DNA of 38,913 bases from Actinomycetota bacterium. GTDB lineage: Bacteria > Actinomycetota > CADDZG01 > WHSQ01. The notes beneath the pieces are model-generated. The model ran no database searches and was not told where the DNA came from. It saw only the letters and a list, made by a program, of their open reading frames with translations. Each line of letters begins with the position of its first letter. Position 1 is the first letter of the stretch. The translations under genes were made by a program, and so were the position numbers. The stretch covers positions 1 through 38,913 of the forward strand of contig WHSQ01000005.1 in the NCBI GenBank assembly GCA_009380005.1. The letters are read 5' to 3'. Shown piece by piece: positions 1 through 38,913 of this stretch.

Positions 1-173
1 GCAACATCAGAACGGCCTGTGGGGTGAACCATGGCCTGTGCGGCTCCAGGTCTTGCCTCGCGCTTGTTCGCGTCTTGCCGGTCGAGCTAGCCGACATCTG
101 CGACACTTCCGATCGGCACAGTCTCGCCCACGGGATGCTTGTCGGTGTCTGGGGGGCCCAACTGTCCCAAGTG
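1..173. other. Left edge of window, no gene recognised
   Basis: These bases lie downstream of the stop of the minus-strand GGDEF/HD-GYP gene. A short open frame on the plus strand runs from 24 into that gene, but its product resembles nothing I know and overlaps the real gene, so I do not call it. I see no clear terminator. Confidence 0.4.
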
Positions 174-2870
174 TTAGTGGCCCTGGGCGAAGGTCGGTTG
201 GGATCGGATTAGGCTAAGGAAGACCTCGACGATCTTGGGATCGAACTGGGTCCCGGCGCTCTGTTCGAGGCGGCGGCAGCCTTCCGATACGGGCATCCGC
301 TTGCGGTACGGCCGGTCCGTAGTCATCGCGTCGAAGGCGTCGCAGGTGAGGATGATGCGCGATTCGAGTGGTATCTCGTCGCCCTTCAAACCGTCGGGGT
401 ACCCGGTGCCGTCGTGATGCTCGTGACAATGTCTGACGATCGGCAGCACGTCCTCGAGGCGGCCGATCGGTCTGAGGATCTGCTCCCCCAGCTCGGGATG
501 CCTCTTCATGGCCTCGCGCTCCGCATCCGTGAGCGGCCCGGGCTTGAGCAGGATCTCGGATGAGATCCCGATCTTCCCGATGTCGTGGAACAGCGCACCC
601 AGCTCGAGACGTTTGAGGTCCTTGCCTTCGATACCGAGCGCGCGGCCCACGTCCAGACACATATCCGTGATCGAGCGAGCGTGGTCCGACGTGTATTCAT
701 CCTTCGCCTCGAGGGCGTTGGCGAGCGCTTCGACCGTCGAATAGAAGGTCTGCTCCAGGCTCTCGTAACTGATGGCGCTGTCGATCGCGAGTTTGGCCTG
801 ATTGGCGATCCCGACCAGCAGACGTTTCTTCCGGTCCGCATGGCCGTTCACCGCCGTCGGCGCGGCCACCAGGATGCCGAAGCGCGTCTCCGACCGTATC
901 GGAGCGACCCAGAAGGTCCCCGAGATCGAGACATCTCGACCGAGTATCTGATTCACCTCGCCGGAGTTCAGGATCAAAGGACGATCCGCCGGCAACATCC
1001 CGTAGAGCCGATCGGTCGGCACGCGGATCGACGCCATCTGGAGCCGTTGCAATTCGTCGTAGCCCGTGAGCGCCTCGACTCTGAGGTGACCCGAATCCGG
1101 CTCTTCCAACCAGACCGAGACCGTCTCGCTCGCCATCGTCTTCGACGTCTCCTGGATGATGCTGTCGAGGACCTCCTCCAGGCTCACGGCCGAAGCCAGC
1201 TCACCACTGACGTCCAAGAGGGCGTTGGCGACGGCCGCGCTGTCCTTGGCATTCTCGGCCTCGAGTCGCTGTGCCTCGTACAGGCGCGCGTTCTCGAGAG
1301 CCACCGATGCTTGTCCCGCCAGGACTTCCATCAAACGGACGTCGTCTTCGTCGAACTGGGCGACCCCCAGCTTGGAGATGACGATCGCACCGATGACGCG
1401 GGTGCCGTAATTCAGGGGAACAGCGACCATCGACTCCTCGATGTCTTCGGTGCCGGGTACCTCGACGGCGAATTCGCACTCGAGTGCGTTCGGAACTAGA
1501 AGCGACCGACCCGTCTCGGCGGCGTGGCCCGTGATGCCTTCACCGACGCCGACCGCCAAGATCTCCGGCGTCTCACCGTCATACGCCGAGAGCTCACCTC
1601 GGAACGCGATGGGGATGAGCATGTCTTCCTCACGGAGGTAGACACGGCAGTTGTGATAGTCGATGAGGGTTCTCAGCTCGTTCGCTATCGTCATGCCGAT
1701 CTGACGCACTTCGTTGAGACGGTTCAGCTTCCCGGCGAGACTTCGGAGCATCTTGAGATGCGAGATAGAGCGACCGTCACGGAGACCCCCGGGCTGCGAT
1801 GGGTCGTTCGCTTCGACCAGCACGTCGTTGGTGAACATGACGACCTGGTCCTTGCCGCGGCCCTTCGCCGTCAACATGGCCGTGTCTGCACTGCCCAGGA
1901 GCTCGCGCGCGTTCATGCCGTGCTCTGCACTCGACGCGATGCCTACGGAGATCGTTATCCGGCCCGCGGGGGAGAAGTCCGTCGTGGCGATCTTCTCGAG
2001 GAACCGGCTCGCGAAACCCATCGCATCGGCACCGTCCGAAGATGGAAGGACGACGGCAAACTCCTCACCTCCGATCCGGCACGGGATATCGAATTCCCGC
2101 ACGTTCGAAGAAAGCACCTCTGCGACGGTGGTCAAGACCTGATCCCCGGCCGCGTGTCCGTATACATCGTTCACTCGCTTGAAGTCGTCGATGTCGATCA
2201 CCAGCAAGGTCAACGGCTCGCGGTTGCGGCTGGCTCGATTGAGCTCTGCTCGGAGACGCTCGTGGAAGTATCGGTGATTGAAGAGTCCCGTCAGGGGGTC
2301 GGTGTTGGCCTGGCGTTCGAGCGAGTCACGGATGCTGGCGTTGTCGAGCGCGAGGGCCGCTGCGTCCGCGAAGCGTTTGACGATGTCGAACTCCGCCTCC
2401 GTGAAGCCGGCATCGTGACCGAGCCGGTACACATTCAACGCGCCGGTGATCGTCCCGCGCGCTTTCAGCGGAACCGAGATGAGCGCTTCGGGCTCCATCG
2501 GGGTGCCGGGGATGACGGCCGTCCTGGGATCGGCGTGGGCTTCGTTCGCCAGCACGGGCTCGCCCCGCTCCACCGCCCAGCCGGTGAGTCCGGTGCCGAT
2601 GGGGAAGGGACCGTTCATGATCTCGTCGGCGTAGGTGTCCATGGCCAGCAGCGGAACGATCAAGCCGCGGCCCCGGTCCACCTCGTAGACGGTGAGGGAG
2701 TCGTACGGGATCAGTTTCTTCAAGGTCGCAGCGACGCGATGCAGGAGCGCGTCGCTGCTCTGCTCCGATAGGAGCTCGTGGAAGATGTCCGCGAGATGTC
2801 GCAGATACTCGACCCGGCTCTCCAGATCCGAGACGTAGTCGCCCGCAACTAATGTTTGCTCAGGTGCCAC
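174..2870 (-). CDS. GAF-GGDEF-GAF-GAF-HD-GYP cyclic-di-GMP synthase/phosphodiesterase
   Basis: A soluble 898-residue multidomain signalling protein. Order: GAF (about 30-185), GGDEF (about 190-350), GAF (about 380-530), GAF-like (about 545-700), HD-GYP (about 705-890). The active-site loop reads GGEEF (267-271), preceded by an RxxD inhibitory site (R258 to D261, five residues before GGEEF), so the cyclase looks active and product-inhibited. The HD-GYP domain keeps HD (H762, D763) and GYP (823-825), consistent with cyclic-di-GMP hydrolysis. Known family chemistry predicts both synthesis and breakdown, with GAF domains as sensors; the net direction cannot be read from sequence. The GTG start at 2870 follows a gggggagg ribosome binding site by 3-4 nt. 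Leucine 7 is a rare TTA codon. No transmembrane segment is visible. A cyclic-di-GMP-I riboswitch near 32.3 kb is a possible downstream reader. Confidence 0.93.
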   Translation of the reverse strand: MAPEQTLVAGDYVSDLESRVEYLRHLADIFHELLSEQSSDALLHRVAATLKKLIPYDSLTVYEVDRGRGLIVPLLAMDTYADEIMNGPFPIGTGLTGWAVERGEPVLANEAHADPRTAVIPGTPMEPEALISVPLKARGTITGALNVYRLGHDAGFTEAEFDIVKRFADAAALALDNASIRDSLERQANTDPLTGLFNHRYFHERLRAELNRASRNREPLTLLVIDIDDFKRVNDVYGHAAGDQVLTTVAEVLSSNVREFDIPCRIGGEEFAVVLPSSDGADAMGFASRFLEKIATTDFSPAGRITISVGIASSAEHGMNARELLGSADTAMLTAKGRGKDQVVMFTNDVLVEANDPSQPGGLRDGRSISHLKMLRSLAGKLNRLNEVRQIGMTIANELRTLIDYHNCRVYLREEDMLIPIAFRGELSAYDGETPEILAVGVGEGITGHAAETGRSLLVPNALECEFAVEVPGTEDIEESMVAVPLNYGTRVIGAIVISKLGVAQFDEDDVRLMEVLAGQASVALENARLYEAQRLEAENAKDSAAVANALLDVSGELASAVSLEEVLDSIIQETSKTMASETVSVWLEEPDSGHLRVEALTGYDELQRLQMASIRVPTDRLYGMLPADRPLILNSGEVNQILGRDVSISGTFWVAPIRSETRFGILVAAPTAVNGHADRKKRLLVGIANQAKLAIDSAISYESLEQTFYSTVEALANALEAKDEYTSDHARSITDMCLDVGRALGIEGKDLKRLELGALFHDIGKIGISSEILLKPGPLTDAEREAMKRHPELGEQILRPIGRLEDVLPIVRHCHEHHDGTGYPDGLKGDEIPLESRIILTCDAFDAMTTDRPYRKRMPVSEGCRRLEQSAGTQFDPKIVEVFLSLIRSQPTFAQGH

Positions 2871-3034
2871 CGGCCTCCCCCGGTTTCATCGGCTATACCT
2901 GAGTATCGGCCGGGCACGGGCCGGGTTGAAGCCCGAAGCCAAACTGGCACAACCTGGAAGACGGCGGGGATGAGGTACCCGGAGACGAGAGCCGGTCGCC
3001 GAGTGGGCAGCAGCGGGTTGTCCGGTAGCGTTCG

Positions 3035-3040
3035 GATAAT
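3035..3040 (+). promoter_or_regulatory. -10 box of a likely leaderless promoter
   Basis: GATAAT lies 7 nt before the ATG at 3048, and there is no Shine-Dalgarno sequence in between. This spacing puts the transcription start at or next to the start codon. A TTGTCC at 3018 is too close to serve as a -35 box. Confidence 0.4.
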
Positions 3041-3047
3041 CGTGACC

Positions 3048-3338
3048 ATGGAAGTGACCGAAGCCGCCGCAGACGTGCTTAGGCGAGCGATGCAGCTCGG
3101 CAACGTGGACGCGTCCGTGGGAGGCATCCGCCTTCGCAGCGCCCGGGGCCTGGGCGGGGGCCTCGGTATCCAGGTCGAACTGGCCGACGGACCCCTGGAA
3201 GGGGAACGGGTGGTAGAGACGGCCGGCCTGAGGCTATTCGTCGATGCCGGATCGATCGGGACGATGCGGCATCCGATCGTGACGCTCGACCCACAACACG
3301 ACACCATCGCGGTGCGTGAGCGGGACGACGCCGATTAG
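3048..3338 (+). CDS. HesB/IscA-like protein lacking cluster-binding cysteines
   Basis: A 96-residue protein starting MEVTEAAADVLRRA, the usual opening of the HesB/IscA (iron-sulfur biosynthesis) fold, with FVDAGS in the middle where the family has its conserved strand. A-type carriers hold iron or a cluster with three cysteines, one central and a C-terminal CxC; this protein has no cysteine at all. It is therefore probably a structural relative rather than a cluster carrier, as in other cysteine-free HesB-like proteins of actinobacteria. The reading frame is open upstream to 2856, but similarity begins at the ATG at 3048, which also sits 7 nt after a -10-like GATAAT. It stands alone, divergent from the cyclic-di-GMP gene and 73 bp before acylphosphatase. 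The fold assignment is by eye. Confidence 0.7.
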   Translation: MEVTEAAADVLRRAMQLGNVDASVGGIRLRSARGLGGGLGIQVELADGPLEGERVVETAGLRLFVDAGSIGTMRHPIVTLDPQHDTIAVRERDDAD

Positions 3339-3411
3339 ATCACTCCCGACTACCTGGAGAGAGGATGAATCCGTTCGGGATCCCGCCGTCTCAGATCGTG
3401 ACAGGTCCGTG

Positions 3412-3681
3412 ATGGCCGTCAGACGCCGGGTGCTCGTATCCGGGCGTGTTCAGGGCGTCTTCTTCCGGGAGGCCTGCCGCCGCAGGGCCGAAGGCGAGGG
3501 CGTGGCGGGTGCGATCCGAAATCTCCCCGACGGAAGGGTCGAAGCATCCTTCGAGGGCGATCCCGACGCGGTCCGGCGCCTCGTCGTTTGGTGCCGCTCC
3601 GGGCCCCCATCGGCGACGGTGGAGGAGCTCGAAGAGATCGAGGAGGATCCGATCGGAGAGACCGGCTTCCGGGTCCTCTAG
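3412..3681 (+). CDS. acyP: Acylphosphatase
   Basis: An 89-residue protein, typical length for acylphosphatase, which hydrolyses the carboxyl-phosphate bond of acyl phosphates in the cytoplasm. The signature VSGRVQGVFFR is present and carries the phosphate-binding arginine; the catalytic asparagine is in RNLPDG. The C-terminus ETGFRVL also matches the family. The frame is open from 3316, but the upstream part has no family similarity, so the ATG at 3412 is preferred; a GTG directly before it (3409) is an alternative. It is convergent with the aldehyde dehydrogenase, whose stop lies only 5 bp away. Confidence 0.93.
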   Translation: MAVRRRVLVSGRVQGVFFREACRRRAEGEGVAGAIRNLPDGRVEASFEGDPDAVRRLVVWCRSGPPSATVEELEEIEEDPIGETGFRVL

Positions 3682-3686
3682 CCTCG

Positions 3687-5168
3687 CTACTTCAGGTTCA
3701 CCCAGACGGACTTCGTCTGCGTGTAGGACTCCAGCGATTCCTTTCCCAGCTCGCGTCCGAAGCCGGACTGTTTGTATCCGCCATAGCCGACGGCCGAGTC
3801 GTAGAGACCGTAGGTGTTGACCCACACGGTCCCCGCCCTGATCCCCCGGGCGACGCGGTGCGCCTTGGAGATGTCCCTCGTCCATACGGCGGCGGCGAGA
3901 CCGTATATCGAATCGTTCGCGGTCCGGATGGCTTCTTCGACGTCATCCACGCGGATCACCGCCGCGACCGGCCCGAAGACCTCCTCCTGGGCGATCCGCA
4001 TGTCGTTGCTGACGTTCGCGAAGACGGTGGGCTGCACGAAGTAGCCGTCGCCTAGATCCGTCGGTCGCTCGCCGCCGGTCACGAGCTCCGCACCCTCGGC
4101 GCGGGCGATCTCGATGTAGCCGGTCACCCGCTCCATCTGTTGTTCCGAGATCAGTGGACCCATCCCGGTACCTTCCTCGAAGGGATCCCCGACCTTCATC
4201 GTCCCGGTTGCGTCGACCAGAGACTCGATGAAGCTATCGTGCACGTCGTTCTCCACGAGGATCCGCGTACCGGCCGTGCACACCTGACCGGCGTTCATGA
4301 ACACCCCGATCATGGAACCCTTCGAAGCGCGTCGCAGATCGGCGTCAGAGAAGACGATGTTCGGCGACTTGCCGCCGAGCTCCAACATCACGCGCTTCAG
4401 GTTGCCCTCGGACGCGTGGAGGATCTTGCGGCCGACCTCGGTAGAACCCGTGAATGCGATCTTGTCGACGTCATGGTGCTGGGCCAGAGCCTGTCCGGCT
4501 TCATCACCGAAACCCGTCACGACGTTTACGACGCCGTCCGGTACACCTGCCTCGAGGCAAAGTTCCGCGAAGCGGATGGCGGTGAGTGGCGTCTGTTCGG
4601 CCGGTTTCAGCACGATCGTGTTGCCGCACGCCAGGGCCGGAGCCACCTTCCGAACGGCCATGATCAGCGGGAAGTTCCAGGGGATGATCCCGCCCACAAC
4701 GCCCAGCGGTTCCCGCAGCGAATAGACGAATAGATCGTCCGCGCTGGGGGTTGTATCGCCGAAGATCTTGGTCGGCCACCCGGAGTAGTACCGGAGATGG
4801 TCCGCGCTGGTCCACACCTCGGCGCTCGCCTGCGTCAAAGGCTTGCCCCCGTCCAGGGCCTCGAGCTGCGTGAGCTCGTTCATGTTCCGCTTCAACAGGT
4901 CGGCCAGCTTGATGAGGATCTCGGTGCGTTTCCCCGGACGCAGTCCGGTCCAGCGCCGGTCGTCGAAAGCCTGGCGTGCGGCCGCGACGGCTACATCGAC
5001 GTCGGCCGCATCCGCACGTGGGACCTCGCAGATGACCTTCCCGGTCGCCGGGTTGATCGCTTCGAACGTGCCGTCGGAGACCGCTCCGGCGCTCTTGCCG
5101 CCGATCACCATCTTGGGTGGGCCCTCGAGGAACTTCGTGACCTCGGCGAGTATCTCTACCTGCGGCAT
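3687..5168 (-). CDS. NAD(P)-dependent aldehyde dehydrogenase
   Basis: A 493-residue enzyme of the aldehyde dehydrogenase superfamily, oxidising an aldehyde to a carboxylate with NAD(P). The cofactor region (IPWNFP, N165; K188; FTGSTEVG), general base E263 in LELGGKSPN and nucleophile C297 in GQVCTAGTR are all present, so it should be active. Full-length similarity is to the betaine-aldehyde/ALDH1-like branch; the substrate cannot be named. Two ATG codons are adjacent (5171 and 5168) after AGGAGG; the second has the better 5-nt spacing and is used. The reading frame stays open to 5714, but that extension lies inside pheA and is a shadow. It is downstream of pheA in the same direction with a 46-bp gap and may be co-transcribed. 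Confidence 0.92.
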   Translation of the reverse strand: MPQVEILAEVTKFLEGPPKMVIGGKSAGAVSDGTFEAINPATGKVICEVPRADAADVDVAVAAARQAFDDRRWTGLRPGKRTEILIKLADLLKRNMNELTQLEALDGGKPLTQASAEVWTSADHLRYYSGWPTKIFGDTTPSADDLFVYSLREPLGVVGGIIPWNFPLIMAVRKVAPALACGNTIVLKPAEQTPLTAIRFAELCLEAGVPDGVVNVVTGFGDEAGQALAQHHDVDKIAFTGSTEVGRKILHASEGNLKRVMLELGGKSPNIVFSDADLRRASKGSMIGVFMNAGQVCTAGTRILVENDVHDSFIESLVDATGTMKVGDPFEEGTGMGPLISEQQMERVTGYIEIARAEGAELVTGGERPTDLGDGYFVQPTVFANVSNDMRIAQEEVFGPVAAVIRVDDVEEAIRTANDSIYGLAAAVWTRDISKAHRVARGIRAGTVWVNTYGLYDSAVGYGGYKQSGFGRELGKESLESYTQTKSVWVNLK

Positions 5169-5214
5169 CATCGCCTCCTGAGGAATCTCTTCGGGATGGG
5201 CGAGCCTATCCGCG

Positions 5215-6039
5215 TCACCGGGTGAGCCCGGAGGCGTAACTCCCCAGCAGACGGGTGAACGTCGCGTGCTCGCTGACCTCGGAGAGCGCCTCCACCATGG
5301 CGGGGGCTTCGGCGGGGGCTTCGACGTCGGCGTAGAACACGTACTCCCATGGTCGACCCGGTCGGGGCCGCGACTCGAGCTTCGACAGGCTGAGATGCCG
5401 TTCCGCGAACGCACCGATGCAGCGATACAGCGACCCGGCGACGTGGCCCACGCCGAAGACGAGCGAGGACTTGGTCGGGTCCCCCAGCGGTTCCGGATCA
5501 CGGGACAGCACCCCGAACCGGGTGTAGTTGTCGGGGTAGTTCTGGATCCGTTCCGCGAGCACGCCCAAGCCGTAGAGGTCGGCTGCGCGCCGAGACGCGA
5601 TGGCGGCCGTCCGTTCGAGCTTCTCATCGACGATCCGCCTGGCCGCGCCGGCGGTGTCGTACTCGGCCACGACGCGCACGCCGAGCACCGCGAGGAACTC
5701 CTCACACTGGGCAACGGCCTGAGGATGCGAGATGACCTCTCCCAGGTCGTCGATCGAGGTCCCGGCCAACGCCAGCAGGCAATGATCTACCCGCACGACC
5801 GTTTCACCGGTCAGGTGAAGGCCGTGCCGAAGGAAGAGGTCGTACGTCTCGTTGATGCTGCCGGCCTGCGAGTTGTCCATCGGCACCAAGCCAACATCGA
5901 CGCGACCGACCTCGACCGCCTCGAAGACCTTCCGGATCGACGGGAGCGGCCGCAGATCGGCATCGGGGAAGAGAGCGAGCGTGCCCTCCTCCGAGTAAGA
6001 CCCGGGTTCACCCTGGTAGGCGACGATCGCGGGACTCAC
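5215..6039 (-). CDS. pheA: Prephenate dehydratase
   Basis: A 274-residue monofunctional prephenate dehydratase, converting prephenate to phenylpyruvate in phenylalanine synthesis. The N-terminal catalytic domain shows YQGEPGSYSEE, DNSQAGSINETYDLF and the essential TRF in NYTRFGVLSR. The C-terminal ACT domain (about 195-274) contains the ESRP motif that binds phenylalanine for feedback inhibition. There is no chorismate mutase domain. The start is GTG at 6039, preceded by GGGAGG at 7-nt spacing; its GTGA overlaps the stop of the ABC1 kinase gene by 4 nt, so translation of the two is probably coupled. No functional link between ABC1 kinases and PheA is known to me. Confidence 0.95.
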   Translation of the reverse strand: MSPAIVAYQGEPGSYSEEGTLALFPDADLRPLPSIRKVFEAVEVGRVDVGLVPMDNSQAGSINETYDLFLRHGLHLTGETVVRVDHCLLALAGTSIDDLGEVISHPQAVAQCEEFLAVLGVRVVAEYDTAGAARRIVDEKLERTAAIASRRAADLYGLGVLAERIQNYPDNYTRFGVLSRDPEPLGDPTKSSLVFGVGHVAGSLYRCIGAFAERHLSLSKLESRPRPGRPWEYVFYADVEAPAEAPAMVEALSEVSEHATFTRLLGSYASGLTR

Positions 6040-7484
6040 CGGTCGACCTCCCGCCGATCCAGTATCGGTGCGTGCTCCGGGTGCACGCGGGCAAGCCACT
6101 CCTGCTCTTCCTTGCCGATCTCCGTCAGGGACGGCTCCCCGAACCACATCTCCCGACCCATCGCCTGCCAGTTGGCCATCGCCTCCAACCGCCCGAGCAA
6201 CGATGCGAGGCCGAAGGACATCCGGTTGAAGGTGATGAAGACGCCGGGCACTCCCAGCTTGCGGAGCGTCTGGAACGCCTGCGAGCGTGGATCGAACCCT
6301 GCGGCCGCGATCTTCTGGACGAGCACCGCATCGAACTGGAACGGCCGATCTTCCAGTACGGGCATATTGATCATCTGGAGGTGCTCCCACAGGTCGCCGA
6401 TGTCGGGAGTCGTTCGTTTCAACACGTTCAGGGCCTCGAGAGCGCGTCTGGCGCGCTCTCTGTCATGAGCGATCAGCGACAGGATGATCTCGATCATCTG
6501 GCGGACGATCCTGGTCTCGACCTCTCGCACCAAGCCGAAGTCGAGGAACGCCACCCTGCCGTCGGGTAGCAGTTTGTAGTTACCAGGGTGAGGATCGGCC
6601 GAGAAGATACCGAATCGATTGAAACCGCCGTAGAAGAACCGGAACAATATCTCGCCGAGCCGATCCCTGGCTTCCGGCTCCCAGTCGAATGCGCTCAGGA
6701 AGGGCTCCCCCTCGATGTACTCCTGGGTGATGACGCGCGTGCGACAGAAGTCCGGATAGACCGCCGGGATGACGATGTACGGATGATCTTCGAAGATCGA
6801 AGCGAATCGCGCCTGGTTCCGAGTCTCGCGCTCGTAGTCGAGCTCCTCCAGGACGCGGTCGCGGATCTCACGCGCCACTTCGCTGGGATCCAGGTTGGGA
6901 GCGATCGCCACGGCAAGTTTCGTCATCGCGGTCACGTTCTTGAGATCGGATCTCACCGCGTCGTCCACGCCGGGATACTGGACCTTGACGGCGACCTGTT
7001 CGCCCGTCTTCAAACGCGCTCTGTGAACCTGCCCGATGGAAGCAGAGGCGATGGCATCGTCCTCGAAGTCGTCGAACACCTCCGGGACGGGGCGACCGAA
7101 CTCTCCCTCGATGACCCGTCTGGAGAGCTCCGGATCCATCGGAGGAGCGGAGTTCTGCAGCATCGTCAGGGCGTCCTTGTAGGTGCCGAGATAGTCCGTC
7201 GGGGCACTGAATTCGTAGAACGAGGCCAGCTGCCCGAGCTTCATCGCGGCACCCTTCATCTCGCCTAGCATCTCGACCAGCTGCTCGGCCGTCTTGTTGT
7301 GGAAGCCCTCGACGAATTCCCCCGCCCGCTCGGGGGCGGCGAAGGAGCGAGCTCGGGTGCCGACGAAACGCAGGGTCGCCTTACCGGTCTGACCGGCCAG
7401 GCGGGCACCACGCTGCATCCACCCGGTTGGGATGGCGGCGCGGTCGAGATCCTTGCGACGGCTCGAGGGACCCTTATCGCTCAT
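6036..7484 (-). CDS. ABC1/UbiB-family atypical kinase
   Basis: A 482-residue member of the ABC1/ADCK/UbiB protein kinase-like family. Family marks are MKLGQLASF (the KxGQ segment, about 82-90), the alanine-rich nucleotide loop ASASIGQVH, the invariant lysine in VAVKVQYPGV, DPHPGN in the catalytic loop and LDFG at the metal site. Members act as ATPases or kinases that support isoprenoid quinone metabolism, but actinobacterial relatives are mostly uncharacterised. The N-terminus has a basic stretch and no signal peptide. It is the first gene of a minus-strand group with pheA (4-nt GTGA overlap) and aldehyde dehydrogenase. It is divergent from the M28 peptidase gene, with 83 bp between starts. 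Confidence 0.9.
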   Translation of the reverse strand: MSDKGPSSRRKDLDRAAIPTGWMQRGARLAGQTGKATLRFVGTRARSFAAPERAGEFVEGFHNKTAEQLVEMLGEMKGAAMKLGQLASFYEFSAPTDYLGTYKDALTMLQNSAPPMDPELSRRVIEGEFGRPVPEVFDDFEDDAIASASIGQVHRARLKTGEQVAVKVQYPGVDDAVRSDLKNVTAMTKLAVAIAPNLDPSEVAREIRDRVLEELDYERETRNQARFASIFEDHPYIVIPAVYPDFCRTRVITQEYIEGEPFLSAFDWEPEARDRLGEILFRFFYGGFNRFGIFSADPHPGNYKLLPDGRVAFLDFGLVREVETRIVRQMIEIILSLIAHDRERARRALEALNVLKRTTPDIGDLWEHLQMINMPVLEDRPFQFDAVLVQKIAAAGFDPRSQAFQTLRKLGVPGVFITFNRMSFGLASLLGRLEAMANWQAMGREMWFGEPSLTEIGKEEQEWLARVHPEHAPILDRREVDR

Positions 7485-7555
7485 CGCCTAACTCTAAGGG
7501 CACCCGGGAAGAGGCCATCGGGCGGGCGTGCCTCGACCTCACGATGCCCCGCCAC

Positions 7556-7561
7556 TATGGT
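7556..7561 (+). promoter_or_regulatory. -10 box of a likely leaderless promoter
   Basis: TATGGT is followed after 6 nt by the ATG of the M28 peptidase gene at 7568, and no Shine-Dalgarno sequence is visible. The arrangement matches several other genes in this window. Confidence 0.4.
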
Positions 7562-7567
7562 CGAGCC

Positions 7568-8554
7568 ATGACCGGAAGCGCTCGGGTGGTGTTGGCGCTG
7601 CTCCTCGCGGCAAGCCTATCGGCGGCCTGCTCGGAGCCCCATCCTTCTCTCGGTGCAGGTAACGGCCGCAACCCTCCGGAAATGACCGAAGCCGCAGTAG
7701 CGCCGGACGACGGAGACGGATCGGACGAGCTGATGGCGTCCGGTGCCGCGGGAGGACTGGCCCGCTTCTCCCGTTACCGCGCCATGAAGACCGTTCGCAA
7801 ACTCGCCGAAGACATCGGCGTCAGGGTGCGGACCACACGCAACGAAACGAGGGCTGCTCGATACCTGGCCGGCCGGTTCAGAGCGTTTGGTTACGAGGTC
7901 AAGGTTCGGCGGTTCGAGGTCGACGGAGCCATCTCCCGCAACGTGATCGCCACCCGGTCCGATGCGATCAGGTTCCCGTTCGTTCTCGGTGGTCACATGG
8001 ATACGGTTCCCAGGGCACCTGGAGCCAACGACAACGCATCGGGAGTAGCCGTCGTCCTCGAGGTGGCCCGCCTGCTCAAGGACGATCCGAGAGGACGTTT
8101 CTTTCGCTTCGTCGCATTCGGATCCGAGGAGTACGGCAAGAACGGCAAACATCATGTTGGATCCCAGGTGATGGTGAACCGCATGACGCGACGCGCGCGC
8201 AGGAGAACACCGGGGATGCTGTCGGTCGACATGATCGCGGACGGTCGACCCTTGATCGCGGGCTACTCCGGATTCGCTTCCGGCGTGGTTGCCCGCGACG
8301 TGTACCGGAAGCTCGACCGGGCCGGTATCGGCGTGACGTTCCGAGTGTTGTGCGACTGCTCGGACCATGGACCGTTCGAGCGAAGAGGGATCCCTGCCGC
8401 GTTCCTGTGGAGCGGTGACGAGCCCAACTACCACGACCCCAGCGACACGGTGGAGAACATGTCGGTGAAGGACCTGGCCCGGACGGGGCGGGGCGTCCGG
8501 GCCTACGTAAGGAGCTTCAACAGGGCCCTGATCCGCCGCTACCGGCGCCATTAG
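7568..8554 (+). CDS. M28-family metallopeptidase, lipoprotein
   Basis: A 328-residue zinc metallopeptidase of the M28 (aminopeptidase Y/S) type. The N-terminus has a hydrophobic segment ending in SAAC, a lipobox, so the protein is probably anchored outside the membrane with its domain in the wall space. Zinc-ligand and catalytic segments are visible: GGHMDTV, the bridging aspartate in GANDNASG, the glutamate pair in GSEEYG, an aspartate in SVDMIADG and the last histidine in NYHDPSDT. Substrates of the family are peptides or short aminoacyl compounds; none can be named here. The frame extends upstream to 7427, but the signal sequence fixes the start at the ATG at 7568. It is followed 53 bp later by the LysM gene. 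Confidence 0.9.
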   Translation: MTGSARVVLALLLAASLSAACSEPHPSLGAGNGRNPPEMTEAAVAPDDGDGSDELMASGAAGGLARFSRYRAMKTVRKLAEDIGVRVRTTRNETRAARYLAGRFRAFGYEVKVRRFEVDGAISRNVIATRSDAIRFPFVLGGHMDTVPRAPGANDNASGVAVVLEVARLLKDDPRGRFFRFVAFGSEEYGKNGKHHVGSQVMVNRMTRRARRRTPGMLSVDMIADGRPLIAGYSGFASGVVARDVYRKLDRAGIGVTFRVLCDCSDHGPFERRGIPAAFLWSGDEPNYHDPSDTVENMSVKDLARTGRGVRAYVRSFNRALIRRYRRH

Positions 8555-8607
8555 CCAACTGACGCCGAGTTTCGCGATTTCGGGCTAGGCTTCCACGAAG
8601 GGACGAA

Positions 8608-9117
8608 ATGGAGACCATGGACCAGTACAGAACGCAACCTTTCGAGCCTGAGCCGGACCCGGCGTACGACGATTGGGGGGACTACGAAGACCCCCGGCCC
8701 AAGATCCTCTGGGGTCGTGTCGCCGTACTGGGAGGGGCCCTGCTCATCGCCTTCCTGCTTGGTCGCGCGATGGCGCCCGACGGCATCCCCCAGTCTCGGT
8801 TGGCCAGCGCACAGGACCAGAGAGACGAGCTGCAGGGTCAGGTGGACCAGTTGAGCACCGAGCTGCGCCAGACCCAGCGTCAGCTCACCCAGCTCCAGAA
8901 CTCGCCTCCTCCGGCGGAGACCCAAGAGGAGCCGGAGGCCAAGGAGGAAGAACCGACGATCTACGAGGTCAAGTCGGGTGACACCCTCCTGGGTCTGGCT
9001 CAGGAGTTCTACGACGATCCCCAGCTGTCCGTTCTGATCGCCGAGGCGAACAACATGTCGGCGAACGCGAAGCTAAACGTCGGCGACCAACTGATCATCC
9101 CGCCGAAGCCCGACTGA
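8608..9117 (+). CDS. Membrane-anchored LysM protein with coiled coil
   Basis: A 169-residue protein with an acidic cytoplasmic start (1-32), one transmembrane helix (about 37-54), a glutamine-rich coiled coil (about 66-98), a proline/glutamate linker and a C-terminal LysM domain (about 119-166, from EVKSGDTLLGLAQEFY to DQLIIP). LysM binds N-acetylglucosamine in peptidoglycan, so it probably ties the membrane to the wall. There is no enzymatic domain. The start ATG at 8608 follows GAAGGGA; a second in-frame ATG lies at 8617. A TAGGCT box at 8586-8591 could be its -10 element. Its partner or role is unknown. Confidence 0.88.
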   Translation: METMDQYRTQPFEPEPDPAYDDWGDYEDPRPKILWGRVAVLGGALLIAFLLGRAMAPDGIPQSRLASAQDQRDELQGQVDQLSTELRQTQRQLTQLQNSPPPAETQEEPEAKEEEPTIYEVKSGDTLLGLAQEFYDDPQLSVLIAEANNMSANAKLNVGDQLIIPPKPD

Positions 9118-9131
9118 TCGGGTCATCGCCC

Positions 9132-9539
9132 GTGGGGCGCTTCGAGATACTCGAGCACACGGCCGATGTCGGCGTGCGCGGGCGGGGCAAGGACCTGCCC
9201 GAGGCGTTCGAGATGGCCACGCGCGGCCTGGCGGATATCTGTGGGACGTGGGTGCCGGACGGTGGCGAGGTCGTCGACGTCCAGGTGCGAGCCGAAGATG
9301 TGGAAGCGGCGCTCGTCGACTGGCTGAATGAGGTTCTCTGGCTCCAGGACTCCCGCGACGCAGTCATCACTCGCATCGAGGTGGACGACGTGAGCGATCT
9401 AGGCGCGTCGGGACGACTGTGGCTTGCACCGCGCGAGGATGAGTTGGAAGGCACGGCAGTGAAGGCCGCGACCTATCACCAGCTCAGGGTCGCCCGGGAG
9501 CGTGATGGGTGGGTGACCGAGATCTACGTCGACGTGTGA
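9132..9539 (+). CDS. Archease, RtcB activator
   Basis: A 135-residue archease. The opening FEILEHTADVGV is the family signature, and the acidic metal-binding end is conserved (KAATYHQL, then EIYVDV at the C-terminus). Archease speeds guanylylation and turnover of the RNA ligase RtcB, and the rtcB gene lies 330 bp downstream on the same strand, which strongly supports the role. The start is GTG at 9132; only weak ribosome binding sequence precedes it, and it is 14 nt after the LysM stop, so it may be co-translated with that gene. A minus-strand dodecin gene separates it from rtcB. Confidence 0.94.
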   Translation: MGRFEILEHTADVGVRGRGKDLPEAFEMATRGLADICGTWVPDGGEVVDVQVRAEDVEAALVDWLNEVLWLQDSRDAVITRIEVDDVSDLGASGRLWLAPREDELEGTAVKAATYHQLRVARERDGWVTEIYVDV

Positions 9540-9562
9540 ACGACGGCTCCTCTTCGGACGGA

Positions 9563-9802
9563 TCAGCCGAGAGAGTCGGCCTCGATCAGGAAGGCCACCT
9601 TGCAATCGACCTTGTAGTTGGTGAGGCTGCCGTCGCTTCCGACGGTGGCGTTACTTCCCGTAACCTCGACGCCCTGGATGTTCCTAAGGCTCTGAGAAGC
9701 CACCTTCACCGCGTTGCGCACCGCGTCGCTGAACGAGTTGGGCGAACTCCCAACGAGCTCGATCACCTTCACGACCCCACCGGGCTGTTCTTCTGGTGAC
9801 AT
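9563..9802 (-). CDS. Dodecin-family small protein
   Basis: A 79-residue dodecin, a small beta-alpha-beta-beta protein whose relatives assemble into hollow dodecamers that hold flavins. The family pattern is clear: VVKVIELVGSSPNSFSDAV, then NAVKVASQSLRNIQG and YKVDCKVAFLIE. The tryptophan that stacks on flavin in classical dodecins (LRWFEV) is not present, and the glutamine usually in the HYQV strand is lysine here, so flavin binding in the known manner is doubtful. The start ATG at 9802 follows AGGAGG by 5 nt. It is read against archease and rtcB, being convergent with the first and divergent from the second. Confidence 0.9.
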   Translation of the reverse strand: MSPEEQPGGVVKVIELVGSSPNSFSDAVRNAVKVASQSLRNIQGVEVTGSNATVGSDGSLTNYKVDCKVAFLIEADSLG

Positions 9803-9855
9803 TGCTTCCTCCTCTCGCCGACGGTCTGGGCTTCCCTACCCCGCTCCAGAGCGGC

Positions 9856-9861
9856 TAACCT
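9856..9861 (+). promoter_or_regulatory. -10 box of a likely leaderless promoter for rtcB
   Basis: TAACCT ends 8 nt before the GTG start of rtcB. The intervening bases are gcgcgcgc and contain no ribosome binding site, which suggests initiation of transcription at or next to the start codon. Confidence 0.4.
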
Positions 9862-9869
9862 GCGCGCGC

Positions 9870-11309
9870 GTGGAACCGCGACGTATCGATGACTACGTGT
9901 GGGAGTTGCCCGTCGGCTTCGTCGACGGGATGAACGTACCCGGCCACGTCTTCGCAGGGGAGGCTCTCTTCCGGAAAGCCGTCCAGGACCGCGCCGTGGA
10001 ACAGGTTGCCAACGTCGCGACCCTGCCCGGGATCGTCGGCGCATCGCTCGCGATGCCCGACATCCACTGGGGCTATGGGTTCCCGATCGGGGGCGTCGCG
10101 GCCACCGATCCCGCAGCCCACGGTGTCATCTCTCCCGGCGGGGTCGGGTTCGACATCGGCTGCGGCGTTCGGCTGGTGCGCACATCCTTGCCTTGGACCG
10201 CCGAGGTGCGACCCAAGATCGGTGAGCTGGTGGATACGGTCGCTCGCCGCGTTCCGCGCGGCGTGGGCGGCAAGGGCAGGCTTCCGATCCGCCCGTCGGA
10301 GGTCGACGACGTGTGTCGTGATGGCGTTCGCTTCGCGTTGTCGCGTGGTGCCGGCTGGGAGGAGGATGCCGAATACACCGAGGATCGAGGGGCCCTCCCC
10401 GATCCCCGGCCGTCGGAGCTCTCGGATCGCGCGAAGGAACGCGGCGCACCGCAGCTGGGAAGCCTGGGGGCGGGCAATCACTTCCTGGAGATCCAGGTCG
10501 TTGACCAGATCCGCGACAAACGAGCGGCAGAGGTGATGGACATCCACGAGGGCAACGTGTGCGTGATGGTCCACTCCGGCTCCAGAGGGATAGGTCACCA
10601 GGCATGCACGGATCATGTGAAGAAGATCGACGGTCTGATGCGCGGACTGGACATCGATGTTCCCGACCGACAGCTGGCGTGCGTGCCGCTCGAGCACCCC
10701 GCGGCAGAGAGTTACCTGGGCGCGATGGATGCCGCGGGGAACTTCGCCAAGGCGAACAGGCAGGTGTTGACTCACGCAGCGCGCGAAGCGTTCGCGGCCG
10801 TGTTCAAGAGAACCGCCGGGGAGCTCGGCATGTCGGTCGTTTACGACATCTCGCACAACCTTGCGAAGATGGAGAGACACGACATCGACGGCAAGGAGCG
10901 CCTGGTGTGCGTCCATCGCAAGGGCGCGACCCGTGCGTTGGGCCCCGGGCACACGGAGCTGCCGGATCCGTACGACGAGATCGGCCAGCCGGTGGTCGTG
11001 CCGGGCAGCATGGGAAGCGCGTCCTACCTGCTCGTAGGACGGGCTTCATCTCGGTCGTTCGCTTCGACCTGCCACGGAGCAGGTCGTGCCATGAGTCGGA
11101 CGCAGGCGAAGAAGCGGATGACGGGCGAGGAGCTGAAACGCCAACTCGAGGATCAAGGCATCCTCGTCGCTCGCTCGAAGTGGAAGCTCCTTGCAGAGGA
11201 GGCCCCCTACGCGTACAAGGACTCCACCGAGGTCGTGGATACCTGCGAAGGAGCCGGTCTCTCCAAGGTCGTCGCCCGGCTGCGTCCCGTGGGCGTCATC
11301 AAGGGATGA
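9870..11309 (+). CDS. rtcB: RNA-splicing ligase RtcB
   Basis: A 479-residue RtcB, which joins RNA 2',3'-cyclic phosphate (or 3'-phosphate) ends to 5'-OH ends using GTP and Mn2+. Metal ligands are recognisable: C98 in GFDIGCGVR, H204 in GAGNHFLE, H235 in HSGSRG and H329 in DISHN. The guanylylated histidine is H402 in CHGAGR, and the nucleotide-binding HRKGATRALGPGH follows the family. Length matches archaeal-type RtcB. The frame is open from 9714, but family similarity begins at the GTG at 9870, just after a TAACCT box. It is probably activated by the archease encoded at 9132. In bacteria RtcB repairs tRNA or rRNA cut by toxins or stress nucleases. Confidence 0.95.
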   Translation: MEPRRIDDYVWELPVGFVDGMNVPGHVFAGEALFRKAVQDRAVEQVANVATLPGIVGASLAMPDIHWGYGFPIGGVAATDPAAHGVISPGGVGFDIGCGVRLVRTSLPWTAEVRPKIGELVDTVARRVPRGVGGKGRLPIRPSEVDDVCRDGVRFALSRGAGWEEDAEYTEDRGALPDPRPSELSDRAKERGAPQLGSLGAGNHFLEIQVVDQIRDKRAAEVMDIHEGNVCVMVHSGSRGIGHQACTDHVKKIDGLMRGLDIDVPDRQLACVPLEHPAAESYLGAMDAAGNFAKANRQVLTHAAREAFAAVFKRTAGELGMSVVYDISHNLAKMERHDIDGKERLVCVHRKGATRALGPGHTELPDPYDEIGQPVVVPGSMGSASYLLVGRASSRSFASTCHGAGRAMSRTQAKKRMTGEELKRQLEDQGILVARSKWKLLAEEAPYAYKDSTEVVDTCEGAGLSKVVARLRPVGVIKG

Positions 11310-11367
11310 TCAGCGTCTCGCGCTAACCTGCTGCATCCGGCAACGGGAAACGTACCGAAGAGGTGAG

Positions 11368-13020
11368 ATGACCCGGAGCACCGAGGCCGACCACGCGCAC
11401 CTGCTCGCCCGCGAGCAGAAGGCGCGAGCCGACGCCGAACGAGCGAATCGCCGTCTCAACCAGATCCAGACGATCCTCGAGACCGCCCTGGCCCACCTTT
11501 CGCTCGAAGATCTGCTGCCGGAACTGCTGAAGCGCGTGAGAGACATCCTGCACACCGATATCGGCACGATATTGCTGGTCAACGAAGAGGACGCCAATCT
11601 CCGAGCCCGCTCGTGGATCGGGATCGAGGATCAGCGCGCCCGCGAAGCGACGATCCCGATCGGTGAAGGGATCGCCGGCCTCGTCGCGCTGCGCCGGGAA
11701 CCCATGATCGTGGACCGGGGCGAGGAGCCGGCGGATACGCCGAAGATCTATCGAGGGATGCGATCGTTGCTCGCCGTTCCCCTCCTGATGGAGGGCCGCG
11801 CCATAGGGGTGCTCGTCGTCGGGACGCGGGAGGTTCATCGCTTCACCGAGGACGACGCACGCCTACTCGACTTCGCCGCGGACCGCATCGCGATCGCGAT
11901 CGCGAACGCCTCGCTCTACGAACGTGAGCATCGGGTGGCGATGATGCTGCAGCGTGCACTTCTACCCGAACGGCTGCCCGGTCGACCAGGACTGGATCTA
12001 GCCGCGCGGTACGTTCCCGGGGGCACCGGTGTGATGGTCGGCGGAGACTGGTACGACGTCGTGGTCCTGGACGGAGGCCGACTGGGCATCGCGATCGGCG
12101 ATGTCGTCGGGAGAGGTGCGCGCGCCGCGTCGATCATGGGACAACTACGCCACTCACTGCGGGCCTTCGCGCTGGACGGAGCTCATCCGGGCGAGTTGCT
12201 GTCGAAGCTGAACTCGGCCCTGGTCGACGACGTGGCCTCCGACATGGCGACGATCGTCTACCTCGAGATGAACGAGGAGAGGGGCGAACTGGTGTATGCG
12301 AACGCGGGCCACCCACCACCGGTTCTGAGACGGGCATCGGGCGAGGTCGAGCTCCTGGAGGCGACCGAGGGCATCCCGGTGGGCATCTGGCCCGATGCCG
12401 CGTATGGCGAAGCGGGCACTCGAATGGAAACGGGTGACACCCTGGTGCTCTACACGGACGGGCTCGTCGAGGAACGTGAGATACCGATCGATGAAGGGCT
12501 GATCAAGCTCGCCCAAGCCGCTGCCGAAGCACCGGGGTCGATGGATGAGTACTGCGAGATGCTGCTCGAGCAAATGGTTGGCGACGAAGACCCGGACGAC
12601 GACATAGCGATCCTCGCGGTGCACCGGACCACTTCACAACGCGCCACTCTCTCGCACTCGTTCCCATCCCATGTATCGGCCATCAGGGATGTGCGGGACA
12701 GGGTCCGCCGCTGGCTGGAGAGCCTGGGCGTTCATCCACACGACATCTACGACCTCATCCTGGCTGTGACGGAGGCCGCGGCCAACGCGATCGAACACCC
12801 ACGCGACTCGGAGACCCACGACTTCCAGGTCGACGGGGTCCTGCATGGTGACCGGCTCGAGTTGAACGTCCGCGATCACGGGAGATGGAGGGATCCGGCC
12901 CCCAGCGATCGTGGCCGCGGCCTGACGTTGATGCGTGGCCTCTTGGATCGCGTGGGGGTCGAGCGACTGACCCACGGCACACAGGTGCAGATGCGCAAGC
13001 GGGTTCGCCTGCTCGGCTAG
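11368..13020 (+). CDS. GAF-PP2C phosphatase-HATPase regulator (RsbU/RsbW-like fusion)
   Basis: A 550-residue regulator: coiled start (1-34), GAF sensor (about 35-185), SpoIIE/RsbU-type PP2C phosphatase (about 205-420) and GHKL ATPase of the anti-sigma kinase type (about 430-545). Phosphatase metal residues are in GGDWYDV (225-231), GDVVGRG, NAGHPPP, YTDGLVE and DDDIAIL. The ATPase N-box is EAAANAIEH and the glycine-rich part is DRGRGLTL. By family knowledge, such fusions dephosphorylate and also phosphorylate anti-anti-sigma (STAS) proteins in partner-switching stress control; no STAS or sigma-B gene is adjacent, so the target lies elsewhere. The ATG at 11368 has gaagaggtg upstream; a TAACCT box lies at 11324-11329. 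It follows rtcB by 58 bp. Confidence 0.92.
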   Translation: MTRSTEADHAHLLAREQKARADAERANRRLNQIQTILETALAHLSLEDLLPELLKRVRDILHTDIGTILLVNEEDANLRARSWIGIEDQRAREATIPIGEGIAGLVALRREPMIVDRGEEPADTPKIYRGMRSLLAVPLLMEGRAIGVLVVGTREVHRFTEDDARLLDFAADRIAIAIANASLYEREHRVAMMLQRALLPERLPGRPGLDLAARYVPGGTGVMVGGDWYDVVVLDGGRLGIAIGDVVGRGARAASIMGQLRHSLRAFALDGAHPGELLSKLNSALVDDVASDMATIVYLEMNEERGELVYANAGHPPPVLRRASGEVELLEATEGIPVGIWPDAAYGEAGTRMETGDTLVLYTDGLVEEREIPIDEGLIKLAQAAAEAPGSMDEYCEMLLEQMVGDEDPDDDIAILAVHRTTSQRATLSHSFPSHVSAIRDVRDRVRRWLESLGVHPHDIYDLILAVTEAAANAIEHPRDSETHDFQVDGVLHGDRLELNVRDHGRWRDPAPSDRGRGLTLMRGLLDRVGVERLTHGTQVQMRKRVRLLG

Positions 13021-13047
13021 GTCGGCGCGGCGCGACGGGCCGGGGAC

Positions 13048-13851
13048 TCAGGGGCGCTGACAGCGGGGACAATAGGTGGTCCCGCGCCCGCCCAGCACCA
13101 TCCTCCGAAGAGCCGTCGTGCAGCGCGGGCAGGGACGACCCTCCTGCCCATAGGCGACTAAGAAGGAGGCATTGCGTCCGGACTCGCCGTTGACCATCTG
13201 GAAGTCCCTGAAGGTGGTGCCTTCACGCTCGATGGCCGCAGACAACACGTCCCTTATCGCGGTGTGCAACGCGGCGGCTCGGGTTGGGCCCACTCGGCGC
13301 GAGGCCGGATGGATCCTCGCCGTCCACAGGGCCTCGTCCGCATAGATGTTGCCCACGCCGGCGACGGGCCGCTGGCTCAGGAGGTAAGGCTTCACCGCGG
13401 ACCGGGTCCTGCCTAGATCGGCGACGAACCGCCGAAGGTCGAACTCCTCCGAGAGGGGCTCGGGGCCCAACGCCGCCAGCGTCGGGAGCGACCCGTAATC
13501 GCCAGCTTCGACCACCGCGATGCGCCCGAAACGGCGGGCGTCCCGGAAGACCAGGGTGCGCCCGTCGTCCAACCACAGCCTCGCTCGCACCCAGTCGTCG
13601 TCGCGATCGAAACGGAAGGCGCCCGTCATGCCGAGATGAAGGATCAGCTCGAGGCCCTGGTCGAGCGGAGCGATCAGGAACTTGCCCTTCCGACCGACGC
13701 CTTGGATCTTCCGTCCCGGCAAGAGGCCCACCTGGTGGAACTGGCGCGGCAGCGTGGGTATCGGGTCCCACCACGCGTCGGTGATCGTGCGGCCGCTCAA
13801 CTCGGGATCGAGCTGACGACGGACGGATTCGACCTCTGGCAGCTCGGGCAC
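13048..13851 (-). CDS. mutM: Formamidopyrimidine-DNA glycosylase (Fpg/MutM)
   Basis: A 267-residue DNA glycosylase that removes oxidised purines such as 8-oxoguanine and nicks the abasic site. The N-terminus is PELPEVE after the initiator, giving the catalytic proline and glutamate; the second-helix lysine is in GRKGKFL, the helix-two-turn-helix in VAGVGNIYADEALW, and the C-terminal zinc finger has four cysteines (CPRC and YCPRC). All parts needed for activity are there. The GTG at 13851 is the start because PELPEVE must follow the initiator; the frame runs on upstream through csaA but is not coding there. The start lies 7 nt after TAATCT and about 20 bp from the csaA start on the other strand. 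Confidence 0.95.
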   Translation of the reverse strand: MPELPEVESVRRQLDPELSGRTITDAWWDPIPTLPRQFHQVGLLPGRKIQGVGRKGKFLIAPLDQGLELILHLGMTGAFRFDRDDDWVRARLWLDDGRTLVFRDARRFGRIAVVEAGDYGSLPTLAALGPEPLSEEFDLRRFVADLGRTRSAVKPYLLSQRPVAGVGNIYADEALWTARIHPASRRVGPTRAAALHTAIRDVLSAAIEREGTTFRDFQMVNGESGRNASFLVAYGQEGRPCPRCTTALRRMVLGGRGTTYCPRCQRP

Positions 13852-13857
13852 GGGCCT

Positions 13858-13864
13858 TAGATTA
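13858..13864. promoter_or_regulatory. Overlapping divergent -10 boxes between mutM and csaA
   Basis: TAGATT (13858-13863, plus) and TAATCT (13864-13859, minus) overlap by five bases. Each is followed after 7 nt by a GTG start: csaA at 13871 and mutM at 13851. Neither gene has a clear Shine-Dalgarno sequence. The two predicted transcription starts are 18-20 bp apart, as in bidirectional promoters built on a symmetric -10 element. Confidence 0.5.
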
Positions 13865-13870
13865 GTGGCC

Positions 13871-14263
13871 GTGGGAGTCGAAGGAGCCGCCAACCGGCAC
13901 ACCAGCGCGCCCGATGAGCTGGAACGCAAGCCCGACGTGGGGGCCGATGCCTTCTTCGCCGTAGACATGCGGGTGGGCGTGGTGCGAGAGGTTCAGGACT
14001 TCCCCGAAGCGCGCAAGCCGGCCTACAAGCTACGCGTCGACTTCGGTCCGGTCGTCGGCGATCTCTGGACCAGCGCCCAGACCACGAACTATGCGAAGGG
14101 CGAGCTCGTGGGCCGCAAGGTCGTCGGCGCGATCAACCTGGGGCCCCGGCGGATCGCGGGGTTCAAGAGCGAGTTCCTGGTGCTGGGCTCGATCGAACCG
14201 GACGGCACGGTGTTACTCCTCGCCGTCGACGACCACGCCGAACCCGGAGCTCCCATCGCGTGA
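13871..14263 (+). CDS. csaA: CsaA-like tRNA-binding domain protein
   Basis: A 130-residue protein with a single tRNA-binding OB fold, as in CsaA and the C-terminal part of methionyl-tRNA synthetase. Typical segments are FFAVDMRVGVV, FPEARKPAYKLRVDFG, TTNYAKGELVGRKVVGAINLGPRRIAG in the family positions, and a C-terminal FLVLGSIEPDG. The N-terminus is about 20 residues longer than Bacillus CsaA and not conserved. CsaA has been described as a chaperone with export-related activity and as a tRNA-structure binder; which applies here is unknown. Start GTG 13871 is 7 nt after a TAGATT box; GTG 13865 is possible. A rare TTA leucine codon occurs near the end. Confidence 0.88.
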   Translation: MGVEGAANRHTSAPDELERKPDVGADAFFAVDMRVGVVREVQDFPEARKPAYKLRVDFGPVVGDLWTSAQTTNYAKGELVGRKVVGAINLGPRRIAGFKSEFLVLGSIEPDGTVLLLAVDDHAEPGAPIA

Positions 14264-14291
14264 TGCCCCCCGCCTTATAGAGTCCCGGTCC

Positions 14292-15284
14292 ATGGAACGT
14301 CTCGGCCTCACGCTCGGACTCGTCGGCGCGCCGTTGGATCAGGCCCTCGAGATCTGCCGAGATGCGGAAGGTCTCGGTTATACGGATGTCTGGTCGGCCG
14401 AGGTCGGAGGCTCGGATGCGTTCGCCGTCCTGGCGGCACTGGCACCTCTCACGAACGACGTGCGGCTGGGAACCGCCATCGTGCCGGTCTTCACGCGACC
14501 CGCGGCGCTCATCGCGATGGGAGCCGCCACGGTTCAGAACCTGTCGAGGGGCCGTTTCGTTCTGGGCCTGGGAACATCTTCGCGGATCATCGTCGAACGG
14601 TGGATGGCACAGGATTTCGAACGTCCCTTGTCCACTCTCGCCGACGCCGTCGCCGGCGTTCGGGAGATCCTGTCCGGCAAGAAGGTCGATCTCGACGGTC
14701 AGATGCCGGCCCACGGTTTCCGGTTGGAGATGGGGGTCGAGTCACCGCCGATCTATATCGCGGCGCTCGGGCCGAAGGCCTGCCGGCTGGCCGGTCGGAT
14801 CGCCGACGGGGTCATCTTCTTCCTCAAGACCCCCGCCGGCGTGAGGGACTCTCTCGAGCACGTGCGTGCGGGGGCGCTCGAAGCCGGGCGCGATCCTGAC
14901 GAGCTCGACGTCGTGGCTCGCATCCCGGTGGCCGTCGATGAAGACCCGGATCTGTATCGCTTCATGTCGCAGAGACTGATCACGAACTACGCGATGGTGG
15001 ATGTGTACAACCGCTCGCTCGCCGCACAAGGGTTCGCCGACGAGGTCGCGGCGATCGCGAAGGCGTGGGGCGAAGGCGATCGGCGCGGAGCTTCGGCCGG
15101 CGTCAGCGACGAGATGATCGGCGCGCTGCAGATCCACGGTGACCCGGATGCTTGTCGTAGCCGGTTGCGCGAGTTCCGGGATGCCGGGATCAAGACACCC
15201 GTCCTGTTCCCGTTCTCTCTCGCCGGCGACGGCGCCGAGATCACCAAGAACGTGTGGCGGGTCGTCGAGGTCATGGCTCCCTGA
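14292..15284 (+). CDS. LLM-class (luciferase-like) oxidoreductase, probably F420-dependent
   Basis: A 330-residue (beta/alpha)8 flavin/F420-type oxidoreductase of the luciferase-like superfamily. Family landmarks are GLGYTDVWSAE, the strand RLGTAIVPVFTR, SRGRFVLGLGTSS and PPIYIAALGPKA. Actinobacterial proteins with this layout usually use coenzyme F420, related to methylene-tetrahydromethanopterin reductase, but FMN use cannot be excluded. The substrate is unknown. The ATG at 14292 lacks a Shine-Dalgarno sequence and lies 8 nt after TAGAGT (14278-14283), another leaderless candidate. The frame is open upstream inside csaA, but only as a shadow. Confidence 0.9.
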   Translation: MERLGLTLGLVGAPLDQALEICRDAEGLGYTDVWSAEVGGSDAFAVLAALAPLTNDVRLGTAIVPVFTRPAALIAMGAATVQNLSRGRFVLGLGTSSRIIVERWMAQDFERPLSTLADAVAGVREILSGKKVDLDGQMPAHGFRLEMGVESPPIYIAALGPKACRLAGRIADGVIFFLKTPAGVRDSLEHVRAGALEAGRDPDELDVVARIPVAVDEDPDLYRFMSQRLITNYAMVDVYNRSLAAQGFADEVAAIAKAWGEGDRRGASAGVSDEMIGALQIHGDPDACRSRLREFRDAGIKTPVLFPFSLAGDGAEITKNVWRVVEVMAP

Positions 15285-15386
15285 CCCAAGTGCGACCAAC
15301 GAGGCGGGAGGCGGTCGATCTGCGGAGGCACGCGCGAGTAGGCATCCCCGCCACGGGGTAACCCTCAACGAACGAGGAGGGATCCC

Positions 15387-15584
15387 ATGCAGAGGAACCG
15401 CATAGCCGCAGCGCTGCTCAGCACCACGCTGTTGTTGAGCGGCGGCATGGTCGCCTGCGACCGGGAGGACGAAGCCGACATCCGCGAGGGCGTCGAGGAC
15501 GCGAAGGAGACCGGGAAGAAGGTCGGCGATAAGGTCGAGGATGCAGTCGACGACGCAGTCGACACCGACGGCAAGGACGACTGA
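15387..15584 (+). CDS. Small acidic lipoprotein
   Basis: A 65-residue protein with a signal peptide (about 1-23) ending in MVAC, close to a lipobox, followed by a short highly charged segment rich in D, E and K (GVEDAKETGKKVGDKVEDAV). The repeated VEDA/VDDA pattern suggests an amphipathic helix. It resembles small entericidin-like or CsbD/YtxH-like tails in composition only; I do not recognise a family. The ATG at 15387 follows AGGAGGG by 5 nt, a strong site. Probably anchored to the outer face of the membrane; function unknown. Confidence 0.75.
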   Translation: MQRNRIAAALLSTTLLLSGGMVACDREDEADIREGVEDAKETGKKVGDKVEDAVDDAVDTDGKDD

Positions 15585-15732
15585 ACACCGCCTCCGACGA
15601 CCCCCCTCACGACGCGCCGGTGTTCAAACTTCCACCGAGCCGAGTTCTTCCGTCGACGCAGCGGTGCGGGAGGCCCCAGGTCGGGATTCTCGTAGCCGGG
15701 CGCGTGAGTGGAGGAGCGTGTTGCCGATCTAA

Positions 15733-16158
15733 CTATCCGCTTCGGAGTCGCCGGATCATCTGGCGAGGGCTCACGATCCGTAGTCCTCTTGTTCGAACCT
15801 GCTCGAAATGGCGATCCCGAGTCACGAGGAACTCAGCCTCGGCGGTGAGAGCGAGCGCCACGAGATAGTCATCGTTCGGATCATCGGGCACGACGCGGGG
15901 CGGATCCCGAGGGTCATCGAACGGTACGCCCTCCTCGAGGAGCCGTTGGGCGAATCCCTCCGCTTCTTCCTTGGTGATGTCGTACTTGTTGGATATCCGA
16001 GGATGAAGAAGCGCCCTTACGACCTCTTGGATGAGCCGGGGGCAAACGATCAGTTCGAATTCACCATCGAGCCACAGATCGAGAAGTTCGGTGGAGGCTC
16101 CCTCAGAGGTGAGAGTTCCCGCGATCAGGCAGTCGGCATCGATGAGGATATGGATAGA
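15733..16158 (-). CDS. PIN-domain toxin frame without a canonical start codon
   Basis: This frame, read leftward, encodes a complete PIN nuclease of the COG1569-like toxin family. It begins directly after the antitoxin stop as SIHILIDADCLIAG and ends at TAG 15733, 141 residues. The four acidic metal ligands are in place: D7 (LIDAD), E45 (LIQEVV), D96/D97 (DPNDDYLVALA) and D115 (LVTRDRHF). No ATG, GTG or TTG lies in frame before the first catalytic aspartate; the earliest GTG is past residue 85. It is in the same frame as the antitoxin, separated by one TGA. If base 16156 were absent, a TTG overlapping the stop (TTGA) would start MIIHILIDAD. So it is a frameshifted toxin, a sequencing slip, or a gene using readthrough or an AUC start. 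Confidence 0.75.
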   Translation of the reverse strand, partial: SIHILIDADCLIAGTLTSEGASTELLDLWLDGEFELIVCPRLIQEVVRALLHPRISNKYDITKEEAEGFAQRLLEEGVPFDDPRDPPRVVPDDPNDDYLVALALTAEAEFLVTRDRHFEQVRTRGLRIVSPRQMIRRLRSG

Positions 16159-16398
16159 TCAAGGCTTTCTCTCGCGTTGGTCTTGGGCACGAACCTCATG
16201 GACCGCTTTGGATGCGATATCGATAGCCTCTTCGTCCGAGAGCCGGGCCTTGGCTCTGATCCGCTCGATGATGCCAAGCCCCTCTCTGAGAGCGGCCTCC
16301 AGAACCTCCGACTGGCTCTTGTTAGAGCGAGCGGCGCGGATCCTCACTTGTCGCATGAGACTCTCGTCGATCGAGAGCGTCGTCTTCACCCTTGCCAT
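16159..16398 (-). CDS. Ribbon-helix-helix antitoxin
   Basis: A 79-residue protein. The first 45 residues form a ribbon-helix-helix DNA-binding domain (VKTTLSIDESLMRQVRIRA, then NKSQSEVLEAALREGL), and the charged C-terminal helix would wrap the toxin. It sits directly upstream of the PIN frame, the standard order for antitoxin and toxin, and would repress its own operon. The frame is open to 16530, but similarity starts at the ATG at 16398. The start codon falls at the end of three 8-bp tandem repeats, and an imperfect palindrome ccctatatcggg at 16419-16430 may be the operator. Confidence 0.85.
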   Translation of the reverse strand: MARVKTTLSIDESLMRQVRIRAARSNKSQSEVLEAALREGLGIIERIRAKARLSDEEAIDIASKAVHEVRAQDQRERKP

Positions 16399-16414
16399 CC
16401 TGCCATCTTGCCAT
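16391..16414. repeat. Three tandem 8-bp repeats at the antitoxin start
   Basis: On the plus strand the units are cttgccat, cctgccat and cttgccat. On the minus strand this gives three ATG codons spaced 8 nt apart, in three different frames; only the one at 16398 opens the antitoxin. A change in repeat number would shift which ATG is used, or could alter operator binding. Confidence 0.7.
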
Positions 16415-16418
16415 ACTT

Positions 16419-16430
16419 CCCTATATCGGG
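16419..16430. promoter_or_regulatory. Imperfect palindrome, possible antitoxin operator
   Basis: ccctatatcggg is a 12-bp palindrome with one mismatched pair, located about 20 bp upstream of the RHH antitoxin start. RHH repressors bind short symmetric sites in this position. Assignment is by position only. Confidence 0.3.
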
Positions 16431-16548
16431 TAAGAGGGCTGCCTAGCTTTCCGGCATCGGGCTGCGGCGAGGCCCCAGGAGTGTCGACGAGCAGGTGATC
16501 GATACAGACAGGAGTCGCGCATCTCCGCATCGAACCGGGCTAGGTCGG

Positions 16549-16572
16549 TGCCCCCGATGGTGCCCCCGATGG
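16549..16572. repeat. 12-bp direct repeat duplicating the tRNA 3' end
   Basis: tgcccccgatgg occurs twice in tandem (16549-16560 and 16561-16572). The second copy is the 3' acceptor strand plus discriminator of the tRNA; the first copy supplies the encoded CCA and repeats the acceptor strand. Duplications of tRNA 3' ends are left by site-specific integration or by replication slippage. I see no integrase in the window. Confidence 0.75.
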
Positions 16573-16633
16573 GATTCGAACCCACACTGAAGGCCTTTTA
16601 AGGGCCGCCTCTCTGCCGTTGGAGTACGGGGGC
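16558..16633 (-). tRNA. tRNA with UAA anticodon (Leu by codon), class I fold
   Basis: A complete cloverleaf is visible on the minus strand: 7-bp acceptor GCCCCCG/CGGGGGC, a D stem of three pairs (CTC/GAG) with GG in the loop, an anticodon stem of four pairs plus one mismatch, loop CTTAAAA, a 5-nt variable loop, T arm GTGGG-TTCGAAT-CCCAT, discriminator A and encoded CCA. The seven-base loop gives anticodon UAA (16600-16598), which reads UUA, leucine. Bacterial leucine tRNAs have a long variable arm; this one does not, although its 3-bp D stem, A14 and A73 are leucine-like. It lies just after the SCO1664-family gene on the same strand and may be in its transcript. The amino acid charged is uncertain. 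Confidence 0.8.
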
Positions 16634-16649
16634 GATAGAAGGATACGGG

Positions 16650-17357
16650 TCAGACGAGGGGCCATGGCAGAGGGTAGTTGACCTCGGGTTGCGGATAGGT
16701 GCCCTTGCGCAGCAATCGATGGACACGGCGCGCTACGGCATCGGCCTCGGCCGCAGACAGCAACCCGGCCAGCTCGCGATAGGACTCGTTCTCCTGGGAC
16801 AGGGCATCCCGCAACCGTTCCAGTAGCATCCTGACGCCCGCCGGCAGCGGCTCCTCTGCGAACGACCAGATGACCGTTCGTAGCTTGGGTTCGACGTGGA
16901 ACGTCACGCCGTGGTCCACCGCCCAGAGCTTGCCGCCGGCGTCCTCGAGGACGTGCCCTGCCTTGCGATCGGCGTTGTTGACGACGACGTCGAACGCCGC
17001 CAGTACACGGAAGTCGTCGGCACGCTCGGTCTCGAGCGCGAAGTAATGCCGCTCCGGGTCGTGTTCCACGAACAGCTGCAGCGATCCCGGCCCCAGCGGA
17101 GCATCGTGGCGCAGCACCGTCGGCGGTACGAGATCGAAGCCACCGATATCGCTCACCAGATAGGCGGCAACCTCGCGGTTCGCGAGCGTGCCGTGTTGGA
17201 AATCCCACAACGGCCGCTCGCCGCGGCGTGGCTTGTACACCGCGAGCACTCCGTCTTCCTCCCCCACCCGCGCCAGGAACGTGTAGTTGGAGGCGTAGGG
17301 CAAGACGCCGAGGACGTCGATGGGGCTCGAGCTGAGGCGCTCGATGGTCTCGGTCAT
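16650..17357 (-). CDS. SCO1664-family kinase-like protein
   Basis: A 235-residue protein of the SCO1664 family, found in actinobacteria next to DUF3090 and a histidine phosphatase. Its core resembles phosphatidylinositol 3/4-kinase-like and HipA-like folds: VYKPRRGERPLWDF near the N-terminus as an ATP-lysine segment, NADRKAGHVL as the catalytic loop and WAVDHGVTFH as the metal site. Enzymatic activity has not been shown to my knowledge. In many actinobacteria this cluster also contains mshC of mycothiol synthesis; no mshC is visible here. Start ATG at 17357 is chosen; a GTG at 17366 overlapping the DUF3090 stop is an alternative. The UAA tRNA follows 16 bp downstream. Confidence 0.88.
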   Translation of the reverse strand: MTETIERLSSSPIDVLGVLPYASNYTFLARVGEEDGVLAVYKPRRGERPLWDFQHGTLANREVAAYLVSDIGGFDLVPPTVLRHDAPLGPGSLQLFVEHDPERHYFALETERADDFRVLAAFDVVVNNADRKAGHVLEDAGGKLWAVDHGVTFHVEPKLRTVIWSFAEEPLPAGVRMLLERLRDALSQENESYRELAGLLSAAEADAVARRVHRLLRKGTYPQPEVNYPLPWPLV

Positions 17358-17365
17358 TGAGTTCA

Positions 17366-17911
17366 CTACGCCATGACGTGATGCCCGTTCGACGCGGGAC
17401 ACTGGTGGCCAGAAGGGCTCATCGGCAAACCGCACAGTGGACAGATCGGTCTGCCCTCCTCGACGACCGCCAAAGCATGCAGGACGAAGGCGCGCACCTG
17501 GTCACGCCGCAGCAGGAAACGGACGCCGGCGCTCTCGGGATCGAGCTCTGCCTCTTCCTCCTCTTCCTCGCCTTCGACCTCCTCGCCCGCCGGCTGGGCG
17601 AACACCACGACGCGATCGTTCTCATCGTCGAACGCGAGCCCCATCGTGCCGATCCGCATGTCGGCTGCTTCGGGAGGCTCGAGGGTCAGGCTCGGGTCCC
17701 GCTCCGGGCTCGCGCTCTTGATCGTGTCCTCGGGATCGATCATCAGCAAGAGCTCGCGCAGCTTCTCGGCCAGCAGCGACACCTGCTGCTTCTCGACCCG
17801 GAACGATCGAGCTCCCGTCTCGCCCCGAGCCTGGACGTAGAAGGTACGCCGGCCGGGCTCGCCTTCGTAGTCCGCCGTGAAGGTCTCCGGAACGATCTCC
17901 ATGTCGCTCAT
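17366..17911 (-). CDS. DUF3090 family protein with C-terminal zinc-ribbon motif
   Basis: A 181-residue DUF3090 (SCO1664-cluster) protein of unknown function. The family core runs from PETFTADYEGEPG and TFYVQARG to RFLLRRDQVRAFVLHALAVVEEGRP. A long glutamate run lies in the middle (EGEEEEEEAELD), and the C-terminus carries CPLCG and a later HQCP, a treble-clef or zinc-ribbon-like metal site. The start ATG (17911) overlaps the phosphatase stop as ATGA, so translation is coupled. The protein is cytoplasmic by appearance. Confidence 0.9.
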   Translation of the reverse strand: MSDMEIVPETFTADYEGEPGRRTFYVQARGETGARSFRVEKQQVSLLAEKLRELLLMIDPEDTIKSASPERDPSLTLEPPEAADMRIGTMGLAFDDENDRVVVFAQPAGEEVEGEEEEEEAELDPESAGVRFLLRRDQVRAFVLHALAVVEEGRPICPLCGLPMSPSGHQCPASNGHHVMA

Positions 17912-18516
17912 GCGGGCCTCACCGGGTCGGCACCGGCGTTGAGGGCCAGCAATACGGGCCCAGCATCGGTGACGCTGAGGATGGTGACCGATGCGGGGGC
18001 AAGGTTGAACCGCTGAACCATGTCGATGTGCAACCCCAGATAGTTCGTCAGGATCAGTTTGATCGCATCCGAGTGAGACACACAACAGACCCGACCCTTC
18101 GGATGTTCCCGGCGCAGCGTTTCGATCTCCTCCACGGCCCTCACCTGCACTTCCAGCAAGCTCTCGCCCTCTGGGAATCTCACGGCCGACGGCCAGCGAT
18201 GCACGATCCCCCACGATCGCACCTTCTGGAGGGACTTGAAGGATCGGTTGGTCCACCGGCCGTATTCGGTCTCCACCAGGCCGGGGCGGATCTTGACGCG
18301 CATCCCGCGACCGCGGGCGATCTCCTGGGCGGTCTCCCGGCACCTATCGACGGGACTGGAGTAAATCGCGTCGAAGGGGACCTCGGTCAGGTAACCGGCC
18401 GCCCGCTGGGCCTGGCCGCGGCCTTCGTCCGTGAGGGGAACGCCTGCCATGCGCCCGCTGAGGCGGTGCCCCGTATGCGACGTGACGCCGTGGCGAACGA
18501 GGTAGAAGACCGTCAC
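17908..18516 (-). CDS. Histidine phosphatase family protein
   Basis: A 202-residue member of the histidine phosphatase (phosphoglycerate mutase-like) superfamily. It has the nucleophile motif LVRHG at residues 6-10, SSPVDRCRETA with the phosphate-binding arginine, a conserved glutamate in LVETEYGRW and the second histidine in CVSHSDAIK. These mark a probable phosphatase rather than a glycolytic mutase; relatives in this actinobacterial cluster are annotated MSMEG_4193-like. The start GTG at 18516 overlaps the synthetase stop (GTGA), and its own stop overlaps the DUF3090 start (ATGA), placing it in a tightly coupled operon. Confidence 0.92.
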   Translation of the reverse strand: MTVFYLVRHGVTSHTGHRLSGRMAGVPLTDEGRGQAQRAAGYLTEVPFDAIYSSPVDRCRETAQEIARGRGMRVKIRPGLVETEYGRWTNRSFKSLQKVRSWGIVHRWPSAVRFPEGESLLEVQVRAVEEIETLRREHPKGRVCCVSHSDAIKLILTNYLGLHIDMVQRFNLAPASVTILSVTDAGPVLLALNAGADPVRPA

Positions 18517-20453
18517 AGCGCCTTCTCGATCGCCTCGAGGGCACTCGGGTTCTCAAGCGACGAGAGATCGCCGGCGTCCTCTCCGACGACTCTCGCCCTA
18601 ATCGCGCGCCGCAGGATCTTCGCCGAACGTGTTTTCGGCAGCTCGCCGACGAACCTGATCTCGCTTGGTTTGAAGGCCTTGCCGAGCTGATCGGTGATGG
18701 TCTTCGAAACCTCCGCCTTCAGCTCCGGGGTCGGGTCGACGCCGGGACGCAGGATGCAGAAGCACCAGACGCTGGTTCCCTTGAGGTCGTCCGGCACCCC
18801 GATCGCAGCGCACTCCATCACGTGCGGATGCTCGACGGCCGCGGACTCGAACTCCGCCGGGCCTATGCGCTTGCCGGCGATGTTCATGGTGTCGTCGCTG
18901 CGACCGTGCAAGAACCAGTACCCGTCTTCGTCGATCGACGCCCAGTCGCCGTGGACCCAGATGTTCTTCCATCGAGACCAGTACGCCTCGAGGTACCGGC
19001 CGGGACTTCCCCAGAAGCCTCTGGTCTGACCGGGCCACGGCTTCGTGCACACGAGCTCGCCGACCTCGCCCCGCACCGGTTTGGCGTCGGGGCCGAACAC
19101 GTCGATCGCCATCCCCAGCGCGGGTGAACCGAGAGAGCTGTTCTTGGTGGGGATCACGGGGGCTTGCCCGAGGAAACAGGCGCCGATCTCGGTGCCGCCG
19201 GAGATGTTGATGATCGGACAACGTCCTCCGCCGACGACGTCCGAGCACCACTTGTACGGCTCGGGGTTCCACGGCTCACCGGTCGAAGCGATGATCCGCA
19301 CACCGGATAGATCGTGCTTGCGAACCATGTCATCTCCGGCCGGCATGAGCGCACGGATCAGGGTGGGCGACACGCCGAGCACGGATACGCCGTGCTTCTC
19401 ACACAGATCCCAAACGCGATCGGGGGCCGGGTGATCCGGAGCCCCCTCGTACATGAGAACGCACGCGCCGGCCGTATGGGCACCGACCATCTCCCATGGC
19501 CCCATGATCCACCCCATGTCGGTCACCCAGTAGAGGAGATCGTTCTCGTGGACGTCGATCTGATAGGCCACCTCCTCGGCGATCTTGACGAGGAAGCCGC
19601 CGTGGACGTGCACGCTGCCCTTCGGCTTGCCGGTCGTTCCCGATGTGTAGGCGATCATGAACGGGGTTTCGGGATCCAGTTGTTCGCTGGGACGATCGGG
19701 CGACCGGCCCCCGAACGCGGCCGACCAGGTGAGATCCTTGCCGCCGCGCGGCACGCGCGGTCCGTCGGCGCCCGGGAACCTCTCCCACACAACGACGGTT
19801 CGAACCGACGGGGACTGGGCGACGGCTTGGTCCGCCACCTCCTTCATCGCAACCGTCGAGCCGCGTCGGTAGAAGCCGTCTGCGGTGATCAGTAGCTTGA
19901 CCTGGGCATCGTTCAGCCGCGACGCGACCGCCGGCGCGCCGAAGCCGGAGAAGATCGGCAAGTAGATGGCACCGATCTTGGCTACCGCGTAGGCGGCTAT
20001 CACCGCCTCCGGCACCATCGGCATGTAGAGCCCCACGGTGTCGCCGGAGGTGATGCCGAGAGCCTTCAGCCCGTTCGCTACCCGGTTCACCTCGGCCCCA
20101 AGTTGCGCGTAGTTCAGGCTTCGCACCGCCCCGTCCTCGCCCTCCCACAGGATCGCCGGAGAAGCGCCGCGACGCATCACGTGACGATCCACGGTGTTGT
20201 AGACGAGGTTGATCCGCCCGCCTACGAACCAGCGCGGCCACATGGGACCCTTGTCGAGATCGAGGATCTGTTCGTAGGGACGGAAGAAGTCGATCCCGAG
20301 ATCCTCGATCACGGCCGTCCAGAACCACTCGATATCCTCCTGAGACCGGCGCACCAACTCCCAGTAATCGTCGATCCCAAGCCTGCGCATCAAGCGCGTC
20401 ACGTTCGCGTTCTCGACGTACTCCGAGCTGGGCTCCCAGACGAACGCGGCCAT
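18513..20453 (-). CDS. Acyl-CoA (acetyl-CoA-like) synthetase
   Basis: A 646-residue AMP-forming ligase with the N-terminal ACAS domain of acetyl-CoA synthetases. Signature motifs are YTSGTTGKPKG (269-279), the STGEPWN acyl-adenylate motif, GDWASIDEDGYWFLHGR and the hinge/catalytic lysine K612 in KTRSAKILRR. The YWVTDMGW segment matches the tryptophan pocket that limits substrates to short acyl chains, so acetate or propionate is likely, though not proved. The K612 region (SAKILRR) is the site that protein acetyltransferases modify in Acs enzymes. The ATG at 20453 lies 6 nt after TAGCCT with no ribosome binding site. Its stop overlaps the phosphatase start. Confidence 0.92.
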   Translation of the reverse strand: MAAFVWEPSSEYVENANVTRLMRRLGIDDYWELVRRSQEDIEWFWTAVIEDLGIDFFRPYEQILDLDKGPMWPRWFVGGRINLVYNTVDRHVMRRGASPAILWEGEDGAVRSLNYAQLGAEVNRVANGLKALGITSGDTVGLYMPMVPEAVIAAYAVAKIGAIYLPIFSGFGAPAVASRLNDAQVKLLITADGFYRRGSTVAMKEVADQAVAQSPSVRTVVVWERFPGADGPRVPRGGKDLTWSAAFGGRSPDRPSEQLDPETPFMIAYTSGTTGKPKGSVHVHGGFLVKIAEEVAYQIDVHENDLLYWVTDMGWIMGPWEMVGAHTAGACVLMYEGAPDHPAPDRVWDLCEKHGVSVLGVSPTLIRALMPAGDDMVRKHDLSGVRIIASTGEPWNPEPYKWCSDVVGGGRCPIINISGGTEIGACFLGQAPVIPTKNSSLGSPALGMAIDVFGPDAKPVRGEVGELVCTKPWPGQTRGFWGSPGRYLEAYWSRWKNIWVHGDWASIDEDGYWFLHGRSDDTMNIAGKRIGPAEFESAAVEHPHVMECAAIGVPDDLKGTSVWCFCILRPGVDPTPELKAEVSKTITDQLGKAFKPSEIRFVGELPKTRSAKILRRAIRARVVGEDAGDLSSLENPSALEAIEKAL

Positions 20454-20459
20454 CGCAGG

Positions 20460-20465
20460 AGGCTA
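20460..20465 (-). promoter_or_regulatory. -10 box of a likely leaderless promoter for acyl-CoA synthetase
   Basis: On the minus strand TAGCCT is followed after 6 nt by the ATG at 20453. The region shows no Shine-Dalgarno sequence; the intervening bases are cctgcg. Confidence 0.4.
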
Positions 20466-20476
20466 CCGCGCCGCCG

Positions 20477-21409
20477 CTACTCCGCCGTCTGGTCCAAGCT
20501 TTGCCCGATCAGCTCGAGGACGATGCCGTCGAGGATGTCCTTCTCCGAAACGGTGACCTCCGGCAGGTCGAAGGCGTCCATCACCACGAGCAGGATCTCG
20601 GCGCCGGCCACGATGACGTCGACACGACCGGGATCGAGGCCCCGGACGCGCTTGCGCTTCTCGAACGGCAACGACTCGAGACGCTTCGCGAGCAGGCGCA
20701 CATCGCCGTGGGTGAGCACGGCATGATGAGTGACGTCCGGGTCGTAGACGGGAACGCCGGCCTTCAGAGTCGCCAGTTGTGTCACGGTTCCGGCCACGCC
20801 GACGAGACGGGACCCGCGTGGAACGTCGAGATGCTCCCTGACCCCCCGTAACGTCTTTCGAACGTCGTCGCGCAACGCGTCGAGCTCCGCCGGTGCCGGA
20901 GGATCGGACGCCAGGTGCTTCTCGAACAGCCGAACGCAGCCCATATCCAGCGACACGAGCCGTTCGGGCTCCATGCCGCCGACGATCAGCTCGGTGGATC
21001 CACCTCCGATATCGACGACGACGACCGGCTCACCCGGCGGGAGGTCCGAGATCACGCCCGAGAACGTCGCCCGAGCTTCGAGATCACCGGTGAGGACGTG
21101 GGGTTCGGCACCGGTCAGGCGTCGTACACCCTCGAAGAAGAGTCGTCTGTTGCGAGCGTCTCGCACCGCCGACGTACCCGTGACCTTCAAGCGTTCCACA
21201 CCGTACTCACCGCACATGGCGGCGTACTCCGCGATCGTCGAGAAGGTCCGTTGCAGGGCCTCGTCCGACAATGCCCGCGTCCGGTCGACGCCCTCACCGA
21301 GACGGGTGATCGTCATTCGACGGTCGATGGGACGGAAGCCGTTACCGACGGCTTCGGCAACCAGCAGCCGGGTGGAGTTCGTCCCGACATCTATCGCGGC
21401 GACCCTCAT
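20477..21409 (-). CDS. Ppx/GppA exopolyphosphatase family protein
   Basis: A 310-residue exopolyphosphatase/guanosine pentaphosphatase-family enzyme of the short two-domain type seen in actinobacteria (Ppx1-like). The ASKHA-fold phosphate loops are DVGTNSTRLLV near the start and VVDIGGGSTELIVG in the middle; VAGTVTQLA and KDILDGIVLELI also fit. It should hydrolyse polyphosphate or nucleotide polyphosphate in the cytoplasm. The ATG at 21409 overlaps the DUF501 stop (ATGA), so it is coupled to that gene; DUF501-ppx pairing next to ftsB and eno is standard in the phylum. Confidence 0.92.
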   Translation of the reverse strand: MRVAAIDVGTNSTRLLVAEAVGNGFRPIDRRMTITRLGEGVDRTRALSDEALQRTFSTIAEYAAMCGEYGVERLKVTGTSAVRDARNRRLFFEGVRRLTGAEPHVLTGDLEARATFSGVISDLPPGEPVVVVDIGGGSTELIVGGMEPERLVSLDMGCVRLFEKHLASDPPAPAELDALRDDVRKTLRGVREHLDVPRGSRLVGVAGTVTQLATLKAGVPVYDPDVTHHAVLTHGDVRLLAKRLESLPFEKRKRVRGLDPGRVDVIVAGAEILLVVMDAFDLPEVTVSEKDILDGIVLELIGQSLDQTAE

Positions 21410-21900
21410 CCCGGTTCCACGACCCGGAAACACGGCTCCCGGCAGTCCGGGTACCCGGCGGCGGCGAGGGTCAGGGCGCCGATGGGATTGGGAGGATCGG
21501 CGAGCTCGTGGGCCAAGTGCGCGTGGAGGCATTTCACGCGGTCGGGGCCGCCGCCCGGTGGGCCCCCTCCACCCTGGACCGGCTCGTGCGCGTCGCGACG
21601 CGCCCGGTAGCGCTCTATCGCTCGAGCCAGCCGCGCCCTGAGGTTGCCCTCAGCCTCAAGGCGCTCGGTCAGAGCCGCCATCCACCCGTCGCCCTCCAGG
21701 CGGCCGGCTCGCTTCGCGAGGACGGGGCACGTCAACCAGAAGAGGGTCGGGAACGGGGCTCCGTCCGGCGTCCGGGGGTAGCTCTCGATCGCCATCGGTA
21801 CGCCGAGGTGGCACCGGCGAACCACCGCCCAGTCGCCGCGAAGCTCCCGACCGAGCTGCGCTTCGACCACGAGACGGTCCTCGTCGGAGTGCGTGAGCAT
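21406..21900 (-). CDS. DUF501 domain-containing protein
   Basis: A 164-residue DUF501 protein, widespread in actinobacteria between septum initiator and ppx genes. The family core is RCHLGVPMAIESYPRT and FPTLFWLTCPVLAKR, ending in CLHAHLAHELADPPNPIG with conserved histidines and cysteines that suggest metal binding. Function is unknown. The start used is ATG at 21900, which lies 6 nt after TAGGCT; a GTG at 21906 directly after that box is the other possibility. A proline- and glycine-rich linker lies before the final motif. Confidence 0.9.
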   Translation of the reverse strand: MLTHSDEDRLVVEAQLGRELRGDWAVVRRCHLGVPMAIESYPRTPDGAPFPTLFWLTCPVLAKRAGRLEGDGWMAALTERLEAEGNLRARLARAIERYRARRDAHEPVQGGGGPPGGGPDRVKCLHAHLAHELADPPNPIGALTLAAAGYPDCREPCFRVVEPG

Positions 21901-21906
21901 CCCCAC

Positions 21907-21912
21907 AGCCTA
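21907..21912 (-). promoter_or_regulatory. -10 box of a likely leaderless promoter for DUF501
   Basis: TAGGCT on the minus strand is followed by gtgggg and then the ATG at 21900, a 6-nt spacing, with no separate ribosome binding site. It would allow DUF501-ppx to be transcribed apart from eno-ftsB. Confidence 0.4.
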
Positions 21913-21942
21913 GGCCGGGGGTGGAGTTTCAGGCGCTGTCGT

Positions 21943-22364
21943 TCAGCCGAGCCCGATGAACGTCAGGAGTTGGTCCACGAAGGCCGGCTCCGGGGGTGCC
22001 GGCGGCGGGGGCGACTTGGCTCGCAGCTTCCTCTGTTTGGCAAGGCGGGCCTTGCGCCCGGGCGGCATCACCACGTAGGTCGTCTCGCCGGGCCGGACGA
22101 GCCCCACCTCCCGCGCCTCCTGCTCGATGTAGTCGGGGTCCTGCAGTCGATCGATACGCGCCTCGAGCGCGCGGTTGGTCGCCGCAAGTTCCTCCAGCTC
22201 GGAGCTCATGCCGTTGATGCGATCGCGTTGCGCGAGCAGCTGACGCGCAGGTTCGATTGCGATGGCGGCGATCAGACCCAGGATCAGGAAGACGGCCACG
22301 ACCGGGGCGAGACCGGAGCGCGGCATCTTGATCCTCGGTCGCGGCAGCGCCGCACTCACACGCA

Positions 22365-22365
<1 letters not shown>
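21943..22365 (-). CDS. Septum formation initiator protein (FtsB/DivIC family)
   Basis: A 140-residue bitopic membrane protein: short basic cytoplasmic start, one transmembrane helix (about 19-39), an extracellular coiled coil (ARQLLAQRDRINGMSSELEE onward, to about 75) and the FtsB/DivIC signature around DPDYIEQEAREVGLVRPGE. A basic, proline-rich tail ends the protein. In the divisome this family links FtsL and FtsQ and triggers septal wall synthesis. The ATG at 22365 shares its first base with the TGA of eno (TGATG), so translation is coupled to enolase, an arrangement common in actinobacteria. Confidence 0.9.
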
Positions 22366-23651
<1,286 letters not shown>

Positions 23652-23688
23652 TTAACTCCTTCAACATGAGTCACGGTAGTTTACTCGC

Positions 23689-24651
23689 CTACTCGTACCG
23701 GGCGCGGAACCTGACGACCGCTTTCCGCAACGCGCCCTCCGGATCGACGCCGCTCGATCGAGCGAGCGCGACCAGCCAGAAGAGCGCATCACCCACGTCG
23801 TCGGGCAGCCCGGAGGCGATGCCGAGCTTCAGCGAGGCGAGCGCCTTCGCGGCGACCTCCTCGTGATCGGGCTCGAAGCCGAGCCCGGCGGCACGCTTCT
23901 GGACCTTGTACGCAGTCGATAGAGCGGGGAGGCTGCCCGGCACCCCGTCGAACGGCCCCGACTCGTCCCTCTCCTGCGCCTTCAACGTCTCCCAGTTCCG
24001 GACGACCTCCCCCGCCGAAGACACCCGGATCTCCCCGAAGACGTGCGGGTGGCGGCGGAGGAGCTTCTCGACGATGCGATCGGCAACGCCGGCGAGATCG
24101 AACCGCCCATCCTCGGCCGCGAGCTGCGCGTGGAAGGCAACCTGCAGGAGGACGTCGCCGAGCTCGTCCTCGAGCTCGGCTCCGAGTTGATCGCGGTCGA
24201 TCGCCTCGAGGACCTCGTGCGCCTCTTCGATGAGGTGCACCCGCAGGGATTCGTGCGACTGCTCGCGGTCCCAGGGACAACCATCCGGGCTCCGGAGCCG
24301 GGCCATGATCGCGGCGAGATCCGCTACCGAAGCGGCTGCTCGACGCGCGATCGGGGCGGCATAGGCGGCCGAGAGCGGATCGGGAGGCGACGCCGGACCC
24401 ACGCTGACCTCGAACCCGGCCCGCGCGAGCTCCAGCAACCTCGGCGACGTCGGATCCAGCACGACCGCCTCGTCCCCCTCCGGGCCGCCAGCTCGAACGA
24501 CGGTCTCCACGCCAGCATCGTTCAGCCGGTCGGCGAGGGGATGACCGGCCTCTTCGAACACGACCCGTTCGAGCGATCGCAGGCGATCCCATTCGTCGAG
24601 CGTGAGCAGGCCCGTTTCTTCCGGGGCCAGCGCGACGACGAAGGGCGGCAC
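23689..24651 (-). CDS. mazG: MazG-family nucleoside triphosphate pyrophosphohydrolase
   Basis: A 320-residue MazG, which hydrolyses NTPs to NMP and pyrophosphate and removes abnormal nucleotides. The catalytic MazG domain (about 112-220) shows CPWDREQSHESLR, the EExxE metal motif in IEEAHEVLEAID and ELGDVLLQVAFHA. A second, less conserved MazG half follows (about 255-320, with DDVGDALFWLV). The first 100 residues are an extension typical of actinobacterial MazG, resembling part of a tetrapyrrole methylase-like domain. The start is GTG at 24651, 7 nt after the stop of the SurA-like gene; GAGGA lies upstream inside that gene's end, so the two are probably co-translated. Confidence 0.93.
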   Translation of the reverse strand: MPPFVVALAPEETGLLTLDEWDRLRSLERVVFEEAGHPLADRLNDAGVETVVRAGGPEGDEAVVLDPTSPRLLELARAGFEVSVGPASPPDPLSAAYAAPIARRAAASVADLAAIMARLRSPDGCPWDREQSHESLRVHLIEEAHEVLEAIDRDQLGAELEDELGDVLLQVAFHAQLAAEDGRFDLAGVADRIVEKLLRRHPHVFGEIRVSSAGEVVRNWETLKAQERDESGPFDGVPGSLPALSTAYKVQKRAAGLGFEPDHEEVAAKALASLKLGIASGLPDDVGDALFWLVALARSSGVDPEGALRKAVVRFRARYE

Positions 24652-24658
24652 GCCGGTA

Positions 24659-25789
24659 TCAATCCTCGGTTACGTCGCCCGGCTGCAACTCGGGCGCGGC
24701 CGTCGCGCTGGGACGCGGCTCGACCGTTCCGGGGATGTCTCCCGCTCCGGCGTCGACCACGGCCAGCTGCTCGATATCCATCCGGCCGTAGCGCGGGTTC
24801 ACGCGGATGTCGGCCTCCCGGTAGGCGCGACGGATGTATGCCTCCCATGCCTCCTCCTGCTCCTGGAGGAGAAGCTGGTCGAGGATCTCGGCCGAGGCCT
24901 CCTCGAACGGCGTGCTGCGCCGGTCGATCACGCGGATCAGATGGATCCCGAACTGGGTCCGGACGGGGTCCGAGATCTCCCCCTCCTGCAGGGCGTTCAT
25001 CGCCTCCTCGAAGGGCTCGGCGAAGGTGCCCGCGCCGGCATACCCGAGATCGCCACCCCGAGGCGCGCTTCCCGGGTCTTCGGAGAACCGCCGGGCGAGG
25101 CGCGCGAACAACGTCGCCTGATCCTTGGGCGATGCCGAACTCAGCTGTCGGAACAGCCGAAGGGCGACCGAACGATCGTTGACGAGTATGTGTGCGGCTT
25201 GCGTCTCGGTGTAATCGGACACGTTCTGGTCGTAGAACTCACGCGCGTCGTCCTCCGAGACGGTGACCGTCTCGGACACCTCGTCGCGCAGGGCCTGCTC
25301 GGTCTCGTTGTCGCGCAGGATCTCTCGCACCGTCGGCATGGTCAGACCTTGCTGCCCGATGCGCTCCCTGAACGCCACGAGAGCAGCCTCTCGAGGATCT
25401 GCCCCTTCTTCGAGCTCCTGCGGGATGAAACCTTGAAGTACCCCGTCGAGCGCGCCGTTCACGTCGTCCTTGGTGATCTCGATCCCCTGCTCCTCCGCCA
25501 GGGGCCGGATCACCGCCCGTCGTATGAGTCGGCTGAGCACACCCTGCTCGAACGCGCGGCGCTGACGTCCGATCTCGACCTGGGGATCCGTGGGCCCGTC
25601 CCCGACCTGGGCGACGAGGTCCCGGTAGGCAGGTGTGGATTCGAAACGTTCGAGCTCGCGGGTGATCTCCTGCGTGGTGATCTTCCGTCCGTCGACGACG
25701 CCGGCAGCAGGGTCCAACAGGTTGCCGCACGCCGTCGTCAGCAGCGCCGCCACGGAGAGCGCGACGAGAAGACTTGCCTTACGGGTCAT
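24659..25789 (-). CDS. SurA-like peptidylprolyl isomerase lipoprotein
   Basis: A 376-residue exported foldase. The signal peptide ends in LLTTAC, a lipobox, so it is probably a membrane-anchored lipoprotein. A SurA N-like helical chaperone region (about 25-190) precedes a parvulin PPIase domain (about 195-290) with QAAHILVNDR, ARRFSEDPGSAPRGGDLGY and FGIHLIRVIDR. The C-terminal 60 residues are helical and then low in complexity. Related proteins such as PrsA assist folding outside the membrane. The ATG at 25789 overlaps the mfd stop (ATGA), so synthesis is coupled to Mfd. The longer open frame upstream is a shadow within mfd. Confidence 0.9.
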   Translation of the reverse strand: MTRKASLLVALSVAALLTTACGNLLDPAAGVVDGRKITTQEITRELERFESTPAYRDLVAQVGDGPTDPQVEIGRQRRAFEQGVLSRLIRRAVIRPLAEEQGIEITKDDVNGALDGVLQGFIPQELEEGADPREAALVAFRERIGQQGLTMPTVREILRDNETEQALRDEVSETVTVSEDDAREFYDQNVSDYTETQAAHILVNDRSVALRLFRQLSSASPKDQATLFARLARRFSEDPGSAPRGGDLGYAGAGTFAEPFEEAMNALQEGEISDPVRTQFGIHLIRVIDRRSTPFEEASAEILDQLLLQEQEEAWEAYIRRAYREADIRVNPRYGRMDIEQLAVVDAGAGDIPGTVEPRPSATAAPELQPGDVTED

Positions 25790-28700
25790 GCGGGTGAGGT
25801 TAACTGTTGAAGCAGGTCCGTGACCCATCCAACGACATCGTCCTTGGGCACCGCAGGCTCGGGGATCAGCAGAGCCGCGGTCGTCGGCTTCCACTCCGCC
25901 GTGGGGATGAGTCGCTTCATCCGGACCTGTTTCGAGTCCTCCAGCTCGACCGGCCGGATCCGCAGCTTGCCGGCGACCGTCGCGGCCTCCGTGATCCCCC
26001 GTGACCTCATGACCTGGCGGAGGCGGGCGACCCCGAACAAGGCTTCGACGGGAGCCGGCACGGGGCTGCCGTAACGATCGACGATCTCCGAGCGCACCTC
26101 CTCGAGCGCTGCATCGTCGTCCGCCGAAGCGATCGCTCGGTACGCCTCGAGGCGCAGGTTCTCGTCCTGGACGTAGGTCTTCGGGATGAAGGCTTGCAAG
26201 GGCAGGTCGATCCTCACCTCGGAGGCTTCCCGCCAGGGCTGGCCCTTCGCCTCATCGACCGCGGACGCGACCAGCTTCACGTAGAGATCGAAGCCGACCT
26301 CCGAGATGTGGCCGCTCTGTTCGGCCCCCAGGAGGTTCCCGGCCCCGCGGATCTCGAGGTCGCGCATCGCGATCCTGAAACCGGAGCCAAGGCCGGTGTG
26401 TTCGGCGATCGTCTTCAGCCGCTCGTGAGCGGTTTCCGTCAGCGAACGATCGGGCGGGAAGAAGAGGTACGCGTAGGCTCGTTCGTGGGCGCGACCGACA
26501 CGGCCACGAAGCTGGTACATCTGGCTCAAGCCGAGGAGATCGGAACGCTCGACCACCAGGGTGTTGACGGTTGGGATGTCGAGCCCGGCCTCGATGATCG
26601 TGGTGCACACCAAGACGTTCGTCTTCTTGTCGCCGAATTCGAGCATCGCGTTCTCCAGAGCGCGCTCGTCCATCTGGCCATGAGCGACGCTGATCCGCGC
26701 GTCGGGGACCAGCTCCTGCAAGCGATAGGCCGCGGTCTGGATCGTGGCCACCCGCGGGTGGACGTAGAAGACCTGACCGTCGCGCAGGAACTCCCGTCTG
26801 AGGGCAGACATGATCACGTCCTCGGCCACCTCTCCCACGTAGGTCATGACCGGATGACGATTCTCGGGCGGCGTGTCGACGACGGACATGTCGCGGATAC
26901 CCGACATGGCCATCTCGAGCGTGCGGGGTATCGGGGTCGCGGTGAGCGTCAACACGTCGACGTTCGTCCTCAGCTCCTTGAGACGCTCCTTCTGCGTGAC
27001 GCCGAACCGCTGTTCCTCGTCGACGACGACGAGACCGAGGTCGTGGAACTCGACCTCCTTGCCGAGCAGCTTGTGGGTTCCCACGACGACGTCGACCTTG
27101 CCGTTGCGAAGGTCATCGAGGACCTGCTTCGCCTCGGCCGCGCTGAGGAACCGCGACAGCATCGCCACCTTGACGGGGAAGTGGCGGTAGCGCTCCGAAA
27201 GCGTCGCGAAATGCTGCTGCGCGAGGATCGTGGTTGGAACGAGGACCGCGACCTGCTTGCCTTCGGCCAGGGCCTTGAAGGCTGCCCGTACCGCGATCTC
27301 GGTCTTGCCGTAGCCGACGTCACCACACACGAGCCGGTCCATGGGGATGGGCCGCTCCATGTCGTCCTTGACCTCGTCGACGGCGCGCAGTTGGTCGGGG
27401 GTCTCCTCGTAGGGGAAAGAGTCCTCGAGCTCGCGTTGCCATGGGGTGTCGGGGCCATACGCGTGTCCCTTGGCGTTCAGCCGCTTCGCGTACAGCGTCA
27501 CGAGCTCGTGTGCGATCTCCCGCGCCTTGCGACGGACGCGAGCCTTGGTCTTGTTCCACTCGCCGGAACCCAACCGGTTGAGTTTGGGTGCCTCTCCCCC
27601 GACGTACTTGGAAACGAGATCGATCTGGTCGCTGGGGACGTAGAGACGGTCCTCCTTCGCGTACTCGATGACTAGGTACTCCCGGTGCACGTCGAGCAAC
27701 TCGCGATCGACCATGCCCACGTAGCGACCGATCCCGTGGACCTCGTGGACGATCAGGTCCCCCTCGGTCAGGTCGAGCGGGCCCTGAGTCTCACGCCTGC
27801 GCGCTGCCTGGCGCCGGCGGGCGGCTCCGGGACGACGCCCGGTGATGTCCGACTCGGCGACCAGGGCAAGCCGCGCCCACGGCAATGCGAAGCCACGCTG
27901 GAGCTCCGCGAGCACCACGCTCCCGCCGGGTGGGTCTTCCGGATGGGGGGCGTGATCGCTGAGCTCGAACGGCACTCCTCCGGAGGACAGGTTCGTCTGA
28001 AGCCGGCGCGCGGTCTCTTCGAGGCTCGCGGCGACGACCGCGCGGTAGCCCTCGTCGACCAGATCCTTTAGCCGCGCGATCAGTGCCTCGGGCTTCCCTG
28101 CGGTCTGCGTCCAGGTCTCCGCCGGCAACGTCTCGCCTCCGGGATCCGCGAAGCTCGTCAGCAGCATCACCTGCCGCTCTCTGCCGATCGCATCGTCCAA
28201 AGCCACGAAGTGCTCGAGGTCGGTCCCGGATAGCTCCCGCCACTCGGTGACCTGCTCCATGACCTCGTCGGCGCGATCGCGAACGCGCTTGGGTTCCAGG
28301 ATCGCCACGGGCGAGTCCGGTGGGAGCAGATCCGTCAGCGGTCGCAGACCACCCGTTAGCAACGGCAGGAGGCGCTCGACGCCGGGCTCCATGATCCCCT
28401 CGGCCAGCTTGTGCAGGGCGGGATCGTCGCTGGCCTCGGCGAGCTCGGCGGCCCGTTCGCGGGTGGCCGCGTCGGGCATCAGCTCGCGACACGCAGCGAT
28501 CTCGATGTGCTCGATCTCGTCGAGCGAGCGCTGGGTTGCGAGCGCGAACTGCCGGAGGCTGGTGACCTCGTCACCCCAGAACTCGGCGCGGACGGGTCTC
28601 TCCGCCGACGGAGGAAAGAGATCGAGGATCCCCCCACGGATCGCGAACTCACCGCGGCGCTCGACCATGTAGTTGCGTTCGTAGCCCATCTCCACCAGTT

Positions 28701-29262
28701 GAGCCGAGAACGCATCTAGATCCACCTCCGAGCCGGAGCGCAGATCGATGATCGGGGCTCCCCCGCGCGGGTCGGCCACCAGTTGAGTGATGGCCTGTGC
28801 GGTCGCGACCAGCACGAAGGTCTCTCCCTTCGAGAGGCGTCCCAGCACGTGCAACCGCCGTCCCATGGTCTCGATGCTGGGCGAGACCGGCTCGCCGGGC
28901 AGGACCTCCCAGCCCGGGAAGACCTCGGCGCCGTCCCGGCCCAGGAAGGCGTGCACGTCGCGGACGAGATGCTCGGCCTCCTCGGCCCGCGCCGCCACCG
29001 CAAGGACGGGGACCTGGAGGTGTCGCACCAGGGCCGCCAGGAGGAACGGTCGCACCGGATCGGGCACCGTCACCGGCGCGCGCGCGTCGACGAGCGCGCG
29101 CAAACGCTCGTCGGGCATCAGATCCAGCAGTGGAGCCAACGAAGCCAACGGACGCCCAGTCTCGCGCCGCCCCGGGCCCTCGCCCGCCGAAGGTCGAGCC
29201 CGGCAGCGAAGGAGCGGCTCCGGCCCTAGCGTTTCCCGAAGGCCGGGAAGATCGTGGGACAC
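25786..29262 (-). CDS. mfd: Transcription-repair coupling factor
   Basis: A protein of about 1158 residues that removes stalled RNA polymerase and recruits UvrA. In order: UvrB-like domain (about 40-330), CarD-like polymerase-interaction domain (about 480-570, starting LTEGDLIVHEVHGIGRYVGM), superfamily 2 helicase with Walker A GDVGYGKTE, the DEEQ box in VVVDEEQRFGV, TATPIPRTLEMA, QLRGRVGRAHERAYAY, and the C-terminal TRCF domain (LPLQAFIPKTYVQDE). All helicase motifs are intact. The start is uncertain: GTG 29262 is chosen; GTG 29301 would add 13 residues, and family similarity becomes strong only some 30 residues in, near a possible TTG. It overlaps the SurA-like gene by 4 nt. Confidence 0.95.
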   Translation of the reverse strand: MSHDLPGLRETLGPEPLLRCRARPSAGEGPGRRETGRPLASLAPLLDLMPDERLRALVDARAPVTVPDPVRPFLLAALVRHLQVPVLAVAARAEEAEHLVRDVHAFLGRDGAEVFPGWEVLPGEPVSPSIETMGRRLHVLGRLSKGETFVLVATAQAITQLVADPRGGAPIIDLRSGSEVDLDAFSAQLVEMGYERNYMVERRGEFAIRGGILDLFPPSAERPVRAEFWGDEVTSLRQFALATQRSLDEIEHIEIAACRELMPDAATRERAAELAEASDDPALHKLAEGIMEPGVERLLPLLTGGLRPLTDLLPPDSPVAILEPKRVRDRADEVMEQVTEWRELSGTDLEHFVALDDAIGRERQVMLLTSFADPGGETLPAETWTQTAGKPEALIARLKDLVDEGYRAVVAASLEETARRLQTNLSSGGVPFELSDHAPHPEDPPGGSVVLAELQRGFALPWARLALVAESDITGRRPGAARRRQAARRRETQGPLDLTEGDLIVHEVHGIGRYVGMVDRELLDVHREYLVIEYAKEDRLYVPSDQIDLVSKYVGGEAPKLNRLGSGEWNKTKARVRRKAREIAHELVTLYAKRLNAKGHAYGPDTPWQRELEDSFPYEETPDQLRAVDEVKDDMERPIPMDRLVCGDVGYGKTEIAVRAAFKALAEGKQVAVLVPTTILAQQHFATLSERYRHFPVKVAMLSRFLSAAEAKQVLDDLRNGKVDVVVGTHKLLGKEVEFHDLGLVVVDEEQRFGVTQKERLKELRTNVDVLTLTATPIPRTLEMAMSGIRDMSVVDTPPENRHPVMTYVGEVAEDVIMSALRREFLRDGQVFYVHPRVATIQTAAYRLQELVPDARISVAHGQMDERALENAMLEFGDKKTNVLVCTTIIEAGLDIPTVNTLVVERSDLLGLSQMYQLRGRVGRAHERAYAYLFFPPDRSLTETAHERLKTIAEHTGLGSGFRIAMRDLEIRGAGNLLGAEQSGHISEVGFDLYVKLVASAVDEAKGQPWREASEVRIDLPLQAFIPKTYVQDENLRLEAYRAIASADDDAALEEVRSEIVDRYGSPVPAPVEALFGVARLRQVMRSRGITEAATVAGKLRIRPVELEDSKQVRMKRLIPTAEWKPTTAALLIPEPAVPKDDVVGWVTDLLQQLTSPA

Positions 29263-29344
29263 GTGCGACGCCCGGGACAGCCGGGCCCACCGGCCCCCCA
29301 CCGGAACCGCCGGCGGTCGGTAGGTTGTCCGGTCCCTCTTGCGC

Positions 29345-30007
29345 CTAATGCGCTACCTGCCGTCTCCGGGACACGATGCGTAGGCCCGCGGCGACCGCGA
29401 TCAGAAAGATGATGGGACCGAACCAGGACCAAACCGTTTCGTACGGTGTGGCGACGATGTCATCTAGCCTCTCGCCGCGCGATGCGACCTCACGCCGGTC
29501 CGGGATGCCCCAGGCCACCAGGTTCTCGAGGAGAACCGGAGGCGCGTGGCTCCAGGCTGCGTCCACTTTCCAGCCGGACCCGCCCACGTCCTTGCCTTCC
29601 GTGAACATGACCGGCCCCTGCTCGGCATAGGGATAGAGATAGCTCGTGATCTCGTCTATCTCCTCGATCGAACCCTCGTAGCCGATCACGGAAGCCAATG
29701 TCCACGTCACGGTGAAACGGCGACCGAGGCGACCCGTCGGCTCTCGTGATGTCACGCCCTTCCGACCGTAGACCACGTCACGTATCCCCGTTTGTTCGAT
29801 GAAGAGGCTGAGCCGCTCCGAGTCGGGCGTGTTGTTGAGCCCCATCTCGCCGTCGGGATCGCCCAAGACGATAGGCGCCTTCATGCCCGGACCGATGATC
29901 GTCGCTTCTACCATCGAAGGTCCCTTGGCGGACGCGACCGGGGGCGTGACCAGCGCGGTTCCGGCCGTGATCACGACCAGGAGCGATGCGGTCCAGGGTT
30001 TCAGCAT
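29345..30007 (-). CDS. Exported, C-terminally membrane-anchored protein of unknown function
   Basis: A 220-residue protein with a cleavable signal peptide (about 1-27, ending PPVASAKG), an extracellular domain of about 160 residues and one transmembrane helix near the C-terminus (WFGPIIFLIAVAAGLRIV) followed by a basic tail. The topology is therefore type I: domain outside, short tail inside. I do not recognise the domain; it contains VVYGRKGVTSREPTGRLG and a VGGSGWKVDAAWSHAPP segment. The ATG at 30007 follows GGAGG by 6 nt. It sits between pth and mfd, two genes that are often neighbours, so it looks like an addition to a conserved block. Confidence 0.8.
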   Translation of the reverse strand: MLKPWTASLLVVITAGTALVTPPVASAKGPSMVEATIIGPGMKAPIVLGDPDGEMGLNNTPDSERLSLFIEQTGIRDVVYGRKGVTSREPTGRLGRRFTVTWTLASVIGYEGSIEEIDEITSYLYPYAEQGPVMFTEGKDVGGSGWKVDAAWSHAPPVLLENLVAWGIPDRREVASRGERLDDIVATPYETVWSWFGPIIFLIAVAAGLRIVSRRRQVAH

Positions 30008-30138
30008 GCCGAACCTCCGGGAGACACGATACTCCGATGACGAAGGCCCGGCCCGCTCCTTCCGGTGGCGAGGCGTTCGGATCACGGGGGTTCGGTACAT
30101 GGGGGACGGATAGCGCCCCGGATGTGCCGAAGCTTGGG

Positions 30139-30735
30139 CTAGGCCCGGGTGTTGGTCTCGTTCATGGCTCGCTCGACGCCGGCCTCGAGGATCCTTTCGG
30201 TCGCGTCGGCGGCTCGGGCGATCACGTCGGGCAGCTCCTTGCGCTGGGCGCCCGAGAACTCGCCCAGCACGTGCTCCACGCCCTCGCCCCGGGGGCGGCC
30301 TACCCCCACCCGCACGCGCGTGAAGTCCTTGGTGGAGAGATGGTTGAGGATCGAGCTCAGGCCGTTGTGGCCGGCGATCCCCCCGCCGGACTTGATCCGG
30401 ATCTCTCCGAACGGCAGATCGATCTCGTCGTGGACCACGATGATGTCGCTCGCGTCGAGCTTGTACCACCGCGCGAGCTCGCGCACCTGGCGGCCCGACT
30501 CGTTCATGTAGGTCGTCGGGCGGGCCAGCACCGCACGTTTCCCCCCGAGGGCCACCTCTGCGATGAGGCAACCGCTCTTGTGGGACTTGAGCCTCGCATC
30601 GGTCCGCCCCAACAGCTCGTCGATGACCATGGCTCCGGCGTTGTGGCGAGTGCGGGCGTAGCGCTCGCCGGGGTTGCCGAGCCCCACGACGAGGCTCCGG
30701 TCTCCCGGATCGGAGGTGCGTCTGAAGAGCCGCAC
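30139..30735 (-). CDS. pth: Peptidyl-tRNA hydrolase
   Basis: A 198-residue bacterial-type peptidyl-tRNA hydrolase that releases tRNA from peptidyl-tRNA dropped by ribosomes. Diagnostic parts: VVGLGNPGERYARTRHNAG with the catalytic histidine in RHNAG, RPTTYMNESG, VVHDEIDLPFG with the catalytic aspartate, and GGGIAGHNGLSSI. All active-site residues are kept. The start is GTG at 30735 with no good ribosome binding site, 23 nt after the rplY stop, so it may depend on translation of rplY. The pair rplY-pth is common in bacteria. Confidence 0.96.
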   Translation of the reverse strand: MRLFRRTSDPGDRSLVVGLGNPGERYARTRHNAGAMVIDELLGRTDARLKSHKSGCLIAEVALGGKRAVLARPTTYMNESGRQVRELARWYKLDASDIIVVHDEIDLPFGEIRIKSGGGIAGHNGLSSILNHLSTKDFTRVRVGVGRPRGEGVEHVLGEFSGAQRKELPDVIARAADATERILEAGVERAMNETNTRA

Positions 30736-30758
30736 GGCACGGCGAGGACCGGCCGCCG

Positions 30759-31481
30759 CTAGGCGCCCGCGCCCTCGTCCCCGCCCTCGTCGCCGGCAGG
30801 TTCGCCGGCAGCGGCCATCTCCTCGCCACCCTCGGCGGCTTCCTCTTGGGCCTCCGCGGCCTCGACTTCGACCTCCTCCGGCTCCGCTTCGGCCACGGCT
30901 GCTTCCATGGCCTCGAGCTCTTCCTCGGAGATCGGCTGCGCGACGTTGGCCACGGTGGCATCCGGATCGGACAGGATCTCGTACTCGTCCGAGACGCCGA
31001 TATCCGCAACCTTCAGCGAGTCCCCGATCGCCAGGCTCGAGATATCCACGTCCACCGCTTCGGGCACGTCTCCGGGAAGCACGCTGATCGACAACGCGTG
31101 AAGCGGTTGCTCGAGGACGCCGCCCTCGGCCACGCCGGGCGACTCACCGACCAGGTGCATCGGCACTTCGACCTCGATGCGGACGTTGCGCTCGATCTTG
31201 ACGAAGTCGGCGTGCAGGACGGTGCCCTTCACCGGGTCGCGCTGGAGGTCCTTCGTGAGCGCCAGGGTGTTGTCTCCGTCGACCTGGATGTCGAGGAGCA
31301 CGTTCGTGCCAGAGTCGGTGTGGTACGCCAGCGCCAGCTCTCGGCGATCCACCGTGATCGATACGGGATCCATGCCGCCCCCGTACAGGATCGCCGGCAC
31401 GCGGCCGGCGGCGCGAGCCCGACGAGCCGGGCCCTTGCCCGCCTCGTCACGGCGCTCTGCCTTGATGCGTACCTCGGCCAT
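30759..31481 (-). CDS. rplY: Large ribosomal subunit protein bL25 (CTC form)
   Basis: A 240-residue bL25 of the general-stress CTC type, binding 5S rRNA. The N-terminal domain (1-95) starts AEVRIKAERRDEAGKGPARR and has VPAILYGGG; the CTC C-terminal beta domain (about 96-190) contains VPMHLVGESPGVAEGGVLEQ and SLAIGDSLKVADI. A disordered tail rich in E, A and G closes the protein (about 195-240). The ATG at 31481 has GGAGG 4 nt upstream. It begins the minus-strand run that continues through pth toward mfd. Confidence 0.95.
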   Translation of the reverse strand: MAEVRIKAERRDEAGKGPARRARAAGRVPAILYGGGMDPVSITVDRRELALAYHTDSGTNVLLDIQVDGDNTLALTKDLQRDPVKGTVLHADFVKIERNVRIEVEVPMHLVGESPGVAEGGVLEQPLHALSISVLPGDVPEAVDVDISSLAIGDSLKVADIGVSDEYEILSDPDATVANVAQPISEEELEAMEAAVAEAEPEEVEVEAAEAQEEAAEGGEEMAAAGEPAGDEGGDEGAGA

Positions 31482-31729
31482 CGGTCCTCCGTTCCAAAGA
31501 TGTCTGCGCCACGGCCGCCACTGAGGCGGGGCCATCCCGGCGGACGAGGCCGGGATCAGGTCACATTATCGCCGCGCAAGGGGCGCCAGCTCGACCACCC
31601 CCGAGATCCGACGTGAGATCGGGCGCGGAACGGCCCCCGGGGAGGGTCCGGGGGCCGTCACTTCTCCGTCAAGCCGGGCCCGGGATCGGGTGGAGGGACC
31701 ACGATCCGGAGCCTCGGATCTACGGAGCG
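31482..31729. other. Intergenic stretch between rplY and the CAP gene
   Basis: About 250 bp without a gene. It holds the probable rplY promoter region next to 31490-31570 and a strong terminator-like hairpin at 31631-31657 downstream of the CAP gene. I see nothing else. Confidence 0.5.
31631..31657 (-). terminator. Strong hairpin after the CAP gene
   Basis: CGGCCCCCGG and CCGGGGGCCG form a perfect 10-bp stem around a 7-nt loop, about 73 bp beyond the CAP stop. The following minus-strand bases (ttccgcgc) have little T tract, so it is a hairpin terminator of the GC-rich actinobacterial kind. It would isolate the riboswitch-controlled unit from rplY. Confidence 0.65.
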
Positions 31730-32245
31730 CTAGCACTTGGGCATGGACAGCCTGGTTCCGGGGTTCAGTCGGCTCTCGAAGATCACCGTCACGTACAGCC
31801 GGCCGTTCTTCCTCACGGTCCCGACGCCGACGTTGCGGAAGGCCGAGTACATGATGTTCGCCTTGTGCCCCGGCGATCTCATGAAGGCCTTGTGAAGGCT
31901 CGTGGGGGTGCTGCCGACGCCCACGTTCTCGCCCAGGGTCGACCAGCGGGTGACGCGGCTACCGAGCTGCGAGCTCGACTGGTGGAAGATCGACCCCTCT
32001 CGAGCCATCTTCCTGGCGTGCACTCGGGCGACCTTGCCCAGCTCGGGGTCTAGCTTCAATCGGCTCTTGCCGGCCCTGACCCGCGACCGGTTGATCTTCC
32101 ACCGGAAGGACTTCTCGGCCGGGCGGAACCGGTAGCACTTGTTGTCGCCCGTGGCGGCGACGGCCTCGAAAGCGGCGCTGGGGCTAAGGGCTACGAGGAG
32201 CGCTCCAACAGTGATCACCGTGAGCATCTGCCTGCGGTACTTCAC
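31730..32245 (-). CDS. Secreted CAP-domain (SCP/PR-1-like) protein
   Basis: A 171-residue exported protein: signal peptide (about 1-31, cut after AAFEAVA), short linker, then a CAP domain (about 48-165). Family marks are RSRLKLDPELGKVARVHARKM with the first histidine, GENVGVG, and SPGHKANIMYSAFRNVGVG with the second histidine. Bacterial CAP proteins such as YkwD-like ones occur outside the cell; some act in the wall or on lipids, most are unassigned. The start is GTG at 32245 with GGAGGG about 6 nt upstream. That site touches the closing stem of a cyclic-di-GMP-I riboswitch, so expression is expected to respond to cyclic-di-GMP. Confidence 0.9.
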   Translation of the reverse strand: MKYRRQMLTVITVGALLVALSPSAAFEAVAATGDNKCYRFRPAEKSFRWKINRSRVRAGKSRLKLDPELGKVARVHARKMAREGSIFHQSSSQLGSRVTRWSTLGENVGVGSTPTSLHKAFMRSPGHKANIMYSAFRNVGVGTVRKNGRLYVTVIFESRLNPGTRLSMPKC

Positions 32246-32255
32246 TTCTATCCCT

Positions 32256-32335
32256 CCAATTCGACAGCTGGGCGGCCCCTCTGGGGGCCCCTGGCTTTGC
32301 GTCCCTGCGTTGCCGCAGGTTTGCCTTTTCGTTGG
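32256..32335 (-). ncRNA. Cyclic-di-GMP-I (GEMM-I) riboswitch
   Basis: Read on the minus strand, the leader has the conserved aptamer core GGCAAACC, a hairpin closed by a GCAA tetraloop (tgcg-GCAA-cgca), then GGGACGCAAAGCC, and a second GC-rich hairpin (GGGGCC...GGCC). The order and bases match the GEMM-I aptamer, whose ligand is cyclic-di-GMP. Flanking CCAA (32335-32332) and CGA can pair with TTGG (32259-32256) and TCG to form the closing stem. The TTGG overlaps the GGAGGG ribosome binding site (32257-32252) of the CAP gene, so ligand binding probably controls translation. I see no intrinsic terminator between aptamer and start codon. Confidence 0.88.
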
Positions 32336-32340
32336 TTCAG

Positions 32341-32571
32341 TTATCTATCGACGCCCGTCGTGAACTCCTTTAGCCGGTTTCTTTGGGGGGAAACGAGGCC
32401 TAAGTGATGCTCTTCAAACCTCTCCCACCTGGGTGATCTTCCTGTCGAGACGACTGGTCCGTTGCCGGCAAACGCCGCCGAAGACCGCTGAGGGCAAGCA
32501 AGCCCAGCCTGGGAGAGCGTCACTGCCTGCGGTTCCGCAACCTTTCGCTGGGTCCACACGTCTTTGGGTTC
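32341..32571. other. Divergent intergenic region between the CAP leader and the sigma factor gene
   Basis: About 230 bp of shared upstream DNA, somewhat less GC-rich in places. On the minus strand the sequence tagataact (around 32341-32349) could be a -10 region for the riboswitch transcript. A frame on the minus strand is open across part of this stretch, but it has no family likeness. I see no convincing second aptamer. Confidence 0.4.
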
Positions 32572-32610
32572 ATGGTGGCGATAACGAGCGAGACGGCGAG
32601 GGAAGGTCGG

Positions 32611-33087
32611 ATGGCCCGGCGGCTGGCCGAGCTGTACGCGCAACACGGACCGGGTGCCGCCCGGCTCGCCTATCTGCTCACCGGGAACCGCTCGACCGCT
32701 GAGGATCTCGTGCAGGAGGCGTTCGTCCGGGTCTTCGGTCGGTTCCGAGACCTGCGCGACCCAGGCTCGTTCGAGTGGTACCTACGGCGCACGGTAGTCA
32801 ACCTTGCAAACTCCCACTTCCGGCGACTGCGGACCGAACGCGCATACTTACGGCGGCGGGCCGAACCGCACTTCTCCTTCATGCCGGACGTCGCAGCGCG
32901 CGACGAGATATGGCGGATGTTGCAACAGCTCCCGCGGCGCCAGCGCGAGGCGATCGTCCTGCGGTTCTACGAGGACCTGTCGGAGGCGGCGACGGCGGAA
33001 GTGATGCAGTGCCCGGTGGGCACGGTGAAGTCGCTCGTTTCCCGGGGTCTCGCGCGGCTCCGGTCGGAGGTGACGTCCGATGCATGA
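32611..33087 (+). CDS. SigE-like ECF RNA polymerase sigma factor
   Basis: A 158-residue extracytoplasmic-function sigma factor. Region 2 spans about 10-75 (LAYLLTGNRSTAEDLVQEAF, then FEWYLRRTVVNLANSHFRR) and region 4 about 95-150 (LPRRQREAIVLRFYEDLSE, GTVKSLVSRGLARLR). It resembles the SigE-family ECF factors common in actinobacteria. The ATG at 32611 follows GGGAAGG and is preferred; an in-frame ATG at 32572 is possible but has no ribosome binding site. A rare TTA leucine codon occurs in TERAYLRR. It overlaps the next gene by 8 nt, which points to coupled synthesis with its regulator. Confidence 0.92.
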   Translation: MARRLAELYAQHGPGAARLAYLLTGNRSTAEDLVQEAFVRVFGRFRDLRDPGSFEWYLRRTVVNLANSHFRRLRTERAYLRRRAEPHFSFMPDVAARDEIWRMLQQLPRRQREAIVLRFYEDLSEAATAEVMQCPVGTVKSLVSRGLARLRSEVTSDA

Positions 33088-34189
33088 CGTGGAGAACGAG
33101 ATCCGAGAGATGCTGTACGAGCGTTCGGGAGACATCGCATTCGATCCGCGCATTCCCGCCCGGGTGGTGCGGCGCTCGCGGCGCCGGCGCGTCGTCACGG
33201 CCGGCGCGGCCGCGCTTGGCGCTGCGGCGCTGGTGCTGGGTGTAGTGGCCGGCTTGCGGGCGTTCCCCCTGTCGGACGGCAAGGGAGACGTTACGGGTCG
33301 CCCGAGCCCGGCCGGCGAAGGGATGCCCTCGAGCTTCGTGGGGCTGAAGGATGGCGAGCTCGTGGTCGCGAGCACCGAGACGGGCGAGGTGCTCAGGGCC
33401 ATCGCCGACCGCTCGATCGGAACCGGCGATCTCGAGGGCGAGCTCGAGCCGGCGGGCCGGTCCGCGCTCTCCCCCAACCGCTCCACCGTCTACTTCTCGC
33501 TCTTCCACATCCGGGCGGATGGCGAGGACCGGCGCCTCGCGCGCGTCCCCCTGGAGGGCGGCGAGCCCGAAGACCTCGGGATGGGCTTCGATCCGGAGAT
33601 CAGCCCCAGCGGCGACCACCTCGCCTACCGGTTCTGCACCGAGGACGGGTGCGGGCGCGCCCTTGTGCTCCGGGACCTGCGCACGGAAGAGGAGACCCGC
33701 GTCGAGGTCGGCGTCGTCGACCTCGGGGTCGACGGGTCCGTGTGGCTCCCCGACGGGAGGTTGGTGGTCCTCCTCGCGCCGACGCCCATGGATGCGGGGC
33801 GGCCTTCCGAGTACCGCGTCGTCGATCCCTCCCGGCCGCCGGCCGCGCTGGTCGATGCCCCGTCGGTACCCGCTCCCACCCGCGACACGAGCCGAGGAGG
33901 TCTCTACGGCTACCACGCACCGACGGGTGGGGTGGTCATCGGGCAGCAGCGAGTCAAGGGCCGGGTTGGCGGTGTCGTTCAGTATGCGGATCGAAGGCGA
34001 TACGTATCTGTCGATCCCGACACCGGCGAGCTACTGGCAACCGTCGCGCGTGGCGACTGGTGGCAGATACATCCCGATTCCTCCGGTCGCCATCTGCTCC
34101 TCGTCGACTTCAAGGACCGCGTGTACCTCTCACGCGACGGTGGTGAGCCGCAGCTTATCGCCGAGGGGTTCTCGGATGTTGCTTGGTAG
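33080..34189 (+). CDS. Membrane beta-propeller protein, probable anti-sigma factor
   Basis: A 369-residue protein with a 36-residue cytoplasmic part, a transmembrane helix (about 38-60) and an extracellular region with PD40/TolB-like blade repeats (for example DPEISPSGDHLAYRFC and a C-terminal WQIHPDSSGRHLLLVD). The gene starts inside the sigma factor gene (ATG 33080, 8-nt overlap, GGAGG upstream), the usual relation of a sigma factor and its anti-sigma partner. The cytoplasmic part is short and lacks the zinc anti-sigma HxxxCxxC motif, so binding to the sigma factor is inferred from position and topology. The propeller could sense a wall or external ligand. Confidence 0.8.
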   Translation: MHDVENEIREMLYERSGDIAFDPRIPARVVRRSRRRRVVTAGAAALGAAALVLGVVAGLRAFPLSDGKGDVTGRPSPAGEGMPSSFVGLKDGELVVASTETGEVLRAIADRSIGTGDLEGELEPAGRSALSPNRSTVYFSLFHIRADGEDRRLARVPLEGGEPEDLGMGFDPEISPSGDHLAYRFCTEDGCGRALVLRDLRTEEETRVEVGVVDLGVDGSVWLPDGRLVVLLAPTPMDAGRPSEYRVVDPSRPPAALVDAPSVPAPTRDTSRGGLYGYHAPTGGVVIGQQRVKGRVGGVVQYADRRRYVSVDPDTGELLATVARGDWWQIHPDSSGRHLLLVDFKDRVYLSRDGGEPQLIAEGFSDVAW

Positions 34190-34249
34190 GGCTTGTCAAG
34201 GGCGCTTGTTCCTATGGCGCCACGCAACTGAACGGAAAGGAGCAAGAGA

Positions 34250-35272
34250 GTGAAGAAGGGTATTGCGATCACGCTTACGGCGCTATTCGGTTGGGGACTG
34301 GTGCCTGCCGGGGCGACCGCTGCGCAGACCTTCCCGGGGGGAAACGGAAAGATCGTCTTCGTGCGGAAGGGAGACCTCTGGGTCATGGACAGGCGCGGCG
34401 GCAACCAGACCCGGCTGACGAAGACCGAAGCCCGCGAGACCGCTCCGACGGTGTCGCCGGACGGAAAGAGGATCGCCTTCACGCGCATGCGACGCGCATC
34501 CTCCCGAGAAGATCTCCAATACCGGGCCGCTATCTTCACCATGCGCCTGGACGGATCCGGTGTCAGGAAGTTGACGGGCTTTCGCAACGCGAACGTCGGG
34601 CCCAGCTTTTCGCCAAACGGAAAGAAGATCCTCTATACGTGGTCGTCGGGAGAAGACAACGCCCAGGTGCGAGTCATGGATCGCAACGGCGCCAACAAGA
34701 AGAAACTGACGGGAAAGAGAGACAACTTCAGCCCGGTGTGGGCGCGCGCGGGAAGACGGATCGCGTATTTCAACCGGCTCGGTCGCAGGCCCGGTCTGTA
34801 TGTGATGAAGGCAGATGGGTCCAACAAGACCCGGATCCTCGTCGACCCCGTCACGAGCGTCAACGACTGGGGGCCGGCCCGCCGCATCCTGTACACCACC
34901 GCGGATGGTCGCATCGCAACGATCAGGCCGGACGGCTCCAGGCGGCGCGTCCTCACCACCGGTTACTGGCCCTCCTACTCGCCGGACGGTAGCCGGATCG
35001 CGTTCCAACGCTGCCCTAACTCCACGCCTCGGAAATGTCGTTTCTTCGTGATGGACGCGGACGGCTCCGACAAGGGCAGGATTTCCGCGACGACCCGGCC
35101 CTCCGGCGGTCCCACCTGGTCCCCCAACGGCCGCAGGCTCGTCGTCCCCTTCTTCCGGCCGCGCAAGAAGCAGTGGGACCTCAGGTTGCTGACGACGGGC
35201 GGTTCTTCTCTCTGGCTCACACGCCGTGGTGGGATCAGTAGGTACGACTACGCGGCTTGGCAAGCTCGATGA
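34250..35272 (+). CDS. Secreted TolB-like (PD40) beta-propeller protein
   Basis: A 340-residue exported protein with a signal peptide (about 1-25, ending TAAQ) followed by six or so PD40 blades. Repeats of the form LWVMDRRGGNQTRLT, APTVSPDGKRIAFTR, FSPNGKKILYTWSS and YSPDGSRIAFQR are spaced about 40-45 residues apart. It has no transmembrane anchor, so it is probably released or held by partners. The start is GTG at 34250 with AAAGGAG 7 nt upstream. It follows the putative anti-sigma factor by 60 bp; a short hairpin (34201-34221) lies in that gap. The two propellers may interact, but this is inference. Confidence 0.88.
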   Translation: MKKGIAITLTALFGWGLVPAGATAAQTFPGGNGKIVFVRKGDLWVMDRRGGNQTRLTKTEARETAPTVSPDGKRIAFTRMRRASSREDLQYRAAIFTMRLDGSGVRKLTGFRNANVGPSFSPNGKKILYTWSSGEDNAQVRVMDRNGANKKKLTGKRDNFSPVWARAGRRIAYFNRLGRRPGLYVMKADGSNKTRILVDPVTSVNDWGPARRILYTTADGRIATIRPDGSRRRVLTTGYWPSYSPDGSRIAFQRCPNSTPRKCRFFVMDADGSDKGRISATTRPSGGPTWSPNGRRLVVPFFRPRKKQWDLRLLTTGGSSLWLTRRGGISRYDYAAWQAR

Positions 35273-35275
35273 AGG

Positions 35276-35290
35276 CCGGCCTTTTGCCGG
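35276..35290. terminator. Small hairpin between convergent genes
   Basis: CCGGC-cttt t-GCCGG forms a 5-bp stem immediately after the stop of the propeller gene, with no T tract following on the plus strand. It could end transcription of the propeller gene, which is convergent with the TetR gene. Weak evidence. Confidence 0.35.
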
Positions 35291-35366
35291 ACAGAGCCCC
35301 TTTCAGGGAGGTACTGGGTAGGGCCTCAGGATCGTGGGCGAAACCCGGCACGGAACCGGTGACGGG

Positions 35367-36002
35367 TCAGCGCAGGGGCCGGGGACCGGTCGCCTTGCCG
35401 GGGCCCAGGCGCTTCACGAACATGTCGACGAGGTGGTCGATGTAGTCGGCCTCGTCGACCGGGAGGATGTGCTTGCCGCCCAGGATCTCCTGCTCGACGA
35501 ACAGGGCGAGAAGCGAGTTGAAGAACAGCCGGGCGGCGATCTGGGGGTCGACCTGGGCGCGGGCTCGATCGTTCATCCGCTCCTCGAGGATGCTGCCGAG
35601 CTCCCGGACCGACTGGCCCACGGCGTCCACGAAGAACGCTTCCTTCTCCTCGGGGAAGACCTGGACCTCTTGCAGCAGTAACCGGGTGAGCTCCGTGTTG
35701 TTGCGCAGCACGTCGAAGAAGCCCCGGGCGAGCACGATCAGCAAGCCGCGCAGATCGAGTTGAGCGGCGAGGTCCGGCAGCGTCCTCAGCAGTGGGAGGA
35801 ACGAATGCTCCTCGATGATGGCGCCGAACAGATCGCGTTTCGACTCGAAGTAGTGATAGATGAGGCCCTCGGTGATGTCGGCTTCGCGGGCGATGTCGCG
35901 CATCGAAGTTCCGTGGAAGCCACGCTCCGCGAACAGATGGAGGCTGGCCTGAAGGATGTCCTCGCGCCTGTCGCGCCGTTGGGGTGCGGGCTCCCGGGTC
36001 AT
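35367..36002 (-). CDS. TetR/AcrR-family transcriptional regulator
   Basis: A 211-residue TetR-type repressor. The N-terminal helix-turn-helix spans about 10-57 (REDILQASLHLFAERGFHGT, then DIAREADITEGLIYHYFESK), and the remaining helices form a ligand and dimer domain that I cannot assign to a ligand. The ATG at 36002 overlaps the stop of the upstream HPF-like gene (ATGA), so both are translated together. No operator is identified. It converges with the propeller gene. Confidence 0.92.
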   Translation of the reverse strand: MTREPAPQRRDRREDILQASLHLFAERGFHGTSMRDIAREADITEGLIYHYFESKRDLFGAIIEEHSFLPLLRTLPDLAAQLDLRGLLIVLARGFFDVLRNNTELTRLLLQEVQVFPEEKEAFFVDAVGQSVRELGSILEERMNDRARAQVDPQIAARLFFNSLLALFVEQEILGGKHILPVDEADYIDHLVDMFVKRLGPGKATGPRPLR

Positions 36003-36325
36003 GTGCCCTTGGCGAACGAGCTATGCCCCCGCCTCGACCGATCGTTGATCTGGCGTAGCAGCTCGTCGCGGGCCTCACGCGTCAGCTGGTGCACGTCGGC
36101 GCTGCCCGTCTCCGTCGTTCTCAGGTGGTTACGGCCGTAATGCAGCTCGACCGAGACGTGGTTGTTGGGACCTTCCTCGTTCTCCTTGACCAGGACGTCG
36201 GCGAGGATCTCTTCCCGATCGTCGAATTCATGCAACCGGCGAGCGATCTTCTCGAGGTCGCGTTCGAACTGATCGAGCTCCTGGGCACTCAGATCACCAT
36301 TCGGCGACGAGACTCGTATCCGCAT
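35999..36325 (-). CDS. Small protein resembling HPF/S30AE ribosome-associated factors
   Basis: A 108-residue acidic and basic mixed-charge protein. Its layout, a first strand MRIRVSSPNG, a helix ERDLEKIARRL, paired strands (ILADVLVKEN and NHVSVELHYGRNHLRTTETG) and a final helix DELLRQINDRSRRG, is like the beta-alpha-beta-beta-beta-alpha fold of hibernation-promoting factors. Similarity is by eye and not strong, so the assignment is tentative. The ATG at 36325 follows GGGAGG by 5 nt. It is co-translated with a TetR regulator (4-nt overlap), which is an unusual partner for such a protein. Confidence 0.5.
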   Translation of the reverse strand: MRIRVSSPNGDLSAQELDQFERDLEKIARRLHEFDDREEILADVLVKENEEGPNNHVSVELHYGRNHLRTTETGSADVHQLTREARDELLRQINDRSRRGHSSFAKGT

Positions 36326-36352
36326 CGATACCTCCCATCAAGTGGGTCCACG

Positions 36353-37492
36353 TCAGATGGTACGTCCCTTACCCAGCCATCGCATGAGCTCATCCGGGAA
36401 CGTGCCGCGAGCGAACGCATCGGCAACGTGGGCACGGCCGGCTTCTCCCATCGAGCGAGCCGATCTCTCATCCCTCAACAGCCTGACGATCGCGTCGGCC
36501 AGTTCGAGGGGATCGGCGGCATCCACCACGAAACCGGTGCGTCCGTGAAGAACCGCCTCCGGCGTGCCGCCCGAACGTCCGGTGACGCTGGGCACCCCGC
36601 TCGCCGCGGCTTCCAGTAGCACGACTCCGAGGCCCTCGACCTCGAGACCGCGGTACCGGTCCACGACGGGAAGAGCGAACACGTCCGCCCCCGCGTAATA
36701 GGAAGGTGCATCCGCGTCCGGGACGCGACCGGCGAACACGACGGGAACCTGCTTCTTCTCGGTCAGGCGTCGCAGGCGACGGAGCTCGGGCCCGGTGCCG
36801 ACCACGACCACCACCACCTCTCCTACGGCGGATCGGATGGTGGGCAGGGCTTCGATCAAGCGATGGATCCCCTTCCGGCGCACCAGACGCCCGAAGCACA
36901 GAACGATCCTCGCCTCGTCGGCGATGGCGTGGCGGCGGCGCACGTCGACCTCGGCGCTGCCGGGTTTGAACCTGTCCAGGTCGACGCGCGCCCGCAGGAC
37001 CGGAACGGAGCGCGAGCCGTAGCCTTTGCGATCCAAGAGGTCCTGCACCTTGCGCGCCGTGAACTCGCTGACGGCGACGATGACGTCGGCACCGGCCAGC
37101 GCAGCCGCGAGCCGCCCGCCAACGACGGGGACTGCGGCCGGGACGAGCAACTCGGCTCCGTGCACGATCACCCCGTACGAGAGACCGGCGTCGCGTAGCT
37201 TCGGCGCCATCAACGACAATGGCCAGGGGGTCCCGAATAGCACGCGGTCGACCTCCAACCGGCGCGCGTGGTCGATCACCGAGCGCGCCGCACGGGGGCC
37301 GGGAACCACGAGGCGGCCCGGGAACGGGATCGTGAGGTACGGCAGGTCGCCCGGCAGCGGAGTGCCCTCACGCCGTCCGGCCGCCAGGACCGCGATGCGG
37401 GGAGCGAGCTCATCGCAGAGCTCGGCGAGGTAACTCTCTATGCCGCCGCGTCCTGGGAGGAAGGATGAGGTCACCATCAGCGCGTCGGTCAC
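36353..37492 (-). CDS. GT4-family glycosyltransferase, PimB-like
   Basis: A 379-residue GT-B fold glycosyltransferase of family GT4. The N-terminus SSFLPGRGGIESYLAEL is the acceptor-side glycine loop; the donor-binding half has FGRLVRRKGIHRLIEAL, a basic pocket and the EX7E motif in EGLGVVLLE. The order and the GGIESYL loop resemble mannosyltransferases of phosphatidylinositol mannoside synthesis (PimB), which fits an actinobacterium, but other GDP-mannose or UDP-sugar enzymes are possible. The start is GTG at 37492, 6 nt after TAGTCT and with no ribosome binding site. It is divergent from the ammonium transporter gene. Confidence 0.88.
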   Translation of the reverse strand: MTDALMVTSSFLPGRGGIESYLAELCDELAPRIAVLAAGRREGTPLPGDLPYLTIPFPGRLVVPGPRAARSVIDHARRLEVDRVLFGTPWPLSLMAPKLRDAGLSYGVIVHGAELLVPAAVPVVGGRLAAALAGADVIVAVSEFTARKVQDLLDRKGYGSRSVPVLRARVDLDRFKPGSAEVDVRRRHAIADEARIVLCFGRLVRRKGIHRLIEALPTIRSAVGEVVVVVVGTGPELRRLRRLTEKKQVPVVFAGRVPDADAPSYYAGADVFALPVVDRYRGLEVEGLGVVLLEAAASGVPSVTGRSGGTPEAVLHGRTGFVVDAADPLELADAIVRLLRDERSARSMGEAGRAHVADAFARGTFPDELMRWLGKGRTI

Positions 37493-37498
37493 CCACGC

Positions 37499-37504
37499 AG
37501 ACTA
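37499..37504 (-). promoter_or_regulatory. -10 box of a likely leaderless promoter for the GT4 gene
   Basis: TAGTCT on the minus strand is followed by gcgtgg and then GTG 37492. The 6-nt spacing equals that at DUF501 and the acyl-CoA synthetase. Confidence 0.4.
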
Positions 37505-37698
37505 GCGACTGCGGGTCGCCACCGTTCGTGCGCCCGTCACGCGCGACTCGCGCTCGCACGGACGACCTCCACCTCCGCAGATCCGAACTGCGAGCCCATC
37601 GGATACACGGCTTTAACTCAGATGTAACGGTCGCGATATCCAGGTGAAATGCCTCGCACCTACCGTCACGGCGACGTTGTAGCTAGCGGGGAGGGAGC

Positions 37699-38913
37699 AT
37701 GGAACAGCAGGTCCTAATGGACACCATGTGGACGCTGATAGCGGCGTTCCTGGTGTTCTTGATGCAGGCAGGATTCGCCATGGTCGAGACCGGCTTCACC
37801 CGCCAGAAGAACGCGGCGAACATCATGATGAAGAACATCATGGACTTCGGCATGGCATCCGTCGCGTACTGGGCGATCGGTTTCGCATTGATGTTCGGAG
37901 CGGGAAACGCGCTCGTCGGAACGACCGGATGGTTCCTCGGTGGTGGTGAATCCGCGTTCGAATCTCTCGCCTGGGCCACACCGTCCTTGTCGACCAAGTG
38001 GCTCTTCCAAGCGGTCTTCGCCGGAACCGCCGCAACGATCGTGTCCGGCGCGATGGCGGAGCGCACCAAGTTCCCCGCCTACCTGATGTACAGCGCGTTG
38101 ATCTCCGGCATCATCTATCCGATCTCGGGACACTGGATCTGGGGCGGCGGTTGGCTTGCCAGCCGGGAGTTCCTCGATTTCGCAGGTTCAACGGTCGTTC
38201 ACTCTGTCGGAGGTTGGGCCGCGCTTGTCGGCGCCATCTTCCTCGGCCCTCGTCTCGGGAAGTACGCCAAGGACGGCAAGCCGCGAGCGATCCCGGGGCA
38301 CAGCATGCCGCTCGCCCTGTTGGGAGTCTTCATCCTTTGGTTCGGATGGTTCGGCTTCAACCCGGGATCCACGATGGCCGCGGTTCCCTCGATCGGTGAC
38401 ATCGCCGTGACGACCAACCTGGCCGCCGCGGCGGGGGCCCTGGCCGCCATGTTCACGATCTGGGCGATCGGCAGGAGGCCCGACGTCGGCATGACCGCCA
38501 ACGGCGCCCTCGGTGGCCTCGTCGGTATCACGGCCGGCTGCTTCTTCGTCGAGAACTGGGCGGCCGTGGTCATCGGAGGGCTCGCCGGCGTCCTCGTAGT
38601 GTTCGCGGTGATGATGTTCGATCGCGTCGGGGTCGACGATCCGGTCGGCGCCATCTCGGTGCACGCGATCTGCGGAGCGTTCGGGACGCTTGCCGTGGGC
38701 CTCTTCGCCTCGCCCCGCCTGATCGAAGCCGCGGGCATCGGATCGCCCGGGCTGTTGTACGGCGGCGGTGCGTCTCAGCTCGGGGTGCAGGCGCTGGGCG
38801 TCGCCGCCGTCGCGGCCTGGACCCTGGGCGGCTCGGCCATCGTCTTCGCCCTCATCAAGGCCACCGTGGGCCTTCGCGTCTCCGTCGAGGAGGAGATCGA
38901 GGGTCTCGACATC
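37699..38913 (+). CDS. amt: Ammonium transporter (Amt family), 3' end beyond window
   Basis: At least 405 residues, open to the window edge. The N-terminus (DTMWTLIAAFLVFLMQAGFAMVETGFTR region) is that of longer-type Amt proteins, with about eleven hydrophobic helices following. Conserved points are the segment around MAERTKFPAYL, the first pore histidine in VVHSVGGWAAL and the second in SVHAICGAFGT, and GFNPGS in between. It moves ammonium across the cytoplasmic membrane. The ATG at 37699 has GGGAGGGAGC upstream. A GTAAC half-site at 37624-37628 resembles part of a GlnR box but lacks a good partner. No glnK is visible, though one often follows amt and may lie past the edge. Confidence 0.95.
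   Translation, partial: MEQQVLMDTMWTLIAAFLVFLMQAGFAMVETGFTRQKNAANIMMKNIMDFGMASVAYWAIGFALMFGAGNALVGTTGWFLGGGESAFESLAWATPSLSTKWLFQAVFAGTAATIVSGAMAERTKFPAYLMYSALISGIIYPISGHWIWGGGWLASREFLDFAGSTVVHSVGGWAALVGAIFLGPRLGKYAKDGKPRAIPGHSMPLALLGVFILWFGWFGFNPGSTMAAVPSIGDIAVTTNLAAAAGALAAMFTIWAIGRRPDVGMTANGALGGLVGITAGCFFVENWAAVVIGGLAGVLVVFAVMMFDRVGVDDPVGAISVHAICGAFGTLAVGLFASPRLIEAAGIGSPGLLYGGGASQLGVQALGVAAVAAWTLGGSAIVFALIKATVGLRVSVEEEIEGLDI

Follow-up and report, generated by a model that had tools for sequence, protein, structure and literature searches.

A predicted tRNA-Leu(UAA) without a long variable arm, and its short-armed relatives in the Actinomycetota

The window, that is the whole stretch of DNA analysed here, comprises 38,913 nt of contig WHSQ01000005.1 from an Actinomycetota bacterium. 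The only tRNA found in it by ARAGORN is a tRNA-Leu(taa) at 16558–16633 on the minus strand, 76 nt long with an encoded CCA end, and Rfam model RF00005 matches 16561–16633 on the same strand with 51.1 bits (gathering threshold 29, E-value 3e-8). Along the minus strand the gene order is mazG, eno, ppx, an acetate-CoA-ligase-like gene, a MSMEG_4193-type phosphatase gene, a DUF3090 gene, a SCO1664-family gene and then the tRNA. The SCO1664-family gene (16650–17435, minus strand; TIGR03843, 264 bits) lies directly upstream of the tRNA. The exopolyphosphatase gene ppx (20477–21532, minus; PF02541, 204 bits) is a neighbour of tRNA-Leu(UAA) in many actinobacteria, and the enolase gene eno (22365–23648, minus; TIGR01060, 656.6 bits) belongs to the same conserved block. 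The identified neighbours are housekeeping or core genes. By the 3' end of the tRNA there is a small minus-strand ORF with a CopG-type ribbon-helix-helix domain (16159–16530), possibly an antitoxin or regulator; apart from this ORF no mobile-looking gene was found near the tRNA, and no phage gene is among the identified neighbours. Cargo of a mobile element was therefore rejected as an explanation for the copy in the window. The window also has a c-di-GMP-I riboswitch aptamer at 32260–32335 on the minus strand (62.2 bits).

Written by its structural parts, the tRNA reads 5'-GCCCCCG UA CUCC AACGGCAG AGAG G CGGCC CUUAAAA GGCCU UCAGU GUGGG UUCGAAU CCCAU CGGGGGC A CCA-3'. The 5' side of the acceptor stem, GCCCCCG (16627–16633, minus), pairs in all seven positions with 16562–16568 and is conserved among the relatives described below; all five pairs of the T stem form, one of them a G-U at 49-65, and in the anticodon stem four pairs form beside a C27/U43 mismatch. 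The D arm (tRNA positions 10–26; 16608–16624, minus) has three pairs, a C13/A22 mismatch, A14 and A15, G18 and G19, and A20a. The anticodon UAA (16598–16600, minus, read from 16600 to 16598) stands within the loop CUUAAAA (16596–16602). In place of a long arm there is a variable loop of 5 nt, UCAGU (16586–16590, minus), with U48 as its last residue; the loop is likewise conserved among the relatives. Discriminator A73 is at 16561 and the CCA end at 16558–16560, both on the minus strand. The preliminary description had read a class I tRNA of canonical length with loop CTTAAAA, anticodon UAA, a 5-nt variable loop, a 3-bp D stem, A14 and A73, and all of this agrees with ARAGORN, Rfam and the sequence. 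The acceptor/T combination is 7/5, not the non-canonical 8-4 or 9-3 of allo-tRNAs; the variable region is shorter than the at least 10 nt of class II tRNAs, and the core has A9, C12 and C13 where the class II set compiled here has G9, G12 and G13. Its covariance score together with homologues in other genomes excludes a chance origin.

A bacterial tRNA with a leucine anticodon and a class I body could be a leucine tRNA without its arm, a tRNA from another family with a changed anticodon, or a tRNA that recodes UUA, and these were the options offered in the preliminary description. For leucylation in E. coli, A73, A15-U48, G18G19 and A20a are essential and the long arm is dispensable, according to a 2023 review of identity elements, which also records that U8:A14 matters in Aquifex tRNA-Leu (PMC9976931). 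The window tRNA carries A73, A15:U48, U8:A14, G18G19 and A20a, in addition to the leucine-codon anticodon UAA. As a control, positions 14-15, 48 and 73 were listed for every tRNA recovered from the same genome: A15, U48 and A73 occur together only in the five class II leucine tRNAs and in the window tRNA, the near misses being tRNA-Asn and tRNA-Gln, both with G73. A covariance model trained exclusively on class II tRNA-Leu (R1) gave the family of the window tRNA 57–69 bits, against at most about 55 bits for other class I tRNAs among the matches listed, which places the family just below the class II leucine tRNAs, amid the serine tRNAs and above the other class I tRNAs. One full-length LeuRS is found above the cut-off in this genome.

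The tRNA is not a one-off. The preliminary description had proposed looking for it in relatives, and there it is widespread. A blastn search of 61 relative genomes returned numerous full-length homologues, every one of them short-armed and with UAA or CAA as its anticodon, and an exact pattern scan of GTDB genomes found at least 120 loci. Among the matches listed, nearly all are in Actinomycetota (Streptomyces, Mycobacterium, Corynebacterium, Bifidobacterium, Nocardia, Micrococcales and others), and a few are assigned to Deltaproteobacteria, Myxococcales, Spartobacteria, Spirochaetales, Chthonomonas and Neomegalonema. In a sample of the phylum, 104 of 396 genomes match the family pattern with at most two mismatches, a figure that undercounts members with other T stems and that may, through its loosest matches, count a few tRNAs of other kinds. 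The compiled family set has 111 distinct short-armed sequences, 59 with UAA and 52 with CAA. A73 and a 5-nt variable loop are each present in 110 of the 111; every base pair of the acceptor, T and D (10-12/23-25) stems is intact in 110 of 110 sequences, many positions being occupied by several kinds of pair, the anticodon stem covaries across these 110, and the C13/A22 mismatch is kept in 110 of 110. Most members were found with a search pattern that included U48, which in part selects for the conservation of this residue in the family but leaves the comparison within the own genome unaffected. Judged by conservation and covariation, the family is a discrete short-armed tRNA-Leu lineage and the window tRNA neither a pseudogene nor an isolated case. 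As a further observation, Pseudonocardia endophytica has two class I tRNA-Leu copies.

A class II tRNA-Leu(UAA) is present in the genome of the window as well (contig C144, 41313–41397). Its loop is CCUAAAC and hence has C33, and it adjoins a phage-type integrase gene (1847–2866, minus strand, of the extracted locus L194); U33 is near-universal in tRNAs. This copy is probably associated with an element. The tRNA inventory of this genome combines Rfam with model searches; tRNA-Leu(CAA) was not recovered in it, and tRNA-Glu, tRNA-His and several tRNA-Ser are likewise missing from the Rfam list. As the assembly, in 639 contigs, is incomplete for tRNAs, the pattern of anticodon slots cannot be read cleanly in this genome.

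The other inventories show a single tRNA for each UAA and each CAA slot, and in nearly all of these genomes the class I tRNA is the sole occupant of one of the two slots or of both. The CAG, UAG and GAG tRNAs of M. interjectum and of two Corynebacterium species are class II, their UAA and CAA tRNAs class I. S. lincolnensis and Alloscardovia combine a class II UAA tRNA with a class I CAA tRNA, which in S. lincolnensis is the only CAA. In Kocuria, Nocardia carnea, Arcanobacterium, a genome of the Coriobacteriia and the relatives G003, G005 and G020, CAA is class II and class I is the only UAA; in G006, which belongs to the same taxonomic family as the own genome and lacks a class I gene, both slots are class II. 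Genomes assigned to Deltaproteobacteria, Spartobacteria and Spirochaetales each have four class II tRNA-Leu, which serve the other leucine codons, plus the class I UAA, which in the latter two is the locus of the pattern scan; these non-actinobacterial copies may represent horizontal transfer or mis-binned contigs. The first look at these inventories scored 150 candidates per genome, so that a gene may have been missed in any one genome, but hardly in all of them. Six Streptomyces genomes are listed with one CAA gene each in a published table (PMC4932002), in line with class I CAA as the only UUG-specific tRNA there. Many genomes have no other tRNA that could read UUA, UUG or both, so that the class I tRNA must decode in these. 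Separately, G005 contains a shortened copy of 78 nt that resembles tRNA-Leu(CAG) and whose T arm is damaged (contig C18, 301737–301815), and no intact tRNA-Leu(CAG) was seen among the loci examined in that genome.

Three genomes in which the only UAA tRNA is class I were used to ask what TTA stands for, counting locally well-aligned positions. TTA faces leucine at 63% of these in C. parakroppenstedtii (33/52), at 55% in C. yonathiae (12/22) and at 57% in the Coriobacteriia genome (17/30). Other leucine codons reach 56–75% and ATT 11–12%, so that the values for TTA are in or near the range of the other leucine codons. The 17 genes of the window contain four TTA codons, of which one is informative: ppx residue 228, where 18 of 29 aligned residues are leucine. 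Recoding of UUA was rejected on the alignments from the three genomes and on the leucine identity elements, and the window tRNA would leave the genetic code unchanged.

Taken together, we assign a probability of roughly 0.9 to the reading that the window tRNA is a working elongator tRNA-Leu with a class I body. It would read UUA, and UUG by wobble, and be charged with leucine by the cell's only LeuRS. The lineage has kept the features that LeuRS needs, namely A73, A15:U48, G18G19, A20a and U8:A14, and its own core of A9, C12-G23, C13/A22 and a variable loop NNAGU stands in place of the G9, G12, G13 and long arm of class II. Where relatives have a class II tRNA-Leu, the lineage occupies the same chromosomal position and fills the same anticodon slot, be it UAA, CAA or both. 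While structure, conservation, identity elements, location, slot occupancy and the alignment of UUA with leucine in other genomes are shown by the analysis, we infer that the tRNA is expressed, charged with leucine and used on the ribosome. Among the options of the preliminary description, it is the leucine tRNA without its arm that is well supported, by the identity elements, by the location and T arm shared with class II tRNA-Leu(UAA) and by the UAA or CAA slots that it fills alone in other genomes.

An origin in another amino-acid family, in which a class I tRNA would have acquired the anticodon UAA by mutation and would insert another amino acid at UUA by recoding or mistranslation, agrees with the class I body and the class I core residue A9. 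However, the full leucine identity set is found in no non-leucine tRNA of the own genome, location and T stem are shared with class II tRNA-Leu(UAA), TTA aligns with leucine where class I is the only UAA tRNA, and an anticodon UAA or CAA is kept in more than 100 relatives; we regard this origin as very improbable. No more credible is a decayed tRNA, or the att-site remnant of an integrative element. tRNA genes are common integration sites, two Pseudonocardia genomes (P. alaniniphila, L092, and a MAG, L130) have copies of the 3' half of a class I tRNA-Leu without the 5' half, as left by integrating elements, and another UAA tRNA is present in the own genome. Against this stand the score of 51.1 bits, the formed stems, the encoded CCA, the conservation and covariation across the phylum and the neighbourhood, in which the genes identified are core genes and none is a phage gene. 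Of the two signs of decay named together in the preliminary description, a normal class II tRNA-Leu(UAA) elsewhere has a counterpart in the copy on C144, with its C33 and adjoining integrase gene, but a pseudogene-like score was not found. A role outside translation, as an amino-acid donor in cell-wall, lipid or natural-product synthesis, might be suggested by the unusual body and the additional UAA tRNA in the genome, but is the least probable of all, as the tRNA must decode wherever it alone can read UUA or UUG, and the neighbours are housekeeping genes.

The predicted tRNA-Leu resembles class II tRNA-Leu(UAA), for instance Streptomyces bldA, in its anticodon, A73, A14, A15:U48, G18G19, A20a and chromosomal location, in the 3-bp D stem with a 13/22 mismatch and in the T stem GUGGG, which about half of these class II tRNAs share; it differs in lacking the long variable arm and in A9, C12 and C13 versus G9, G12 and G13. 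A9 is found in 120 of 124 class I sequences versus G9 in 103 of 103 class II leucine tRNAs, and class I has C12C13 versus G12G13 or G12A13 in class II, with almost no intermediates. The T stem GUGGG occurs in 112 of 124 class I sequences, in 9 of 16 class II UAA and 9 of 19 class II CAA tRNAs, and in only one of 68 CUN-reading tRNA-Leu; with 18 of 35 UUR-reading class II against 1 of 68 CUN-reading genes, this stem ties class I to UUR-type genes. The location is shared, too. The position after the SCO1664-family gene is occupied by class I in the own genome, G003, G005, G010 and G013 and by class II tRNA-Leu(UAA) in G006, and ppx lies upstream of class II in five loci (L213, L217, L218, L223 and L231) and of class I in Nocardia, Corynebacterium, Coriobacteriia and others. 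A recent deletion of the arm in place, from a gene like that of G006, is not favoured because of the different core with almost no intermediates, which fits better with an old lineage replacing the class II gene. Most likely, a UUR-type tRNA-Leu would have been converted once, long ago, to a class I body whose core was rebuilt, and its descendants would then have taken over the loci of class II genes. About 75 nt are too few to resolve a tree, and we infer the replacement, its direction and horizontal transfer.

The long arm of tRNA-Leu is kept everywhere but in animal mitochondria, according to the 2023 review, and animal mitochondrial tRNA-Leu(UUR), which has no long arm either, has its identity in A73 and A14 (PMC9976931). 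The mitochondrial tRNA, however, is organellar, floppy and degenerate, whereas the window tRNA is a canonical, stable cloverleaf on a bacterial chromosome. A tRNA-Leu(TAG) with a short variable loop has been reported from a mycobacterial tRNA gene cluster (PMC6582537). It has a leucine anticodon and a short variable loop in common with the window tRNA, but by its published description is accessory and stands beside a normal isoacceptor, whereas the family described here is a core gene and often the only isoacceptor. Mycobacteriophages (Bigswole, Bonray and others) carry a tRNA-Leu that is 80–82% identical to the window tRNA over 74 nt; these copies are phage-borne and already annotated as 'tRNA-Leu' in the database. 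A further known arm-less tRNA with a leucine anticodon is close to tRNA-Met and perhaps silent, whereas the window tRNA is leucine-like throughout. In the part of the literature that we covered, no description of a short-armed tRNA-Leu lineage was found, and the widespread lineage is apparently undescribed.

In broader terms, we lean towards a single short-armed tRNA-Leu(UUR) lineage (A9, C13/A22, NNAGU) that arose once, spread in the Actinomycetota and into Deltaproteobacteria, Spartobacteria and Spirochaetales genomes and replaced class II slot by slot, in UAA, CAA or both. The textbook class II rule would then be wrong for much of the phylum, including Mycobacterium, Corynebacterium and Streptomyces. 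Both in reviews and in tRNA classifiers, a long variable arm counts as an invariant hallmark of bacterial tRNA-Leu. Laboratory experiments with E. coli found it unnecessary, and the lineage described here seems to do without it in nature. A chromosomal and often sole arm-less tRNA-Leu in major genera would be a natural experiment on recognition by LeuRS, and would bear on the isotype models used in annotation, on drug work on mycobacterial LeuRS, on toxins that sort tRNAs by their arm and on claims of UUA recoding.
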